From: Flavobacteriaceae bacterium
GTDB taxonomy: Bacteria; Bacteroidota; Bacteroidia; Flavobacteriales; Flavobacteriaceae
Direction: 5' to 3'
Assembly (NCBI GenBank): GCA_947483075.1
Contig: CANKLE010000004.1
Coordinates: 1-64,000 of the forward strand
DNA length: 64,000 bases
Shown here: piece by piece, positions 1 through 64,000 of the stretch
Numbering within the stretch: the first letter of the stretch is position 1
Layout: every line of letters begins with the position of its first letter
Translations under genes and position numbers: made by a program
Notes under the pieces: generated by a model
Seen by the model: the letters and a program-made list of their open reading frames with translations, nothing else
The model's database searches: none
Told to the model about the DNA's origin: nothing

Positions 1-41
1 ATTCTTCTTTTTAATATCCGCTTTCATTCTCAAAGCGGGTG

Positions 42-72
42 CAAAAGTAAGCATTCTTTTTACTTACACAAA
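42..72 (-). promoter_or_regulatory. Promoter facing out of the left edge
   Basis: On the minus strand there is a -7 element TACTTTTG (42-49) and a -33 TTTG (69-72) with a 19-base spacer, which fits the Bacteroidota sigma factor consensus. The bases after the -7 box are CACCCGC, the same as after the tRNA promoter at 36032-36039. The transcript would start near 35 and opens with a CCGCTTT/AAAGCGG hairpin (18-38). The transcribed gene lies outside the window. Confidence 0.7.
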
Positions 73-296
73 TCTTAATCAAACTATTTTTGAAATTATT
101 TTGTCAAAATCTCGTGCCAGTAAAATTCAAGAACCTTTTATCTTCTGCGGGGGGCAAATGTAAAACCTTTTTCCCAAATTCTAAACAAAAAAAAACGCCT
201 TTTTTAGTTCCGTTTTCTCTTCGCTAGTAGTCAGGAAGTTAGAAGTAGGAAGTGGGGAGATGGAAGTTCTATAAGTATACTAAAACTAAAGTGAAT

Positions 297-336
297 ATTG
301 AAAGATTTAAAAATTGAAAGATTGAAAGATTGGACG
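297..336. repeat. Tandem 8-base word array (ATTGAAAG)
   Basis: The word ATTGAAAG occurs at 297, 313 and 321, with a degenerate unit at 305 and a decayed one at 329, all in exact 8-base register. It lies in the 500-base gene-free stretch before thrS, which otherwise shows only the left-edge promoter, a second word array at 382 and the thrS promoter. Confidence 0.7.
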
Positions 337-381
337 TAAGAGTAATAACCAATCGAAGAAAGATAAAAGCTCTAAGAAAAA

Positions 382-430
382 AACCGAGAACCGAGAACCG
401 AGAACGGACAACTGACAACCGACAACAGCC
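382..430. repeat. Tandem 7-base word array (AACCGAG)
   Basis: Seven consecutive 7-base units fill exactly 49 bases: three AACCGAG copies followed by drifted units of the form AACnGAC and a last unit AACAGCC. The array ends about 40 bases before the thrS -7 box. No reading frame of note crosses it. Confidence 0.8.
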
Positions 431-448
431 AACAAAAGAACATTATAT

Positions 449-480
449 ATTGTATCTATTTGGTCAATGCCTTATATTTG
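449..480 (+). promoter_or_regulatory. thrS operon promoter
   Basis: A -7 element TATATTTG (473-480) is preceded by ATTG at 449-452 with a 20-base spacer. The start of transcription would fall near 487, giving a leader of about 14 bases before the thrS ATG. No T-box or other long leader fits in this space. Confidence 0.65.
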
Positions 481-500
481 CGCTTCCAAAATAAAAAATA

Positions 501-2453
501 ATGATACAAGTTACTTTGCCCGACGGGTCAATTAAAGCGTATGAGGCCGGAAGCACACCTATGGATGTAGCCAAAAGCATCAGTGAAGGATTAGCCAGAA
601 ATGTATTATCTGCTAGCTACAACGGCGAAACAATTGAAACGACCACGCCATTAACCACAAACGGATCATTAGTTTTATATACCTGGAACGACGCCAACGG
701 CAAAAAAGCGTTTTGGCATTCTACTTCGCACGTATTGGCGCAAGCACTGCAAGAATTATACAGCGGCATCAAATTGACGATAGGTCCTGCTATCGAAACT
801 GGGTTTTACTATGATGTTGATTTTGGCGAACACAAAATTACCGATGCCGATTTCAAGAAAATTGAAGATCGCATATTGGAAATCGCCCGAGAAAAACACG
901 AATTCACCATGCGTTCGGCCACCAAAGCAGAAGCCTTGGCCTTTTATGCACAAGAAAACAATCCTTACAAAACCGAACTCATCAGCAACCTCGAAGACGG
1001 AACGATTACGTTTTGTGACCATGCTACCTTTACCGACCTGTGTCGCGGAGGACATATCCCAAATACGGGTTTCATCAAAGCGATGAAAATCATGAGTGTG
1101 GCCGGAGCCTATTGGCGCGGTGACGAAAAAAACAAACAACTTACCCGCGTGTACGGTGTTTCGTTCCCCAAACAAAAAGACCTGACCGACTACTTGGAAT
1201 TATTAGAAGAAGCCAAACGTCGGGATCACCGTAAATTAGGAAAAGAATTGGAGCTATTTGCGTTTTCGCAAAAAGTGGGACAAGGCTTGCCGTTGTGGTT
1301 GCCTAAAGGAGCAGCCTTGCGCGACCGATTGGAACAATTTTTGAAAAAAGCACAGAAAAAAGCAGGCTACGAACAAGTGGTAACGCCGCACATTGGCCAA
1401 AAAGAACTGTATGTTACTTCTGGGCATTATGCCAAGTATGGAGCCGATAGTTTCCAACCCATCAATACCCCAGCTGAAGGCGAAGAGTTTTTGCTTAAAC
1501 CGATGAACTGCCCGCACCACTGCGAGATCTACAACACCAAACCCTGGTCCTATAAAGATTTACCCAAACGCTACGCCGAATTTGGCACAGTGTATCGCTA
1601 CGAACAAAGTGGCGAATTGCACGGATTGACTCGCGTGCGTGGGTTTACCCAAGACGATGCGCACATTTTTTGTATGCCCGAACAATTGGACGAAGAATTC
1701 AAAAAAGTAATTGACTTGGTGCTTTATGTATTTAGTTCCTTAGGATTTGAGAACTTCACGGCTCAAATTTCGTTGCGCGATCAAGAAAACCGCGAAAAAT
1801 ATATTGGCTCGGATGAAAACTGGGAAAAAGCAGAAAATGCGATCATCAATGCAGCCAGAGACAAAGGTTTGAATACCGTAGTAGAATATGGTGAAGCGGC
1901 CTTCTACGGACCCAAGCTCGATTTTATGGTAAAAGATGCCTTGGGAAGACAGTGGCAATTGGGTACGATTCAAGTAGATTACAACTTGCCCGAGCGATTT
2001 GATTTAACCTACAAAGGTTCTGACAATGAACTACATAGACCCGTGATGATTCACCGTGCACCCTTCGGTTCGATGGAACGTTTTATCGCCATTTTATTGG
2101 AACACACCGCCGGAAATTTCCCGCTTTGGTTAATGCCTGAACAAGCTATTATCCTGTCTTTGAGTGAGAAATATGAAAATTATGCGAAAAAAGTTTTGAA
2201 TCTGTTAGAAAATCACGAAATTCGCGCCCTAATTGACAACCGAAACGAAACAATCGGGAAGAAAATTAGGGATGCAGAGATGCAAAAAATGCCGTTCATG
2301 CTGATTGTAGGTGAGGATGAAGAACAAAACGGAACAATCGCTGTACGCCGTCACGGACAAGAAGGAAGAGGGAACAACAGCATGACCATTGACCAATTTG
2401 CCTTGTTAGTTCAAGAAGAAATCGACAAAACATTAAAAGTATTCAACGTTTAA
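501..2453 (+). CDS. thrS: Threonine-tRNA ligase
   Basis: Charges tRNA-Thr with threonine in the cytoplasm. At 650 residues it has the full bacterial layout: an N-terminal TGS domain (about 1-62, starting VTLPDGS), the second additional domain that edits Ser-tRNA-Thr ([12 protein letters not shown] near 175-185), a class II catalytic core and a C-terminal anticodon-binding domain (about 540-640). The core has the zinc-site motif MNCPHHC near 334-340, motif 2 around HGLTRVRGF and motif 3 [11 protein letters not shown]. It is the first gene of thrS-infC-rpmI-rplT, a common arrangement. The ATG is chosen because it sits just after a clear promoter and begins the TGS domain. Confidence 0.98.
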
Positions 2454-2486
2454 CTGCTTGTTTATCAGGCCTAACACACTAAAGTC

Positions 2487-3041
2487 ATAGCAATACGTAG
2501 CAACAAGGGGTATCAACCCAGAGTAGAAAAAAAAGACGCGCACCGCATTAATAATTTAATTCGCGTGCCCGAGGTTAGACTTGTGGGGGAAAATATTGAG
2601 CCAGGAGTTTTTAAATTAGCCGAAGCTCTGAGACTCGCCGACGAATTTGAATTAGACTTGGTTGAAATTTCACCCAACGCCGAACCGCCGGTTTGCAAAA
2701 TCATGGATTATAAGAAATTCGTGTATGAGCAAAAGAAACGCGAGAAAGCCTTGAAAGCAAAATCGACGCAGGTGGTCATCAAAGAAATTCGATTTGGACC
2801 GCAAACGGATGAACATGATTACGAGTTTAAACGAAAAAACGCCGAGAAATTCCTCAAAGAAGGATCAAAATTGAAAGCGTTTGTGTTTTTTAAAGGACGT
2901 TCGATTATCTACAAAGACCAAGGACAAATTTTATTGTTGCGTTTGGCCACCGATTTGGAAGAGTTTGGAAAAGTAGAAGCGATGCCGGTATTAGAAGGAA
3001 AGCGAATGATTATTTTCATTGCGCCGAAGAAAAAGAAATAA
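2487..3041 (+). CDS. infC: Translation initiation factor IF-3, probable ATA start
   Basis: Binds the 30S subunit, keeps ribosomal subunits apart and checks the initiator codon. The first standard start codon in frame is GTG at 2565, but that would cut off a conserved segment. The frame is open upstream to a stop at 2472 and encodes [20 protein letters not shown] before that GTG, the expected N-terminus of flavobacterial IF-3. The best start is ATA at 2487 (reading M-A-I-R-S-N-K), or ATA at 2493; no ATG, GTG or TTG is available. With 2487 the protein is 184 residues. The N-domain ([15 protein letters not shown]) and C-domain ([14 protein letters not shown]) are both intact. Rare start codons in infC are the known basis of IF-3 autoregulation in E. 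coli, where the codon is AUU. It lies 33 bases after thrS. Confidence 0.95.
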
Positions 3042-3082
3042 GCCCCCTAGCCCCCAATGTGGGAATTAAGGAAAACATATAA

Positions 3083-3132
3083 TGAGATTAGTAAAAGTAA
3101 GGTTCGTTTCGCTCGCGTACTACGCAATCTCA
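3083..3132 (+). promoter_or_regulatory. Hairpin in the infC-rpmI spacer, candidate L20-type leader
   Basis: TGAGATTAGTA (3083-3093) pairs with TACT (3118-3121) and AATCTCA (3126-3132), an 11-bp stem with a 4-base bulge, ending about 40 bases before the rpmI ATG. In other bacteria L20 represses rpmI-rplT by binding a leader structure at this position. The pairing is visible; the regulatory role is inferred. Confidence 0.4.
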
Positions 3133-3172
3133 GAAAGATAGTAAGTAAGAATAAATCAAAAACTAGGAAAAA

Positions 3173-3370
3173 ATGCCTAAAATGAAAACCAAATCTAGCG
3201 CCAAGAAACGTTTTAAAGTTACTGGTTCTGGAAAGATTAAAAGAAAACACGCTTTTAAAAGTCACATCCTGACTAAAAAGTCTAAAAAACGCAAATTAGC
3301 GTTGACACATTCAGCATTGGTACACAGTACCGATATGAAAAGTGTAAAACAACAATTACGAATTATCTAA
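3173..3370 (+). CDS. rpmI: 50S ribosomal protein L35
   Basis: A 65-residue, strongly basic protein of the large ribosomal subunit. It begins [20 protein letters not shown] and contains [19 protein letters not shown], the usual L35 signature. It is the third gene of the thrS-infC-rpmI-rplT operon, 131 bases after infC and 101 bases before rplT. The spacer before it contains a long hairpin that could be a control site for L20. Confidence 0.98.
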
Positions 3371-3471
3371 TTGTTCGTTAGGTTAAAAAACAATTTAATA
3401 ACCTTGGAGTACGGCCTACAAAGTTCCTTTGATTCAATTCAGGACGCCTGCTACAAAAAAACAAAAAAATT

Positions 3472-3816
3472 ATGCCAAGATCAGTAAATTCAGTTGCTAA
3501 AAGAGCAAGAAGAAAAAAGATAATGAAGCAAGCCAAAGGGTTCTTTGGCCGTCGTAAAAACGTTTGGACAGTGGCTAAAAATGCCGTGGAAAAAGCAATG
3601 GTTTACGCTTACCGCGACAGAAAGCAAAACAAAAGAAACTTCCGTGGTCTGTGGATTCAACGGATCAACGCTGGAGCTCGTTTGGAAGGAATGAGTTATT
3701 CACAATTCATGGGTAAAGTAAAAGCGCACAACATCGAATTGAACCGTAAAGTTCTTGCCGATTTAGCGATGAACCACCCAGAAGCTTTCAAAGCTGTACT
3801 TAATAAAGTAAAATAA
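3472..3816 (+). CDS. rplT: 50S ribosomal protein L20
   Basis: Binds 23S rRNA early in assembly of the large subunit. The 114 residues match the family length. The basic N-terminal extension ([20 protein letters not shown]) and the globular part ([19 protein letters not shown]) are intact. It is the last gene of the operon, followed about 40 bases later by a strong terminator. In E. coli and Bacillus, L20 also represses this operon; whether it does so here through the hairpin before rpmI is not known. Confidence 0.98.
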
Positions 3817-3853
3817 ACGTTTTATCAACTCGATTTTTACTCACTTACTATAC

Positions 3854-3882
3854 AAAAACCCAGTCGAAAGATTGGGTTTTTT
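3854..3882 (+). terminator. Terminator of the thrS operon
   Basis: AAAAACCCA (3854-3862) pairs with TGGGTTTTT (3873-3881) and is followed by more T residues, a typical Rho-independent terminator after rplT. Confidence 0.9.
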
Positions 3883-3946
3883 ATTTGCTTAAATCACACA
3901 ATAAGTTGTTGCTTTTAGTATTTTTACGCCCACTAAATTATTCCTT

Positions 3947-6082
3947 ATGAAAACAACCTTTTATACATTAGTAGCCTTGGTATGTTCTATTGCCATTGCA
4001 CAAGCACAGCTGAAACAAATTAGTCTAGACGACAGCGTTTTGCAACAAAACAGAGCATTTCGGGCCGATAAACTCACTGGCTTTCAGTGGATTCCAAACA
4101 GCAATTCCTACGTCTATTACACCGATTCTTGGACCAAAATGATGCAGGCCTCTGCCGCCAATACCAAAGCGGTAGAATGGGTAAGCTTGGCCGAATTAAA
4201 TAAAGCCTTGTCCACCAACTTGAAAACATTTTTTGGGGTTAGTTGGATCGACGCCACACAGTTGTTGATCGCATCAGAGGGAGCCTATTACTCCTATTCG
4301 ACGGCCAACAAAACTGGAAAATTGTTAGCCAAAACTAGCGACACAGCCGAAAACCAAACTTGGGATGCCGCCAAAAAGCAATTGGCATATACCGAAAAAA
4401 ATAATTTATATGTGCTTACAGCTAGTCAAAAAACAATAGCGATTACAGCCGAAAGCAACCCGGCGATTGTATCGGGACAGTTTATTGCCCGCAACGAATT
4501 TGGAATCGAAAACGGAATTTTTTGGTCACCCAAATCAAGTTATCTGGCCTTTTACCAAAAAGACCAAAGCGAGGTGGCCGATTACCCCATTTTGGACATC
4601 ACCACCACTCCGGGAACCTTGCAATCCATCAAATACCCGATGATTGGGCAAAAAAGCGAAAAACCGCGTTTGGGCATTTATAATTTTGCCACACAGCAAA
4701 CCGTATTCATCAGTCCAAAAGGCCAAGCCGACGATTATTTGACCAACGTAACTTGGACCCCAGACGAAAAATACGTACTCATTGCCGAATTGAATCGCGG
4801 GCAAAACGACATGTCATTGAATGTATATGATGCAAGCACGGGTGCCTTTGTACGCACAGTGCTTCGCGAACAAAACAGCAAATGGGTAGAGCCCGAGCAT
4901 GCGGCCTACTTCCCTTCGGCTGCCTCATCTAATTTTATTTGGTTTAGCGAACAAAGTGGATTTCAAAACTTATACTATTATTCAATCGAGGGTAAATTAA
5001 TTAAACAACTTACCCAAAATAATTTTCCTGCACTCGAAATTTTGGGCAACAGCCTCGACGGCAACGAAATCTATTTCACGGCCACCGGCGAAAACCCACT
5101 CAATGTATTGGCCTACAAAGTCAATTTAAAAGGCAAACAAAGCCTGCTCACCAAAGAAGCGGGCGTGCATACGGTTGCCGTTTCTACTGATGGCAAATGG
5201 GTGTTTGACGAATACAGCAACCACACCACGCCTTCAAAATCATTGCTGATGGACGCCAAAGGAAACAGCAAGTTGATAGTAGAAAGCGCCAACAAATATG
5301 ACGGGTATACCTTAGGATCAGCCGAAATCAAAACGATCAAAGCAGCCGATGGCACTACCGATCTGTATACTCGTTTAATTAAACCCAGTACCTTTGACCC
5401 CACAAAAAAATACCCCGTTTTGGTTTATGTTTACGGAGGACCGCATGCGCAAATGATCACAAATTCGTTTTTGGACGGCGCCAATTTGTGGATGTATTGG
5501 ATGGCCGAACAAGGCTATTTGGTTTTTACAGTTGATAATCGCGGATCTGGAAATCGTGGTTTTGCCTTTGAAAATGTGATTCACCGCCACTTGGGTGTAA
5601 ACGAAATGGACGACCAACTAAAAGGCGTTGACTATTTAAAATCATTGCCTTATGTAGATGCCAATCGCTTGGCCGTGCACGGCTGGAGCTATGGCGGATT
5701 TATGACCACCTCCTTGATGTTGCGCAAACCCGATGTATTTAAAGTAGCTGTGGCAGGTGGCCCGGTAACCGACTGGAATTATTACGAGGTGATGTACGGC
5801 GAACGATACATGGACACGCCGGCCGAAAACAAAGAAGGTTTTGATGAAGCCAGCACCTTGAATTACGTAAAAACCCTAAAAGGCAAATTGTTGCTCATTC
5901 ACGGCACCTCTGACGATGTGGTGGTCATGCAAAACAACTTGGCCTTGATTAAGAAATTTGTCGAAGCCCAAAAACAAGTTGATTTTTTCCCCTACCCGAT
6001 GCACAAACACAACGTGCAAGGAAAAGACAGAGTGCACCTCATGAAAAAGGTATTAGATTACGTAATCGAGAACAACAAGTAA
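3947..6082 (+). CDS. Secreted prolyl peptidase, S9B/DPP-IV family
   Basis: A 711-residue serine peptidase that probably removes Xaa-Pro dipeptides from peptides outside the cytoplasm. Residues 1-21 form a signal peptide (MKTTFYTLVALVCSIAIAQA). The middle is a DPP-IV type beta-propeller (about 40-450), followed by an alpha/beta-hydrolase domain. The nucleophile lies in GWSYGG (Ser near 581), the acid in GTSDD (near 656-657) and the histidine in MHKHN (near 686-688). The double-Glu motif of DPP-IV is plausibly the Glu pair around RNEFGIENG. It stands alone between two terminators. Exact specificity (DPP-IV versus a relative) cannot be settled from sequence. Confidence 0.9.
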   Translation: MKTTFYTLVALVCSIAIAQAQLKQISLDDSVLQQNRAFRADKLTGFQWIPNSNSYVYYTDSWTKMMQASAANTKAVEWVSLAELNKALSTNLKTFFGVSWIDATQLLIASEGAYYSYSTANKTGKLLAKTSDTAENQTWDAAKKQLAYTEKNNLYVLTASQKTIAITAESNPAIVSGQFIARNEFGIENGIFWSPKSSYLAFYQKDQSEVADYPILDITTTPGTLQSIKYPMIGQKSEKPRLGIYNFATQQTVFISPKGQADDYLTNVTWTPDEKYVLIAELNRGQNDMSLNVYDASTGAFVRTVLREQNSKWVEPEHAAYFPSAASSNFIWFSEQSGFQNLYYYSIEGKLIKQLTQNNFPALEILGNSLDGNEIYFTATGENPLNVLAYKVNLKGKQSLLTKEAGVHTVAVSTDGKWVFDEYSNHTTPSKSLLMDAKGNSKLIVESANKYDGYTLGSAEIKTIKAADGTTDLYTRLIKPSTFDPTKKYPVLVYVYGGPHAQMITNSFLDGANLWMYWMAEQGYLVFTVDNRGSGNRGFAFENVIHRHLGVNEMDDQLKGVDYLKSLPYVDANRLAVHGWSYGGFMTTSLMLRKPDVFKVAVAGGPVTDWNYYEVMYGERYMDTPAENKEGFDEASTLNYVKTLKGKLLLIHGTSDDVVVMQNNLALIKKFVEAQKQVDFFPYPMHKHNVQGKDRVHLMKKVLDYVIENNK

Positions 6083-6101
6083 ATAAACACTTTAGAAAAT
6101 A

Positions 6102-6131
6102 AAAAAACGCAGCCCTCGAGCTGCGTTTTTT
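6102..6131. terminator. Bidirectional terminator
   Basis: AAAAAACGCAG pairs with CTGCGTTTTT around a short loop; both strands end in a T run. It serves the peptidase gene on the plus strand and the small gene ending at 6139 on the minus strand. Confidence 0.85.
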
Positions 6132-6138
6132 ATTTGGT

Positions 6139-6399
6139 TTAGACCATCCGGCGTTTGCGGGTATACACATAGCCCAAGGTAATTCCTGCGAGCAGTAACA
6201 AAGGCAGGTAATCGTCTATGGGAGCTACCCCAGGATCTCCTCCAGGGGCATCGGGGTTATTGGTGGAGGCGGCATTTTCTACATAACCGCCGTCCAATAA
6301 TTGGCTGTCATCATCAATCACATCATAGGCATAGGTCGTTGTGGTGAAACCAATTAATGCGATAATTAATAGTGCTGTTTTATAAAGAGTAGTTTTCAT
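6139..6399 (-). CDS. Small exported protein with PID-type C-terminal sorting tail
   Basis: An 86-residue protein with a signal peptide (1-24, ending TTTYA), an acidic and Pro/Gly-rich middle (DAPGGDPGVAP) and a three-part tail: PIDDYLP, a hydrophobic helix LLLLAGITLGYVY, and the basic end TRKRRMV. This resembles short C-terminal sorting signals handled by exosortase-like enzymes; from memory the class in Bacteroidota is called PID-CTERM. No sortase gene is in the window. The gene starts 7 bases after the stop of the giant T9SS gene, so the two are almost certainly on one transcript. Its function is unknown; helping to anchor or export the giant protein is only a guess from position. Confidence 0.75.
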   Translation of the reverse strand: MKTTLYKTALLIIALIGFTTTTYAYDVIDDDSQLLDGGYVENAASTNNPDAPGGDPGVAPIDDYLPLLLLAGITLGYVYTRKRRMV

Positions 6400-6406
6400 C
6401 TTTCGC

Positions 6407-9400
6407 TTAGTTTTTGATAATCAATTTGCCTTGGTACATTACATTTTTGTCTTTCATGATGCGCAGCGCGTACCACGAATTGGGCAAGCCCGTGAGGGGA
6501 ATCAAAACTTGCGAACTGTTGCTGTTGGTTATTTCATCTTGGCGCACCACCTGACCCAATACATTGATCAGTTCGTAGCTGCAACCTTCAAAGGTTCCGG
6601 TGGGTAAGGAAACGGTAACTTTACCGCCCGTGGCCGGATTTGGGTAAATGCTCAACTGCCCTTGTGTAGGTGTGTCTACCGCCAAAGCCGTGTTGGTAAA
6701 CACAATTCTAAAGCGGTTCCCGCTGCTGGCCGATACCGTAGGATCTACATCAAACTCATAGTCTTGCACGCTGCCATCCAAATTGAGTGATTGGCTGGTT
6801 CCGGTATACAAATCTTGCAACCAGGCCTCTACCCCTACCATCGTAAATTCTTCGGTGTTGAGTTTGAGTTTGTAGTGCGCTTGTTGGGTGTTCCAAATTT
6901 TTACATTCAATTGATCAGTAGCATTAACCAACGGATAATGTTCAATAGACAAATTGGTGGTTCCACGCACAAAGGCAATGTTCTCGTAAGTATTGACCAT
7001 TTTGGTTCCATCGGCCACATCAACCGCCGCATTGGCAGCATCATAGAAAGCGGCTATACAACCGTCTAGTGGCATCCACTCGGTACCGATTTGTTTGGCA
7101 AAGCCCAATCGAAATACCGAAGCGGCAATACTATTACTGTTTCTAAAAGTGTTCGAAATCGAACTGGATTTCATCGATTCGGTGAGCGTTAAAGTATCTG
7201 TGTTGGCTACAGCACGAACAAAGAAGGCTTGCCCGCTTTGAATAGCGGTTGTTGAGGAGCTATAACTTCCTGAAACATCAGAAAAAGTTCCACTGTTGAT
7301 GCTTGCAGTGTAGTTTACATAAGCCCCATTGGTGCTTATAGCAGGATCCCACATCCAGATGTTGGTATACAAATTGTCTTGTGTATTCCCAGCCATTATA
7401 GCTGCAGGACTCAATGGACTGGCAAAAGGATTCCCCACTAAGGTATGGCGCGCACTGGTAACAGGGAAATTTACTGTACCTGTAATTAACTGACCAGTCG
7501 CTTTGAGCGTTGTGGCTGCTGATTGACCGTTGCCAATGTTATTGCTGCCATAACCTCCGGTAACAAAAACTAGGTAGGCTTTATTGCTGTCTGTAGCAAA
7601 CAAATTGGTCGATTGGGTATTGGTCACATCTGCCCAACCCGAAGTGGTGTATTGTCTGATGTTATACCCAGGTCCAGTTGCCAAACCAGTTCCGCTTGGC
7701 CCCCATAATTCTACACCGGTATTGAAAGGAGAAACTGGTGTAGCACCTCCATTTTGCCAGGACGCATACAAAGAAGTATCACTTCCTTTGAGAGGCGCCG
7801 TCAACGCACGCCAAGCGCGTTTGGCGGGAATGTAACGTTCTACGGTGACGTTGGTCGCATTAGATAAAGTACCCGTAACTTGTCCGATGGCTGCCGTGCC
7901 GCTTGAAGTTGATTTTAGAATTACTGATTTTTCGCCAAAATCGGCGGTACCGGCTATGGTGAGGATCGCGTTGGGGTTGATGGTTAAGGTGGATGTGCCG
8001 CTGAGGGTGAGTGTACTACCAGAACCAAGTGTATGATTTACATCCATAACTGGCGAACCAGAAGAAATGGTAATGTTATCTGTGCTTAATGGAACACGAG
8101 ATAGACTCCAATTGTTAGTATTGTTCCAGTTGCTGTCTCCTCCTATCCAGTTGTTTGTGGGGTATTCAATACCAAAAGCCGTCGCAGACGAACTTGCCGC
8201 TAGATAATTGGCATCTGCCGCAACGCTAGCTGTAACCGTGTAACTTCCCACATTGGTTGGGGCAGTAGGACTGGTTGCATAAACAGTAGGACTAACGCCT
8301 GAATAGTTATACGAAACTGCTCCGCTTGAGCCGGTAACAGTAAAGCTAGGTCCTTGAGCCGAACCCGAGTAAATTAAGCTGGTTGATCCGGTTACTGTAA
8401 CAGAAGAAGATGCTTTGTTAATCACAAAACTATTGCTTGCTGTAACGCCACTAGCTGAATTGTAGTTGCTTGAAGCCGCTATGTCAGCTGTTACGGTATA
8501 CGTCCCGGCATTGGTTTGCGAGGCAGCTCCACCTGTTGAAATATTGGAAACCGTTCCACCACCTGAGGCAGTTGCTGTTGCTGAATGTGTTAAACCGTCA
8601 TAGGTTACTGGAGTATTGGTTACAGAAAGTGTTGGTGTTGCTTTGCCAACTGTGCTTGCTGCCATTGGTACATTCAAGGAAGTTGAACCAGATGAACAAA
8701 CAATATTGCCTGAGTATGAACCAACAACTGCACTATTAGTCAATCTAACATTGATTGTGGTTGGACCAGTTGCAGATATACCAGATAATGTAGATGTATA
8801 AGTGCTATTTGATGATGGGTTATTAAACTCAAATCCGGATAATGCCGCAATAGAAATAGTTGTACTTAAATTAGAACCTGTCAATTCAAAACTAGTAGGC
8901 GAAGATGGCGTACCATAAGTTGTGCTTAAACTGGTTATTGGACCACCACCGCTTACGATTGAAGCACTACACGTTGGTAAACCTGACAAAACAACATCAT
9001 CGATTCTATATTGAGTTGCAGTCCCTGAATTACGAAATCTAATTCTCAAGTTTGATGTAGAAGGTATAGTACCTGTAGCAGTTCTGAGATACCATGTTGC
9101 TGTTCCTGAACCTGTAGGTAAAGCAGTATAAGATAATGCGTTATAATTTGTTCCATCTGAACTTACTTCTACAATTAAGTCTGAACCAGTAGATGCTATA
9201 ACACTTTTAAAAATACCAAACGATAATGATAAATTAGTATAAGTAGAAGTATTAATTGAAGCAATTTGAAAAACAAGGCCTCCTGTTGTTGTAAGGAAAA
9301 CATTTCCTGTTCCACTTGCTCCAGAATAGCCAGAGGAACCTGTAGTATTACGAACATCTCCTGTACCCGTAAATTGTAAAACTCCATTATTTTGCCATCC

Positions 9401-12400
9401 AGTAAAAGATGCTATCGCAGTACCAGAAGCTCCAGCTCCAACACTTTCCGAAAAAATATTTGTAGTTATGCAAGCTGAATTCACCGTTCCACTCACTGCC
9501 ACATTTACTGTACTAGCCGAAGTGCTGGTCAATGCCACATTACCAGAAGGTGCACCTGTAGCGGATGAAGTCATTCTTACATAAACAACTTTTGAAACTG
9601 CACCACTCGCTTGGGTTAAAGTTTGAGTAGCAGCATAAACACCTACACCACCTGCAGTTTGAGAAACCTCAAAACCGGTTGGAGCTGTCACTGTAATATC
9701 CGCAAGTAAATTGCTTCCCGAAACGGTAAATGCTTGATAAGTTGAGGCTGTGCCTGAGGTAGATGTAAATGCAGCAAGTGCAGCTGGAGTTGCAGTTATA
9801 ACAGGATTAGGATTTACTGTGAGTGCTTGCGTAACACTTGTTGCAGGATTGTAATTCCCGTTACCAGCTTGTGAGGCGGTAATCGTTGCTATTCCCACTC
9901 CCACAATGGTTACCGTGCTGCCGCTAACTGTGGCTACAGCTTCATTAGAACTTGAATAGGTAACAGTCAATCCAGAGGTAGCTGTAGTAGCAACACTGTA
10001 AGGGACATCGCTTAGAATTTTTGTGATTGGTGTTGTTAAAGCTGTAATCGTTTGATTGGCAATGGTAATAGTTCCTGTTAACCCTGTTGGCTGTGTCAAG
10101 CTATAATTTCCTGCATCTGCTCCACCTAAAGAAGATGTTGATGTAACATTTATCCCTGCTCCAACATTGGCAGAAGCAAAGGTACCTGTTCCATTGAGAG
10201 TGACAACATCACCTGAAATAATACCGTTAAGCGTACCTGTAATGGTAGCAGCAGTTGTACCATCATAGGTTTTAGTGGTTACAGAAGCAGTTGTAAGTGT
10301 TAAAGTAGCAGCTGTAATATTTGCCGTTAATCCGGTTGGTTGCAAAATAGAATAATTACCGCTTGGGGCTGTATAATCTATAACGGTAACAGATTTTCCG
10401 TTGGCCACATTTTTATCTGAAAATGTAGCACTTGGAGTTCCGGTTACTGAAAAAGTTTCACCGTTCACTAAACCTGAATATGAGGCAAGACCTGATATAG
10501 TAGCAGTAGTAGTTCGATCGTAAATTTTATTTGAAATAGAAACCCCTGTAATCGTTAATGCTTTTGGAGAAACTAAATTTCCAGATGCAGCAGTGGTAAT
10601 ATTTACTGAAGTGGCGCCAGTGCTAGATAAAACAATGTTTTGGCCATTATAGCTTCCGCTTACTGTAGCTGTGGCTGAAAGTCTAACACGAAGAGTTGCA
10701 CTGGCAGTACCGCCAGATTGGGTAATTGTTCTGGTTGAACCCCAAGTTGAACCCCCATCAATTGAATACTCAAAACCAGTAACCGCTCCAACAGAAATAT
10801 CTGTTGTTAAAGCAGATCCTGAAATTGAAAAGGTTTGAGACGCTGATGCTGTTCCGTAGGTTGTTGTAAAAGCAGTTGCGGTAGTACCGCCAATTATTGT
10901 TGGAGCAAGGAAAGCATCATCTTTACCCATAGCTACCGAAAATGATGTAGCTGTTGAAGAAGCTAGCGTATTGGCAGATGTAAATGTTTGTGAAGATTGA
11001 GTTGCGGCTGCCTGCACCCATGATGTGCCATTATACAAACCGTAATAAGGTTGAGTACCTCCATTAAAATTTGTAGCATTGTTTTCTTCTCCGGCATTAT
11101 AAGAAATGGAACTTACCGTAATGTTCACATTGGTACTGCTGGTTCTGGTAGCCGACCATCTGCGATTGATTGTGCGTGTAACATCATTAGGGCTTAAACC
11201 TGAAATACTTCCATCTATCATGCGAAGTGAATAAACATCACTAGCTCCTGATTGACTAATTGTTATCGGGTTGTAAGCGCTATTTCCAATTGGGAAAGGA
11301 ACCGCAGTACTTGTAGCTAATGTGCGAACAAGCATACCTGTATTGTTAGTAATAACGTAGTTAGCACTAGATGCACCTGTAATTGATGCTCCACTTGCTA
11401 ACGTCAAATTAAATGTACTTAGAATAATATCTCCAGAGGTAAAAGTTAAATTTGTTCGAACTGTTACCGCTGCACCCAATGTAACCTGACTGTTATTTTG
11501 AAGAAACAAATAATCAAAACAATTGGTGGTACCACTTGCGTTTAAAGCACTACCCGAAATCGTTTGTGCGGTTCCGTTTAAGAACACGGCACGTGAGTTA
11601 TGGGTAAAAGTCCCGTTGTTGGTAAAATTACCTGCCACATAAATGTCTCCACCCGAAGTAGATGATAACGTAAGACTTCCAGCATTGGTAACTGCACCTG
11701 CCACTGTTACTGCCGCGCTGGTACTGCCCATATTAAATGAACCAGTTCCATTTGTCGTTAACCCTCCACCTATTGTTACTGCTGCATTCAATCCATTGAC
11801 GTTAAACGTTGCGCCGGTGTTAACGGTTAAAGTTCCGTTCATGGCACGAGCAGTACTGGAACCATTAACTATATCAAATGTTCCTGAATTGATGGTTACA
11901 TTGTTTGGGTAACCAGCTGTTGTTCCAATAGTACCCACACCAGTAGCACTCCATTCTAAGAAACGACTGTAAGTTAGTCCATATTGCAATGTTGAGTTAC
12001 TGGTATAGATAGGTGCGTTGGTTGATATATTACCCCCATTCAAGGCAAATATTCCATCAATTGTTGGAGTCGTTGTTAATGATAATACCCCAGAAGTTAA
12101 GGTTAAATTATTAAATATAATGGCACTTGAACCATTTACTGTTCCGGCATTGGCAAACACTACAGAACCTGTTCCTCTTGTAAAAGTCCCATTATTGGTT
12201 AATGTTCCGCCAGCGCTAATGTTTAAAGTTGCGGCTGCACTCCAACTTAAGGTTCCTCCGTTTACAAAGCTACCGGCTATGATAGAGCCGCCCGCACCAC
12301 TAAATGTAAATACACCCGTACCAACAGTTGTAATCGCATTCGTTACCGTACCAATGGCAACTGTTGCACTTGCGGTAGCTGTTACGCCTGTATTAACAGT

Positions 12401-15400
12401 TATTGATGATATTGGCGAGTTTGTAAATGCTGCTGCAATGCTTAGATTGTGCGCTATGGTAACAGCAGTATTAGCTGTTGGTATTGCATCGCCTAACCAA
12501 GATGCTCCGTTATTCCAGTTGGTTGCTCCTGTCTTGGTTATAAATCCTAAATAAGTGAAACCTGCCAAAGAAGTTAAACCAGAAGGTGTAGTAACCGAAA
12601 CGCTACCACTTGTACCTCCTGTTCCTACAACAGCAGTAATTTGATTAGCATTATCTATGGTAAAGGAAGCTGCGGCTGTTCCACCAAAAGAAACAGATGT
12701 GGCTCCTAAGAAATTAGTTCCTGTAATTACAATACTTGAACCGCTATATCCTGAGGTAGCAGAAAAAGATGTAATGCTTGGTGGTGTGGATGTTAATCCC
12801 TGGTCTTTACCTATGGCAATATAGGAACCTGCCGGAATGGTAGCAGGAAATTGGGCTGTGCCCGATGATGTAGCAGTTATAGAACCACCTAAGGTTGTTG
12901 CAACCTGTGACCAGGAAGTGCCATTATATAAGCCCATATAAGGAGTCGTACCAGCGTTGTAATTTGAGCCCACTTCTCCTGAATTATACTGTGCAACTAC
13001 AGGCGTTAAATCGCTACCACCAGCAGTTCCTTCGGTGATATACCAGCTTCTTTGAACGGTAACGAGTGCATCATTTGCATTTGTAGGAGCTCCATCCGCT
13101 ACTCGTATTCCATATGTATCCGATGTTCCGGCATTGGTAAAAGTAATTGGGTTATAGGCTGAATTACCCACAGGGAAGGTAACAGCAGAATTTGCTACCG
13201 TTCTTTTTAATTGTCCTGTGCTATTGGTAACGATATAATTTGATGAAGAAGCACTTGCAATAGCAGCTGCACCCATATTCAAATCAAAAGTTGAAAGTGT
13301 AATCTTACCTGAAGTTAAAGTCAAGGTATTTGTTACTGTTACTGAAGCTGCTAAAGTAACATTTGTTGCATTTATTATTAAATAAGGGAAACTGTTGGTT
13401 AAACCACTTCCATTAATGTTTGACCCGCCGAGTGTTTGCGTAGTTCCGTTTAAGAATAGTGCACGGCTGTTATGGGTAAATGTGCCATTGTTGGTGAAGT
13501 TTCCTGCAACATACAAATCTCCACTTGTTGCGTTTAGGGTCGCTCCACCTGATGCGACATTGAAGTTGCCTCCAATTCCTCTATTTGTTGTTGGAAAAGT
13601 TAATGTTGTTCCATTTTGTATAGTAACATTAAATGGAACACCAGAACCTGCTGTTGTGGCATTTCCAGTCCACTCATTACTGATGGCATATGTTCCTGTG
13701 TTATTATAAATTAATGTCGCACTACCGCTGTAGGTTGGTGCAGAATTAAAAAATCCACCACTATTTAACTGATTGGTACCGCTTATTGTAAGTATACTTG
13801 ATGTTTGTGTAACTCCTGCGGCTGTAGCGAATGTTCCAGCAACTGTGCGGTTGGCAGAACTTAAGGTTAAACCTCCTTGTAATACTGAAACATTAAATGG
13901 ACCGTTTGAGGTTGGCCAGAATACGTCAGTATTGCTAACCGAATAAGAGCTTGATGCATTGAAGTTTAATGTACCAGATGCACCGTAAACAAAGTTGGAA
14001 CCTGTTGCCCAACCGCCGGTGTTAATTTGAAATGCACCATTCATAGTCATCGTACCACTGTTGGTATAGGTTGCAGCAGTTGATAATGTACCATTATTGG
14101 TTATGGTTCCGCTATTGGTAGAGGCCGTATTTACATTTACTGTGGTAGCAGCTGTTATAGTTAAAGTTTTGCTGGCATCCACCGTAAGTTTACCTACATC
14201 GGTTGTGCTTGCTGTACCGGTAACATCATGTGCAATGGTAACATTAGTAGTGGTTGCACTTGTTGGCACTGCATTTCCTAACCAGGTTGCAGCTGTGCTC
14301 CAGCCACCGGATTGGGTAGTAATATAACCTAAATTGGTGTAAGATTCAGTACTTGTAGCATTTCCGCCGGGGTTTTCAACATAAATTGTTCCGCCCAAAT
14401 TAATGGCTGCAAAAGTTAGTGTAGTTGCACTTTGCGATACAATGGTAACCGAAGTTCCTCCACTACCACCTACTTTAACCACAGTTACAGAACCTAAACC
14501 GGTACCGTTAATGGTAATGGTATTTCCCACATATCCTGATGTGGTTGTACCCGGAGCAGAAGCAACTACCCCGCCACTGGCTGTGATGGTTGGTGCAGCT
14601 ACATTGAATGCCCCTGTAGTACCAACTGCAAAATAATAAGTAGAGCCACTAGTAGGTAACGATGTTGTAAAGCCAGAAGCTGATACCGTAAATGGGTTAA
14701 CTCCACTTGCTGCAGCACCACTGGATTGTTGAACCCAAGGGGAAGCATTCGGATATAAACCAATGAACTGCGGATTGGCAGTAGTACTATAACTTGCTCC
14801 TGCCCCATCGGCGGTGTTGAATTGTGCTGTTACAGCCAAGTTGCCAGCACCAGCTGTTCCTTCAGTTACTGCCCAATATCGGTTGACTGCTTTTGTAGCG
14901 TCTAATGCATTGGGCACAGTGCCATCTTTGGCTATTATGCCATACGTATCGCTGGTACCAGTATTGGTGATTGTAATAGGGTTGTACGCCGAGTTACCTA
15001 CAGGAAAAGTGAAAGCGGTTGTAAGTGCTGTCCTTTTTAACTGACCAGTACTGCTTGTTTTCACATAAGTGCTGCTAGAACCACCTGAAATGGAACCTGA
15101 AGAAGCTATGGTTAAGTCATTAGCACCTAAATCAAGTGTGCCCGATGTTAATGTAAGCGTACCAATTGTTTTTGAATTAGAAAGTGTTACTCCGCCTGAG
15201 CTATTGTTTATTGTTAAATTGTTCGTAGGTGTGTTAGCGGTAGGCCATGCAGAATAATTCGTAACACCTAAAGAGGCAGGCTCCGAACCATTCACTGTAG
15301 TTTGTGCTACTCCTGCGCTATATGTTTCACTAAGTGAAGTTGGACCAGAACTTGTTAAATAATAAAATCTTCTGCCGATACCTCCTGAAGCCACATTGAT

Positions 15401-18400
15401 TGTGCCTCCTGAATGAGTTAAAGATTGGGCACCGGTTCCTTTAAAATATACACCGGTTGATCCAGTAGTAAGAGTTTGAGTCCGTGCTAATTCACCACCC
15501 GAAACTGTTAAATTACCACCAATATATAATCTACCAACGTTGGCATTCGATGCACCACCTTTATTTAAATCAATCACACCTGTCCCACTGATACTAACAT
15601 TCCCTGTTACACTTACTTCATGAGTATATGGCGTGTTTATATTATTGGATACTTCAAATGACCCTGCAGATATGCTTAAATTTCCTCCAATTGTAAAAGT
15701 AGTGCTACCGTTAACTAAATTTGGAATAAATCTACCCCCACTCTGAGTAAAGCTACCAGCAATTGACATTGTAGTAGTAGTGGTGACATAGCCGGTACCA
15801 GTACTAATAATACTTAATTCATTAGCAACCCCTATACCATCTATTGACCAACTACTTGTTTGATTCGTTGTATTAATTTGAACTTTGCCAAAAGTCTGGT
15901 TTAAATTTGTTGGAGCAGAACTCATAGCAGCATTATTTGAAATCTTTAAAATAGATGAGCTATTCCAAGTTGCACTAGGGATTGATCCTCCAGATGCTGT
16001 TATTGCATGGTCATACACACCAGTACTTCCAACTGATATAGTAGCCGAGGCATTTGGAGCTATCGTATATGAATTGACAGTCCTCTGCCATGTTCCATTA
16101 ATAGTTAAGTCCGTACCTGCACCATTGGCTAATGTTACATCCGCTATGCCACCAGAATGAATAACTGTTCCGCCATTATCAATAGTTACTTCATCTATAG
16201 TTACTGCAGCGGTAATAGATACTGTATGACCATTTCTTATCGTTATTGCACCATCAGCACTTGTAGGTGTAGCAGTCGCTGCAACCCATGAGGTACCTCC
16301 ATTTAAACTCATTTCCCAGGTCGCGTTTGCATTCCAGTTTCCATTGCCAGCAGATCTGAACTGTCTAGGTAAATTCGTAAAATAATAGTCATTCCCCACG
16401 ACAAAAGGAGTATTGCTTATGGTGGATGTCATACTACTTGAAGTTGCAGTGTAAGGACCTGTTCCTGCAACGGTGGCTGAGGAAGTAGTGTATGAGCTAG
16501 TTATAAACCTTCCAGTTTGTACGGTACCTGTTCTTTGGAAATTTACTCCTTCTTGAGTTGTAGATGGCCACTGAAATTTAGTAGTGATATTATTGGATCC
16601 GGCTGTTCCTTCATTTAAGGTCCATTGTAGTGCTACGCCTGAAGTTGCATCTCCCGCAGGAGCATTGGTAATAGCTGATGCAACTCTTGCACTTAAGTTT
16701 TCGGCTGTTGAAGCTTGCGTAAGATAAGCGGGGGCATAAACCGTGGCTGTTCCTATTGGATAAGTAACTTCTGAATTTGCCACATTTCTGATTAAGTAAC
16801 CGGTATTGTCAGTAACAATATAGTTTGTAGAAGTTGCATTGGTTATACTCGCAGAAGAACCCAGCGTTAGGTTATTGGCTCCCAGAGTTAGTTTACCACT
16901 GGTTAAATCTAAATTAGTATTTACCGTAACAGCTGAGGATGCCTGGAGTGTAACACCTGCGGAATTGTTTAATTTAAGATAATCAAATGTTGTCGCTCCG
17001 GTTAATGTCTGTGCACTGCTGCCACCAAACGTAACTTGTCGGGTATTAGGAGTAAATGTTGAACCTGCATTTTTTGTCCAATTTCCATTTACATTCAAAT
17101 CACCTCCTACACTGCCTGAAAGCGCAAGCGTACCTGATGTTCCACCTCCAATTGTTACATTACCGTTTACAGTTAATGCGGCAGTCATTGCAGTGGATGC
17201 CATGGTTAAAGTACATCCGTCATTAATCAATAAATTTCCTCCTATTTGTCGTGCTGTTGATGCACCACCATTTCCTAAATCAACCGTAGTACTGTTCGAT
17301 ATCGTTACACTATTAGGATATCCTGCACCACTGGTAGCACTCCACTCAACGCCTCTTCCGAAAGTTCCTGTTGTATTATATACAAGTGTTGATGATGCGC
17401 CGTATGTTGGCGGATTCGTATTTACATAACCATTGGAGTTCAGTTGTAAATTACCGTTGATGTTGGTTGCGCTACTGGTAAAATCAACCCCACCTGAGAG
17501 TGTAACTGATGAATTAGTTCCAAAAGTTCTTGCCGTATTTGTTCCACTGACTAAACCTGCACCTAAAAAGTTTACAGTACCTGCGGTACTTGTTCCGTCT
17601 ATTGATGTCGTAGAAGTATTATTCATTACAACTTTTCCGGCAGTACCGCCAATACCTCTGCCACCAACGTTAAGAGTATTGGTACCCAATGCTACAGTTG
17701 AAGTGTTAGTCAAGGTTAAGGAACCTGAAAAAGAAGAGGTCCCTGTTAGCGTTCCTACTGCGGTGCTGCTGATACTGATATCACCATAATCGCCGCTGAT
17801 ATTTCCGTTTGCTGATAAAGTTAAATCACTGATAGCAGTTCCTCCACCATTGGCTGCACTGGTATTCTGACTTCTGAAAGTAGTAGGATTGACACCTGAT
17901 TTATAAACCGGGAAACTTCCAAAGTATCCAGCAAAGGTAGGCGTGCTTGAAGCAGCAACTGCTGTACCCGGAGCATTAGCGAATATACCATTTGCATAAC
18001 CCATCCACATGGTTACATACAGGGAGGCAGGATTCCCTAAATCTTTTAATGCAATTCGTACTTCACGCGCGGTGCTACTGGTGCTTACAGTGGGCGTTAC
18101 CCCTGCAGTTGCCCAACTACCATTAAATTTATTTAATGGATCTGTATAACTCTGTTCGGTTATAGTTGAATAATCTGCATTAAATGGCAAAGTTGGTGTT
18201 ACACCATTATGATTCTTACCGGTTGTAGAACCGTTTCCACTTGCTGGCGTACTTCGAGGATCTGCATCAATATAAGCTGCAAAATTATCTCCGCTGCCAA
18301 AAGTACCTGAAGTACGGAAAGCAGCTAAATATAAATAAGTAGCATCATAAGTCATGTAATAATCTACATTATTTGCGCCAGCTGCAGTAAATTTTTCGCC

Positions 18401-19084
18401 CGCATAGAAATCACTTGGAGAGCCAGTGAAGGTTACTGAGTGATTACCTCCAGGAGCAAAAGTTGGAGTAAAACTCAAATCATCCCAACCCAAGTTATCA
18501 GAACTTGATCCCCCTGCATGAATAAAACGAACGAATATGTATTGACCATTTGCAATAGACAAACCTGTTACCGTTTGTGTCATAGCGGCCCCAGTTGAAA
18601 CATTAGTAGTAGCATCACTAAAGGTTAAGCTGTTAAGTGCATTTGTTAAAGCTCCTGTTGCAGGATTAGTAATCGTTCCGCTATTAGAATAAGACACTGT
18701 TACTGTAGGAGAAGAAGAAGCTGACTTCCACATTCTCGCTGTAAAAGCTAAGGTAAATCCGGTCAAGGTAGAACCAGAATTATTTTGCAACAACCAAGTA
18801 GCATTACCATTAGACGCAGAACCACTTCCTAAAAATGAAATATTACCATTGCCATACCAGCCACCAGCAGTGCCTGTGGTTTGAGTAGTTCCGCCGAAAT
18901 TGGAACCGCCAGTGTATGACATTGTCCAATTCGTTGGTGCTGAGGCTCCAGCCGAAGCAGTCAAAGCATCTGTTACTGCAGATGAACTCGTAATGCTTGC
19001 CTGCCCCCACCCGCTCTGCGCTAACAACCCAAAAAGTAAAAAAAGAAGTCCCGTGCGGGCGTGGTGTGAAATAAAATTTTTCAT
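6407..19084 (-). CDS. Giant modular T9SS-secreted surface protein
   Basis: An uninterrupted 4225-residue protein. It has a signal peptide (1-28, ending SGWGQ), then a beta-sandwich-like region (about 213-395, with YYMTYDATYLYLAAF, resembling CBM9 or DOMON folds). Four copies of a module with the shape TLTSGKLTLGANNLTL ... TGQLKR ... FPVGNSAYNPI ... NGTSW follow near 720-935, 1300-1485, 1915-2095 and 2540-2725. Between them lie IPT/TIG domains (near 1495 and 2100) and beta-helix-like Thr/Ser/Gly-rich repeats. Further on are YDG/MBG domains (from about 2841 and 3480), a bacterial Ig-like domain (about 3013-3090) and a T9SS type A sorting domain (about 4140-4225, with LSIYPNPATGG and ending GKLIIKN). 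It is probably a surface adhesin or sheath component; no catalytic motif was seen. The composition is poor in Lys, Arg and Cys and rich in Thr, Ser, Gly and Asn. Two palindromes upstream may be operators. Confidence 0.9.
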   Translation of the reverse strand: MKNFISHHARTGLLFLLFGLLAQSGWGQASITSSSAVTDALTASAGASAPTNWTMSYTGGSNFGGTTQTTGTAGGWYGNGNISFLGSGSASNGNATWLLQNNSGSTLTGFTLAFTARMWKSASSSPTVTVSYSNSGTITNPATGALTNALNSLTFSDATTNVSTGAAMTQTVTGLSIANGQYIFVRFIHAGGSSSDNLGWDDLSFTPTFAPGGNHSVTFTGSPSDFYAGEKFTAAGANNVDYYMTYDATYLYLAAFRTSGTFGSGDNFAAYIDADPRSTPASGNGSTTGKNHNGVTPTLPFNADYSTITEQSYTDPLNKFNGSWATAGVTPTVSTSSTAREVRIALKDLGNPASLYVTMWMGYANGIFANAPGTAVAASSTPTFAGYFGSFPVYKSGVNPTTFRSQNTSAANGGGTAISDLTLSANGNISGDYGDISISSTAVGTLTGTSSFSGSLTLTNTSTVALGTNTLNVGGRGIGGTAGKVVMNNTSTTSIDGTSTAGTVNFLGAGLVSGTNTARTFGTNSSVTLSGGVDFTSSATNINGNLQLNSNGYVNTNPPTYGASSTLVYNTTGTFGRGVEWSATSGAGYPNSVTISNSTTVDLGNGGASTARQIGGNLLINDGCTLTMASTAMTAALTVNGNVTIGGGTSGTLALSGSVGGDLNVNGNWTKNAGSTFTPNTRQVTFGGSSAQTLTGATTFDYLKLNNSAGVTLQASSAVTVNTNLDLTSGKLTLGANNLTLGSSASITNATSTNYIVTDNTGYLIRNVANSEVTYPIGTATVYAPAYLTQASTAENLSARVASAITNAPAGDATSGVALQWTLNEGTAGSNNITTKFQWPSTTQEGVNFQRTGTVQTGRFITSSYTTSSATVAGTGPYTATSSSMTSTISNTPFVVGNDYYFTNLPRQFRSAGNGNWNANATWEMSLNGGTSWVAATATPTSADGAITIRNGHTVSITAAVTIDEVTIDNGGTVIHSGGIADVTLANGAGTDLTINGTWQRTVNSYTIAPNASATISVGSTGVYDHAITASGGSIPSATWNSSSILKISNNAAMSSAPTNLNQTFGKVQINTTNQTSSWSIDGIGVANELSIISTGTGYVTTTTTMSIAGSFTQSGGRFIPNLVNGSTTFTIGGNLSISAGSFEVSNNINTPYTHEVSVTGNVSISGTGVIDLNKGGASNANVGRLYIGGNLTVSGGELARTQTLTTGSTGVYFKGTGAQSLTHSGGTINVASGGIGRRFYYLTSSGPTSLSETYSAGVAQTTVNGSEPASLGVTNYSAWPTANTPTNNLTINNSSGGVTLSNSKTIGTLTLTSGTLDLGANDLTIASSGSISGGSSSTYVKTSSTGQLKRTALTTAFTFPVGNSAYNPITITNTGTSDTYGIIAKDGTVPNALDATKAVNRYWAVTEGTAGAGNLAVTAQFNTADGAGASYSTTANPQFIGLYPNASPWVQQSSGAAASGVNPFTVSASGFTTSLPTSGSTYYFAVGTTGAFNVAAPTITASGGVVASAPGTTTSGYVGNTITINGTGLGSVTVVKVGGSGGTSVTIVSQSATTLTFAAINLGGTIYVENPGGNATSTESYTNLGYITTQSGGWSTAATWLGNAVPTSATTTNVTIAHDVTGTASTTDVGKLTVDASKTLTITAATTVNVNTASTNSGTITNNGTLSTAATYTNSGTMTMNGAFQINTGGWATGSNFVYGASGTLNFNASSSYSVSNTDVFWPTSNGPFNVSVLQGGLTLSSANRTVAGTFATAAGVTQTSSILTISGTNQLNSGGFFNSAPTYSGSATLIYNNTGTYAISNEWTGNATTAGSGVPFNVTIQNGTTLTFPTTNRGIGGNFNVASGGATLNATSGDLYVAGNFTNNGTFTHNSRALFLNGTTQTLGGSNINGSGLTNSFPYLIINATNVTLAASVTVTNTLTLTSGKITLSTFDLNMGAAAIASASSSNYIVTNSTGQLKRTVANSAVTFPVGNSAYNPITFTNAGTSDTYGIRVADGAPTNANDALVTVQRSWYITEGTAGGSDLTPVVAQYNSGEVGSNYNAGTTPYMGLYNGTSWSQVATTLGGSITATSSGTAQFPATIPAGSYIAIGKDQGLTSTPPSITSFSATSGYSGSSIVITGTNFLGATSVSFGGTAAASFTIDNANQITAVVGTGGTSGSVSVTTPSGLTSLAGFTYLGFITKTGATNWNNGASWLGDAIPTANTAVTIAHNLSIAAAFTNSPISSITVNTGVTATASATVAIGTVTNAITTVGTGVFTFSGAGGSIIAGSFVNGGTLSWSAAATLNISAGGTLTNNGTFTRGTGSVVFANAGTVNGSSAIIFNNLTLTSGVLSLTTTPTIDGIFALNGGNISTNAPIYTSNSTLQYGLTYSRFLEWSATGVGTIGTTAGYPNNVTINSGTFDIVNGSSTARAMNGTLTVNTGATFNVNGLNAAVTIGGGLTTNGTGSFNMGSTSAAVTVAGAVTNAGSLTLSSTSGGDIYVAGNFTNNGTFTHNSRAVFLNGTAQTISGSALNASGTTNCFDYLFLQNNSQVTLGAAVTVRTNLTFTSGDIILSTFNLTLASGASITGASSANYVITNNTGMLVRTLATSTAVPFPIGNSAYNPITISQSGASDVYSLRMIDGSISGLSPNDVTRTINRRWSATRTSSTNVNITVSSISYNAGEENNATNFNGGTQPYYGLYNGTSWVQAAATQSSQTFTSANTLASSTATSFSVAMGKDDAFLAPTIIGGTTATAFTTTYGTASASQTFSISGSALTTDISVGAVTGFEYSIDGGSTWGSTRTITQSGGTASATLRVRLSATATVSGSYNGQNIVLSSTGATSVNITTAASGNLVSPKALTITGVSISNKIYDRTTTATISGLASYSGLVNGETFSVTGTPSATFSDKNVANGKSVTVIDYTAPSGNYSILQPTGLTANITAATLTLTTASVTTKTYDGTTAATITGTLNGIISGDVVTLNGTGTFASANVGAGINVTSTSSLGGADAGNYSLTQPTGLTGTITIANQTITALTTPITKILSDVPYSVATTATSGLTVTYSSSNEAVATVSGSTVTIVGVGIATITASQAGNGNYNPATSVTQALTVNPNPVITATPAALAAFTSTSGTASTYQAFTVSGSNLLADITVTAPTGFEVSQTAGGVGVYAATQTLTQASGAVSKVVYVRMTSSATGAPSGNVALTSTSASTVNVAVSGTVNSACITTNIFSESVGAGASGTAIASFTGWQNNGVLQFTGTGDVRNTTGSSGYSGASGTGNVFLTTTGGLVFQIASINTSTYTNLSLSFGIFKSVIASTGSDLIVEVSSDGTNYNALSYTALPTGSGTATWYLRTATGTIPSTSNLRIRFRNSGTATQYRIDDVVLSGLPTCSASIVSGGGPITSLSTTYGTPSSPTSFELTGSNLSTTISIAALSGFEFNNPSSNSTYTSTLSGISATGPTTINVRLTNSAVVGSYSGNIVCSSGSTSLNVPMAASTVGKATPTLSVTNTPVTYDGLTHSATATASGGGTVSNISTGGAASQTNAGTYTVTADIAASSNYNSASGVTASNSFVINKASSSVTVTGSTSLIYSGSAQGPSFTVTGSSGAVSYNYSGVSPTVYATSPTAPTNVGSYTVTASVAADANYLAASSSATAFGIEYPTNNWIGGDSNWNNTNNWSLSRVPLSTDNITISSGSPVMDVNHTLGSGSTLTLSGTSTLTINPNAILTIAGTADFGEKSVILKSTSSGTAAIGQVTGTLSNATNVTVERYIPAKRAWRALTAPLKGSDTSLYASWQNGGATPVSPFNTGVELWGPSGTGLATGPGYNIRQYTTSGWADVTNTQSTNLFATDSNKAYLVFVTGGYGSNNIGNGQSAATTLKATGQLITGTVNFPVTSARHTLVGNPFASPLSPAAIMAGNTQDNLYTNIWMWDPAISTNGAYVNYTASINSGTFSDVSGSYSSSTTAIQSGQAFFVRAVANTDTLTLTESMKSSSISNTFRNSNSIAASVFRLGFAKQIGTEWMPLDGCIAAFYDAANAAVDVADGTKMVNTYENIAFVRGTTNLSIEHYPLVNATDQLNVKIWNTQQAHYKLKLNTEEFTMVGVEAWLQDLYTGTSQSLNLDGSVQDYEFDVDPTVSASSGNRFRIVFTNTALAVDTPTQGQLSIYPNPATGGKVTVSLPTGTFEGCSYELINVLGQVVRQDEITNSNSSQVLIPLTGLPNSWYALRIMKDKNVMYQGKLIIKN
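11560..13525 (-). repeat. Internal duplication inside the giant gene
   Basis: The segment encoding VAGNFTNNGTFTHNSRA and FLNGT occurs twice, near 13430-13525 and 11560-11655, with clearly similar DNA as well as protein. The flanking modules are also shared, so a block of roughly 1.9 kb looks like an ancient tandem duplication. Such repeats could recombine and change the length of the protein. Confidence 0.7.
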
Positions 19085-19113
19085 CTTGTATATTGGTTTA
19101 ATAATAAAAGTTT

Positions 19114-19127
19114 AAACGAAATCGTTT
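19114..19127 (-). promoter_or_regulatory. Palindrome upstream of the giant gene
   Basis: AAACGA-AA-TCGTTT is a 14-base interrupted palindrome about 30 bases before the start of the giant gene. It shares the AAACG / CGTTT half-site with the palindrome at 19178. A repressor site is possible. Confidence 0.3.
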
Positions 19128-19177
19128 TAGGTTTTAAAAATATAAAAAAAACAAAAAGAAAGAATTGAAATCGATTT

Positions 19178-19193
19178 ACGCAAACGTTTTCGT
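19178..19193 (-). promoter_or_regulatory. LacI-type operator candidate
   Basis: ACGCAAACGTTTTCGT is palindromic except for one base pair and has the central ACGT with AAAC/GTTT arms seen in many LacI-family operators. It sits about 95 bases before the giant gene. No LacI-family regulator is in the window, so the assignment rests on shape alone. Confidence 0.35.
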
Positions 19194-19205
19194 GTTAATA
19201 AATAA

Positions 19206-19232
19206 AGCCAATTGTTTATTAATCAATTGGCT
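19206..19232 (-). terminator. Probable terminator of the GATase-like gene
   Basis: AGCCAATTG (19206-19214) pairs with CAATTGGCT (19224-19232). On the minus strand it is followed by a T-rich stretch (TTTATTTATT). It lies 28 bases after the stop of the gene at 19260. Confidence 0.65.
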
Positions 19233-19259
19233 AGTTATAGGAGAAAGGTGAAATTTTGT

Positions 19260-20522
19260 TTAGGTCTTCTGCTTTTTCTTCTTGGCAGCCGGAAACAAAA
19301 CATTGTTCAAAATGAGACGAAATCCCGGGGAGTTGGGATGCAAATCGAGCACGGTGGGTTCGTCGCCCACGCGGTGCTGGTAATCTTCTGGATCGTGTCC
19401 GCCGTAGAAGGTAAAAAATCCTTTTCCTTTTTGGCCGTGTATGTAACGCGCCTCTTCGTTGAGTTCGTTTTCGCCCAATACCAAGACCGAAGATTTGAGT
19501 AAAGACCGTTCAAAAGCCGTGGTTTGTCCCATGAAGCCTTTGATGAGTTGGGTGTGATTTTGGCACAACATGCTGGGAATCACGTCCCATTTGGCCGAGA
19601 AATCCATGAGGGTAAAATAATCTTTTTCAAAAGGAATAATCCGTTTTTCGGTCATGTCGATGTCAGAAAACTCATAGTGATCCGGGCGCCTGTCTAAGAT
19701 AAAATCCTTGAAGGCAAAACTTTTGTTATAATCAATTTTGGCTTGGTAGTTGGGGTCGCTTTCGTCGCCGTCAAACATGGGCTCACAAATATCTACCCCC
19801 TCTGCCGCCAAGGCAATATCAAAACTGTCGGTGGCCGAGCACATGGCAAACATGAAGCCGCCGCCAATTACAAAATCGCGAATTTTTTGAGCCACGGCCA
19901 ATTTTTCTTCCGAGACTTTGGCATAGCCCAGTTGTGCGGCCAAGGCTTCGGCCTCTTTCTTTTGTTCGATGTACCAGGGCGCATTGCGGTAGGCCCCATA
20001 GAATTTTCCGTATTGGCCCGAAAAATCTTCGTGGTGCAAATGCAGCCAATCGTACAACAGCAATTGGTCAGACAGCACCTCAGCATCATATATTGGAGTA
20101 AACGGAATTTCGGCATAGGTGAGCACCATGGTTACCGCATCGTCCCAAGGCTGTTTGCCTTTGGGTGTATACACGGCCACTTTGGGGGCTTTTTCGAGCA
20201 CCACGGTTTCCATGTTTTGCGAAGGACTCGAAATTTCTTCCAAAATCTGGTTGGCTTCGGCATCAGACAAGAGCTCAAAACTCACCCCGCGAATTTGGCA
20301 TTCTTTGCGAATATCGGGTGAATCGGGCAACAAGAATGATCCGCCGCGGTAATTGAGCAACCAACTGGCTTTGTATTGTTTGTCCAAACACCAATAAGTT
20401 ATCCCGTAGGCCTTGAGGTGATTCTTTTGCGAGGTCTCGTCCATGGGCAACAAGATGAAGTTGGCCTTTGCGGACAAGGAGATGAGCAAGAGAAAAAGGA
20501 ATAGTGAATTTTTGTTGAACAT
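19260..20522 (-). CDS. Exported GATase/ThuA-like protein, often labelled asparagine synthetase B
   Basis: A 420-residue protein with a signal peptide (1-20, MFNKNSLFLFLLLISLSAKA). Similar flavobacterial proteins are often named asparagine synthetase B, but that is doubtful. There is no Cys at position 2, which AsnB needs as glutaminase nucleophile, no SGGxDS ATP-pyrophosphatase motif, and the protein is exported. What can be seen is the pattern of ThuA or class I amidotransferase-like folds: IRDFVIGGGFMFAMCSATDS near 215-235 and FYGGHDPEDY near 375, with a C-terminal SPGFRLILNNVLF segment. The substrate is unknown. It is transcribed alone on the minus strand between the giant gene and the ParDE pair. 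Confidence 0.6.
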   Translation of the reverse strand: MFNKNSLFLFLLLISLSAKANFILLPMDETSQKNHLKAYGITYWCLDKQYKASWLLNYRGGSFLLPDSPDIRKECQIRGVSFELLSDAEANQILEEISSPSQNMETVVLEKAPKVAVYTPKGKQPWDDAVTMVLTYAEIPFTPIYDAEVLSDQLLLYDWLHLHHEDFSGQYGKFYGAYRNAPWYIEQKKEAEALAAQLGYAKVSEEKLAVAQKIRDFVIGGGFMFAMCSATDSFDIALAAEGVDICEPMFDGDESDPNYQAKIDYNKSFAFKDFILDRRPDHYEFSDIDMTEKRIIPFEKDYFTLMDFSAKWDVIPSMLCQNHTQLIKGFMGQTTAFERSLLKSSVLVLGENELNEEARYIHGQKGKGFFTFYGGHDPEDYQHRVGDEPTVLDLHPNSPGFRLILNNVLFPAAKKKKQKT

Positions 20523-20552
20523 AGGTTTGGAGATGAGAAACTAGTAGACTGA

Positions 20553-20573
20553 GAGATTAGAGATTAGAGATTT
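20553..20573. repeat. Tandem 7-base word array (GAGATTA)
   Basis: Three units GAGATTA, GAGATTA, GAGATTT in exact register lie between the gene at 19260-20522 and the toxin gene, overlapping the last bases of the toxin reading frame. Confidence 0.6.
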
Positions 20574-20862
20574 ATAACTGATTTTCTACATCCATTCTTT
20601 CGTGCAGTATTCTTATAATTTCTAATTCAGTTGATTGGTTTATTCGGTAAAAAATGAAATGTGATTTTACTTTTGTTCGCCAATATCCTGTTCTAATGTG
20701 ATCGAAATTGAAACCAGAGTTTGGCTTTAAGCAAAGGTATTCCATTTCATCAATCAGCAAATTAAGATACCGGTCGGCTTGATCTACCGACCAATTTTTA
20801 AGGGTATAAAGCCAAATGTGTTCTAAATCATTTTGGGCTTCTTTACTTACTTTATAGTTCAT
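20572..20862 (-). CDS. parE: Type II toxin, RelE/ParE family
   Basis: A 96-residue protein of the ParE branch of the RelE/ParE fold. It begins MNYKVSKEAQNDLEHIWLYT and has the typical ParE segments WSVDQADRYL, LIDEMEYLC, GYWRTKVKSHFIFYRI and ends with IRILHERMDVENQL, the usual ParE C-terminus. ParE toxins poison DNA gyrase, while RelE toxins cut mRNA; the close ParE pattern and ParD partner favour the gyrase role. The start overlaps the end of the antitoxin gene by 11 bases, so the pair is translated from one message. Confidence 0.88.
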   Translation of the reverse strand: MNYKVSKEAQNDLEHIWLYTLKNWSVDQADRYLNLLIDEMEYLCLKPNSGFNFDHIRTGYWRTKVKSHFIFYRINQSTELEIIRILHERMDVENQL

Positions 20863-21106
20863 TCTTGAGCTGTCTATCTTTCAAGCTCTTCAAAAATGAC
20901 TCCCGATTAAAATCTTTTACAAAACCCGATTTTTCTCCTTTAATCAGTTCATTGATGAGCTGTGCTTTTTTGGTTTCTTCCTGTTCAAATAGGCGCAAAG
21001 CCGCTCGAACAACTTCACTGGCCGAAGAAAACTTTCCGGTATTGACTTGTCCGTTAATAAACGAATCAAAATAGTCGCCGAGTAAAATGGAGGTATTTTT
21101 TGCCAT
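20852..21106 (-). CDS. parD: Antitoxin, ParD family (ribbon-helix-helix)
   Basis: An 84-residue antitoxin. The N-terminal part (NTSILLGDYFDSFINGQVNTGKFSSASEVVRAALRLFE) is a standard ParD ribbon-helix-helix DNA-binding domain with the SASEVVRAALRL motif, and the charged C-terminal half should wrap the toxin. It is upstream of and overlaps parE by 11 bases. Such antitoxins repress their own promoter, and a palindrome overlapping the -7 box directly upstream fits that. Confidence 0.9.
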   Translation of the reverse strand: MAKNTSILLGDYFDSFINGQVNTGKFSSASEVVRAALRLFEQEETKKAQLINELIKGEKSGFVKDFNRESFLKSLKDRQLKNEL

Positions 21107-21123
21107 ACTGTAATTTTTTATTT

Positions 21124-21145
21124 CAAAAATACCAATTTATGGTAT
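21124..21145 (-). promoter_or_regulatory. parDE promoter with overlapping operator
   Basis: On the minus strand the -7 element TATTTTTG (21124-21131) overlaps the inverted repeat ATACC (21129-21133) / GGTAT (21141-21145). A ParD dimer bound here would block initiation, which is the usual autoregulation of such pairs. Confidence 0.6.
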
Positions 21146-21184
21146 ATCACAAAACGGAACTTTCGTTTTTTTTAGTGCTAATCG

Positions 21185-22729
21185 CTAAAACGGCACTTCG
21201 CTGTCGTCAAACGAATTCATGGCACTGCCAAAAGCTTCATTGGCCGAAGGCAGATTCTTGGTCGTAAACGGATTGTCGTCGCGGTTCATCTTGGAGGGCA
21301 AATCGTCATACGCACCGCCAAATTCATCCAAGTTGTCAAATTTACCCAAATTGCCCACAAACTTCAATCGGATATTTTCGAGCGAACCGTTCCGGTGTTT
21401 GGCAATGATAAACTCGGCTTGGCCGGCAGTAGGCGTGGCGCCTTCGTCATCCCATTCGTCAATTTTATAGTATTCGGGACGGTAAATAAACGACACGATA
21501 TCGGCATCTTGCTCAATCGCTCCCGACTCCCTCAAATCTGATAATAAAGGGCGTTTGCTGGTTCCGCGGGTTTCGACCGCACGCGACAACTGCGACAAAG
21601 CAATTACCGGCACGCTCAATTCTTTGGCCAAGGCTTTCAGGTTTCGGGAAATGGTCGAGATTTCTTGCTCCCGGTTCCCTCCTCCTTTGCCGTTGCTTCC
21701 GCCGGCGGTCATCAGCTGCAAATAATCGACGACAATCAATTTGATGCCGTGTTGCGAAGCTAATCGACGGGACTTGGCCCGCAAATCAAAAATCGAAAGC
21801 GAAGGCGTATCGTCTATAAATAAAGGGGCTTTTTCTAAATTTTTTACCTTGATGCTCAGCTGCTCCCACTCGTGTTTTTCTAATTTTCCGGTTCTGAGTT
21901 TCTCGGATGACAAACCGGTTTCTGACGAAATTAAACGGGTGATGAGCTGCACCGAAGACATCTCTAAGGAGAACAAGGCCACCGGATGTCCATAATCAAT
22001 GGCAATGTTTCTGGCCATCGACAATACAAAAGCGGTTTTACCCATACCCGGACGCGCCGCAATAATAATTAAATCAGAAGGCTGCCAGCCCGAGGTGATT
22101 TTATCGAGTTTTTCAAAGCCAGTCGCAATTCCGCTCAAGCCTTCTTTGCTGGCAATTTCTTCGATGCGTTTTTTGGCTTGTAAGACCAAACTTTGCGCCG
22201 TCTCTGAGCTGCGTTTTATATTTCCTTGGGTTACTTCGTACAAGCGCGATTCGGCTTTGTCGAGCAAATCAAATACGTCGGTGGTTTCGTCGTAGGATTC
22301 TTCGATGATCTCGGACGAAATTTTAATCAAACTGCGCTGAATGTATTTCTGTAAAATAATTCGAGAGTGAAACTCAATGTGCGCCGAAGATGATATTTTT
22401 TGGGTGAGTTGTATTAAATAGTAATCGCCTCCGGCCAATTCTAAGGTGCCGTTTTTGCGCAATTGTGCCGAAACGGTGAGCAAATCGATGGGTTGTGTAT
22501 CGGTAAACAATTGCACAATCGCTTCAAAAATATGGCGGTGCCCGTCTTTATAAAACGCATCGGGTTGTAGGATATCAATTACATCATCAACCCCTTTTTT
22601 ATCAATCATCATCGCACCCAGCACGGCTTCTTCTAGGTCCAAAACCTGTGGAGGCAATTTTCCTTTTTCGAGATTTATTATTGACGTTTTTTCGAGTCGT
22701 TGCGGGTTGGTGTTTCGTGCATTTTCCAT
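21185..22729 (-). CDS. dnaB: Replicative DNA helicase DnaB
   Basis: The hexameric helicase that unwinds DNA at the replication fork. At 514 residues it has the N-terminal DnaB domain (PQVLDLEEAVLGAMMID, about 27-130), a linker, and a RecA-like motor with Walker A in AARPGMGKTA (about 222-231), Walker B in LIVVDYLQLM, and the arginine-finger region SDLRESGAIEQDAD. No intein interrupts the motor domain, although DnaB is a common intein host. An extra acidic tail after about residue 455 ends in FDDSEVPF, which looks like the tip of SSB (DDDIPF). It stands alone, with the accA terminator upstream. Confidence 0.96.
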   Translation of the reverse strand: MENARNTNPQRLEKTSIINLEKGKLPPQVLDLEEAVLGAMMIDKKGVDDVIDILQPDAFYKDGHRHIFEAIVQLFTDTQPIDLLTVSAQLRKNGTLELAGGDYYLIQLTQKISSSAHIEFHSRIILQKYIQRSLIKISSEIIEESYDETTDVFDLLDKAESRLYEVTQGNIKRSSETAQSLVLQAKKRIEEIASKEGLSGIATGFEKLDKITSGWQPSDLIIIAARPGMGKTAFVLSMARNIAIDYGHPVALFSLEMSSVQLITRLISSETGLSSEKLRTGKLEKHEWEQLSIKVKNLEKAPLFIDDTPSLSIFDLRAKSRRLASQHGIKLIVVDYLQLMTAGGSNGKGGGNREQEISTISRNLKALAKELSVPVIALSQLSRAVETRGTSKRPLLSDLRESGAIEQDADIVSFIYRPEYYKIDEWDDEGATPTAGQAEFIIAKHRNGSLENIRLKFVGNLGKFDNLDEFGGAYDDLPSKMNRDDNPFTTKNLPSANEAFGSAMNSFDDSEVPF

Positions 22730-22817
22730 AAGGCTAAAATAGGCATTAAAAAGGCAAAGGGAGAAAGTAGTTATAAAAGGCGGCTGTTCATAAACTGGCT
22801 ATTTTTGTTTATAAGTC

Positions 22818-22858
22818 AAAAAAAATCCGAAGCAGTTACGTTTCGGATTTGTTTTTTT
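22818..22858 (-). terminator. accA terminator
   Basis: On the minus strand AAATCCGAA pairs with TTCGGATTT around a 9-base loop and is followed by a run of T. It lies just after the accA stop and before dnaB. Confidence 0.85.
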
Positions 22859-22874
22859 GGGCTATTGCTGATTC

Positions 22875-23828
22875 TTACTCATTGAATTCACCCATTTTAC
22901 TGTATTTATCCATTCGTTGCGCTACCAATTCGGTTGTTGATAAATCTTTTAATTCGTTGTATCCTTTCATGATGTACTGCTGTACGGTTTTGAAAGTCGT
23001 CTCGCGATCGTAATGCGCACCACCCAAGGGTTCTGGAATTATGTCGTCGACCAATTTTTGTTTTTTCATATCCGACGAGGTCAATTTTAAGGCGTCGGCG
23101 GCTTGTTCTTTGTATTCCCAACTTTTCCATAAAATAGACGAACAAGATTCGGGTGAAATTACCGAATACCAGGTATTTTCCATCATGTACACGCGGTCGC
23201 CCACGCCTATACCCAAGGCACCTCCTGAGGCTCCTTCGCCCACAATCACTGCAATAATTGGTGTTTTCAAGCGAACCATTTCGAAGATATTGCGCGCAAT
23301 GGCTTCTCCTTGTCCACGTTCTTCGGCCTCCAAACCAGGATAGGCTCCGGGAGTGTCTATTAAAGTTAATACGGGAATGTTAAATTTCTCGGCCATTTTC
23401 ATCAAACGCAAAGCCTTGCGGTAGCCTTCGGGGTTGGCCATCCCGAAGTTTCGGTACTGACGAGTTTTGGTATTGTATCCTTTTTGTTGACCTACAATCA
23501 TAAACGATTGGCCGTCAATTTTTCCTAAACCACCAACCATGGCTTTGTCGTCTTTAAAGTTACGATCGCCAAATAATTCGAGGAAGGTATCGCCGCACAA
23601 GGCATTGATGTGGTCCATGGTATAAGGACGATTGGGGTGACGCGACAATTGCACACGTTGCCAAGCGGTAAGGTTCTTGTAGATTTTACGTTTGGTTTCT
23701 TCTAACTTTTTTTCGATTTGCTTGCAAGTAGTCGTAACGTCTACGTCTGATTCTTGGCCAATAATCTCGCATTTGTCTAACTGGTCTTCCAGTTCTTTTA
23801 TCGGAAGCTCAAAATCTAAATATTCCAT
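22875..23828 (-). CDS. accA: Acetyl-CoA carboxylase carboxyltransferase subunit alpha
   Basis: Transfers the carboxyl group from biotin-BCCP to acetyl-CoA, the first step of fatty acid synthesis, together with AccD. The 317 residues match the family. The crotonase-fold core contains [25 protein letters not shown] and [15 protein letters not shown], which form the acetyl-CoA site. As usual for AccA there is no zinc ribbon; that belongs to AccD, which is not in the window. It is a single gene with its own promoter and terminator. Confidence 0.97.
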
Positions 23829-23862
23829 AGGATTTGTGCGTAAGTGTTATTTTTTGGAAGGG

Positions 23863-23870
23863 CAAATATA
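23863..23870 (-). promoter_or_regulatory. accA promoter (-7 box)
   Basis: TATATTTG on the minus strand, ending 35 bases before the accA ATG. No clear -33 TTTG was found at the expected distance. Confidence 0.5.
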
Positions 23871-23936
23871 AAATTTTATCTAGTTATACTCCTATTTTTT
23901 TACGCTAAGTTTACCTTGACTTAACCCCAAGTTTTG

Positions 23937-24812
23937 TTATTTTTTTATTTTTTTCACAACCGCATTCCCCACTACCGTAAGCAAAATGAGACTGGCTCCA
24001 AGGTAAAATGGGCCACTCATTTTTTCTTTGTCATCAAAAATTAGCAAGGCCAAAATGATGCCGTATATGGGCTCTAAATTGATGGTGAGCATGACCGTAA
24101 AGGGCGATAAATACTGCATGATTTTTACCGAATTGATCAAGGCATAAGCCGTGCAAATAGAGCTCAAAATCCCTAAATACAACCAATCCGATCCAGATAT
24201 AGAAAAGAAGGTTGGAGTGAAAGCACGGCTAACCCAAAGCAACAACGAGAAAAAACCCACGCCGCCCATGAGTTCATAAAACGCAATAACAGGAGCCTCG
24301 TGTTTTTGTACAAATTTGCTGTTAATCACGGCAAACAAAGCCGAAAGAAAAGCCGAGACTAAGGCCAATGCAATCCCCAATTTATATTGCAGTTCAACTT
24401 CAAAAATAATCACCAATCCCACGATTACAAGAAGCCCAAAGAACACCTCGTACCAAACGATTTTCTTTTTTTGGAGCAGCGGTTCTAATAAGGATGTAAA
24501 GAAAGCTCCGGTTGATAAACACGCCAAGGTAACCGAAATATTAGACACTTTGATGGCTTTAAAAAACGTGAACCAATGCAAGGCAATGATGCAACCCGCC
24601 ACCAAAAACCGTGCGATTACTTGTGGAGAAAGCAAAAAGGGAATTTTTTTATAAACCAAATAAATCCCGATCATGGCTGCCGCCAAACTCATCCGAAACC
24701 AAACCAAAGGCAAGGCATCGAGCGAAATTAAAGCGCCCAATATGGCTGTAAAACCCCAAATAAACACAATGAGATGTAAATGCAGGTAACTTCTGTAGTT
24801 ATCGTTTGGCAT
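23937..24812 (-). CDS. EamA/DMT-family membrane transporter
   Basis: A membrane protein of the drug/metabolite transporter superfamily with about ten hydrophobic segments in two EamA repeats (first WGFTAILGALISLDALPLVWFR, second starting near LALVSAFLSALFAVINSK). The substrate is unknown. The frame is open further upstream to 24929, but the start is placed at 24812 (MPNDNYRSYL): the extra residues would lie inside the permease gene and look nothing like a DMT N-terminus. With this start the protein has 291 residues and overlaps the upstream gene by 14 bases, suggesting coupled translation in a tgt-lptG-eamA operon. Confidence 0.85.
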   Translation of the reverse strand: MPNDNYRSYLHLHLIVFIWGFTAILGALISLDALPLVWFRMSLAAAMIGIYLVYKKIPFLLSPQVIARFLVAGCIIALHWFTFFKAIKVSNISVTLACLSTGAFFTSLLEPLLQKKKIVWYEVFFGLLVIVGLVIIFEVELQYKLGIALALVSAFLSALFAVINSKFVQKHEAPVIAFYELMGGVGFFSLLLWVSRAFTPTFFSISGSDWLYLGILSSICTAYALINSVKIMQYLSPFTVMLTINLEPIYGIILALLIFDDKEKMSGPFYLGASLILLTVVGNAVVKKIKK

Positions 24813-25884
24813 TGCGCAATAAATAAACGGCCAGTATCCCAAAAAGCAAGTTGGGAATCCAAACCGAAATAATGGGGGGAATACTCGATTTCTCGGCCAA
24901 AACCCCAAATATTTTATCCAAGAACACAAAGGAGAATGCCAGCAAGATGCCGATGGCCAAGTTCATTCCCATGCCGCCACGGCGTTTCATCGAAGAAACT
25001 GCTACCGCAATGATGGTAAGAATAAAGGCCGAAATGGGAATGCTGTATTTTTTGTACAACACCACCAAATACACATTGATGTTGGCATTACCTCTCTTTT
25101 TTTCTCGGTCAATAAAGTGAATTAAATCGCCGTATTTTAAGGTTTCAGCCACATAGATCGTAGGGGTTAAATCTTCTAAATCGAAGGTGAATTTGGCATC
25201 CTTTTTGTCGGCGCGTTCGATCACATCATCATAGGGCCCAACCGTCCTTTTTACATACCCAAATAAAGTATAGGTACTGTCTTTCGGATTAAACTTAATG
25301 CGGTTGGCGGTGATTTTATAGTCGAGTTGGTCGCCGTTAAATTTTTCGAACGAGAAATTAAAAGCCGTTTTAGAGAGCGTATTAAAATTGCTCACGTAAA
25401 TAAATTCATCGGCACTAATTTGTCGGTACACATCGGTTTCGTCGCGCATTTCTTCGCGTCCGCCGCCTATTAAGTAGGTATACCGAAAGTTATTGTAGAC
25501 TTCATTGGCCTTGGGCGCCAAATACAAACCCATAATTAATGCCCCAATAGACACCAAGGTTGCGCCTATAATATACGGCCGTAAAAAGCGATTGAACGAA
25601 ATGCCCGAACTCAAAATCGCAATGATCTCGGTGTTGTTGGCCAATTTGGAGGTGAACCAAATGATCGACAAAAACAAGAAAATCGGAAACAGAAAATTGG
25701 CAAAATGTATGGTGAAATAAAAGTAATAATTGGCGATTTCCCCAAAAGGCACCTTGTTTTCGAGCATTTTATTGACCTTTTCAGAAATGTCAATCACAAT
25801 CCCGATTGGAATAAACAGCAACAACATTACGGTAAACGTAACGAGGTACCTGCGTAAAATGTATTTGTCAATGATTGTTAGCAT
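24799..25884 (-). CDS. LptF/LptG-family lipopolysaccharide export permease
   Basis: A 361-residue inner membrane protein of the YjgP/YjgQ family, which pulls lipopolysaccharide from the inner membrane with the LptB ATPase. It has three N-terminal membrane helices (IDKYILRRYLVTFTVMLLLFIP onward), a periplasmic beta-jellyroll-like region (about 130-260) and three C-terminal helices (YSIPISAFILTIIAVAV, then LAIGILLAFSFVFLDKIFG). Whether it is the F or G member cannot be decided from this copy alone; the position just after tgt fits the gene usually named LptG. It begins 3 bases after the tgt stop. Confidence 0.9.
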   Translation of the reverse strand: MLTIIDKYILRRYLVTFTVMLLLFIPIGIVIDISEKVNKMLENKVPFGEIANYYFYFTIHFANFLFPIFLFLSIIWFTSKLANNTEIIAILSSGISFNRFLRPYIIGATLVSIGALIMGLYLAPKANEVYNNFRYTYLIGGGREEMRDETDVYRQISADEFIYVSNFNTLSKTAFNFSFEKFNGDQLDYKITANRIKFNPKDSTYTLFGYVKRTVGPYDDVIERADKKDAKFTFDLEDLTPTIYVAETLKYGDLIHFIDREKKRGNANINVYLVVLYKKYSIPISAFILTIIAVAVSSMKRRGGMGMNLAIGILLAFSFVFLDKIFGVLAEKSSIPPIISVWIPNLLFGILAVYLLRNAKR

Positions 25885-25887
25885 GCC

Positions 25888-27018
25888 TTATAATCGGGGG
25901 CTCATTTGTTTCACCATGGTTTCTTTCCAGGTTCTAAAATCTCCGGCTAAGATATGTTTTCTCGCTTCACGAACCAACCACATATAAAATCCTAAATTGT
26001 GAATCGTGGCGATTTGTTTGCCCAAGTATTCGTTGGCCGCAAAGAGGTGTCGCAAATAGGCTTTCGAATATTCGCGGTCTACAAAGGTGATGCCCATTTC
26101 GTCTACAGGCGAAAAATCGGCTTCCCACTTTTTATTCTTGATGTTGATGGTGCCGTGTGCTGTAAACAACATGCCGTTTCGGGCGTTGCGCGTGGGCATT
26201 ACACAGTCAAACATATCTACGCCCAAGGCGATGTTTTCTAAAATATTGATTGGCGTTCCCACACCCATCAAATAACGGGGTTTGTCTTCGGGCAAAATGC
26301 TGCACACCACATCGGTCATCGCATACATTTCCTCAGCCGGCTCCCCTACCGAAAGACCGCCAATTGCATTGCCTTGTTGGCCCGAATTGGCAATGTACTC
26401 GGCCGATTGCATGCGCAAATCTTTGTAGGTACTTCCCTGTACAATTGGGAAAAACGTTTGTTCATACCCATATTTTACCGGTACTTTCTCCAAGTGGTTG
26501 ATGCAACGATCCAACCAACGGTGTGTCATGTGCATCGAGCGTTGGGCGTAGCGGTAATCGCAAGGATAAGGCGTACATTCGTCAAAGGCCATGATGATGT
26601 CGGCTCCAATGGTACGCTGAATTTCCATGACATTTTCGGGTGTAAAAAAATGAAGAGAGCCGTCTATGTGCGACTTGAACTTTACCCCTTCTTCCTTGAT
26701 TTTTCGATTGGCCGACAGCGAATACACTTGGTAGCCGCCCGAATCGGTCAGGATGTTTCGATCCCAATTCATGAATTTGTGCAAGCCACCCGCCTGTTCC
26801 AAAATGGCCGTTTGCGGACGCAAATACAAATGGTAGGTGTTCCCTAAAATAATATCCGGATTAATTTCTTCTTTGAGTTCGCGCTGGTGCACGCCTTTCA
26901 CCGAAGCCACCGTTCCCACGGGCATAAAAATGGGCGTTTCAATCGTCCCATGATCGGTGGTGATGGTTCCGGCACGGGCTTTAGACTGCGGATCTGTATG
27001 GAGCAACTCAAATTTCAT
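25888..27018 (-). CDS. tgt: Queuine tRNA-ribosyltransferase
   Basis: Exchanges guanine-34 for the queuosine precursor in tRNAs with GUN anticodons. The 376 residues carry the expected motifs: the base-binding DSGGYQ, the SHIDGS segment, GGLSVGEP, and the aspartates at FDECTPYP and DMFDCVMPTRNARNG. The usual C-terminal zinc ligands (CxCxxC...H) appear to be missing: the region after TRNARNGMLFTAHG runs NIKNKKWEADFSPVDEMG without the Cys cluster. This is a noticeable deviation from E. coli Tgt, possibly a lineage trait. It is the first gene of tgt-permease-EamA. Confidence 0.93.
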   Translation of the reverse strand: MKFELLHTDPQSKARAGTITTDHGTIETPIFMPVGTVASVKGVHQRELKEEINPDIILGNTYHLYLRPQTAILEQAGGLHKFMNWDRNILTDSGGYQVYSLSANRKIKEEGVKFKSHIDGSLHFFTPENVMEIQRTIGADIIMAFDECTPYPCDYRYAQRSMHMTHRWLDRCINHLEKVPVKYGYEQTFFPIVQGSTYKDLRMQSAEYIANSGQQGNAIGGLSVGEPAEEMYAMTDVVCSILPEDKPRYLMGVGTPINILENIALGVDMFDCVMPTRNARNGMLFTAHGTINIKNKKWEADFSPVDEMGITFVDREYSKAYLRHLFAANEYLGKQIATIHNLGFYMWLVREARKHILAGDFRTWKETMVKQMSPRL

Positions 27019-27038
27019 AATCGTATTTTTTGCGTGGG

Positions 27039-27046
27039 CAAAGATA
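27039..27046 (-). promoter_or_regulatory. tgt promoter (-7 box)
   Basis: TATCTTTG on the minus strand, ending 21 bases before the tgt ATG; matches TAnnTTTG exactly. Confidence 0.55.
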
Positions 27047-27087
27047 ACCGAATTCCAAAAAGCAGCGGGATAATTTATATTTTATTT

Positions 27088-27175
27088 GGGGCGTGCCCAC
27101 AAGGGTCAGGCTATCCGTTTTTATCTTTTTTCGCTGCCGCTCCAAAAGGATAACCACTGCTATCCTTCACGCAAA
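27088..27175. repeat. Dispersed hairpin element A
   Basis: A structured non-coding block. GCGTG (27091-27095) pairs with CACGC (27168-27172) as a closing stem; inside, ATCTTTTT pairs with AAAAGGAT, and alternatively AGGATA (27147-27152) pairs with TATCCT (27161-27166). The wording (GGGCGTGCCC, GGGTCAGGCTATCC, ending CACGCAAAAC) resembles a non-coding repeat I remember from intergenic regions of many flavobacterial genomes. The function is unknown. It shares a core with the element at 59938. Confidence 0.65.
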
Positions 27176-27279
27176 ACTGGAGGCAATGAACAGGAATTTA
27201 AATGCATTCTAAAATAGCCCCGACTATCATTTGGTGTAATTTTTAGTTTAAATTTGATACCCAATAAAACACCTTTCTC

Positions 27280-27975
27280 ATGAACGAATACTCCTACCAA
27301 GAACAACACCTCAAAAGCTCCGATTTTATCACCGATATCGTCATTGGCATGAGCGACGGCCTTACCGTACCTTTTGCCTTGGCTGCCGGATTAAGTGGCG
27401 CCGTCGATTCGAATGGCATTGTAATTACCGCCGGAATTGCCGAGATTGTAGCGGGTTGTATCGCCATGGGCTTGGGCGGGTATTTGGCCGGAAAAACCGA
27501 ACAAGAACATTACGAAAGCGAACTCAAACGGGAACACTATGAAGTAGATAACTACCACCAAAAAGAAATCGACGAGGTCAAAGAAATCTTCGCCGATTAC
27601 GGCATCGACGAAGCAGGACAAACCTTATTGGCCAACCAACTCGCCAAAGACAAAACAAAATGGGTCGATTTTATGATGAAATTTGAATTAGGCCTCGAAC
27701 AACCCCATCCCAAACGCGCCCGAAACAGTGCCTTGACCATTGGCGTTTCTTATTTTATTGGCGGCTTGTTGCCGCTCACCGCCTACTTCATGTCCGAGAC
27801 GCCTTTTGAAGGATTGATCTTATCGTCCATCATTACCATTTTGAGTCTGTTTGTTTTTGGCTACTTCAAAAGCAAAGTGACTGGACAACCTCCCATTTGG
27901 GGCGCCTTCAAGGTTACCGCCGTGGGCGTAATTGCGGCAGCCGCAGCCTTTAGTATTGCCAAAATGATTGGATAA
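27280..27975 (+). CDS. VIT1/CCC1-family transporter
   Basis: A 231-residue membrane protein of the family that moves iron or manganese across membranes. It has the N-terminal DIVIGMSDGLTVPFALAAGLSGA helix pair, a cytoplasmic charged segment with EQEHYESELKREHYEVDNY (metal-binding in plant VIT1) and three C-terminal helices. The Asp and Gly-rich first helices match the family well. It lies between element A and a terminator and is transcribed alone. Iron(II)/manganese is the expected substrate, but direction and metal cannot be read from sequence. Confidence 0.9.
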   Translation: MNEYSYQEQHLKSSDFITDIVIGMSDGLTVPFALAAGLSGAVDSNGIVITAGIAEIVAGCIAMGLGGYLAGKTEQEHYESELKREHYEVDNYHQKEIDEVKEIFADYGIDEAGQTLLANQLAKDKTKWVDFMMKFELGLEQPHPKRARNSALTIGVSYFIGGLLPLTAYFMSETPFEGLILSSIITILSLFVFGYFKSKVTGQPPIWGAFKVTAVGVIAAAAAFSIAKMIG

Positions 27976-27981
27976 TACCGC

Positions 27982-28006
27982 AACGCGCTTCGGCGCGTTT
28001 TTTTTA
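27982..28006 (+). terminator. Terminator of the VIT1-like gene
   Basis: AACGCGC-TTCG-GCGCGTT followed by a T run, directly after the stop codon. Confidence 0.92.
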
Positions 28007-28059
28007 TAACTTTTAATAACTTTTGAAAAACGAACAAAATAGGGTGCCAAAACTATAAG

Positions 28060-28067
28060 TATCTTTG
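28060..28067 (+). promoter_or_regulatory. Transketolase operon promoter (-7 box)
   Basis: TATCTTTG matches TAnnTTTG, 27 bases before the ATG at 28095. Confidence 0.5.
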
Positions 28068-28094
28068 GCCCGTCTAACATTACAACACTAAACA

Positions 28095-28940
28095 ATGCCA
28101 AACACCACACAACTCAACGATTTTACCACCCAAGTGCGCCGAGACATTTTGCGCATGGTACACGCCGTCAATTCGGGACATCCCGGAGGTTCTTTAGGCT
28201 GTGCCGAATTTTTAGTTTCACTCTACCAAAACATCTTAGTACGCAAACCCGGCTTCAGTATGGACGGCATAGGCGAAGATGTTTTTTTCTTGTCCAACGG
28301 ACACATCTCCCCTGTTTTTTACAGCGTATTGGCCCGCAGCGGGTATTTTCCAGTAGCCGAATTGGCCACGTTTCGAAAAATCAACACGCGTTTGCAAGGA
28401 CACCCCACCACGCACGACGGTTTACCTGGAATTCGCATGGCATCTGGTTCTTTGGGACAAGGTTTATCGGTAGCGATTGGTGCGGCCCAAGCCAAAAAAT
28501 TAAATCACGACGCACACACTATCTATTGTTTGTTGGGCGATGGCGAATTGCAAGAAGGACAAAACTGGGAAGCCATCATGTATGCCTCGGCCAAAAAAGT
28601 AGACAACTTGATTGCCACCATCGATTTGAATGGCAAACAAATTGACGGAACCACCGAAGAAGTATTATGCATGGGCAGCCTGAAAGCCAAATTCGAAGCC
28701 TTTGATTGGCAGGTACTCGAAATCAAACAAGGAAACGACATCGACGCTATTCTTGCTGGCATGCAGACCGCCAAAAGTTTATTGGGCAACGGCAAACCCG
28801 TTTGTGTCTTGTTGCATACCGAAATGGGGAACGGCGTAGATTATATGATGCACACCCACGCATGGCACGGAAAAGCACCCAATGATGCGCAACTCGAAGC
28901 AGCATTGGCTCAAAATCCAGCCACTTTAGGCGACTATTAA
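28095..28940 (+). CDS. Transketolase, N-terminal (TPP-binding) subunit
   Basis: First half of transketolase, which moves two-carbon units between sugar phosphates in the non-oxidative pentose phosphate pathway. The 281 residues carry the thiamine diphosphate-binding domain: HPGGSLG, GHPTTHDGLPGIRMASGSLGQGLS, and the GDGELQEGQNWEA motif with the magnesium-binding GDG...N. It ends naturally with a stop, 20 bases before the partner gene. Split transketolases are known in archaea and several bacteria including Bacteroidota, so this is not a frameshifted gene. Confidence 0.95.
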   Translation: MPNTTQLNDFTTQVRRDILRMVHAVNSGHPGGSLGCAEFLVSLYQNILVRKPGFSMDGIGEDVFFLSNGHISPVFYSVLARSGYFPVAELATFRKINTRLQGHPTTHDGLPGIRMASGSLGQGLSVAIGAAQAKKLNHDAHTIYCLLGDGELQEGQNWEAIMYASAKKVDNLIATIDLNGKQIDGTTEEVLCMGSLKAKFEAFDWQVLEIKQGNDIDAILAGMQTAKSLLGNGKPVCVLLHTEMGNGVDYMMHTHAWHGKAPNDAQLEAALAQNPATLGDY

Positions 28941-28960
28941 TCACTCAGCACGACACACAC

Positions 28961-29914
28961 ATGAAAAAATATACCAACACAGGAAGTAAAGATACCCGTT
29001 CCGGATTTGGCGCAGGAATGACCGAATTGGGTCAAACAAACGAACAAGTAGTAGCCCTTTGTGCCGATTTGATTGGCTCCTTAAAATTTGACGATTTCAA
29101 AAAGAATCACCCGGAGCGTTTCTTTCAAATAGGCATCGCCGAAGCCAACATGATTGGCATTGCAGCCGGATTGACCATCGGCGGGAAAATTCCATTTACT
29201 GGAACTTTTGCCAACTTTTCTACCGGTAGAGTCTACGATCAGATTCGTCAATCGGTGGCCTATGCCGATAAAAACGTAAAAATTTGTGCCTCGCATGCCG
29301 GTTTAACCCTCGGAGAAGATGGCGCCACACACCAAATACTAGAAGACATTGGCCTCATGAAAATGTTGCCCGGCATGACGGTAATCAATACCTGCGATTA
29401 CAACCAAACCAAAGCGGCCACCTTGGCCATTGCCGATCACCATGGTCCTGTGTATTTGCGTTTTGGCCGCCCGGTAGTGCCCAACTTTATGCCGGCTGAC
29501 GAAGCTTTCGTAATTGGGAAAGCCATCGTGTTGCAAGAAGGAACCGACGTGACGATTGTGGCCACCGGACATTTGGTTTGGGAAGCCTTAGTCGCTGCCG
29601 AAGCCTTGGCCGAAAAAGGCATTTCAGCCGAAGTGATCAATATACACACCATTAAACCGCTCGACGCAGCCGCCATCTTGAAATCGGTGCAAAAAACCGG
29701 TTGTGTGGTGACCGCCGAAGAGCACAACATTCTAGGTGGTTTGGGCGAAAGCGTTTCAAGTTGCTTGGTACAAAACCACTTAGTACCTCAAGAATTTGTA
29801 GCCGTGAACGACAGTTTTGGCGAAAGCGGTACTCCCGAACAATTGATGGAAAAATACGGCTTGAACAGCGCCGCGATTGTTGAAAAAGCAGAAAAAGTGA
29901 TCGCTCGTAAGTAG
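28961..29914 (+). CDS. Transketolase, C-terminal subunit
   Basis: Second half of transketolase: pyrimidine-binding domain plus C-terminal domain, 317 residues. It has FFQIGIAEANMIGIAAGLT, where the Glu activates thiamine diphosphate, and THQILEDIGLMKMLPGMTV, then a C-terminal domain with TAEEHNILGGLG. The short spacing from the first half means the two are made in parallel and should form a heterotetramer. A 1-deoxyxylulose-5-phosphate synthase role is unlikely, since that enzyme is a single chain. Confidence 0.95.
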   Translation: MKKYTNTGSKDTRSGFGAGMTELGQTNEQVVALCADLIGSLKFDDFKKNHPERFFQIGIAEANMIGIAAGLTIGGKIPFTGTFANFSTGRVYDQIRQSVAYADKNVKICASHAGLTLGEDGATHQILEDIGLMKMLPGMTVINTCDYNQTKAATLAIADHHGPVYLRFGRPVVPNFMPADEAFVIGKAIVLQEGTDVTIVATGHLVWEALVAAEALAEKGISAEVINIHTIKPLDAAAILKSVQKTGCVVTAEEHNILGGLGESVSSCLVQNHLVPQEFVAVNDSFGESGTPEQLMEKYGLNSAAIVEKAEKVIARK

Positions 29915-29936
29915 TTTTTATTTTGATGATATTATA

Positions 29937-29965
29937 AAATCCTCAATTGCTTGGGGATTTTTTTT
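29937..29965 (+). terminator. Transketolase operon terminator
   Basis: AAATCCTCAA-TTGC-TTGGGGATTT (one T-G pair) followed by a T run. Confidence 0.9.
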
Positions 29966-30178
29966 GTTTATTTCTAAAACGGCAAAGACGTTTGACGAGT
30001 TGTAAGCAATGTTTTTATACGTTTACGTCTACAATATGAAGAAACAAAACTTAGTATAGCCACCCTAGATTGGGTGCATACTAGAAATTTAATAGCGCAT
30101 ATAAACGAATTATGCGTCAGCTATGAAAAAATTAACTACAAAAGAATAAAATTAGAAATCGAATTAAACTAAAATATT

Positions 30179-30565
30179 ATGGTGAAGAAAATCTTAATGT
30201 TATTTGTACTCGCAACTTTATGTTTGAACTGTAGCGGAAATGACGAAAAACAAAATTTAGAGATTAACGTAACTGGAAAAATTACAAACCAAAATAATGA
30301 TGGTGTTGGAAATGTTACAATTTATGTGGAACGTGGAAAAATTGGAAACTATGCCGCAACTGTATATGAACAATATGAAACTATAATAACAAATTCATCT
30401 GGAAATTACAGTTATTTAGTAAAAAATGACACATATAATTATAAAATATGCTGTGGAGTTCCATCTGGGTATTCAATTGTAGGCGAAGGTTGTACAAAAG
30501 TAAATCAAAGTATTGTGAATAGCCATACAGTACCAAATAGTATAAATTTCAAATTGACTCAATAA
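30179..30565 (+). CDS. Small lipoprotein with carboxypeptidase-regulatory-like domain
   Basis: A 128-residue predicted lipoprotein. The lipobox is LCLNC, with Cys near 19 followed by SGN. The rest is one beta-sandwich of the carboxypeptidase regulatory/CnaB type: INVTGKITNQNNDGVGNVTIYV followed by ITNSSGNYSYLV. Function unknown. The gene is strikingly AT-rich compared with the transketolase genes and sits in a patch (about 29970-31560) with a hairpin repeat and a toxin-antitoxin pair, which suggests acquired DNA. The 210 bases before it show no convincing gene or promoter, only a small CGCAT/ATGCG hairpin. Confidence 0.7.
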   Translation: MVKKILMLFVLATLCLNCSGNDEKQNLEINVTGKITNQNNDGVGNVTIYVERGKIGNYAATVYEQYETIITNSSGNYSYLVKNDTYNYKICCGVPSGYSIVGEGCTKVNQSIVNSHTVPNSINFKLTQ

Positions 30566-30599
30566 AAGAAATATAATAAAATTTAACCCGAATATTTTG

Positions 30600-30657
30600 C
30601 CCCGCTACCGCGCGAAATGAAATTCGACGAAGTCAATCCCTTCGCGTGGTAGCGGGG
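30600..30657. repeat. Large GC-rich hairpin with GACGAAGTC tip
   Basis: CCCCGCTACCGCGCGAA (30600-30616) pairs with TTCGCGTGGTAGCGGGG (30641-30657), 16 of 17 positions. The loop contains GACGAAGTCAATCC (30626-30639), which recurs three times at 36445-36544. It may also end transcription of the lipoprotein gene, though no long T run follows. Confidence 0.75.
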
Positions 30658-30699
30658 GTTATTAAGTAATCGCAAAAAAAATCACAGTGAGATTGAAAC

Positions 30700-30730
30700 T
30701 TACGTGAAAATATTTTATTTTTACACGTAA
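30700..30730 (+). promoter_or_regulatory. VapBC-type promoter and operator
   Basis: The inverted repeat TTACGTG (30700-30706) / CACGTAA (30724-30730) brackets a -7-like TATTTTTA (30716-30723), 12 bases before the antitoxin ATG. This is the expected place for antitoxin autorepression. Confidence 0.55.
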
Positions 30731-30741
30731 AATAATATATC

Positions 30742-30981
30742 ATGAATACTAAGCTCACTTTAAACCTAGACACGGAAGTTATTTATGAAGCTAAATCCTA
30801 TGCGAAAAGTCATAAGGTTAGTTTATCCAAATTGATTGAAAATTACCTAAATTCACTAACCAGAGAATCAAAGAAGCAAACTTCTGTAAGCCCACTTGTA
30901 GAAAGCCTGACTGGAATTATCCCAAATGATTTTGACGAAAGAAAAGAATACAGATATTATATTGATAAAAAGTATTCATAA
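30742..30981 (+). CDS. Antitoxin of a VapBC-type pair (DUF6364-like)
   Basis: A 79-residue protein that begins MNTKLTLNLDTEVIYEAKSY and continues AKSHKVSLSKLIENYL, the pattern of ribbon-helix-helix proteins of the DUF6364 type found next to PIN toxins in Bacteroidota. The C-terminal part (LTGIIPNDFDERKEYRYYIDKKYS) would bind the toxin. Its stop and the toxin start share one base (TAATG), so translation is coupled. Confidence 0.82.
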   Translation: MNTKLTLNLDTEVIYEAKSYAKSHKVSLSKLIENYLNSLTRESKKQTSVSPLVESLTGIIPNDFDERKEYRYYIDKKYS

Positions 30982-31388
30982 TGGAGAAAGTATTTGTAGA
31001 TACTAATATTGTTATCGATCTTTTAGCCAAACGCGAACCATTTTACAAAGATGCTCAAGACTTATTTACATTAAGCGACAAAAAGGAAATTATACTTCAA
31101 ATTTCTTCTTTAACTTTTGCTAATGCATATTATTCTATTGTAAAGCATTACAAAGCTGTGGATGCAAAAAAATATTTGTTGAAATTCAAAGTTCTTGTAC
31201 ATATTTTGCCTTTAGAAGATAAAGCTATTGAATTAGCATTAGCATCTGATTTTGGAGATTTCGAAGATGCATTGCAATATTTTGTTGCTATGGATTATGA
31301 ATCTGACATAATAATTACGAGAAATAAAACGGATTTTAAAAGCTCTAAAATTCCGGTAATGACAGCTGGGGAATATTTGAAAAGATAA
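30981..31388 (+). CDS. PIN-domain toxin, VapC-like
   Basis: A 135-residue PIN-domain ribonuclease. The conserved acidic residues are present: Asp in FVDTNIVIDLL (near 7), Glu/Asp in the centre, and Asp in FGDFEDALQY (near 92-96), with a late Asp in ITRNKTDF. Such toxins cut tRNA or rRNA when freed from the antitoxin. It overlaps the antitoxin gene by one base. Base composition is AT-rich, in line with the surrounding accessory patch. The following 170 bases up to the cupin gene hold no recognizable feature. Confidence 0.88.
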   Translation: MEKVFVDTNIVIDLLAKREPFYKDAQDLFTLSDKKEIILQISSLTFANAYYSIVKHYKAVDAKKYLLKFKVLVHILPLEDKAIELALASDFGDFEDALQYFVAMDYESDIIITRNKTDFKSSKIPVMTAGEYLKR

Positions 31389-31561
31389 GAGCGACTTCAT
31401 CTAACACTTGCTAAATCTCATGGCTAGTTTTTCGGTAAATTGTACGTTTACTTTTCATAACATCAGTAGGTCGGTCATGGAAATAAAGATTTTCTTAAGC
31501 CGCCACGTCTAGTATATACCGTTAGTTGAAAACTTTATCTTTATTACCCAAAACGTAAAAC

Positions 31562-32041
31562 ATGAACTACAAAGACATTATTGAGGTACTTCAATTACAA
31601 CCACATCCAGAAGGCGGTTTTTATGCTGAAACATATAGATCCTCTGCATTTACACTCAACCAAAATGGAGAAAAAAGGAATCTCAGTACAGCCATTTATT
31701 TTCTGCTGCACGATACAAACAAATCAAATTTTCATCGAATTCAATCAGACGAACTCTGGTTTTTTCATCAAGGAGATCCTATAGAAATTGTGACAATCCA
31801 AGGTGGAAAAGCCCGTACTATTATTTTGGGTAATAACATTAAAGAAGGTGAATTACCCCAAGCCACAATCCCGGCAAATACTTGGTTTGGGTCTAAACTC
31901 AAAGACGGCAAAGGCTACGCTCTTGTGAGCTGCACTGTTGCTCCTGGCTTTGATTTTCTAGATTTTGAACTGGCAGAGTATGAAAAATTGGCGAATGAGT
32001 TCCCAAATCTAAAGGCATTAATTAAAGAATTTACCCCTTAG
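31562..32041 (+). CDS. Cupin protein, DUF985 family
   Basis: A 159-residue single-domain beta-barrel of the cupin_5/DUF985 family. It begins with the diagnostic HPEGGFYAETYRS and has STAIYFLL, FHRIQSDELWFFHQGDP and TWFGSKL, then ALVSCTVAPGFDF. His and Glu residues in FHRIQSDE and the later segment could bind a metal. The family's reaction is not established; some members are described as sugar epimerase-like. It lies 12 bases before the AlkB-like gene and may be cotranscribed with it. Confidence 0.88.
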   Translation: MNYKDIIEVLQLQPHPEGGFYAETYRSSAFTLNQNGEKRNLSTAIYFLLHDTNKSNFHRIQSDELWFFHQGDPIEIVTIQGGKARTIILGNNIKEGELPQATIPANTWFGSKLKDGKGYALVSCTVAPGFDFLDFELAEYEKLANEFPNLKALIKEFTP

Positions 32042-32053
32042 GCTTATTACTCC

Positions 32054-32665
32054 ATGAATCTATTCGATGACCCCATTGACAAAACAAAAAATTGGCTTCC
32101 TTACGACGGAACGGTGCAGTATTTTGGCCAAGTGTTCGCTGCCCAAGAGGCCGATTTTTACTACCAAAATTTACTACAAACCATTGCTTGGCGAAACGAC
32201 GAAGCGATCATTTTTGGCAAGAAAATCACCACCAAACGAAAAGTAGCTTGGTATGGTGAACAGCCGTTTGCCTACACCTATTCGAACACGACCAAACACG
32301 CCTTGCATTGGACAGCCGAATTGTTGGCCTTAAAAGCGGTGATCGAAAAAGAAACCGGAGAAACCTATAATTCGTGTTTACTGAATTTGTATCACAACGG
32401 AACCGAAGGCATGGCTTGGCACAGCGACGGAGAAAAAGATTTAAAAAAAGATGGCGCCATTGCTTCCCTGAGTTTTGGGGCCGAACGCAAATTTGCCTTC
32501 AAACACAAACATGCGCACCACAAAGTAGAACTCCAATTAGAACACGGCAGTTTGTTGGTCATGAAAGACACTACACAGACTTTTTGGCTGCATCGATTGC
32601 CTCCCAGCAAACGCATTACCTCTCCCAGAATAAACCTGACCTTTCGAACAATTGTAACGCAGTAG
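32054..32665 (+). CDS. AlkB-like DNA repair dioxygenase
   Basis: A 203-residue Fe(II)/2-oxoglutarate oxygenase that removes alkyl groups from DNA or RNA bases. The iron ligands are visible as HSD (His 123, Asp 125) and WLHRLP (His 180), and the 2-oxoglutarate arginines in RINLTFR (192 and 198). The NLYHNGTEGMAWHSDGE segment is typical of the AlkB2/ABH2-like group. It follows the cupin gene by 12 bases. Confidence 0.93.
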   Translation: MNLFDDPIDKTKNWLPYDGTVQYFGQVFAAQEADFYYQNLLQTIAWRNDEAIIFGKKITTKRKVAWYGEQPFAYTYSNTTKHALHWTAELLALKAVIEKETGETYNSCLLNLYHNGTEGMAWHSDGEKDLKKDGAIASLSFGAERKFAFKHKHAHHKVELQLEHGSLLVMKDTTQTFWLHRLPPSKRITSPRINLTFRTIVTQ

Positions 32666-32750
32666 GCGCGAAATTTAGCTGAATTTTAACATGCTGAATT
32701 TCAAAGTGTATACACTACCATTTATATTCGCAATCTCAACTGTATATAAA

Positions 32751-33305
32751 ATGAAACACCTAAAAACCATCAACTATTTTGTACTCGTTCCGTTGGCGTT
32801 ACTGAGCCTATTTGCAGTTGCCTGTAACCAAAACAAGGAAAGCAAACCTGCTCCTACCCCAGGATCAGCTGCCGAAAAGAAAGCAATGCAACAGCAGAGA
32901 AAAAAATGGGAAGCTTCCCCCGACGGCAAAATGTACTTGGCATGGCAAGCTTCGGCAGCAGGCCAAAAAGTGCGCGCCAGTTATGATAAAATAGCACCTA
33001 AGCTCACCACTTTCTCCGAAATGGAGGCCGAGGTTACCTCGATGACATTTGAACATGAAAATGCTAAATCATCAGGGCCAAAATGGCTTTTGGTTCGGAT
33101 TGAAAACGAAGTGTATATGTTGCAATTTTCGCCCAAAGAATTCGAGCAGTTAAGCAGCCTAAAAGTAAACGACAAAATAATTGTTAAAAGCCATAGCGCT
33201 GGGTTTTCGCACAATCATCCTTACCTGATTTTATCCAGCGATTATATTGCGCAGCAAAACAAAATCTTATATGCACGCAAAGTGAATAAAAACAATAAAT
33301 GTTAA
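32751..33305 (+). CDS. Lipoprotein of unknown function
   Basis: A predicted lipoprotein of 184 residues. The frame is open from 32691, but the start at 32751 (MKHLKTINYFVLVPLAL) gives a proper signal peptide with lipobox FAVAC. After a Lys/Pro/Ala-rich linker there is a helical stretch (KKAMQQQRKKWEASPDGKMYLAWQA) and a C-terminal beta-rich part (WLLVRIENEVYMLQF, KVNDKIIVKSHSAGFSHNHPYLIL). No family was recognized. It stands between AlkB and a convergent FKBP-like gene. Confidence 0.7.
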   Translation: MKHLKTINYFVLVPLALLSLFAVACNQNKESKPAPTPGSAAEKKAMQQQRKKWEASPDGKMYLAWQASAAGQKVRASYDKIAPKLTTFSEMEAEVTSMTFEHENAKSSGPKWLLVRIENEVYMLQFSPKEFEQLSSLKVNDKIIVKSHSAGFSHNHPYLILSSDYIAQQNKILYARKVNKNNKC

Positions 33306-33402
33306 GGTCTAATTAGCTGTCCTTTTGTTTTCCATTCAAACTAAAACTCAAACTAATTGAAAAAAATAAGGCATACCGCCAAAGTGAACAAAGAATTCAT
33401 AA

Positions 33403-33433
33403 AAAAACCACTGCGTTAATTCAGTGGTTTTTA
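33403..33433. terminator. Bidirectional terminator
   Basis: AAAAACCACTG pairs with CAGTGGTTTTT; it lies between the convergent lipoprotein genes. Confidence 0.85.
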
Positions 33434-33436
33434 TTA

Positions 33437-34459
33437 TTAGTGACAGCTCGGATCTAAGTAGCGACGCAAACGCGTAGGGGTTATAAAATCGGAACCGCAG
33501 GAAGGAACGCCTTTGGTTTCGTCTATTAGCGTAGTTGGATCATCAACTGCGGCTCCGTTGTAGGGATAATAATGAACTACATTGGACGAATCGGTGTATT
33601 TGGTTTCGGTTTTGGTAAAATAGCCATCGCCGTCGTCATCAATATCTAAATAATCTTGTGTGCCGTCGCCGTCGGTGTCATCATTGGTAAAATCGCCATC
33701 GTGGTTAAGGTCTTCATAAATAGAAGAAATGCCATCGCCATCTTGATCGGCGCGGCGCACATCGTATAATTTGAACGAGAACACCAAAGGAACGTAGGAC
33801 GGGATGCTACCACTTCCCATATTATAATAAGCCAAACCAGAGGGCAAGAACATTACGCCAGCGCCAAAATCTGAATAAATAATTGGGTTTGGTCCGGGAT
33901 TGGTATTGATTACCCCCGACTTAAATAAGGGAAACATTTTTTGCCAACCGCGAATGGTTTGGTTTAAGGCTATAAAATTATCCGGATAAGGTATGTATTC
34001 AAAGTCGGTAGAGGTTAAGTTTACCACCGAAGCTCCATCAACTGTTGTCGTCTCATAGTCGAGGTAGGATCCCTTATAGGAAGCTAAAACTTCGTCTACA
34101 CTTACTGGTGATGTACCGGCTGCATTTCCTAGTCGCAACTTGATGTAATATACTTTGTAATCAACCTCATCATAGGTAACCACCGTAGAATCTAATAAAG
34201 GACTGTGCCAGATCGATTGCAAAGTTGTATTTCCTGTTGGTATTTTGGTGAGTTTAATATCCTGATCGGAATTGTCTGAACTGGAAGTAATAGACTCAAT
34301 ATAGTAGGTTTTGAGGTAGTCTCTAATGGTTTCAATTTCGGTGTCATATTGCGCTTGGTAATCGCGAGGAGGTGTGATACTAGGTCCATCTGATTTGTTA
34401 CAAGAAAATAAAACAGTAAGGGTTGCGAATACAATAAAATATAACTTAAATTTGTTCAT
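33437..34459 (-). CDS. FKBP-type peptidyl-prolyl isomerase lipoprotein
   Basis: A 340-residue outer-membrane or periplasmic lipoprotein (lipobox VLFSC, Cys near 20). The middle (about 110-235) has FKBP landmarks: ASYKGSYLD, FIALNQTIRGWQKMFPLFKSG, PSGLAYYNMGSGSIPSYVPLVFSFKLYDV. A Ca-binding thrombospondin type 3-like stretch follows (about 240-285: DQDGDGISSIYEDLNHDGD, DTDGDGTQDYLDIDDDGDG). FKBP lipoproteins of this kind occur in flavobacteria, some linked to gliding motility (GldI). The extra Ca-binding repeats suggest action outside the cell envelope's inner face. It is divergent from the S4 protein gene. Confidence 0.85.
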   Translation of the reverse strand: MNKFKLYFIVFATLTVLFSCNKSDGPSITPPRDYQAQYDTEIETIRDYLKTYYIESITSSSDNSDQDIKLTKIPTGNTTLQSIWHSPLLDSTVVTYDEVDYKVYYIKLRLGNAAGTSPVSVDEVLASYKGSYLDYETTTVDGASVVNLTSTDFEYIPYPDNFIALNQTIRGWQKMFPLFKSGVINTNPGPNPIIYSDFGAGVMFLPSGLAYYNMGSGSIPSYVPLVFSFKLYDVRRADQDGDGISSIYEDLNHDGDFTNDDTDGDGTQDYLDIDDDGDGYFTKTETKYTDSSNVVHYYPYNGAAVDDPTTLIDETKGVPSCGSDFITPTRLRRYLDPSCH

Positions 34460-34498
34460 CAGGACTTAATTTTAAGTGCGCAAGATACAATTTTGATT

Positions 34499-34506
34499 TA
34501 TTTTTG
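34499..34506 (+). promoter_or_regulatory. Promoter of the S4 protein gene (-7 box)
   Basis: TATTTTTG matches TAnnTTTG, 29 bases before the ATG. Confidence 0.5.
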
Positions 34507-34535
34507 TACGCTATTTAACGCCGATTTTAGAAAAA

Positions 34536-34916
34536 ATGAGAGTAGACAAGTATCTGTGGTGCGTGCGCTATTACAAAACGAGAAACATGGGTACCGAAGC
34601 CTGTCGTAAAAATCAGGTGTCGGTAAATGGCCAAGTAGCCAAAGCCTCCAGAGAGGTGTTTCCCTCCGATCAAATCCATTTTCGCAAAGATCAAATTACC
34701 TATAAAATTTTGGTTTTAGACGTGCCAGAAAACCGAGTAGGGGCCAAATTGGTAGACATTTACAGAAAAGACGAAACCCCTGCCGAAGCCTTTCAACACC
34801 TAGAATTACTTAAACTCTCCAAAGAACACTACCGCAAAACTGGCGAAGGTAGACCAACCAAAAAAGACCGACGCGATTTAGATTTTTTTGAACTAAGCAG
34901 CGACGAAATTGATTAA
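34536..34916 (+). CDS. S4-domain RNA-binding protein, Hsp15-like
   Basis: A 126-residue protein with an N-terminal S4 domain: MRVDKYLWCVRYYKTRNMGTEACRKNQVSVNGQVAKASREV. The basic C-terminal tail (EHYRKTGEGRPTKKDRRDLDFF) is like that of HslR/Hsp15, which binds stalled 50S subunits carrying a nascent chain. The assignment is to the family; the ribosome rescue role is inferred. It is 12 bases before the phosphoribosyltransferase gene. Confidence 0.88.
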   Translation: MRVDKYLWCVRYYKTRNMGTEACRKNQVSVNGQVAKASREVFPSDQIHFRKDQITYKILVLDVPENRVGAKLVDIYRKDETPAEAFQHLELLKLSKEHYRKTGEGRPTKKDRRDLDFFELSSDEID

Positions 34917-34928
34917 TATAAATTAGTT

Positions 34929-35426
34929 ATGAGCCAAAACATTATCCTTACCCAAGCAGAAATTGACCACAAAATAAAGCGGATCGCCTATCAGATCTAT
35001 GAAACCTTTGTAGACGAAAACGAAATTGTCCTTGCAGGAATTGCCCACAATGGCTTTATATTGGCTCAAAAAATTGCAGAAGTTTTGCAAACTATTTCGC
35101 CCATACAAGTTCAATTGTGTGAAGTTGTAATTCACAAACAACAACCGCATTTGCCTATCACTACTTCAATTCCTTCCGCCGCATACGAAAACAAAGGAAT
35201 CGTTTTGGTAGACGACGTATTGAACTCAGGAACCACTTTGGTTTATGGTGTAAAACACTTTTTAGAAGTGCCCTTAGGTAAATTTAAAACGGCTGTTTTG
35301 ATCGACCGCAACCACAAAAAATACCCCGTCAAAGCTGATTTTAAAGGCATTTCATTGAGCACCTCCATGCAAGAACACGTACAAGTTGTTTTTGCAGAAA
35401 CAGGCGACTATGCCTACCTAGGCTAG
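34929..35426 (+). CDS. Phosphoribosyltransferase, PyrR-like
   Basis: A 165-residue type I phosphoribosyltransferase. The PRPP loop is GIVLVDDVLNSGTTL (about 96-110), and the N-terminal part EIVLAGIAHNGFILAQKIA matches the family hood. It is closest in size and layout to PyrR/uracil phosphoribosyltransferase-like proteins, but substrate and any RNA-binding regulatory role are uncertain. It shares an operon with the S4 gene and overlaps the convergent aroK gene by 9 bases at the stop codons. Confidence 0.85.
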   Translation: MSQNIILTQAEIDHKIKRIAYQIYETFVDENEIVLAGIAHNGFILAQKIAEVLQTISPIQVQLCEVVIHKQQPHLPITTSIPSAAYENKGIVLVDDVLNSGTTLVYGVKHFLEVPLGKFKTAVLIDRNHKKYPVKADFKGISLSTSMQEHVQVVFAETGDYAYLG

Positions 35427-35939
35427 TTGTTGACTAATTGCTGTTGTTATTTGTTCTGGACTTAAATGATCTACAGCAATTACAAGATTGGCTTGGTTGT
35501 AATAGTAACTGCGTTCAAACAGTTGTTTGGCTATAAAATCTTCGAGTGATTCATCAGCGATGTGCATAAGTAGCGGCCGTTTTTCGGGCTCCTGTGCTAC
35601 TCGATGCAACAATGTTTCAATTGAAGCTTTCAGATAGATCGCGCTACAATCTGCCCGTTGATACACCAAATGATTATTGGCATAACAGGGGGTGCCTCCT
35701 CCCAAACTGAGTACAAAATTGGATTGAGTTTCTACAATTTCTTTGAGCAATTGGTGTTCGAGTTTTCTGAAATACAGTTCGCCGTTTGCTGCAAAAATCT
35801 CCGGTATAGATTTTCCTTCGTTTTTGGTGATAATTTGATCTAAATCTAAGAAGTTTTTGGCTGTTTTTTGAGCCAATAACAGACCAATTGTAGACTTACC
35901 AGCGCCCATATATCCCACTAAAATTAATTTGTCACACAT
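35418..35939 (-). CDS. aroK: Shikimate kinase
   Basis: Phosphorylates shikimate at O3 in aromatic amino acid synthesis. The 173 residues include Walker A GYMGAGKSTIG (8-18), the substrate Asp in LDLDQ, Arg in FRKLEHQLL, SLGGGTP, and the lid/adenine region EKRPLL. All key residues are present. It is transcribed toward the phosphoribosyltransferase gene. Confidence 0.95.
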   Translation of the reverse strand: MCDKLILVGYMGAGKSTIGLLLAQKTAKNFLDLDQIITKNEGKSIPEIFAANGELYFRKLEHQLLKEIVETQSNFVLSLGGGTPCYANNHLVYQRADCSAIYLKASIETLLHRVAQEPEKRPLLMHIADESLEDFIAKQLFERSYYYNQANLVIAVDHLSPEQITTAISQQLA

Positions 35940-36007
35940 GGTAAATGCTTATACTATAAGGGCTTGAATTGAATTTGATGAAAAAGGTAAATTTAAAACA
36001 AATTTGC

Positions 36008-36039
36008 TTTGAAAAATAAATAATAAGCCCTTATATTTG
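36008..36039 (+). promoter_or_regulatory. tRNA operon promoter
   Basis: -33 TTTG (36008-36011), a 20-base spacer, and -7 TATATTTG (36032-36039), followed by CACCCGCG. This is the best Bacteroidota-type promoter in the window and lies 25 bases before the first tRNA-Lys. Confidence 0.8.
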
Positions 36040-36064
36040 CACCCGCGTTGAAGAAATGCTTTTT

Positions 36065-36137
36065 GACTTGATAGCTCAGTTGGTAGAGCACATCACTTTT
36101 AATGATGGGGTCCTGGGTTCGAGCCCCAGTCAGGTCA
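36065..36137 (+). tRNA. tRNA-Lys (anticodon TTT), copy 1
   Basis: 73 bases. Acceptor stem GACTTGA pairs with TCAGGTC, discriminator A. Anticodon stem CATCA/TGATG with loop CTTTTAA gives anticodon TTT. T arm CTGGG-TTCGAGC-CCCAG. No CCA is encoded. Confidence 0.98.
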
Positions 36138-36162
36138 CTAAATTTCTTATTCTTCAAGGCAC

Positions 36163-36235
36163 GACTTGATAGCTCAGTTGGTAGAGCACATCACTTTTAA
36201 TGATGGGGTCCTGGGTTCGAGCCCCAGTCAGGTCA
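36163..36235 (+). tRNA. tRNA-Lys (anticodon TTT), copy 2
   Basis: Identical in all 73 bases to the copy at 36065, 25 bases downstream of it, so a recent tandem duplication or one kept identical by gene conversion. Confidence 0.98.
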
Positions 36236-36271
36236 CTAGTAAGTCGTTCCTATGTGAATGGCTTTTTTTTT

Positions 36272-36355
36272 GGCCACGTGGAGAAATTGGTAGACTTGCC
36301 ATCTTGAGGGGGTGGTGCTCGTAAGGGCGTGTGGGTTCGAATCCCATCGTGGTCA
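36272..36355 (+). tRNA. tRNA-Leu (anticodon GAG)
   Basis: 84 bases with a class II long variable arm. Acceptor GGCCACG pairs with CGTGGTC (one G-T). Anticodon stem CCATC/GGTGG with loop TTGAGGG gives GAG. T arm GTGGG/CCCAT. No CCA is encoded. Confidence 0.95.
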
Positions 36356-36360
36356 CGAAT

Positions 36361-36427
36361 AAAAAGAAAAGTCCAAACTAACTAATCAAGCTTGCTTGAA
36401 ATTAGTTAGTTTGGGCTTTTCTTTTTT
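36361..36427 (+). terminator. tRNA operon terminator
   Basis: A very long hairpin: AAGTCCAAACTAACTAAT pairs with ATTAGTTAGTTTGGGCTT, with a second small hairpin (TCAAGC/GCTTGA) at its tip, followed by TTTTCTTTTTT. Confidence 0.9.
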
Positions 36428-36544
36428 CAAAGCGGAGCTTTGAGGGATGGACGAAGTCAATCCTTATTCAAATTAAAACTTTCTGGATAGACGAAGTCAA
36501 TCCTTATTCAAATTAGAACTTTCTTGGATGGACGAAGTCAATCC
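36427..36544. repeat. Three tandem GACGAAGTC palindromes
   Basis: The 19-base hairpin GGATGGACGAAGTCAATCC occurs at 36445, 36485 (one change) and 36526, at 40-41 base spacing. The spacers between them are nearly identical (TTATTCAAATTAAAACTTTCT type), so whole units were duplicated. A preceding TCAAAGC-GGA-GCTTTGA hairpin (36427-36443) may be part of the element. The same 14-base core is in the hairpin at 30626. No gene is present. Confidence 0.85.
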
Positions 36545-36551
36545 TAGGGCA

Positions 36552-36588
36552 CAAAAAAAACAACCTCTACTGGGTTGCTTTTTTTTAT
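36552..36588 (-). terminator. Terminator for the T9SS gene at 36603
   Basis: AAAAACAACC pairs with GGTTGCTTTTT; on the minus strand a T run follows. Confidence 0.75.
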
Positions 36589-36602
36589 TTTATACAGATA
36601 CT

Positions 36603-37427
36603 TTATTGTTTCACCACCTTGAAAGTAAATCTACTTCCTTGACTTTGCAAAACAACTACGTAGGTTCCTGTTGCCAAATTAGGTAAACCAACTGTCGCTT
36701 TTGACAAGCCTATAGCGTTGGTGAAAAGTGATTTACCCGTTAAATCAAACAATTGGATTTGATCAATTGTAGTTGCATTATGCAACTCCAATTGTGAAGC
36801 ATCCGCATCAAAATAATAACTAAAATCAGCAAAGGTATAATTGGCCGTAGCCAAGGCACTCAAGGTTACGGTAACCGGAAGGCGTTCTTTGCTTTCGATT
36901 CCATTTACCGTTTGCGAGGCATAGTAGGTAGTTCCATTCACTAAGGGTGTACTCAGCGGCAAAGGCATTTCGGTAACCGATCTACCTGCAGTGGGATTGG
37001 CGTACCATAAAATATTTTGTCCACTCACTACCAAATTTGCCAAAGTAGAATTGAAGGGTAAGCTTTGCATTAATGGGGCAACTGGAGGCAATGGGGTAAC
37101 GGTTACCAAACACACAGCCGTACTGCACAAGATTGTTCCTGGAATACAAATCGTATAGGAAATAGCAAAACACATCGGATCGAGATTTGGTTGTACAGAC
37201 ACCTCCCCCGAAGCGCTCAAAGTAATTGGCCCAGCTAATATCGGATTTGAAACATAAACCGCCGGACTGTTTAAATTGTCATTGGTCAATACATTGCCAA
37301 CAACCAAAGGCACTGAACTTGAACTCACAACAAATTCATCATTCACTGCCGAAAATTGCGCTACAGCAGGCAAAATACTGCCGAAAAATGCAACTATAAG
37401 TACTGTTTTAAAAACTATTTTATTCAT
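36603..37427 (-). CDS. Secreted protein with T9SS type A sorting domain
   Basis: A protein of 274 residues (start at MNKIVFKTVLIVAFFGS, giving a good signal peptide ending AVAQ; seven more residues are possible to 37448). The N-terminal half has a tandem Ig-like region typical of gliding-motility-type surface proteins (VVGNVLTNDNLN, then a Cys-containing part CFAISYTICIPGTILCSTAVC), followed by an Ig-like domain with the NGTTYYASQTVNGIES pattern. The last about 75 residues form a T9SS type A sorting domain (IQLFDLTGKSL, NLATGTYVVVLQS, FKVVKQ). No catalytic motif; the role is unknown. Confidence 0.82.
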   Translation of the reverse strand: MNKIVFKTVLIVAFFGSILPAVAQFSAVNDEFVVSSSSVPLVVGNVLTNDNLNSPAVYVSNPILAGPITLSASGEVSVQPNLDPMCFAISYTICIPGTILCSTAVCLVTVTPLPPVAPLMQSLPFNSTLANLVVSGQNILWYANPTAGRSVTEMPLPLSTPLVNGTTYYASQTVNGIESKERLPVTVTLSALATANYTFADFSYYFDADASQLELHNATTIDQIQLFDLTGKSLFTNAIGLSKATVGLPNLATGTYVVVLQSQGSRFTFKVVKQ

Positions 37428-37461
37428 GAGGTCTTGGTTTTTTATCAAGTCAAATGTAGTA

Positions 37462-37485
37462 AAAACTAAATTGTTGAATAGTTTT
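37462..37485. promoter_or_regulatory. Inverted repeat upstream of the carotenoid operon
   Basis: AAAACTA (37462-37468) and TAGTTTT (37479-37485), a perfect 7-base inverted repeat with a 10-base spacer, lie about 34 bases before the -7 box of the regulator gene. It could be an operator, for example for the CarH-like protein, but the arms are AT-rich and the evidence is weak. Confidence 0.3.
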
Positions 37486-37518
37486 CAAAATAAAAAACTT
37501 GAGCAAGCAATTTTTGTG

Positions 37519-37526
37519 TATTTTTG
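37519..37526 (+). promoter_or_regulatory. Carotenoid operon promoter (-7 box)
   Basis: TATTTTTG matches TAnnTTTG; transcription would start near 37533. This excludes an upstream start codon at 37524 for the regulator and supports the ATG at 37548. Confidence 0.65.
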
Positions 37527-37547
37527 TTTAGCTTTTTAAAAAAATAT

Positions 37548-38444
37548 ATGAACAATATTAAAAACGTTTTTAGTATAAAAGATTTAGAAAATCTGTCGGG
37601 CATCAAAGCGCATACCATACGTATATGGGAAAAACGTTATGCAGTTTTAGAGCCCATGCGCACCGAAACCAATATTCGCTTGTATGACCTCGCAAGTTTA
37701 CAAAAGCTACTCAACATTACTTTGCTGCACAATCACGGCTATAAAATATCCAAGATTTCAAAATTTCCAACCGATAAAATCCCCCAATTGGTTAGTGAAA
37801 TTGTCTCCTCAAAAAGCGCTAAAAATCACGCCATTAGCTCGTTCAAAATGGCCATGATGAATTTTGACCATAGTTTATTTTTCAATACCTACAACAAACT
37901 CTTGGCCGAAAAATCCTTTCGGGAAGTGTTTTATGAAGTGTTTATTCCACTCATGGGCGAGCTGGGTTTATTGTGGCAGACCAACACCATTACTCCTGCT
38001 CACGAACACTTTATCAGCTACCTCATCAAACAAAAATTATTGATCAATACAGAAAAAGTACAAGTGGCACAACCCACGCGTACCGACAAAGTATTCGTCT
38101 TGTATTTGCCGCTCAACGAGGTGCACGAATTGGGCATTATGTACCTGAACTACGAAATATTAGCTGCCGGATATAAAACAATCTATTTGGGAGAAAGTGT
38201 GCCCACAGATAGTTTGAAGGATGTAAAAAAATACTTTGACAACATCGTTTTTGTTTCCTACATGACCGTGCAGCCCGACAAGGACCACATCAATTCCTAC
38301 ATCAAAGAAATCAAAAAAGAACTAATCGACGAGACTACCGAATTGTGGTGCATCGGACGCATGGTAGAACACATTGAGTATACTAATTTCACGAGCTCAA
38401 TCAAGAAATTCGAATCTATTTTTGATCTGGTAAACGAAATCTAG
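37548..38444 (+). CDS. CarH/LitR-like MerR regulator with cobalamin-binding domain
   Basis: A 298-residue regulator. Residues 8-75 form a MerR winged helix (FSIKDLENLSGIKAHTIRIW, NIRLYDLASLQKL). Residues 90-170 are a four-helix bundle with the Wx9EH motif of B12 photoreceptors: Trp 143, Glu 153, His 154. Residues 180-298 are a Rossmann-like cobalamin domain with ExHxxG (Glu 191, His 193), where the His would be the lower cobalt ligand. The residue after the Trp is Gln 144, where Thermus CarH has the His that binds cobalt after light exposure. The later SxL and GG parts of the B12 signature are weak (VSYM, CIGRM). In CarH, adenosylcobalamin in the dark makes a DNA-binding tetramer that represses carotenoid genes and light breaks it. 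The stop lies 5 bases before crtI, so it heads its own target operon and is probably autoregulated. Confidence 0.88.
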   Translation: MNNIKNVFSIKDLENLSGIKAHTIRIWEKRYAVLEPMRTETNIRLYDLASLQKLLNITLLHNHGYKISKISKFPTDKIPQLVSEIVSSKSAKNHAISSFKMAMMNFDHSLFFNTYNKLLAEKSFREVFYEVFIPLMGELGLLWQTNTITPAHEHFISYLIKQKLLINTEKVQVAQPTRTDKVFVLYLPLNEVHELGIMYLNYEILAAGYKTIYLGESVPTDSLKDVKKYFDNIVFVSYMTVQPDKDHINSYIKEIKKELIDETTELWCIGRMVEHIEYTNFTSSIKKFESIFDLVNEI

Positions 38445-38449
38445 GCCGA

Positions 38450-39910
38450 ATGAAAAAAAACATCGCTATTATAGGATCTGGATTTTCAGCTCTGTCGGCT
38501 TCCTGTTATCTGGCTCAGGCGGGACACCAAGTAACCCTATACGAAAAAAATGAAACCATAGGCGGACGCGCTCGTCAACTTAAACGAGACGGCTTTACCT
38601 TTGATATTGGCCCAACCTGGTATTGGATGCCCGATGTCTTTGAACGTTTTTTTGCCGATTTTAACAAAAAACCAAGTGATTACTACAGTTTAGAAAAACT
38701 TTCTCCTGCTTATCAGGTGTATTTTGGCATACATGATTTTGTAACCATTTCTGATAACCTTGAGTCAATTTGCGACACTTTTGAAAGCATAGAACCAGGC
38801 AGTGCGCAAGAATTAAGAAAATTTATGGCGGAGGCAAAATCCAATTACGACATCGCCATCAAAGATTTGGTCTACAATCCGGGAGTTTCTCCGATGGAAT
38901 TAATTACGCTAGAAACTGCCAAAAAAGTGGGGCAATTTTTTAGCAACATTCGCCGAGATGTGCGCAAGCGATTCAAGCACACCAAATTGATACAAATTTT
39001 GGAATTTCCTGTTTTGTTTTTGGGTGCCAAACCCTCAGACACCCCCTCTTTTTATAGCTTTATGAATTACGCCGATTTTGGCTTGGGCACCTGGCATCCT
39101 AAAAATGGAATGTACAGCGTGATTTTGGCCATGGAATCGTTGGCCAAATCATTGGGCGTAACGATTCAAACCTCGGCCAATGTATCCAAAATTGAAGTAG
39201 CCGATAAAAAAGCGACTGGACTTGTGGTAAACGGAGCGTTTATATCAGCCGATGTCGTTTTGAGTGGCGCCGATTACCATCATTCAGAAACCTTATTGGA
39301 TGAAAATAATCGAGGGTATTCCGAAAAATTCTGGTCCAAGCAAACCTTTGCACCTTCCTCACTTCTATTTTATGTGGGAATTGATAAAAAAGTAGCAAAT
39401 GTAGAACATCATTCTTTGTTTTTTGATGTCGATTTTGATGCACACGCACACAGCATCTACGATGATCCAAAATGGCCCGAAAACCCATTATTTTACGCAA
39501 GCTTTCCTTCTAAAACCGATGAAAATTCTGCCCCTGCAGGCAAAGAAGCGGCCATTTTTTTAATTCCGTTAGCACCCGGATTAGAAGACACTGAGGTGTT
39601 GCGTGAAACTTATTTTGAAAAAATACTGACGCGTTTAGAATTACTAACCGGTCAAGAATTAAAAAATAATATTATATTTAAAAATTCTTTTTGTGTAACT
39701 GATTTTATTACGGAATACAATTCCTATAAAGGGAATGCTTATGGATTGGCCAATACATTGTTGCAAACCGCTTTTTTACGTCCAAAATTAAAAAGCAAAA
39801 AGGTGCAAAATTTATATTTCACCGGTCAATTGACAGTGCCTGGTCCTGGAGTCCCTCCTGCCTTGATTTCTGGAAAATTAGTAGCTGAATTGATCGAAAA
39901 AAATTGTTAA
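38450..39910 (+). CDS. crtI: Phytoene desaturase
   Basis: Converts colourless phytoene to lycopene by successive desaturations, using FAD. The 486 residues begin with the dinucleotide-binding motif IIGSGFSALSASCYLAQAG and the conserved IGGRARQL. GPTWYWMPDVFERFF follows, and the C-terminal carotenoid oxidase signature GAYFTGQ-like segment is seen as LYFTGQLTVPGPGVPPALISG. It starts 5 bases after the regulator and ends 20 bases before crtB. Confidence 0.95.
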   Translation: MKKNIAIIGSGFSALSASCYLAQAGHQVTLYEKNETIGGRARQLKRDGFTFDIGPTWYWMPDVFERFFADFNKKPSDYYSLEKLSPAYQVYFGIHDFVTISDNLESICDTFESIEPGSAQELRKFMAEAKSNYDIAIKDLVYNPGVSPMELITLETAKKVGQFFSNIRRDVRKRFKHTKLIQILEFPVLFLGAKPSDTPSFYSFMNYADFGLGTWHPKNGMYSVILAMESLAKSLGVTIQTSANVSKIEVADKKATGLVVNGAFISADVVLSGADYHHSETLLDENNRGYSEKFWSKQTFAPSSLLFYVGIDKKVANVEHHSLFFDVDFDAHAHSIYDDPKWPENPLFYASFPSKTDENSAPAGKEAAIFLIPLAPGLEDTEVLRETYFEKILTRLELLTGQELKNNIIFKNSFCVTDFITEYNSYKGNAYGLANTLLQTAFLRPKLKSKKVQNLYFTGQLTVPGPGVPPALISGKLVAELIEKNC

Positions 39911-39930
39911 ACTAAGATTTTCCCCCTTTT

Positions 39931-40770
39931 ATGAAATCTATTTTTGATACCCTTTCTTTTGAATGCAGCAAAAGAGTTACCCAAACCTACAGCACCTCCT
40001 TTTCCTCGGCGGTAAAAATGTTGGCGCCAAGTATTCGTCAGGATATCTATAATATTTATGGATTTGTTCGTTTTGCTGATGAGATTGTAGATAGTTTTCA
40101 CGATTACCCTAAAGCAACCTTATTTGAACTTTTTGAAATCGATTTGGCCAATGCCTTAACGCATAAAATCAGTTTAAACCCCATCTTAAATGCCTTTCAA
40201 CATACGGTTCACCAATACAATATTCCGCACGAATTGATTGCTGCCTTTATGAAAAGCATGAAGTTAGACCTATCAAAAACAGTCTACGAAACCGAAGAAG
40301 AATACCAAGATTACATTTATGGATCTGCCGATGTGGTGGGTTTAATGTGCCTAAAAGTATTTGTAAAGGGCGATCTTGCGGCCTACGACCAACTCAAAGA
40401 TAGCGCCATGCGTTTGGGATCGGCTTTTCAGAAAGTAAATTTCTTGCGGGACTTGAAAGACGACCACGAAGTATTGAGCCGAACCTATTTCCCAAATACC
40501 GATTTGAATCGCTTAGACGAGCAAGCCAAAGCCAAAATTATCAAAGAAATTGAAGCTGATTTTGCTGCGGGCTACGAAGGGATAATAAACCTGCCGTTTG
40601 AAGCCAAGTTTGGGGTGTATACGGCCTTTATTTACTATAAAAAATTACTTCATAAATTGAATAAAACGCCTTCAGCCGAACTCAAAAATACCCGTATTCG
40701 GGTGTCCGATTACCAAAAAATTGGGCTGTTTGCGCGTTGTTATTTTACCTATAAATTAAACATCATTTAA
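39931..40770 (+). CDS. crtB: Phytoene synthase
   Basis: Joins two geranylgeranyl diphosphates into phytoene, the first committed step of carotenoid synthesis. The 279 residues contain the first Asp-rich motif in RFADEIVDSF (about 47-56), YGSADVVGLMCLKVF, and the second in VNFLRDLKDDHE. The N-terminus SKRVTQTYSTSFSSAVKML is typical. It is the third gene of the operon, 3 bases before crtZ. Confidence 0.95.
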   Translation: MKSIFDTLSFECSKRVTQTYSTSFSSAVKMLAPSIRQDIYNIYGFVRFADEIVDSFHDYPKATLFELFEIDLANALTHKISLNPILNAFQHTVHQYNIPHELIAAFMKSMKLDLSKTVYETEEEYQDYIYGSADVVGLMCLKVFVKGDLAAYDQLKDSAMRLGSAFQKVNFLRDLKDDHEVLSRTYFPNTDLNRLDEQAKAKIIKEIEADFAAGYEGIINLPFEAKFGVYTAFIYYKKLLHKLNKTPSAELKNTRIRVSDYQKIGLFARCYFTYKLNII

Positions 40771-40773
40771 GTT

Positions 40774-41217
40774 ATGTTACTCTATCTTGCTGTATTCTTG
40801 ATCACTTTTTTTTGTATGGAATTTATGGCTTGGTTTAGCCACAAATACATCATGCACGGTTTTTTGTGGGTATTGCATGCCGATCACCACAAGAAAGACC
40901 ACGATTCGTGGTTTGAGCGCAACGATGCTTTTTTTATTTTTTATGCGGTGGTGAGTATGGGATTTTTTGTGTTGTGGCAACAACATATTTTAGATGTTGG
41001 CTTAGCTATAGGCTTGGGCATTTTTGCCTACGGCTGGACTTATTTTTTGGTGCATGACATTTTTATTCACCAACGCTTCAAATTGTTTAGAAATGCAAAT
41101 GGCAAATACGCCAAAGCCGTGCGCAGAGCACATAAAATGCACCACAAACACGTCGGTAAAGAACAGGGAGAATGTTTTGGAATGTTGTGGGTTCCAATGA
41201 AGTACTTTAAAAACTAA
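40774..41217 (+). CDS. crtZ: Beta-carotene hydroxylase, CrtZ type
   Basis: A 147-residue membrane di-iron hydroxylase that adds 3-hydroxyl groups to beta-ionone rings, giving zeaxanthin from beta-carotene. All four His clusters are present: HKYIMH, HADHH, HDIFIH and HKMHH. Three or four hydrophobic segments are seen. It is the last gene of the operon. Its substrate needs a lycopene cyclase (crtY), which is not in the window. Confidence 0.93.
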   Translation: MLLYLAVFLITFFCMEFMAWFSHKYIMHGFLWVLHADHHKKDHDSWFERNDAFFIFYAVVSMGFFVLWQQHILDVGLAIGLGIFAYGWTYFLVHDIFIHQRFKLFRNANGKYAKAVRRAHKMHHKHVGKEQGECFGMLWVPMKYFKN

Positions 41218-41220
41218 AGT

Positions 41221-41751
41221 TTATTTTTTTTGCAATTGAACCGCTTTTTGTATAGCCGCTTTACCCGGTAATTTCAGGCGTTCGCTCAAAAAAGCTACTT
41301 CATTCAAATCAATCAATCCGGTAAGCGAAAACACAACCGTTTCCTCGTTGGCTGCTCCTTCTACAAATAAAAGCATTTCGGTTAATTCGGTTGCACTTGT
41401 GCCTGGTTTCACAAACAAACTTATTTGGTTTCCGCTGTCTGTTATTTTTGACATTGCTGCCAAGTTGGTTGCTGAAACATACTCACCAACAGCCGTTTTC
41501 ATTTGTAGAGCGGTACTTTTATCGACCGTGGCATACAATTTTAGTTGGTCCAATTTTTGCAGCAAAGAGAGGTAATGGGCGGCCTCTTTATCTGAATCAT
41601 CCATTTTGACCTTGGCCATCAGCTCAAACATTTTTTGATTGACAACCACCGATTTTACCTGATCCATAGCTTCAAAAGCATCCAATTGCTTTTGAGCATG
41701 TACACCAAAATAAAAACTAAAACTGAGTAATACTAAAACGATTTTTTTCAT
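41221..41751 (-). CDS. DUF4252 family exported protein
   Basis: A protein of about 176 residues (start at MKKIVLVLLSF; an in-frame ATG lies five codons upstream at 41766). A signal peptide ends near VHAQ. The remainder matches the DUF4252 pattern of Bacteroidota: a helical first part (LLQKLDQLKLYATVD) and a region with SLFVKPGTSATELTEMLLFVEG and VVFSLTGLIDLNEVAFLSE. Family function unknown. It converges on crtZ with 3 bases between the stop codons, so it is unlikely to belong to the carotenoid operon. Confidence 0.82.
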   Translation of the reverse strand: MKKIVLVLLSFSFYFGVHAQKQLDAFEAMDQVKSVVVNQKMFELMAKVKMDDSDKEAAHYLSLLQKLDQLKLYATVDKSTALQMKTAVGEYVSATNLAAMSKITDSGNQISLFVKPGTSATELTEMLLFVEGAANEETVVFSLTGLIDLNEVAFLSERLKLPGKAAIQKAVQLQKK

Positions 41752-41867
41752 AGCTACCGATTTCAATCTTTCTAGCTTGTAGAAATGACTATACTGTGTA
41801 GCGAAATTAAGGCTTATTTGTTAAGATAATGCGCATTAACTAAATTTTAATAAGGGAAAGAATTGGG

Positions 41868-43805
41868 TTAAAACGAAATGCTACAGCCCAGTTTGTAATT
41901 TCTTCCTTTGGTATTGTAGCCCACCACTTCTTGAAAATTGGCATTGAAAAGGTTGGTGATGTAGCCAAAAATTTGTACCCGTTTGGGCAACACATCCCAA
42001 GCTATCGTAGAATTAAACACCTGATAAGCGGGCAATTTCACTATGGCTGATTCCGAAATATTAGAATCATAATAAGCGTCGGTGCGAGGATCTACATATT
42101 GATATGTGAACCCTACAGAACCTTTTTTAAACTGATAAGAAAGATCCATATTCACTTTATGTTTGGGTATTAATCGATTGAGCTGCTCTTGCACCTGAGT
42201 ATAGGTGTAATTGGTTCCAAAATTCCAGTTATTTGATAAGGCATAACGCAAACTTCCCTCAATTCCTTTGGCATGAAAGACACCAAGCCAGTTTTTGTAG
42301 TACGACTCAAAAGTAACCGCATCGGTATAAAAATCAATGACATTGCATTCTTCCCGATAAAAACCAACGCCTTTAATGCTGAGTTTCTTGGCGAATACTC
42401 GGGCTTCGAAACCCAATTCGGTGGTGGAGTTTTTTTCGGGAGTCAATTGTAAGTTTCCATACGGACCATACAACTGGTACAAGCTGGGCGTGATAAAAGC
42501 GGTACTTTGAGAGGCCAATATTTTGAGTGGAAGCTGAGCAAAAACATAACTGGGATTTAAGTTATAGACAACTTGATTTCCGTAGGCGCTGTGTGTATTG
42601 ATTCGAGTTCCGGCATTGATATTCAATCCAAAATCAGAATTGTAAACTACGGTAGCATACGGATCGAGTAAAATAAATTTAGAATCTTCGTGGTGCACAT
42701 CGGTATATAAATCTTTTTGAGCCATGTCCAAAAACTGGTATTGCACTCCCGACACCACAAACAATTGACTGGAGATTTTGTGTTTAGAAAACAAATCGAA
42801 GGAGGCCGTCCTGCCCGCGTACTGGTATTTCTCGACGGTTGAACTGAAGGTGTCGGTTTGCCAAATGGTTCTGTTTATCGAGGAGAGTCCGGCATTCAAA
42901 ACAAATTCACCAAAGGTATTTGTGTATTTTGATTCCAATCCGAGGCGGTATTGCTCAGAAAAACTAGCGTTATTCAAATCATCGGCGTTGGTGAGTGTTC
43001 CGTCAAACGAATTGTCAAAGGTGTTTTTGATGCGGTCGTAATTTCCAAACAAATCAAATCGAAACCGATCTGACGCCTTCAAACCCAGTTTTTGCATCAC
43101 ATTGATACGAGAGAATAAATCGGCTTCGGCAGGATTTGCTGCGGCCTCACTCATGCCTCTAGTTTCAGTGCTGTTTACAGAAGTTAAGTAATTTACTTTA
43201 TGAATTGTTCCATTAACCGAAACACCTTGGCTAAATTCTTGCCCCGCTATTCTTGCCGTTTGGGCGGTATTTTGGGTGCCTATATTGCTGTATACATTTC
43301 CTGCCATCGTCTTTGGGCTGGATTTTTTTAAGGTGATCGAAATCACGCCGGTGGCCGCCCCGGTTCCGTATAAGGTACTTGAAGCTCCTTTCATGACCTC
43401 GATTTTTTCGATTTGATCGATCGAGATGAGCCGCAAATCGTATACTAAATTGATCCCGGAAGCATCGGTTGCAGGAATACCGTCTATATAGATTGCCGTT
43501 TGCTGATTTCGCCCGCCACGAATGTAATAGCCCAAATTTTTACCCGCAAAAGATTGATTTCCATTAATCTCTACTCCGGCCAACTGGCTGAGTACATTGG
43601 CCACTGATTGTCCTTGCTTTTTGGCTAAATCTTGGGCCGTTAGCACCTCAATGATTTTACCTGATTTTTGACTATTCAATTCAAATTTTGTATCAGAAAC
43701 CACTACTTCTTTAAGTTGGGTTGTAGACAAGGTATCTTGTGCTTGCGCATACAAAAGAGGTGAAGCCAATGCATAGAAACACAGGCAAATAATTACTTTG
43801 TTCAT
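41868..43805 (-). CDS. btuB: TonB-dependent receptor, probable cobalamin receptor
   Basis: A 645-residue outer-membrane receptor, similar in length to E. coli BtuB (about 600). It has a signal peptide (ending LYAQAQ), a TonB-box region (STTQLKEVVVSD), a plug domain (about 45-160, with VLSQLAGVEING, GYYIRGGRNQQTAIYIDGIP and KIEVMKGASSTLYGTGAATGVISI) and a beta-barrel ending in an aromatic C-terminal strand (NYKLGCSISF). The gene lies behind a cobalamin riboswitch and is divergent from a B12-type ABC importer, so B12 or a related corrinoid is the likely ligand. Confidence 0.92.
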   Translation of the reverse strand: MNKVIICLCFYALASPLLYAQAQDTLSTTQLKEVVVSDTKFELNSQKSGKIIEVLTAQDLAKKQGQSVANVLSQLAGVEINGNQSFAGKNLGYYIRGGRNQQTAIYIDGIPATDASGINLVYDLRLISIDQIEKIEVMKGASSTLYGTGAATGVISITLKKSSPKTMAGNVYSNIGTQNTAQTARIAGQEFSQGVSVNGTIHKVNYLTSVNSTETRGMSEAAANPAEADLFSRINVMQKLGLKASDRFRFDLFGNYDRIKNTFDNSFDGTLTNADDLNNASFSEQYRLGLESKYTNTFGEFVLNAGLSSINRTIWQTDTFSSTVEKYQYAGRTASFDLFSKHKISSQLFVVSGVQYQFLDMAQKDLYTDVHHEDSKFILLDPYATVVYNSDFGLNINAGTRINTHSAYGNQVVYNLNPSYVFAQLPLKILASQSTAFITPSLYQLYGPYGNLQLTPEKNSTTELGFEARVFAKKLSIKGVGFYREECNVIDFYTDAVTFESYYKNWLGVFHAKGIEGSLRYALSNNWNFGTNYTYTQVQEQLNRLIPKHKVNMDLSYQFKKGSVGFTYQYVDPRTDAYYDSNISESAIVKLPAYQVFNSTIAWDVLPKRVQIFGYITNLFNANFQEVVGYNTKGRNYKLGCSISF

Positions 43806-43864
43806 TTAATTAGAGTACTAATTAATTCGATAAAAGGGAGAAAAGCACAGAACTTACCCATACT

Positions 43865-43888
43865 CAAACTTTTTTTCCCGAAAGTTTG
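43865..43888 (-). promoter_or_regulatory. Hairpin between riboswitch and btuB
   Basis: CAAACTTT (43865-43872) pairs with AAAGTTTG (43881-43888) directly after the riboswitch and shares its last base with the proposed riboswitch closing stem. It has no T run on the minus strand, so it may act as part of a switch in translation rather than as a terminator. Confidence 0.4.
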
Positions 43889-44112
43889 TTGCTCAACGAA
43901 TAGGGGCAGGTCTCCTGGCTTGCGTCTTGTTATCAACCTTCTCATTCGCCGCGGCGAACAATGGTATTGCAGTGTATAACAAGCTTTCTAGCTTACAGTT
44001 GCGGGAACAGCTTGGGATTTTTGATTTGCGATTTTAGATTGTTGTAAAATAAAACCAATAAATAAATCAATCACCCAATTCCCTTTTAATGCTTTGATAA
44101 CTCAAAAGCAAC
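43888..44112 (-). ncRNA. Cobalamin riboswitch
   Basis: On the minus strand it has the B12 box AAGCCAGGAGACCTGCC (43905-43921), the core AATCCCAAGCTGTTCCCGC followed by AACTGTAA, a CACTG segment, and the 5' GGGAAttGGGTG block (about 44072-44083). GTTGCT and AGCAAC (44107-44112 and 43888-43893) can close the P1 stem. The position is the 5' leader of btuB. It should lower receptor synthesis when adenosylcobalamin is plentiful. Confidence 0.92.
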
Positions 44113-44125
44113 CTCAATTCGAGGC

Positions 44126-44133
44126 CAAAGATA
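44126..44133 (-). promoter_or_regulatory. btuB promoter (-7 box)
   Basis: TATCTTTG on the minus strand; initiation near 44119 would start the RNA just before the riboswitch P1 strand. Confidence 0.6.
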
Positions 44134-44161
44134 CCGATTCATTGGCCAATAAAAAATATAA

Positions 44162-44194
44162 TTTGAAATTTAATTGGCATTCCTACTACCTTTG
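44162..44194 (+). promoter_or_regulatory. btuFCD promoter
   Basis: -33 TTTG (44162-44165), a 21-base spacer, and -7 TACCTTTG (44187-44194). Initiation near 44201 leaves a leader of about 12 bases, so this operon does not carry the riboswitch. It also excludes a start codon at 44174 for btuF. Confidence 0.65.
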
Positions 44195-44212
44195 CCCGGA
44201 AGAAATTTATCG

Positions 44213-45349
44213 ATGAAGTTTGTGTCTCCTTTTGTTTTACTCTTTTGTTGTGCCGCACTATTTGTGCAGTGCCAACAACATCAAGCTGCTAATAAAAAAT
44301 CAAACAAGCAATCAGAAGTGCGTTATGCCAAAGGCTTTTCAATACACACACAGCACAACTATTCTATTGTAACTATTCGGGATCCCTGGCCCAATGCTAC
44401 CCAAACCTACACCTATGTATTGGCAAAAAAAAATGCGGCTATTCCCGACAGCCTCAACTCCTACCCGCTTATTCATGTGCCTGTACGCAAATTGGTAGCC
44501 ACCTCAACTACGCACTTGCCTTCTCTCGATATGTTGGGCGAAAGCAATTCCTTGGTGGGGTTTCCCAATTTAAAGTACATCTCCTCTCCAAAAATAAGAG
44601 CCCGAATTGACCAAGGATTGGTAACCGAACTGGGAAACAACCAAAACATGAATACCGAGCTGTTACTTAATCTTCGACCCAATGTGATCATTGGCTATGG
44701 CATTGACAACAAAAATTCGGCACTCGATAAATTACAACAAAGCGGACTTCCTGTGTTACTCAATGGCGATTGGAACGAACAATCTCCCTTGGGCAAAGCC
44801 GAATGGATCAAATTATTTGGCGTGTTATTCTGCAAAGAAGCACAAGCCGAAAAAGTCTTTAAGGCGATCGAAAAATCGTATTTATCTACCGCAGCCTTGG
44901 TAAAAAAAAGCGCCCATAAGCCTACAGTGCTCTCCGGTGCCCTATACCAAGACCAGTGGTTTTTACCTCAAGGACAAAGTTGGGCAGCTCAATTTATAGA
45001 CGCAGCCGGCGGAACCTATTTATGGAAAGACAGCCCAGGAACTGGCAGCTTGTCTTTGCCGTTTGAAGCCGTTTATGAAAAAGCGGCCAACGCAAACTTT
45101 TGGATTGGTCCGGCGCAGTTCGGGTCCTACCAAGAAATGGAACAAAGCAGCTCTCATTATACTAAATTTGCTGCTTTTCGGCATAAAAAAATAACTACAT
45201 TTAGCAGTAAAAAAGGAAAAACAGGCGGATTAATTTATTACGAATTAGCCCCCAACCGACCCGATTTAGTGCTTCGGGATTTGGTAAAAATTTTACATCC
45301 TGAACTGCTGCCTTCCTACCAACTTTATTTTTTTGAACCGCTACGCTAA
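44213..45349 (+). CDS. btuF: B12-type ABC transporter substrate-binding lipoprotein
   Basis: A 378-residue binding protein of the BtuF/FhuD class. The start at 44213 (MKFVSPFVLLFCCAALF) follows the promoter and gives a lipoprotein signal with lipobox LFVQC. Two lobes are joined by a long helix: VRKLVATSTTHLPSLDMLGESNSLVGFPN and LLNLRPNVIIGYGID in the first, PTVLSGALYQDQWFLPQGQSWAAQFIDAAGG in the second. Such proteins also bind siderophores; B12 is favoured because of the neighbouring riboswitch. Its stop overlaps the btuC start by one base. Confidence 0.82.
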   Translation: MKFVSPFVLLFCCAALFVQCQQHQAANKKSNKQSEVRYAKGFSIHTQHNYSIVTIRDPWPNATQTYTYVLAKKNAAIPDSLNSYPLIHVPVRKLVATSTTHLPSLDMLGESNSLVGFPNLKYISSPKIRARIDQGLVTELGNNQNMNTELLLNLRPNVIIGYGIDNKNSALDKLQQSGLPVLLNGDWNEQSPLGKAEWIKLFGVLFCKEAQAEKVFKAIEKSYLSTAALVKKSAHKPTVLSGALYQDQWFLPQGQSWAAQFIDAAGGTYLWKDSPGTGSLSLPFEAVYEKAANANFWIGPAQFGSYQEMEQSSSHYTKFAAFRHKKITTFSSKKGKTGGLIYYELAPNRPDLVLRDLVKILHPELLPSYQLYFFEPLR

Positions 45350-46371
45350 TGCAAAAACCAAGAACTATACTCGGCCTATTTTTCCTGCTCACGCTGGCTG
45401 TTTTGCTGTTATTTCTATGGGATATTTCCTCGGGGGCAGTAGCTATTCCGATTCGTGATGTTTGGAATGGCTTAACCTCTACTTCCCACAACAGCAGCTG
45501 GGATTACATTGTTCTTGACTACCGTTTACCCAAAGCTATTACGGCAATTTTAGTTGGGATGGGACTTTCCGTAAGCGGGTTGTTGATGCAAACCTTATTT
45601 AGAAATCCATTGGCGGGTCCTTATGTGTTGGGCTTAAGTTCGGGATCGAGTTTGGGCGTGGCTTTTGTTCTCATGGGAGCAAGTCTTGTTCCGCCTCATT
45701 TGGCAATCTACTTGCAGTCGCCCTACAGCATCATTTTGGCTTCCTGTTTGGGAAGTTTATTGGTTTTACTGGCCGTATTACTTGTCGCGCAACGCCTGAA
45801 AGACACTATGTCTATCTTGGTTGTAGGACTTATGTTCGGAAGCTTTAGCAGTGCCTTAGTGGCCGTGTTGTCGTATTTGAGTTCGGCCGAAGCCTTGCAA
45901 CGATTTACCTTTTGGTCTTTGGGAAGTTTGGGGAATTTATCCTGGAATTCTATAGCAATCTTAGGCAGTTGTGTTGCGATTGGTTTACTGCTCAGTTTAG
46001 CTACGTTAAAAGCATTAAACGCTTTATTGCTCGGTGAAAATTACGCCAAAACCTTGGGTATTCGATATACTCAAACCAAGTACCTCGTGATTTTGGGAAC
46101 GGCAATATTGGCCGGAAGCATTACCGCCTATGTGGGGCCTATTGCCTTTATTGGGTTGGCTGTGCCACACATGGCTAAGCTTATTTTTCAAACGAGTCAA
46201 CACCAATTGCTTTTTGTGGCTACACTTTTACTTGGGGCTGCCGTTCTGCTGTTGTGCGATGTCCTCACTCAGCTGCCAGGGAGCGATATTTTCTTGCCCA
46301 TTAATGCCATAACCTCGCTGATTGGCGCGCCCATTGTGATCTATTTATTAGTCAAAAAACAACACCGCTAA
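45349..46371 (+). CDS. btuC: B12-type ABC transporter permease (FecCD family)
   Basis: A 340-residue permease with about ten membrane helices. Family motifs include DYRLPKAITAILVGMGLSVSGLLMQTLFRNPLAGPYVLGLSSGSSLGVA near the N-terminal half and GPIAFIGLAVPHMAK, the loop that contacts the ATPase. It overlaps its neighbours by one base on both sides, giving a tightly coupled btuF-btuC-btuD operon. A siderophore role is possible by family alone, but context favours B12. Confidence 0.88.
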   Translation: MQKPRTILGLFFLLTLAVLLLFLWDISSGAVAIPIRDVWNGLTSTSHNSSWDYIVLDYRLPKAITAILVGMGLSVSGLLMQTLFRNPLAGPYVLGLSSGSSLGVAFVLMGASLVPPHLAIYLQSPYSIILASCLGSLLVLLAVLLVAQRLKDTMSILVVGLMFGSFSSALVAVLSYLSSAEALQRFTFWSLGSLGNLSWNSIAILGSCVAIGLLLSLATLKALNALLLGENYAKTLGIRYTQTKYLVILGTAILAGSITAYVGPIAFIGLAVPHMAKLIFQTSQHQLLFVATLLLGAAVLLLCDVLTQLPGSDIFLPINAITSLIGAPIVIYLLVKKQHR

Positions 46372-47153
46372 TGGAGGAACATTTACTACACACCGTCAAT
46401 TTACAAGTAGGCTACCACACCAACGGAAAGCCTCATCCTCTTGCTTCTGGACTAGATTTAACCTTGCCAAAAGGACAGCTTATTGCGTTGGTAGGTCAAA
46501 ATGGTGTGGGTAAATCGAGTTTGTTGCGCACGATTTGTCAATTGCAAAAACCACTTCAGGGCGAAGTATTTCTGCTGGGGAAAAATGTTGAACGGTACGA
46601 TTCACAAGAATTGGCACAACAATTTAGTGTGGTTTTGACCGAAAAATTACCACCCAGCAACTTGACTGTTTGGGAATTAGTGGCATTAGGCCGACAACCC
46701 TATACAAACTGGATTGGGCAATTGACCAAAAAAGACCAACAAGCTATTGAACAAGCACTTACGGATACCGATCTAACTCACATTCAAAACCAAAAGCACT
46801 TTACCCTGAGTGACGGGCAATTGCAAAAAGCCTTGATCGCGCGTGCCTTGGCGCAGGAAACGCACCTAATTGTGCTCGACGAACCAACTACTCATCTGGA
46901 TTTAGTACACAAACTAAAATTGTTACAACTGCTCAAATCGGTTTGTGTATCTCAAGAAAAATGCGTGTTGTTTTCTACGCACGATATTGAATTGGCCTTA
47001 ACTATCTGTGACCAATTGATCGTAATGACACCCGAGCAGGTGAGGCAAGACAGTCCTGAAAACTTGGTCGCTTCGGGCATTTTTTCACGCTTATTTTCAG
47101 ACCAAACGTTTGGGTTTGATTCTACAACCAAAAAGTTCAGCTTTACGATATAG
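46371..47153 (+). CDS. btuD: B12-type ABC transporter ATPase
   Basis: A 260-residue ATPase that powers the importer. Walker A is GQNGVGKSS (about 42-50), the ABC signature reads LSDGQ instead of LSGGQ, Walker B with catalytic Glu is LIVLDEPTTHLD, and the switch His is in FSTHDIE. The odd signature residue is tolerated in other FecE/BtuD relatives. The 3' end overlaps the convergent trmL gene by 11 bases. Confidence 0.88.
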   Translation: MEEHLLHTVNLQVGYHTNGKPHPLASGLDLTLPKGQLIALVGQNGVGKSSLLRTICQLQKPLQGEVFLLGKNVERYDSQELAQQFSVVLTEKLPPSNLTVWELVALGRQPYTNWIGQLTKKDQQAIEQALTDTDLTHIQNQKHFTLSDGQLQKALIARALAQETHLIVLDEPTTHLDLVHKLKLLQLLKSVCVSQEKCVLFSTHDIELALTICDQLIVMTPEQVRQDSPENLVASGIFSRLFSDQTFGFDSTTKKFSFTI

Positions 47154-47598
47154 CGCGCAACTGCCGTTTGGCCTCTCCCAGTACAAAAGCACAGGCATTG
47201 GCCAAATTAAAACTGCGCACCAAGGGTGATATCGGAATGGCCAAATGTTGTTCGAATTGAGCCAAGACTGCTGCACTCAACCCCACACTTTCTTTGCCAA
47301 AAACCAACCAATCCCCGTCTTGAAATTGCGCATCCAAATAAGATGTTTTGGCATGCGAACTAAATAAAAATACGCGAGAAGTATCGGGAATTTGAGCCGC
47401 CCATTCGGCCACATTGGCATATTGAAACCATTCCAAATGCACCCAATAATCCAAGCCCGAACGCTTCAGGTTTTTGTCGGTAATTTCAAATCCAAAGGGA
47501 TGAATGAGGTGCAAACGACTTTCGGTGCCTACACACAATCGACCAATGTTTCCGGTATTATTCGGGATTTCGGGTTCAACTAAAACAATGTTTAACAT
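47143..47598 (-). CDS. trmL: tRNA (cytidine(34)-2'-O)-methyltransferase
   Basis: A 151-residue SPOUT methyltransferase that methylates the wobble ribose of some tRNA-Leu. It begins MLNIVLVEPEIPNNTGNIGR and has HPFGFEITDKNLKRSGLDYW, LVFGKESVGL and IPISPLVRSFNLANACAF, which form the trefoil knot. Length and motifs match TrmL/YibK. It lies 8 bases after the pseudouridine synthase gene, forming an RNA-modification pair. Confidence 0.95.
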   Translation of the reverse strand: MLNIVLVEPEIPNNTGNIGRLCVGTESRLHLIHPFGFEITDKNLKRSGLDYWVHLEWFQYANVAEWAAQIPDTSRVFLFSSHAKTSYLDAQFQDGDWLVFGKESVGLSAAVLAQFEQHLAIPISPLVRSFNLANACAFVLGEAKRQLRAIS

Positions 47599-47606
47599 AC
47601 TGTAGA

Positions 47607-48176
47607 TTATAAATTAAATTCAGGAACAGCTCGAGCTTGGCCTGCGGCTAAATCGCCCAACTTGAGGTGGCCAATGCGCACACGAACCAAGCGCAAGGTA
47701 GGAAATCCTACTGCCGAAGTCATTTTGCGCACCTGACGAAATTTGCCTTCCGTGAGCGTTATCGAAACCCAAGAAGTGGGACCGTGGCGTTCGTCTCTTA
47801 TTTTTTTGGCGCGTGCACCAAAACTGGGTATAGTAGTTAAAATAAAAGCGGCACAAGGTTTGGTTTGGTATTTTTTTCCTTCAAACCCAATTTCTACGCC
47901 AGCTTGTAATTGCGCTACCGCTTCGGGCGTAATGAGGCCATCGACCTGCGCATAATATTCTTTTTCGACTTTGCTGCTGCAAATGTAATCGCTTACCTTT
48001 CCGTCGGTGGTGAGCAATAATAAGCCTTCTGAATCTTCATCTAGTCGGCCAATAGCCATCGTACCAGCCGGAAAACCATACAATTCGCCCAACAATTTTT
48101 TCTTGCGTTTCAGTTGGTACACAAATTGACTCAAATAGCCATCGGGTTTGTGAAGCATAAAATGGTGGTGCATCAT
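47607..48176 (-). CDS. rRNA pseudouridine synthase, RsuA family (RluE-like)
   Basis: A 189-residue enzyme that isomerises uridine in rRNA. The catalytic Asp is in AIGRLDEDSEGLLLLTTDG (about 42-60). KVEKEYYAQVDG and FRQVRKMTSAVGFPTLRLVRVRIG are typical. It lacks the N-terminal S4 domain of RsuA/RluB, as RluE does. The exact target uridine is not certain. It is cotranscribed with trmL. Confidence 0.9.
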   Translation of the reverse strand: MMHHHFMLHKPDGYLSQFVYQLKRKKKLLGELYGFPAGTMAIGRLDEDSEGLLLLTTDGKVSDYICSSKVEKEYYAQVDGLITPEAVAQLQAGVEIGFEGKKYQTKPCAAFILTTIPSFGARAKKIRDERHGPTSWVSITLTEGKFRQVRKMTSAVGFPTLRLVRVRIGHLKLGDLAAGQARAVPEFNL

Positions 48177-48318
48177 CGAATTTTTAGGTCGGTAAAACTA
48201 CTCTTTTTGGGTTGGATTCGCTACAAGCGTACTACAAAAAATGTTGAAAACTCCTAGCAAATCGGTTTAAAATTGGAGGTAAAATGGTGTACATTTACCC
48301 TTCTTCAAATTAATTAGT

Positions 48319-49647
48319 ATGATCGCAACTGCCAGTCTTTTAGTCGTATTTATAGTCGCTTTAGCAATTGGTATCTATCTGGGCAAACTCTTGTTTTCGT
48401 CTCGGGCTGTCAACGAAAAAATGAGCTTAGAATCGCAAGTAAAATCGCTAGAGCTAGCACAAAATCAGCATAAAGAGCAACTGCAACAGCTGCAAAACGA
48501 GAAGGAAGCAATCCGATCAGAAAAAGAGCGCCTGGCAGTAAGTCTGTCGCGCAAAGAAAGCGATTACGATTATTTACTAGAACGCCAAAAAGAACAAAAA
48601 GAAGAAATTGCCGATCTACAAGCCAAATTCACCAAAGAATTTGAAAATTTGGCCAATAAAATCTTTGAAGAAAAATCAACCAAATTTACCGCGCAAAACA
48701 AAGTAAACATGGATAATTTACTGCATCCGTTGCAAGAAAAAATCCAATCTTTTGAGAAAAAAGTCGAAGATACACACAAAGAAACTTTGGTAAACAATGT
48801 GACTTTACGTGAGCAAATTGTTCAGCTCACGAGTTTAAACGAAAAAATGAACCAGGAGACCATGAACCTCACCAAAGCACTCAAAGGCGATAGCAAAATG
48901 CAGGGCAATTGGGGCGAATTGGTTTTGGAACGCGTACTCGAAAAATCGGGCTTAGAGAAGGACCGCGAATATTTTGTGCAACAAGCCCATACCGATCCCC
49001 AAGGCAATCGCGTTTTTCCCGATGTGGTGATTCATTTACCCGACGGCAAGAAGATGATCGTCGATTCGAAAGTGTCGCTCACTGCCTACGAAAAATATGC
49101 CAACGAAGAAGACACCAATGTAAAAGCCACCTATCTAAAAGAGCATGTAAATTCGATTCGCCGCCATGTGGAGCAGCTGGGTGATAAAAATTACCAGGAT
49201 TTGTACCAAATCGAAAGTCCTGATTTTGTCTTGTTATTTATCCCAATAGAACCGGCCTTTGCAGCTGCCTTAAACGAAGACACCAGTTTGTACAACAAGG
49301 CTTTCGAAAAAAACATCGTGATTGTTACCCCTTCTACCCTTTTGGCAACTTTGCGCACCATTGACAGCATGTGGGCCAATCAGAAACAGCAAGAAAATGC
49401 GTTTGAAATTGCCCGTCAAGCTGGCGCACTCTATGATAAATTTGAGGGCTTTGTCACCGATTTGATTCGCATTGGCAAAAAAATTGACGAAAGCAAAACA
49501 GAATACGACGGGGCCATGAACAAGTTGCGTGACGGAAAAGGCAACCTGATTACCAGTGTAGAGAAATTGAAAAAAATGGGGGCCAAAGCAAAAAAATCAT
49601 TGCCCGAACATTTGCTAAAAGAAATAGACCAAGAAACTGAAGATTAA
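48319..49647 (+). CDS. rmuC: DNA recombination protein RmuC
   Basis: A 442-residue protein with one N-terminal membrane helix (ATASLLVVFIVALAIGIYLG), a long coiled coil (about 35-135) and the RmuC core (about 140-430) with GNWGELVLERVLEKSGL, PDVVIHLPDGKKMIVDSKVSLTAYEKY and TPSTLLATLRTI. The core belongs to the restriction-endonuclease-like fold, and D/E/K residues in VIHLPDGKKMIVDSKVS form the putative active site. In E. coli RmuC limits inversions at short repeats, which may matter in a genome with many short repeats. It is a single gene. Confidence 0.93.
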   Translation: MIATASLLVVFIVALAIGIYLGKLLFSSRAVNEKMSLESQVKSLELAQNQHKEQLQQLQNEKEAIRSEKERLAVSLSRKESDYDYLLERQKEQKEEIADLQAKFTKEFENLANKIFEEKSTKFTAQNKVNMDNLLHPLQEKIQSFEKKVEDTHKETLVNNVTLREQIVQLTSLNEKMNQETMNLTKALKGDSKMQGNWGELVLERVLEKSGLEKDREYFVQQAHTDPQGNRVFPDVVIHLPDGKKMIVDSKVSLTAYEKYANEEDTNVKATYLKEHVNSIRRHVEQLGDKNYQDLYQIESPDFVLLFIPIEPAFAAALNEDTSLYNKAFEKNIVIVTPSTLLATLRTIDSMWANQKQQENAFEIARQAGALYDKFEGFVTDLIRIGKKIDESKTEYDGAMNKLRDGKGNLITSVEKLKKMGAKAKKSLPEHLLKEIDQETED

Positions 49648-49692
49648 TAAGATACTCTCCAAAAAATTTGATAATTCGCTCGTTTTTTTTAC

Positions 49693-49700
49693 TATTTTTG
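49693..49700 (+). promoter_or_regulatory. Promoter of the diheme cytochrome gene (-7 box)
   Basis: TATTTTTG; initiation near 49707. This makes the in-frame GTG at 49709 an unlikely start and favours ATG 49718. Confidence 0.55.
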
Positions 49701-49717
49701 AAGTCTTAGTGCATTTT

Positions 49718-50845
49718 ATGTTAAAAAAGATATTTTTATTGGGATGTTTTTATTTTCTATTTGCTTCATGTAGCAACGAGGATACCAATTACATCAACTT
49801 GGAGTCGGCCAAAGATGGCGGAAGTGTTACGGCACCCGTGCAATTTGACCTCACTCAGGTTCCCTTTCCCAAATTATCTGACTATCATTTTTTTGTGGGC
49901 GCCTTAAAAAACCAGTCACCTGCCTACGCGGTTTTACCGTACCAACCTGCGAGTGCTTTATTTTCTGATTATGCGCACAAAAAACGCTTCGTTTGGCTAC
50001 CCAAAAATACCAAAGCCACGTATAACGGAGACGACAATGTGTTGGAATTTCCGGTTGGCGCAGTGCTTATTAAAACCTTTTATTACGACAATGTACAACC
50101 CGACAATACAACCAAAATCATAGAAACCAGGCTCTTGATTCGCAAAGGTGACGGCTGGCATTTGTACGATTACATTTGGAATGCCGAACAAACGGAAGCG
50201 GTTTTAGACAGCAGTGGGAATGGCTATTTTATTCCCATCACTTGGATTGAAAATGGCAGCAGCAAAAGCACCACCTACAAAATACCTTCCCAAACCGAAT
50301 GCGTCACCTGTCATAAAATTAATATAAATCAAACGGCAAACGGCGAAAAAGAAACCCCTATTGGTCCTAAACCACAAAATTTAAATACCCTTTACAACTA
50401 CGGAACAACCACCAAGAACCAATTAGAAAAATGGAAGCAAATGGGGTATATCAACAATACCTTGCCTGCCCTTTCTTCTATTTATTCTACTGTAGATTGG
50501 CGTGACACCAGCAAACCCTTGGCCTTACGCGCTCGATCTTATCTTGACATCAACTGCGCACATTGCCATCGCGTTGGTGGACATTGTGATTATGTACCGC
50601 AGCGTTTTGACTTTAGCAATACAAACAATTATACCCTAGGCATTTGCCTTACCCCTCTTTTTCAAGTACCCGATCATCCTTATGTGATCAATGCAGGAAA
50701 TGCCGATCAATCTGAATTGGTTTACCGAATGGACACCAACGAAGGGTCAGAAATGATGCCAATTATTGGCCGAACACTCATACACGAAGAAGGCGTACAA
50801 CTGATAAAAGATTGGATTAATTCCTTAACAACCACTTGTCCATAA
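49718..50845 (+). CDS. Diheme c-type cytochrome lipoprotein (SO2930-like)
   Basis: A 375-residue predicted lipoprotein (lipobox LFASC). Two CxxCH haem-binding sites are visible: CVTCH (about residue 198) and CAHCH (about 280), with PLALRARSYLDINCAHCH before the second. Later MMPIIGR could supply a Met ligand. The layout matches a family known as SO2930-like diheme cytochromes, with an N-terminal domain of about 180 residues (FPKLSDYHFFVGAL, YQPASALFSDYAHKKRFVWLP). The electron-transfer partner is unknown. Members I recall often sit beside a beta-helix protein, but here the next genes are T9SS cargo. Confidence 0.85.
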   Translation: MLKKIFLLGCFYFLFASCSNEDTNYINLESAKDGGSVTAPVQFDLTQVPFPKLSDYHFFVGALKNQSPAYAVLPYQPASALFSDYAHKKRFVWLPKNTKATYNGDDNVLEFPVGAVLIKTFYYDNVQPDNTTKIIETRLLIRKGDGWHLYDYIWNAEQTEAVLDSSGNGYFIPITWIENGSSKSTTYKIPSQTECVTCHKININQTANGEKETPIGPKPQNLNTLYNYGTTTKNQLEKWKQMGYINNTLPALSSIYSTVDWRDTSKPLALRARSYLDINCAHCHRVGGHCDYVPQRFDFSNTNNYTLGICLTPLFQVPDHPYVINAGNADQSELVYRMDTNEGSEMMPIIGRTLIHEEGVQLIKDWINSLTTTCP

Positions 50846-50870
50846 CCACCAAAACCAAATAAATTAACTC

Positions 50871-52484
50871 ATGAAAAAACTGTACTTTATTACTGCATTG
50901 CTTGGCATCACTGCCCAATCGCAAGCACAAGGAATTACCTTTACTCCCTTTACCTTTGGAGGAACATCAAACATCTGCTGTGTAGCCGATATGAACCACG
51001 ATTTCTTGGATGATGTGGTAACCGTTTCATCCACTACCGTAAAAATTTATTCTCAAAACTTGGACGGAACTTATACTACCAACTCTATTCCATTGAGCGG
51101 AACGGTAAGTGTTGCCGACTGGAGTATCGCAGCGGGTGATTATGACCGAAATGGTTATACTGATCTTGCCTTAGGAAATGGCAGTCGTTTAACCGTTTTA
51201 AAGGCAAGTGACGACGGCACAAACTTTACTATTGTAGCCTACCCAGAAAACATCTTTACCCAACGTACCAATTTTGTAGACATGAACAACGATGGAAATT
51301 TAGATTTATGGGCCTGTCATGATGTGAATCAAAGCCATCCATATAAAAATGATGGAAATGGAAATTTGATTCTTGATTATTCTTTATTCCCTACAAGTAA
51401 CGAAGGAGGAAATTATGCAACGATTTGGACTGACTATGATAATGATGGAGATGTAGATATGTATGAAGCCAAATGTCGCGGTGGAGCACCCGTTGGTGAT
51501 GCAAGAAGAATTAATCTTTTGTACCAAAATGACGGAACCGGAACCTATACCGATGTAGCGCCTTTAGCAGGTGTGAATGACGGTGCACAATCCTGGTCGA
51601 CAGCAGTAGAAGATTTTGATAACGATGGCGATATGGATTTTTTACTTTCTAATATTTCAGATCAAAATCGCTTATACCGAAACAATGGCGATGGTACTTT
51701 TACAGACATCTACAGCACAACTGGTATAGATCCTCAAGTTGGATCATGGGAATTACAAGCAGCCGATTTTAACAACGATGGTTTTGTAGACTTCTTTTGG
51801 CAAAACGGGAAAGAGTTGTACCTCAACAACGGCAACATGACGTTTACCGGTTATGACTTAGCATTTAGCGAAGGAGCTTTAGGCGATTTGAACAACGACG
51901 GATTCCTTGACGTTCAAATGGGATCTAAAATTTACTACAACAGCGGAAACCCAAATAAATGGTTGAAAGTGCAATTGCAAGGAGTACAAAGTAACATCAA
52001 CGGAATTGCAGCACGAGTAGAAATATATGGCGCTTGGGGCAAGCAAATTCGCGAAATTCGCAGCGGACAAGGGTTTAGCCACATGAGCACTATGAATGCA
52101 CATTTTGGAATTGGCACCGCCAGTGGAATTGACAAAGTAATTGTGCGTTGGCCATCCGGTGTGGTAGATGAAATACTAAATGTATCAAGCAACCAATCGC
52201 TTACAGTAGTAGAGGGCGCTTTCCCATTGAGTACTGCAAGTACCTCACAAAGCAAATTGCGCTTAGCACCAAATCCAGCCAAAGAAACCTTGTTTGTTCA
52301 AACGGTACAAGCTGGAATTGAATTGACTACCTACCAAATTTTTGATATGAGCGGTAGAAATATTTCTAATGGAAATCTTGTAAATCAAGCTATTCAGGTA
52401 AGCAACTTGGCTAACGGGACTTATTTTATTCAATTGACTGATAAAAAAGGAAATCAATACACAGAGAAGTTCATTAAAAACTAA
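50871..52484 (+). CDS. FG-GAP/ASPIC repeat protein with T9SS sorting domain
   Basis: A 537-residue secreted protein. After a signal peptide (ending QSQAQ) come at least five FG-GAP/VCBS beta-propeller repeats with Ca-binding loops (DYDRNGYTDLALGNG, DMNNDGNLDLWA, DYDNDGDVDMYEA, DFDNDGDMDFLLS, DFNNDGFVDFFWQ). An ASPIC/UnbV-like segment follows (ARVEIYGAWGKQIREIRSGQG, about 375-445), then a T9SS type A sorting domain (about 455-537, LRLAPNPAKETLF, ending KFIKN). It probably binds glycans or proteins at the cell surface. It lies 25 bases after the diheme cytochrome gene and may be cotranscribed. Confidence 0.9.
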   Translation: MKKLYFITALLGITAQSQAQGITFTPFTFGGTSNICCVADMNHDFLDDVVTVSSTTVKIYSQNLDGTYTTNSIPLSGTVSVADWSIAAGDYDRNGYTDLALGNGSRLTVLKASDDGTNFTIVAYPENIFTQRTNFVDMNNDGNLDLWACHDVNQSHPYKNDGNGNLILDYSLFPTSNEGGNYATIWTDYDNDGDVDMYEAKCRGGAPVGDARRINLLYQNDGTGTYTDVAPLAGVNDGAQSWSTAVEDFDNDGDMDFLLSNISDQNRLYRNNGDGTFTDIYSTTGIDPQVGSWELQAADFNNDGFVDFFWQNGKELYLNNGNMTFTGYDLAFSEGALGDLNNDGFLDVQMGSKIYYNSGNPNKWLKVQLQGVQSNINGIAARVEIYGAWGKQIREIRSGQGFSHMSTMNAHFGIGTASGIDKVIVRWPSGVVDEILNVSSNQSLTVVEGAFPLSTASTSQSKLRLAPNPAKETLFVQTVQAGIELTTYQIFDMSGRNISNGNLVNQAIQVSNLANGTYFIQLTDKKGNQYTEKFIKN

Positions 52485-52504
52485 TTTCAAAAATTACCGA
52501 CTTA

Positions 52505-52538
52505 AAAACTCAATAAGTAAAATTTATTGAGTTTTTTT
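52505..52538 (+). terminator. Terminator after the FG-GAP gene
   Basis: AAAACTCAATAA pairs with TTATTGAGTTTT, followed by T residues. Confidence 0.88.
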
Positions 52539-52561
52539 GTATTCAATTTATACCTACACAA

Positions 52562-53776
52562 ATGAGAATTTCATTTACACTGCTTTTTACTTGCTTCGCT
52601 TCGCTGAGCTTTGGTCAAAACAAAATATTATTTGATGCCTCAAAAGCACAATCTGCCGGAAATGCCGATTGGGTAATTGATGCCGATGTGCACAATATAT
52701 TTTTCTCAAGCGGTCCAGCCATACCCAATACGGGTGGTAATGAATCTAACCCGCAACGCTATCCTAATCCATTGCAAAACACCGTTACAGCCGCTACTAC
52801 TCAAGAATATTGGCAAGGCGGCATCTCGGCTTGGGCCATAGATTGTGTAAAAAAAGGCTATGCAGTAGAAACACTTCCTTACAATGGTCAAATTACCTAT
52901 GGAAATGCAAGCAATGCACAAGATTTGAGCAACTACAAGGCTTTTATTGTAGACGAACCAAACATCCTTTTTACCGCTGCCCAAAAAACGGCTATTATCA
53001 ATTATGTGGCCAATGGCGGGGGTTTGTTTATGATTGCCGATCACGACATATCCGACCGAAACAATGATGGGGATGATGCGCCACACATTTGGAATGATTT
53101 GATGGCTACCAATACTGTACAAGCCAATCCGTTTGGGATTGCATTTGATTATGTAGATATTACACAAACTTCTACTGCTGTACTCAATTCTGCTACAGAC
53201 CCCATTTTACATGGAACGGCTGGAGCAGTAACCAAAGTATACTGGAGCGGAGGAACCACCATGACCTTGAATACCAGTCAAAACCCGGCCGTAAAAGGAG
53301 TAGTATTTAAAAGCGGATCTTCAACATCGGGGTTGACCAATGTACTATGCGCTTATACAACCTATGGCCAAGGCAAAGTAGCTGCAGTAGGCGATAGCTC
53401 GATTGCTGATGACGGAACTGGAGACACCAACGACGTATTGTACGACGGATATATAGCAGATGCGAGTGGGAATCACCAAAAATTACTGATGAACATCACC
53501 AATTGGTTGATGGCGGCCAACATGAGCACCAATCCGTTCGAAGTACAAAACACGTTTACGGTATTGCCAAATCCGGCAACCGATCGAATTTCGGTATTTA
53601 CAGATCAGTCTACGATTTCGGTAAGGAACTTAATGGTCTTTGATATGAGCGGTCGTGTCGTTTTACAAAGCAATGAAAATTCACTTTTAGTGAGTGGTTT
53701 AGAAAAAGGAACCTATCTCCTTCAAATTATTGACCAAGAAGGAAAAACCTACCCCAAGAAATTCATTAAAAATTAA
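52562..53776 (+). CDS. Secreted GATase-like protein with T9SS sorting domain
   Basis: A 404-residue secreted protein. The signal peptide ends SFGQ. The main domain (about 20-320) has the outline of class I amidotransferase/DUF4350-like folds: ISAWAIDCVKKGYAVETLPY, LSNYKAFIVDEPN, IINYVANGGGLFMIADHDISDR, GQGKVAAVGDSSIADDGTGD and a final LLMNITNWLM. The segment FMIADHDISDRNNDGDD could bind metal. The C-terminus is a T9SS type A domain (FTVLPNPATDRIS, MVFDMSGRVVL, ending KKFIKN). No active-site Cys/His/Glu triad could be identified. Function unknown; perhaps degradation or binding of an extracellular sugar or protein. Confidence 0.8.
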   Translation: MRISFTLLFTCFASLSFGQNKILFDASKAQSAGNADWVIDADVHNIFFSSGPAIPNTGGNESNPQRYPNPLQNTVTAATTQEYWQGGISAWAIDCVKKGYAVETLPYNGQITYGNASNAQDLSNYKAFIVDEPNILFTAAQKTAIINYVANGGGLFMIADHDISDRNNDGDDAPHIWNDLMATNTVQANPFGIAFDYVDITQTSTAVLNSATDPILHGTAGAVTKVYWSGGTTMTLNTSQNPAVKGVVFKSGSSTSGLTNVLCAYTTYGQGKVAAVGDSSIADDGTGDTNDVLYDGYIADASGNHQKLLMNITNWLMAANMSTNPFEVQNTFTVLPNPATDRISVFTDQSTISVRNLMVFDMSGRVVLQSNENSLLVSGLEKGTYLLQIIDQEGKTYPKKFIKN

Positions 53777-53791
53777 TTTCTCCCCTTATTT

Positions 53792-53819
53792 AAAAAAGCT
53801 GCTCTATGTAGCTTTTTTA
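53792..53819. terminator. Bidirectional terminator
   Basis: AAAAAAGCT pairs with AGCTTTTTT between two convergent T9SS cargo genes; its right arm overlaps the stop codon of the CotH gene. Confidence 0.8.
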
Positions 53820-55877
53820 TTGTTTGATAAATTTTGTACTTGTATTTCCTAGATCAGAGGTAGTTTGGACAAAATAAATGCCTTTGGCTAAATCTGCAAT
53901 AGTTAAATCTATTTCGGTAGATTCGGTGTTTTGAGAAAACAATTTCTGGCCTATGCTCGAATAAACGACTACCGAATGCAATACAACTTGAGCTTGAATG
54001 TGTAAAACAGATTCGGCGGGATTGGGACTGAGTTGTATGCCGTTGGCCTGATTAAAACCAATTGAGGCTAAATTTCCACTAGTATTGGCCACCCAACTTG
54101 AGGCAAGATTATTATCCAAATCTGTAGAAATCAATTGCAGATAGGCACCATTGCCATCGGCATCAGGCCAGGGTAACGAATCGTCATACGTTACTTCGTC
54201 AATCGTATTACCAAAAGCATCAGCCATTATTAATTTTTCGGAACTGTTGGCTAAGTTTCTATAAAACTGACCGAATGCGGTAGTGCCGTATTTGCTTAGA
54301 AAAATTGCTGGGTCACTGGCCAGATAAATTCGCTGATTGGCCGCTATTGTACTATTAGCCGGAAATTGATAGGAAAACCCAACCTCCTTAAAATAAATAC
54401 CGGTGAGCGTTACGGTTTGGTTGCTGGCATTGGTGATTTCGATAAATTCTTGGTCATCAGAAATTGGATAGGTAGCCGACACGTCAGGATTATAATGGAT
54501 GCGACTAATCACCAAATTGGGAACTGGCACATTGGCACAAGCGGTATACGAACCCAACTGGCTGTTGATCCAATTGATGCGATTATACAAAAACATTTTC
54601 ATGTTCTCGATCTCGAACGCATGATCTGGAATGGATGCCCAACGCAGATTTTCACGCCCTATCGCTTCACTAATTTGGGCCACTGTTGAATCGATATAGG
54701 AAACTAAATTATTGTGTTTTAAGGGTTGTCCCGCTTGGATTAATTCATTCCATCGTTTGGTAAAATAGCAACGAAAGGTTGGGCTGTTATACAAATCGGT
54801 CCAAAATTTGGCTCCTTCGTTGTCTCCATTCGAAAATTGCCACACGTCATAATGGCTTCGGTCTAATCCCCAGAAAAACAAATCATTGCCGTAGGTTAAA
54901 TTGTGATCCCAAACCGGACCAGCACGCAATTTGCCGCCTTTGTCTTTGTGAAAATAAGTGCTAAACTGATACGCATCGGCATTGGAGGCCAACTCATTGA
55001 TGATCATAAAATCAACAAAGGAGGGAATATCAATAATTGAAGGGAAACCAGTGGTGAGGCTCGTATTGCTAGAAGCTGCTTGAATCCCCAAATTTAAAAA
55101 TTGATTTTTAATGTAGTTTTTTTGTGCATTTACAATATCATTGGGTTCTGGCGTATCATATATAAAGTCTACTCCACCAGCATTGGATATCATTTGCCAG
55201 GCCACGGGATCGCCTCCTGTGGTTTTGTCAGATTTGACTATATACCCACCCGTCAAATTTGGCGCAGTAATAGAAGTTGGTAAAAGATCCGAAATATCTA
55301 CCCGATTGCCGTCTACTTTAATCTTTTCTTGCAACAAATAAAGCCCGCGGTAATCGCCATTTACAATCAATTCACAGAAAACCGTACGGGGCGCATAATT
55401 ACCCAATTGTCGCGACAAATTATAAGATAAATAATCCCGAATTAAAGACGGATCAAAAGCCAAGCCGTTCAGAATCCAATCGTTCTCTTTGGGCATGCCC
55501 AACAAATTCACATTATTATTGGTCAGGTTATCGGCAAGTAAGGTGGTCAATCCGTAGCCTTTTTTGTCGGTTGCTTGCGAAGAAGAGCCGCGTATCTCGA
55601 TGTTGATTCTCCCGTTGTAGTTTAAAAGCGCCAAATTTGTGGTGTCGGATACATAATTGCGGGTACCGTCTGGGTGTGAAATAATTTGCATACTGGCCCC
55701 TATTCTGGGATCATCCAAAATATCCAAGGGTAGGTTGGTTTCAGGATTGATATCGGTAGTGATAATAACGATAGGCAAATTGCTGTCGGTGAGGATTTGT
55801 GCAAACCCATTAGTGAGGAATAGTAAGCAGAACCCCAATACGAAGCGCGAAAAATTTGCAGCTAGTTTACTTCCCAT
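53817..55877 (-). CDS. CotH-kinase / lamin-tail protein with T9SS sorting domain
   Basis: A 686-residue secreted protein. After a signal peptide (ending NGFAQ) there is a CotH kinase domain (about 30-440) with INIEIRGSSSQ, NDWILNGLAFDPSLIRDYLSY, GDYRGLYLLQEKIKVDGNRV and AGPVWDHNLTYGN, which match the CotH ATP- and metal-binding motifs. A lamin-tail domain (about 455-590) and a T9SS type A domain (about 605-686, ending KFIKQ) follow. CotH of Bacillus phosphorylates spore coat proteins; secreted CotH proteins of Bacteroidota are common, but their targets are unknown. Confidence 0.9.
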   Translation of the reverse strand: MGSKLAANFSRFVLGFCLLFLTNGFAQILTDSNLPIVIITTDINPETNLPLDILDDPRIGASMQIISHPDGTRNYVSDTTNLALLNYNGRINIEIRGSSSQATDKKGYGLTTLLADNLTNNNVNLLGMPKENDWILNGLAFDPSLIRDYLSYNLSRQLGNYAPRTVFCELIVNGDYRGLYLLQEKIKVDGNRVDISDLLPTSITAPNLTGGYIVKSDKTTGGDPVAWQMISNAGGVDFIYDTPEPNDIVNAQKNYIKNQFLNLGIQAASSNTSLTTGFPSIIDIPSFVDFMIINELASNADAYQFSTYFHKDKGGKLRAGPVWDHNLTYGNDLFFWGLDRSHYDVWQFSNGDNEGAKFWTDLYNSPTFRCYFTKRWNELIQAGQPLKHNNLVSYIDSTVAQISEAIGRENLRWASIPDHAFEIENMKMFLYNRINWINSQLGSYTACANVPVPNLVISRIHYNPDVSATYPISDDQEFIEITNASNQTVTLTGIYFKEVGFSYQFPANSTIAANQRIYLASDPAIFLSKYGTTAFGQFYRNLANSSEKLIMADAFGNTIDEVTYDDSLPWPDADGNGAYLQLISTDLDNNLASSWVANTSGNLASIGFNQANGIQLSPNPAESVLHIQAQVVLHSVVVYSSIGQKLFSQNTESTEIDLTIADLAKGIYFVQTTSDLGNTSTKFIKQ

Positions 55878-55894
55878 AGATCAAAAATGAAAAC

Positions 55895-55902
55895 CAAATG
55901 TA
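55895..55902 (-). promoter_or_regulatory. CotH gene promoter (-7 box)
   Basis: TACATTTG on the minus strand, 17 bases before the ATG. Confidence 0.5.
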
Positions 55903-56025
55903 CGGAATTGTGAGTTAACTAAATAAGGTAAAAAAAATGGGGTTATTTTGGGTAAGATTGACAAAAAAATAAAAGGAAGTCCAGAAGTTTTAGCATATTT
56001 GTTTCTTGAAAAAAGCAACCCAAAA

Positions 56026-56607
56026 ATGAAAAAATTATACTGTTATTTACTACTCCTCCTTGGCTTTGCAGCTGTGGCCCAAAAAGATTACTTCATTTCC
56101 GATACCGATACCGTACGATGTTTCAACATCAGCTATAAATTAACGTCGCAAAGTTATTTGGCCAGCGTAAATTACACCGACACCAATCAAGACAACATGC
56201 GCATCGAAGACAAAGCCTATTTGGCCAGCATTACTTCTTTTTACAAAAACGGCGTACACATAGACCGCATTCCCCAAGTGGCTGATAAGCCCAAAAGTTA
56301 TGTAAAATGGGCCGAACGTGTGGTCGATGGCAAACTAAAAGTAAATTTCTACCACAGCGAAATGACCACCTATGGCAACATGAGTTTCAATCATGGCGGC
56401 GCAGTCACTACAGGAATTACTAAGTTTTTCATTAAAATGCCCGACGGAACTTTTTATGATATTCGAAAAAACAGCGACCTCAAAAAACACATTGTCCCCT
56501 ATCTAAGCAGTTGCCCCGAATTTGTCGCGGCCTTCAAGGGAAAATTTGAGGAAGACTACGACACTTTTACGAAAATGATTGCTTTGTATAATTCGTTGTG
56601 TAAGTAA
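56026..56607 (+). CDS. Exported protein of unknown function
   Basis: A 193-residue protein with a signal peptide (MKKLYCYLLLLLGFAAVAQ). The frame is open from 55948, but the start at 56026 is chosen because it begins the signal peptide. The mature part has DTDTVRCFNISYKLTSQSYLASVNYTDT, a motif typical of Bacteroidota proteins of unknown function, and YVKWAERVVDGKLKVNFYHSE, MPDGTFYDIRKNSDLKKHI, ending in a helix. No catalytic motif. The family was not recognized. Confidence 0.7.
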   Translation: MKKLYCYLLLLLGFAAVAQKDYFISDTDTVRCFNISYKLTSQSYLASVNYTDTNQDNMRIEDKAYLASITSFYKNGVHIDRIPQVADKPKSYVKWAERVVDGKLKVNFYHSEMTTYGNMSFNHGGAVTTGITKFFIKMPDGTFYDIRKNSDLKKHIVPYLSSCPEFVAAFKGKFEEDYDTFTKMIALYNSLCK

Positions 56608-56676
56608 GTTGAATTTTAAATAATCAACAAATAGATTAAAATACTACTCTTTGTTCAATAATAAAATATAAATACT

Positions 56677-57009
56677 ATGTATAATTTAACTCTAAATAGA
56701 ATATGTAAACCTTTATATAAAATTGGCATTATACTTATTAAAATTGCATTTATTGGATTATTTTTTGGTATTTTGATAGTAATATTTAATCATGGTTGGT
56801 TAGTTACTATTTTATCATTAATTAGTTTAATATTAGGTATTATATTTTGTAACATACCGAACTTATATTTAACAGGTTTTTATAAATTTTACAATAATAA
56901 AATTTCAGCCAAAGAGGCTACAAAAAAAGTTCAAAAACATTTAAGAGAACCTGGATGGGATGATTCAACATTTTTCATAATGGATATTATGATTCAGAAT
57001 GAAATATAA
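56677..57009 (+). CDS. AT-rich two-helix membrane protein, unknown
   Basis: A 110-residue protein with two hydrophobic helices (IILIKIAFIGLFFGILIVIF and LVTILSLISLILGIIF, about 20-58) and a hydrophilic C-terminal half (FYKFYNNKISAKEATKKVQKHLREPGWDDSTFFIMDIMI). Codon use is dominated by A and T, far more than in carB or the upstream gene, which suggests recent transfer. Function unknown. A strong terminator follows. Confidence 0.6.
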   Translation: MYNLTLNRICKPLYKIGIILIKIAFIGLFFGILIVIFNHGWLVTILSLISLILGIIFCNIPNLYLTGFYKFYNNKISAKEATKKVQKHLREPGWDDSTFFIMDIMIQNEI

Positions 57010-57016
57010 TAATTTC

Positions 57017-57050
57017 AAAAAAATCCCAATCGTTCAAATTGGGATTTTTT
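57017..57050. terminator. Bidirectional terminator
   Basis: AAAAAATCCCAAT pairs with ATTGGGATTTTTT, between the convergent small gene and carB. Confidence 0.92.
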
Positions 57051-57051
57051 A

Positions 57052-59904
57052 TTATTTGCTCAAGTACATTTTTCGGCGGCTGTAGAGTTCGTAGAATTGA
57101 TCGTCTTTCAGGTCGTCGATAAACAAAATGCTCTCGCCGGTTGATTTCATTTCGGGACCTAAGGCTTTATTGACGTTCGGGAATTTGCTAAACGAGAATA
57201 CCGGTTGCTTAATTGCGTAGCCTTTGAGCTGCGGATTAAAGCTGAAATCGGTTACTTTTTTCTCGCCCAACATCACTTTGGTGGCATAATTCACATAGGG
57301 TTCGCCATAGGCTTTGGCTATAAATGGCACTGTTCTCGAAGCACGCGGATTGGCTTCAATGATGTACACTATGTCATTTTTGACCGCAAATTGTATGTTG
57401 ATCAAGCCCACAGTGCGCAAGGCCAAAGCTATTTTCTTGGTGTGGTCTTTAATTTGTTGCATCACAAATTCACCCAAATTAAAAGGTGGCAAAGTCGCAT
57501 TGGAGTCGCCCGAGTGAATGCCACAGGGCTCTATGTGTTCCATGATTCCGATGATGTATACGTTTTCTCCATCGCAAATGGCATCGGCTTCTGCTTCTAT
57601 GGCACCGTCCAAATAATGGTCGAGCAGCAATTTATTGCCCGGTATATTTTTGAGCAAATCGATCACATGCTCTTCCAATTCTTGCTTGTTGATCACAATT
57701 TTCATGCCTTGTCCACCCAACACATAGGAAGGTCTTACCAGTAAAGGAAAATCAAGTACATCAGCCAACTGAGAAGCTTGCTCGGCATTTTCGGCCACCC
57801 CAAATTGCGGGAATGGAATTTGCAATTCGGTCAACAATTCCGAAAAGCGTCCTCGATCTTCGGCCAAATCTAAGGCATCAAAGCTGGTGCCTATTATTTT
57901 AATGCCGTAACGATCGAGTTTTTCGGCCAATTTTAAAGCCGTTTGTCCACCCAATTGCACAATTACGCCTTCGGGTTTTTCGTGGCGAATGATGTCGTAG
58001 ATGTGCTCCCAAAAAACGGGTTCAAAATACAATTTATCGGCGGTGTCAAAATCGGTCGAAACGGTTTCTGGATTGCAATTGATCATGATGGTTTCGTAGC
58101 CACATTCTTTGGCAGCTAGAACTCCATGCACGCAGGAGTAATCAAACTCAATTCCTTGCCCGATGCGGTTGGGTCCAGAACCCAACACCACAATTTTTTT
58201 CTTGTCGGTAACAATGCTTTCGTTGGCTACATAGCGATGGCCAGCAGCGGTTTCAATCTCGGCCTCAAAGGTAGAATAGTAATAGGGCGTTTTGGCTGTA
58301 AACTCGGCGGCACAGGTGTCTACCAATTTATACACCCGATTGATGTTTTGTTCCTCCCGCAATTTGTTGACCTGGCTTTCTAAACAACCCAACATATGCG
58401 CGATTTGACGGTCGGCGTAGCCTTTTTGTTTGGCTTCTAACAACAACTCTTTGGGCAAGGCATCTATTTTGTACCTGGATATTTCTTTCTCTAAGTGATA
58501 GAGTTCTTCGTATTGCTTCAAGAACCACATATCAATGCGAGTAATTTCATGAATGCGCGACAACGGAATACCCATTTGAATCGCATCATAAATCACAAAT
58601 ACCCGATCCCAACTGGCGTGGGTGAGTTTCTCAATAATTTGCTCGTAATTTTTATAGCCTTTGCCGTCGGCACCCAAACCGTTGCGTTTTATCTCGAGCG
58701 ATTGGGTGGCTTTGTGCAAGGCTTCTTGAAACGAGCGACCGATGCCCATCACCTCGCCTACCGATTTCATTTGCAAGCCTAAAGTAGTATCTGCGCCTTC
58801 AAATTTATCAAAGTTCCATCTCGGTATTTTTACGATTACATAATCTAAAGTTGGCTCAAATAAGGCCGAAGTCGATTTGGTAATTTGGTTTTGCAACTCA
58901 TTTAAATGATATCCCAAAGCCAATTTGGAGGCAATCTTGGCAATCGGATACCCGGTTGCTTTCGAGGCCAAAGCCGAAGATCTCGATACACGCGGATTGA
59001 TCTCAATAGCCACAATGTCTTCGCGTTCATCAGGCGAAACGGCGAATTGCACATTACAACCGCCGGCAAAATTTCCGATGCTGCGCATCATTAAAATGGC
59101 CATGTCACGCATTTTTTGGAAGGTCGTGTCTGACAAGGTCATGGCCGGCGCTACTGTGATGGAATCACCCGTATGGATGCCCATCGGATCCATATTTTCG
59201 ATGGAACAAATAATGACCACATTGTCGTTTTTGTCGCGCAACAATTCCAGTTCGTATTCTTTCCAACCTACTAAAGCCTTATCTATCAGCACTTCGTGAA
59301 TGGGTGACGCTTCTAAACCGCGGGTAAGCAAGTCGTCGAAGTCTTCTTTTTTGTGTACAAAAGCCGCGCCGGTTCCACCCAAGGTAAACGACGGACGAAT
59401 CACCAAAGGAAAACCAAATTCTTGGGCAATTTCTTTGCCTTTCAGAAAGGAAGTCGCTGTTTTGGCGGGTGCAGTAGGCACATTTATTTTATGAAGCAAT
59501 TGCTTAAACTGTTCGCGGTCTTCGGTAATGTTAATTGCATTAATATCTACTCCAATGAGCTTCACATTAAAATCGTTCCAAATGCCTTTTTCGTCGGCTT
59601 CCAAACACAAATTCAAAGCGGTCTGTCCTCCCATGGTAGGTAAAACGGCATCAATTTGCGGATGTGCTTTTAAGATTTCAATGATTGATTTGGTGGTAAG
59701 CGGCTTTAAATAGATGTGATCGGCCATTGAAGGATCGGTCATGATCGTAGCCGGATTCGAATTGATGAGGATCACCTCGATTCCTTCTTCTCGAATAGAT
59801 CGTGCGGCTTGGGATCCGGCATAATCAAACTCACAGGCTTGTCCAATTACAATAGGTCCTGAACCTATGATTAAAACCGATTTGATGGAAGTGTCTTTTG
59901 GCAT
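57052..59904 (-). CDS. carB: Carbamoyl-phosphate synthase large subunit, without MGS domain
   Basis: Makes carbamoyl phosphate for arginine and pyrimidine synthesis with the small subunit CarA. Both ATP-grasp halves are complete: the first with FDYAGSQAARSIREEG and IRPSFTLGGTGAAF, the second with FDYSCVHGVLAA and VRPSYVLGGQGM, each with a conserved INPRVSRSSALASKATG- or ANPRASRTVPFIAKAYG-type loop. At 950 residues it stops where the C-terminal methylglyoxal-synthase-like regulatory domain of the E. coli protein (1073 residues) would begin. So the binding site for UMP, IMP and ornithine seems absent. carA is not in the window. Confidence 0.95.
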   Translation of the reverse strand: MPKDTSIKSVLIIGSGPIVIGQACEFDYAGSQAARSIREEGIEVILINSNPATIMTDPSMADHIYLKPLTTKSIIEILKAHPQIDAVLPTMGGQTALNLCLEADEKGIWNDFNVKLIGVDINAINITEDREQFKQLLHKINVPTAPAKTATSFLKGKEIAQEFGFPLVIRPSFTLGGTGAAFVHKKEDFDDLLTRGLEASPIHEVLIDKALVGWKEYELELLRDKNDNVVIICSIENMDPMGIHTGDSITVAPAMTLSDTTFQKMRDMAILMMRSIGNFAGGCNVQFAVSPDEREDIVAIEINPRVSRSSALASKATGYPIAKIASKLALGYHLNELQNQITKSTSALFEPTLDYVIVKIPRWNFDKFEGADTTLGLQMKSVGEVMGIGRSFQEALHKATQSLEIKRNGLGADGKGYKNYEQIIEKLTHASWDRVFVIYDAIQMGIPLSRIHEITRIDMWFLKQYEELYHLEKEISRYKIDALPKELLLEAKQKGYADRQIAHMLGCLESQVNKLREEQNINRVYKLVDTCAAEFTAKTPYYYSTFEAEIETAAGHRYVANESIVTDKKKIVVLGSGPNRIGQGIEFDYSCVHGVLAAKECGYETIMINCNPETVSTDFDTADKLYFEPVFWEHIYDIIRHEKPEGVIVQLGGQTALKLAEKLDRYGIKIIGTSFDALDLAEDRGRFSELLTELQIPFPQFGVAENAEQASQLADVLDFPLLVRPSYVLGGQGMKIVINKQELEEHVIDLLKNIPGNKLLLDHYLDGAIEAEADAICDGENVYIIGIMEHIEPCGIHSGDSNATLPPFNLGEFVMQQIKDHTKKIALALRTVGLINIQFAVKNDIVYIIEANPRASRTVPFIAKAYGEPYVNYATKVMLGEKKVTDFSFNPQLKGYAIKQPVFSFSKFPNVNKALGPEMKSTGESILFIDDLKDDQFYELYSRRKMYLSK

Positions 59905-59937
59905 TGTATAGTAGTCGTTTAGTGTGTTGTATGTTGA

Positions 59938-60070
59938 TTAGCCCCGATGGTCCCGAAATTTCGGGAGAAAATCCTTTTTATTTTTTAATTCCAAATTTTG
60001 TTCTTTACTGCTCTTGGCTAAAAATAAAAAGATTGCAACGAACAGCGGGAAATAGCTTCAAAAAATTATT
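59938..60070. repeat. Dispersed hairpin element B
   Basis: A non-coding block in the carB-rpmH spacer that begins TTAGCCCCGATGG and ends CGGGAAATAGCTTC. It contains a perfect 16-base palindrome, TCCCGAAATTTCGGGA (59951-59966), and a long stem where ATCCTTTTTATTTTT pairs with AAAAATAAAAAGAT. The wording resembles an intergenic repeat I remember from other flavobacteria. On the minus strand it lies upstream of carB and shares the ATCTTTTT...AAAAGGAT core with element A at 27088. Confidence 0.65.
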
Positions 60071-60090
60071 AAAATTTATGAACAGGATAT

Positions 60091-60124
60091 AAAAAAAGCC
60101 GTTACTTAAAAATAGTAACGGCTT
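60091..60124 (-). terminator. rpmH terminator
   Basis: On the minus strand AAGCCGTTAC pairs with GTAACGGCTT, followed by TTTTT; 22 bases after the rpmH stop. Confidence 0.88.
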
Positions 60125-60145
60125 ATATTGATTAATTCCTAATCA

Positions 60146-60307
60146 TTATTTTTTGTGTCTTGGTTCAGAGGATACAGTCAATTTGTGTCTTCCTTTAGCT
60201 CTACGACGAGCAAGCACTTTTCTTCCATTAGCAGAAGCCATTCTGTCCATAAATCCGTGCTTATTTCTTCTTTTTCTTTTCGATGGTTGAAACGTTCTTT
60301 TGCTCAT
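60146..60307 (-). CDS. rpmH: 50S ribosomal protein L34
   Basis: A 53-residue basic ribosomal protein, read directly from the minus strand. It begins [19 protein letters not shown] and continues [20 protein letters not shown], ending SSEPRHKK. Motif and length match L34. It has its own promoter and terminator. In many bacteria rpmH is next to rnpA and near dnaA; here no rnpA is seen next to it. Confidence 0.98.
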
Positions 60308-60382
60308 TGCTTTGTATCTTTAAAATATCGTATTGTTTTCTTAGGTATTTGTTTTTAGGAGCCCTGCTTCCAAAACCGAGTG

Positions 60383-60412
60383 CAAATATACAAAGTCTTT
60401 TTTTTCTAGCAA
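60383..60412 (-). promoter_or_regulatory. rpmH promoter
   Basis: -7 TATATTTG (60383-60390) with TTG at 60410-60412 across a 19-base spacer; initiation near 60377 leaves a leader of about 70 bases. Confidence 0.65.
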
Positions 60413-60446
60413 GTGGTTTAATAAAAATATTTTCAATTCCTTTTAC

Positions 60447-60454
60447 TATATTTG
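60447..60454 (+). promoter_or_regulatory. Promoter of the TPR-like gene (-7 box)
   Basis: TATATTTG, 22 bases before the ATG; it is divergent from the rpmH promoter. Confidence 0.6.
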
Positions 60455-60476
60455 TGCGCATTAAAACCGATATCCT

Positions 60477-60992
60477 ATGTACCCGAAATTTTTAAAACTC
60501 ATACTTGCTGCAATCCTAGTAATAACAGGCGTTTGGCAATTTACGGAAAGCAATATTGGCAATGGAATTTTCGTGATTTTATTGACCGTATTTCCCGTTT
60601 TCTTGTACTATAAAAACGAATTTATTTTGTTGGCCTTTTTAAAACTGCGCAAACAAGATTTTCCGGGTGCGCAAAAATGGCTTTCGAAAATTAAAAATCC
60701 AGAATCTGCATTGGTACGCAAACAACAAGGTTATTACAACTACTTGCACGGCATCATGCTCTCGCAAACCAATCTAACCCAAGCCGAACGCTACTTCAAA
60801 AAAGCCATCGAATTGGGCTTAAGCATGGACATGGACTTGGCCGTAGCCAAACTCAACTTGGCCGGTGTAGCCCTTACCCGTCGTCGTAAACTCGAAGCGA
60901 CCAACTTGCTCAACGAAGCCAAAAAGCTCGATAAACAAGGCATGCTCAAGGAGCAAATTACGATGATGAAAGAGCAGATGAAGAAAATTTAA
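60477..60992 (+). CDS. Small membrane protein with TPR-like domain
   Basis: A 171-residue protein with two N-terminal membrane helices (LKLILAAILVITGVW and IFVILLTVFPVFLYY, about 6-45) and a cytoplasmic TPR-like helical part (AQKWLSKIKNPE, YYNYLHGIMLSQTNLTQAERYFKKAIELGL, AVAKLNLAGVALTRRRKLEATNLLNEAKKLD). It may act as a small assembly or scaffold factor. Homologues of this layout occur in flavobacteria as DUF2892-like or TPR proteins. Function unknown. Confidence 0.75.
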   Translation: MYPKFLKLILAAILVITGVWQFTESNIGNGIFVILLTVFPVFLYYKNEFILLAFLKLRKQDFPGAQKWLSKIKNPESALVRKQQGYYNYLHGIMLSQTNLTQAERYFKKAIELGLSMDMDLAVAKLNLAGVALTRRRKLEATNLLNEAKKLDKQGMLKEQITMMKEQMKKI

Positions 60993-60997
60993 TTTTT

Positions 60998-61155
60998 GTT
61001 TCAAGTTTCAGGTTTCAGGTTTCAGGTATAAGGCTGACGCCTTGTTTCAGGTTTCAAGTTTCAAGTTCTTTCTAAGGGCAAATGTCATATACTATTCACT
61101 GAATTATTTTTTGTTCTTAGTATACTAGTAAAACCTGAAACTTTAAACTTGAAAC
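60998..61155. repeat. Tandem 7-base word array (GTTTCAG) with inverted copy
   Basis: Words GTTTCAA/GTTTCAG repeat at 60998, 61005, 61012, 61019, then a GTATAAG unit and the hairpin AAGGC-TGAC-GCCTT (61030-61043), then 61044, 61051 and 61058. About 70 bases on, inverted words (CTGAAAC, TTGAAAC; 61134-61155) face them, so the whole region can fold back on itself. Confidence 0.8.
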
Positions 61156-61177
61156 AAAAATAACGGCGCTAGCCAAA

Positions 61178-61480
61178 CTAAATCTTTATCCCCGGCGGCA
61201 ACAAATCTCTATACTGGGTGTGTTTTCTGAAGAACAAAGCGATTTTCGGAAAAATTGGCACCACTTTTAGCTTGCGCTCGTAGGCGATTTCCATAATGTT
61301 TTTTAGGAGTTCGGTAATAAAATCTTCGTCGCCAAATCCTTCGGGGGTTTGAATTTTGGTCAAGAATATTTTGCGCTCCTGAAAGGAATATTCTACAGTA
61401 ATAAGCCCCTGCTCTACCGTAGTTTCAAATTGTCGTGCAAACGTATTGTCTTTAATGACAAGGGTAGTTTTTTGGTCCAT
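61178..61480 (-). CDS. YjdJ-type GNAT acetyltransferase-like protein
   Basis: A 100-residue protein of the small GNAT-like family (PF14542 type). It has an N-terminal sheet (TVEYSFQERKIFLTKIQTPEGF) followed by FITELLKNIMEIAYERKLKVVPIFPKIALFFRKH, where the acetyl-CoA loop and the VVPIFP...F end are typical of YjdJ. Substrate unknown. It starts one base after the pirin gene, so both are cotranscribed. Confidence 0.88.
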   Translation of the reverse strand: MDQKTTLVIKDNTFARQFETTVEQGLITVEYSFQERKIFLTKIQTPEGFGDEDFITELLKNIMEIAYERKLKVVPIFPKIALFFRKHTQYRDLLPPGIKI

Positions 61481-61481
61481 G

Positions 61482-62204
61482 TTAGTTGTGGTGCATAGGC
61501 ACTTCGATTAATAATAAAGTGGCTGCTGCCGTAGTTGTAATTTCGATAGCCGATGCGAGGGTAATTTCGGCGGCATCTCTTTTGCCTAAATGCTGATCCT
61601 GAAGCCTTACTTCGCCTTCTATCACAAATAAAAACAAGCCATTGCCTGCTATTTTGGTCGTATAAGAAAATGATTCGTTGGCATCAAAAACCCCCATACT
61701 AAAAAAACAATCTTGGTAAATCCAAATCGAACCTTCGGCAGGTTGCGTGTTTGGCGAAACGACCGTTACCCAAGAATTTCGGCTACTTTCTAAATCAAAA
61801 GCTTTTTGATCATAGCGCGGGCTTACATTTTGCTGGTTGGGAAATACCCATATCTGCAGTGTTTTGGCAACTTCAGTAGCGCTGGCATTCATCTCGGAAT
61901 GATAGATACCCGTTCCGGCGCTCATCACCTGAACTTCTCCAAAACTCACCACCTTTTCATTCCCCATGCTATCCCGGTGCCCAAGGCCTCCCGCTAATGG
62001 AATCGTAATGATTTCCATGTTGTCGTGCGGATGGGTTCCAAAGCCCATACCCGGTGCAATCGTGTCGTCATTTAGCACGCGTAACATCCCAAATTGAACA
62101 TTTTCAGGATTGAAATAATTGGCAAACGAAAAAGAAAAATTAGCCTTTAACCAACCGTGATCGGCGGTTCCGCGTTCATGGGATTTTCGTACTTGAATAG
62201 TCAT
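61482..62204 (-). CDS. Pirin-family protein
   Basis: A 240-residue bicupin of the pirin family (YhhW-like). The metal ligands are visible in the first cupin: THPHDNMEIITIPL (two His), and GTGIYHSEMN (His and Glu). Some pirins have quercetin dioxygenase activity, others act in transcription or redox sensing; no choice can be made here. It is the first gene of a two-gene operon with the GNAT-like protein. Confidence 0.93.
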   Translation of the reverse strand: MTIQVRKSHERGTADHGWLKANFSFSFANYFNPENVQFGMLRVLNDDTIAPGMGFGTHPHDNMEIITIPLAGGLGHRDSMGNEKVVSFGEVQVMSAGTGIYHSEMNASATEVAKTLQIWVFPNQQNVSPRYDQKAFDLESSRNSWVTVVSPNTQPAEGSIWIYQDCFFSMGVFDANESFSYTTKIAGNGLFLFVIEGEVRLQDQHLGKRDAAEITLASAIEITTTAAATLLLIEVPMHHN

Positions 62205-62381
62205 GTCTGTGTGTTACTAATAAACAAAAAAATGCAGGTAAACTAACTGATTTTGGGGAGTGTAAATTTCGACATTATAAATGAGAATTGACTTATAATT
62301 TTAGTAAAAGATAGAGATTGCGGGACTATTTAGCCCAGACCCTACCCCAAGCCCGGAGTAAATTTTAATATCGAATAATTT

Positions 62382-62389
62382 TACTTTCG
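62382..62389 (+). promoter_or_regulatory. Promoter of the transglycosylase gene (-7-like box)
   Basis: TACTTTCG differs from TAnnTTTG at one base, 60 bases before the chosen start. The 180 bases before it show no gene. Confidence 0.35.
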
Positions 62390-62449
62390 CAGGCACATAC
62401 TTTTGGAGTATTTTGTATGTTTATACCTCATAAACTAATGACGTACTTC

Positions 62450-63343
62450 ATGAAAAAACACACCTATATCGCTTGGTTTGCATTTGTTATTGTAAGCAGC
62501 CTCTTTTTATTGTACGCCACATCAGTAGAAAACAAAAACAAAATCACCCGAGAGGGAACTCCCCAATTTTTTCCAGCCAAAATTGATTTTGCCGGCGAAG
62601 AAACACCCTTAAACATTACGGATGTTCGCGAACGCTTGGACCGAGAATTGTTGGTGAATGCCAATCTAGACGCCACTACATTACTCATTATCAAAAGAGC
62701 CAATCGCGTATTTCCGATCATCGAACCCATCTTGCAGCGCAAAGGCGTACCCGACGATTTCAAATTTTTGGCAGTAATCGAAAGTGGCTTGGTGCATGCG
62801 GTATCAGCTGCAGGAGCTCGCGGAATTTGGCAATTCATGCCGCAAACTGCTCGCGAAAAAGGAATGGAAGTAACCGAGTCGGTCGATGAGCGTTACCATT
62901 TAGAAAAAGCCACCGAAGCCGCCTGTGATTATTTGTTGCAGGCCAAAGCCAAATTTGGGTCGTGGACCTTGGCTGCAGCGGCCTACAATGGCGGCATGAG
63001 CGGCGTGAGCAAGCAAATCGAAAATCAACAAGTGAGCAACTACTATGATTTATTGCTCAATGACGAAACTTCGCGTTATGTATTTCGCATTTTGGCCTTG
63101 AAAGAAATCATGCAAAACCCAGTAAAATTCGGTTTTGAAATTTCCCCCGATGAACTATATCAAAACCTGCCTTCCAAGAAAATTGTGGTGGACAGTTCCA
63201 TCAGCAACTTGGCTCAATTTGCCAAAAGTCAAGGCATCAATTATAAAATTTTGAAATTGCACAATCCCTGGTTGCGCGACACCAAATTGACCAATCCTGG
63301 CAAGAAGAAATACGAGATTGAGATTCCGTTGGAGGGGTATTGA
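62450..63343 (+). CDS. Membrane-anchored lytic transglycosylase (SLT family)
   Basis: Cleaves peptidoglycan glycan strands. A protein of 297 residues from the start at 62450 (MKKHTYIAWFAFVIVSSLFL, a membrane anchor); an upstream ATG at 62417 would add 11 residues. The SLT domain (about 85-220) has the catalytic Glu in VIESGLVHAVSAAGARGIWQFMPQ and the later AAAAYNGG. The C-terminal part (FAKSQGINYKILKLHNPWLRD) resembles a LysM-type or MltD end. It is convergent with mtaB. Confidence 0.9.
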   Translation: MKKHTYIAWFAFVIVSSLFLLYATSVENKNKITREGTPQFFPAKIDFAGEETPLNITDVRERLDRELLVNANLDATTLLIIKRANRVFPIIEPILQRKGVPDDFKFLAVIESGLVHAVSAAGARGIWQFMPQTAREKGMEVTESVDERYHLEKATEAACDYLLQAKAKFGSWTLAAAAYNGGMSGVSKQIENQQVSNYYDLLLNDETSRYVFRILALKEIMQNPVKFGFEISPDELYQNLPSKKIVVDSSISNLAQFAKSQGINYKILKLHNPWLRDTKLTNPGKKKYEIEIPLEGY

Positions 63344-63456
63344 TTTTAGCTATTTTGGATTGCTAAAAAAACTTTCGCAAACAACAGGATTACTTATCGC
63401 TTACTGTTGGAGAAGAAAGACAAAGAGAGGAGAGACGAAAAGACAACTTTCGATTA

Positions 63457-63545
63457 TGACTTTACCACTTTATGACTTTATGACTTTGCTTCGCCTGTTC
63501 GCTTCGCTCGGGTCGACTTTACGACTTTATGACTTTACGACTCAA
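63457..63545. repeat. Tandem 8-base word array (TGACTTTA)
   Basis: Words TGACTTTA/CGACTTTA repeat at 63457, 63465, 63473 and 63481, then a GC-rich insert (63489-63513), then three more from 63514. It fills most of the convergent spacer between the transglycosylase and mtaB genes and reaches the mtaB stop codon. Confidence 0.8.
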
Positions 63546-64000
63546 ACCCCTCTCACCGACCCATCTTCATCAATATAGCTCAACTGCAGCGTTTGAAGTT
63601 CATTGACCAATTCAGGATTCCAAGGTGCTTTCACTTTCACGTAGTTTTCAGTAAAGCCATACATATAACCGGCTTTGTTTTCGCCTTCAAACAACACCTT
63701 GCGGGTAGTGCCCAATTGGCTTTCATAAAAAGCACGGCGTTTCTTAACCGATAATCCGCGCAGCATTTTACTGCGTTTGGCCCGCACGGCAGAAGGCACT
63801 ACGCCATCCATAGCAGCGGCCTCGGTATTGTCGCGTTCCGAATAGGTAAACACATGCAAATACGAGATCGGTAATTCATTCAAGAAATGATAGGTTTCCA
63901 AAAACAACTCATCGGTTTCACCGGGAAAGCCCACAATCACATCTACGCCTATACAAGCATCGGGCATGTGTTGGCGAATGGCCGCCACCCGATCCACATA
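63542..64000 (-). CDS. mtaB: tRNA methylthiotransferase MtaB, C-terminal part
   Basis: The 3' part of a radical-SAM enzyme that adds a methylthio group to t6A37 in tRNA. Only the last 150 or so residues are in the window; the frame stays open through the right edge. Visible are CIGVDVIVGFPGETDELFLETY and LHVFTYSERDNTEAAAM of the radical SAM core, then a TRAM-like end (GENKAGYMYGFTENYVKVKAP). The motif VFTYSERDNT favours MtaB over MiaB or RimO. The 4Fe-4S CxxxCxxC site would be outside the window. Confidence 0.9.
   Translation of the reverse strand, partial: YVDRVAAIRQHMPDACIGVDVIVGFPGETDELFLETYHFLNELPISYLHVFTYSERDNTEAAAMDGVVPSAVRAKRSKMLRGLSVKKRRAFYESQLGTTRKVLFEGENKAGYMYGFTENYVKVKAPWNPELVNELQTLQLSYIDEDGSVRGV

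Follow-up and report, generated by a model that had tools for sequence, protein, structure and literature searches.

Analysis of the window, a 64,000-nucleotide stretch of contig CANKLE010000004.1 from a Flavobacteriaceae bacterium, has revealed that the regulator at the head of its carotenoid operon is a CarH/LitR-type protein, with a 32-bp inverted repeat lying across the start codon. We consider it likely that this protein serves in the dark as an adenosylcobalamin (AdoCbl)-dependent repressor of carotenoid and photolyase genes and is released by light. In this scheme, the regulator, with AdoCbl in its pocket, would bind the repeat at 37524-37555 in the dark and shut off its own regulator-crtI-crtB-crtZ operon, with photolyase and DASH-cryptochrome operons carrying the same site being likewise repressed; light would then break the Co-C bond and the regulator would come off the DNA, with joint production of carotenoids and light-driven DNA repair. 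The sequence supports the predicted CarH fold, the conservation of the pocket, the repeat and the set of genes sharing it, while we infer the binding of the repeat by the regulator, the binding of AdoCbl, the release by light and repression as the effect.

All four genes of the operon are on the forward strand. The regulator gene (37548-38444), assigned from Pfam, a structure model and pocket conservation, encodes 298 residues when read from ATG 37548, the listed open reading frame (ORF) beginning earlier at TTG 37524. As its stop codon occupies 38442-38444, five bases remain before crtI (38450-39910), a phytoene desaturase family gene by NCBIfam CrtID (730.2 bits, cut-off 640), followed by the phytoene synthase gene crtB (39931-40770; SQS_PSY, 153.5 bits, cut-off 26) and a crtZ-like beta-carotene hydroxylase gene (40774-41217). 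The latter gave zero Pfam or NCBIfam matches in profile searches and was named from annotated hydroxylases with 39-40% identity, its eight best plasmid matches in that same range comprising one beta-carotene hydroxylase and seven members of the sterol desaturase family. The gene order in the preliminary description, with crtI five bases past the regulator and then crtB and crtZ, is borne out by coordinates and family matches, and for crtZ by annotated similar proteins. No sigma gene is present between the regulator and crtI in the ORF list of the window. A match to the regulator was found in 325 of 397 Flavobacteriaceae genomes, and crtI is directly downstream of it in 141 of 145 distinct relatives.

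Within the regulator, Pfam places a MerR_1 domain at residues 8-72 (52.1 bits, cut-off 21.6) and a B12-binding_2 cap at residues 99-164 (38.5 bits, cut-off 23); the Rossmann-half profile PF02310 had no match in the protein with the maximum E value raised to 10. The best match of the full-length structure model was AdoCbl- and DNA-bound Thermus CarH (5c8e, Z 18.5), and the B12 domain alone matched CarH with a Z of about 17-18 at 2.5 A. According to the model, rather than PF02310 in the case of the Rossmann half, both halves of the cobalamin domain (four-helix and Rossmann) are present. The MerR domain, the Wx9EH motif (W143, E153, H154) and E191/H193 had been described earlier as residing in one protein, with numbering that is exact from ATG 37548; these five residues are among 21 invariant columns in 53 aligned relatives. 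The pocket residues are invariant in 144/144 group A proteins, H154 being the exception (143/144), and the Wx9EH motif is complete (W and E in 144/144, H in 143/144). In addition, the recognition helix RxWE(K/R)RY of CarH is retained, with R, W, E, R and Y in 144/144 of these proteins. The genes and motifs as observed in the preliminary description are confirmed, and its placement of a CarH-like regulator at the head of a crt operon agrees with the position of crtI in relatives, the conserved pocket and a predicted fold that is that of CarH.

The regulator departs from CarH at two positions. Gln, just after the motif Trp, occupies the H132 position in 139 of 144 group A proteins, and the Rossmann GG has lost its first Gly in 143/144 and kept its second in 143/144. 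The D/ExHx2G/P-SxT/V-GG motif is incomplete, with ExHxxG present (E191, H193, G196), S237 retained, M where T or V is called for and a single Gly, and the NCBIfam CarH equivalog NF052513 scored below its cut-off (65.5 vs. 400 bits). Three of the four elements of the light-responsive B12 signature (GxxW, EH, GxxH, GxxxP), as listed in the available text of PMC11796333, are found in the window protein (G140/W143, E153-H154 and G215/P219), with the GxxH place reading NEVH; NxxH is found there in 127/144 group A proteins and G in 8/144.

From sequence, the likely operator is the inverted repeat TTGTTTA-N18-TGAACAA at 37524-37555 (arms at 37524-37530 and 37549-37555; no strand assigned), the sole exact match in the window, where 0.03 were expected. 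Its consensus is TTGTTnA-N18-TnAACAA, and the repeat spans both the -7 box and the regulator's start codon. The -7 box of the operon promoter, TAnnTTTGTTnA (37519-37526, forward strand), recurs in the upstream region of 147 of 156 group A loci, and we take TAnnTTTG to be the Bacteroidota-type -7 box consensus; a sigma-70 promoter scan found 8 vs. 10.9 in shuffles. In counts covering genomes that carry the regulator, the repeat over the regulator start is exact in 114 of 143 distinct relatives and has one mismatch in 18 of them. Where gaps of 15-80 bp separate the regulator from crtI, 50 of 113 contain an exact repeat, and among three genomes with the regulator unlinked from crtI, the repeat precedes crtI in two, with no repeat at crtI in the third (G212). 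Each arm contains TnnACA, the CarH half-site as published (PMC9304148, available text). The tandem 11-bp operator nnnnTnnACAn is not what is found here, as the half-site is shared but the arms are inverted and 25 bp apart. By eye, Thermus-style tandem 11-bp direct repeats were seen upstream in scattered, uncounted cases. The preliminary description had nominated a different inverted repeat, at 37462-37485, as operator. That repeat (AAAACTA-N10-TAGTTTT) does exist, as one of four short inverted repeats in that 112-bp stretch, but we rejected it as operator because only the window's own regulator among 145 distinct relatives has it upstream. The negative autoregulation proposed along with it is, on the other hand, in keeping with a conserved repeat across the regulator's own start codon.

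This genome contains seven exact repeat sites, as compared with one in the mirror control, namely at the crt operon, both photolyase-family operons and four others, two being inside coding sequences; both PF00875 genes of this genome are in operons behind a site. As one-mismatch sites are hardly in excess (46 vs. 41 in the control), we read only the exact sites as the putative regulon of this genome. Across seven genomes, a site with at most two mismatches accompanies 10 of 12 photolyase clusters and is absent from the other two. Among photolyase loci, an arm spacing of 18 gave 10 matches while each of 24 other spacings gave 0 or 1, and scrambled arms at spacing 18 with at most two mismatches gave 4, 6 and 0 matches vs. 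17 for the real arms. In G143 and G157, exact sites were no more frequent than in the control. The shared site suggests that the switch also controls light-driven DNA-repair genes. The interpretation in the preliminary description is partly supported: control of the crt operon fits a regulator that leads it, but was drawn too narrowly, given that photolyase-family operons carry the same site. Other Bacteroidota families have a sigma gene near the regulator and crtI. One may envisage, for Bacteroidota at large, a single CarH-like B12-dependent light switch over a light-protection regulon (carotenoids, photolyase, DASH cryptochrome and perhaps fasciclin-domain proteins), acting via an operator of a new type, namely a 32-bp inverted repeat with arm 2 in the regulator's first codons, with the site before a sigma gene near crtI in other families and the operon directly under the switch in flavobacteria; on this generalization we are evenly divided.

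Regarding cobalamin, this genome encodes a PduO-type adenosyltransferase. Of 30 genomes in which a PF01923 gene is lacking, 6 have a group A regulator; two of the six, both of genus g65 and 99 and 96% complete, also lack PF02572, and in this genus the PF02310 profile matches a single ORF in G064 and no ORF in G280. The co-occurrence of regulator and adenosyltransferase lends weak support, being confounded by kinship and genome reduction. A cobalamin riboswitch (RF00174, 43888-44131, reverse strand; 100.8 bits, gathering 31.5), with no second one detected in this genome, lies outside the operon before a BtuB-like gene (41868-43805). Such a gene is near the operon in 12 of 80 loci (62 of the 80 hold at least 12 kb), with a cobalamin riboswitch found in 4 of the 12 and several others ending inside or just behind the gene. 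Because shared descent can explain this B12-uptake neighbor, we regard it as context only.

An unlikely alternative, in our judgment, is that the regulator is B12-independent or retuned, i.e. that it has a CarH fold without AdoCbl photolysis, in the manner of Myxococcus CarA, which works without B12, or responds to another cobalamin or signal, any light control coming from elsewhere. The reduced GG, the replaced H132 and the unmatched PF02310 are in line with this reading, as are the two g65 genomes, in which an intact-looking regulator is found with no PF01923 or PF02572 match. However, CarA has lost the Wx9EH Trp according to the available text of PMC9304148, a loss that is absent here (Trp kept in 144/144), with Trp, EH and the lower His together kept in 143-144/144; likewise, SasPcob is described in the accessible part of PMC11796333 as having Gln at the H132 place and yet responding to light.

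The repeat might also be bound by another factor, with the regulator merely one gene under it, given that the repeat occurs at several gene sets, that binding by the regulator is predicted, and that a TetR-type gene (PF17931, L296) heads one photolyase cluster. We find this improbable, since 132 of 143 relatives have the repeat over the regulator start with one mismatch or none, the arms contain the CarH half-site, and in 7 of 16 group B loci the start of the regulator is covered by an altered repeat. Membership in the MerR family, many proteins of which activate or switch between activation and repression, speaks for an activating or switching role, which is nonetheless highly doubtful in our view: CarH is a repressor (PMC9304148, available text) and the site sits on the -7 box and start codon, a position from which bound protein would obstruct transcription. 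An artefactual repeat, with nothing but a promoter box in arm 1 and nothing but first codons in arm 2, has next to no chance of being the right reading. In the window and most relatives there is indeed overlap of arm 1 with TAnnTTTG and of arm 2 with the start codon, but 1) the 18-base spacing recurs without a start codon, in regulator-crtI gaps, at unlinked crtI and at photolyase operons, where other spacings are not equally frequent; 2) in 12 of 13 cases with the ATG placed 20 rather than 23 bases from arm 1, the spacing between the two arms is unchanged; 3) codon 2 is AAC in 109/110, vs. 939/2838 elsewhere.

Flavobacteriaceae are common in sunlit water, and light protection in this flavobacterium may depend on vitamin B12. 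If the AdoCbl-dependent light switch is true, light protection of the family would depend on this vitamin, and the conserved site would yield a list of testable target genes. Kimura et al. (2011) reportedly described light-induced genes in a marine flavobacterium. For Chryseobacterium lacus, a light-induced carotenoid cluster has been described, its regulation being called unknown in the available text (PMC7064467). We also considered Bizionia MliR and set it aside as a different protein, MerR-like without a ligand domain as described in the accessible part of PMC9478572. Among the open-literature matches listed, a scope outside which most subscription journals fall, there was no report of such a regulator or operator in Bacteroidota.

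In Streptomyces coelicolor, LitR is said to be paired with an ECF sigma gene whose product directs carotenoid genes; this resembles other Bacteroidota families, where a sigma gene is near the regulator and crtI, and differs from the window, which has none between the two. Thermus thermophilus CarH (class I LitR) shares with our regulator the domain order, predicted fold, Wx9EH, lower axial His, RxWE(K/R)RY helix, half-site TnnACA and, by the gene order on pTT27, a link to the genes for phytoene synthase and photolyase, in spite of about 18-20% identity, Gln for H132 and one Gly for GG in our protein, and an operator of tandem 11-bp repeats in Thermus vs. inverted arms 25 bp apart over the start codon. 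Myxococcus xanthus CarA/CarH repress carotenoid genes, as our regulator would, and the proposed CarA site, like the one here, contains inverted repeats, whereas CarA is without the Wx9EH Trp and the 32-bp geometry does not figure in the available account of its site (PMC9304148). The Pseudomonas class II LitR proteins PplR and PmlR2 also have a regulon with photolyase and cryptochrome-like genes, but, as far as the available text of PMC9758184 goes, have kept no more of the B12 domain than its four-helix half, in contrast to both halves here by the model. CtMerR, which ranked among the best matches of our structure model (Z 18.0), and SasPcob differ from our protein in that SasPcob uses biliverdin as well and the DNA-binding domain of CtMerR is divergent; in the accessible part of PMC11796333, the B12 domains of both respond to light although the H132 His is missing, with Gln in its place in SasPcob as in our regulator.

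The preliminary description had placed a CarH-like switch at the head of a carotenoid operon, and our analysis confirmed this: all the features it named are present in the sequence and its residue numbers are correct, with the ATG at 37548 giving a regulator of 298 residues whose stop codon (38442-38444) lies 5 bp from the crtI start at 38450. Family models clearly identified crtI and crtB; because none of those searched matched crtZ, its assignment relies on gene order and on annotated hydroxylases to which it is 39-40% identical. Among close relatives of the regulator (group A), crtI lies immediately 3' of the regulator in 141 of 145 distinct cases. The best NCBIfam match of the regulator was the CarH equivalog, at 65.5 bits and far below the cut-off of 400. 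Its AlphaFold model (pLDDT 89.4) was closest to Thermus CarH with AdoCbl and DNA (Z 18.5 over 269 residues), at an rmsd of 11.6 that is probably due to domain orientation; the B12 domain by itself gave ~2.5 Å over ~196 residues (Z 17-18), and Foldseek likewise ranked CarH chains at the top.

Recognizing TAnnTTTGTTnA in 147 of 156 group A upstream regions, we used it as an anchor in 101 non-redundant regions and found a second arm, TnAACAA, at a single fixed offset in 81 (runner-up offset: 2). This arm spans the regulator start codon, occurring in 69/80 regions where ATG and anchor are 23 bases apart, in 12/13 at 20 bases and in 0/8 at other distances, which indicates that its position is fixed to the first arm and not to the ATG. 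In addition, Asn at codon 2 is encoded by AAC in 109/110 cases vs. 939/2838 Asn codons elsewhere in these genes (Fisher 2e-49, without kinship correction). The full 32-bp inverted repeat, with 114 exact and 18 single-mismatch copies among 143 distinct cases, is strongly supported; the copy at 37524-37555, the sole exact match in the window (0.03 expected), is likely the operator, to which the regulator protein likely binds. More distant regulators (group B) carry an altered repeat (N19, with one arm approximately TTAGACA) across the regulator start in 7/16 scanned loci. In one genome (G295, locus L139), the regulator is truncated and has a stop codon, with the exact repeat still upstream and crtI downstream.

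The gap between regulator and crtI also harbors the exact repeat in 15/45 gaps of 15-39 bp and 35/68 of 40-80 bp, vs. 0/23 shorter than 15 bp and 0/5 longer than 80 bp; given its 5-bp gap, we infer that a single copy serves the entire operon in the window. Regulator and crtI are apart in three genomes: two of these (L211, L212) have the exact repeat 5' of crtI, and the third (L213) lacks it there. At L071:6001-6894 and L074:6001-6894, regulator and repeat are retained with crtI, crtB and crtZ elsewhere in the genome, the distant crtI also having the repeat upstream.

Matches to the regulator at E 0.001 occurred in 325/397 Flavobacteriaceae genomes, comprising, by reading of the listing, 293 close relatives, 27 of group B (E roughly 1e-39 to 1e-45) and 5 weak ones; in a phylum-wide draw 196/296 genomes matched, many through the MerR domain alone. 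Contigs with a flavobacterial regulator (70-79% identity) also turned up in assemblies labelled Sphingobacterium, Bifidobacterium breve, Ignavibacterium and Rhizobium (L005, L008, L053, L074), which are probably misnamed or mixed bins. In other Bacteroidota families, a 165-176 aa gene adjoins crtI on the regulator's side, and the two tested (L170:4074-4583, L173:2483-2977), each with the repeat upstream, are ECF-type sigma factors by NCBIfam. With up to one mismatch, the repeat was found in 10 of 24 loci from these families, preceding a 165-170 aa gene in six (L168, L169, L170, L172, L173, L178); across spacings of 6 to 30, these 24 loci gave 15 sites at 18, 11 hits at 19 and 0 or 1 at every other.

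The window's own genome contains 7 exact sites vs. 1 for a mirrored pattern. Besides the crt operon, two other operons follow such a site: one in which genes for a polyketide-cyclase-like protein and a short-chain dehydrogenase accompany a photolyase gene, and one with TIGR03643, DUF2452 and flavin reductase genes and a DASH cryptochrome gene. Of the other four sites, one precedes a TIGR01777 oxidoreductase gene, one an aldehyde dehydrogenase gene, and two lie inside coding sequences identified by eye as secA and ftsQ. Both photolyase-family (PF00875) genes of this genome lie in these operons. Adding six single-contig genomes of other genera, each with a group A regulator, gave 41 exact sites in all vs. 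9 in the mirrored control, with no excess in G143 (3 vs. 4) and little in G157 (6 vs. 4). The seven genomes contain 12 photolyase clusters: sites close upstream are exact in 5, have up to one mismatch in 9 and up to two in 10, and are missing in 2. Over these loci (160 kb), up to one mismatch yielded 10 hits at spacing 18 and no more than 1 at any of 24 other spacings; the contrast is weaker with two mismatches (17 hits vs. 1 to 11). The switch probably also governs photolyase and cryptochrome. Apart from the copies at the regulator and crtI, the six added genomes hold 26 exact sites: 3 stand 5' of photolyase operons, 2 fall within genes, and six adjoin fasciclin-domain genes (L250, L253, L261, L265, L271, L272), which are possible further targets.

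With respect to cobalamin supply, the genome encodes a PduO-type adenosyltransferase (E 1e-60) and three B12-binding ORFs (907, 710 and 1169 aa), whose sizes suggest that they may be methionine synthase and two AdoCbl mutases. Its one cobalamin riboswitch lies 2.7 kb past crtZ, 5' of a BtuB-like receptor gene, heading a B12-uptake-like locus (41868-47153) that adjoins the crt operon and continues with BtuF/C/D-like genes; 12/80 related loci likewise have a BtuB-like gene in the vicinity of the regulator. Two Flavo-1 RNA matches (27100-27177 and 59936-60056) barely exceed the gathering score. By reading of the listings, group A regulators occur in 287/367 genomes with a PF01923 adenosyltransferase gene and 6/30 without (Fisher 2e-10, without kinship correction). 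What speaks most against a strict need for AdoCbl is a pair of genus g65 genomes (G064, G280) that keep the regulator and in which no cobalamin adenosyltransferase was detected (no PF01923 or PF02572 match); their regulators (L112, L113) have an intact-looking pocket. Control of the operon by B12 and light remains the likely reading.

We compared the pocket in 144 distinct group A proteins (phmmer E <1e-62, window protein counted) and 39 others with Thermus CarH. G140, W143, E153, E191 and H193 are conserved in 144/144 group A proteins, H154 in 143 and P219 in 141. A more diverse set of 53 proteins, with identity to the window regulator as low as 28%, has 21 invariant columns, which include G140, W143, E153, H154, E191, H193 and G215. 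As for the DNA site, each arm of the repeat contains TnnACA, the CarH half-site given in an excerpt of PMC9304148, but the half-sites are inverted and not tandem as in the published site. The protein likewise departs from plain CarH: a PF02310 search (the Rossmann half of the B12 domain) gave no match, which we counted against plain CarH, GxxH reads NxxH in most group A proteins, the first Gly of GG is missing in 143/144, and a Gln follows the Trp in 139/144, a residue also found at that position, according to an excerpt of PMC11796333, in the known light-responsive B12 protein SasPcob.
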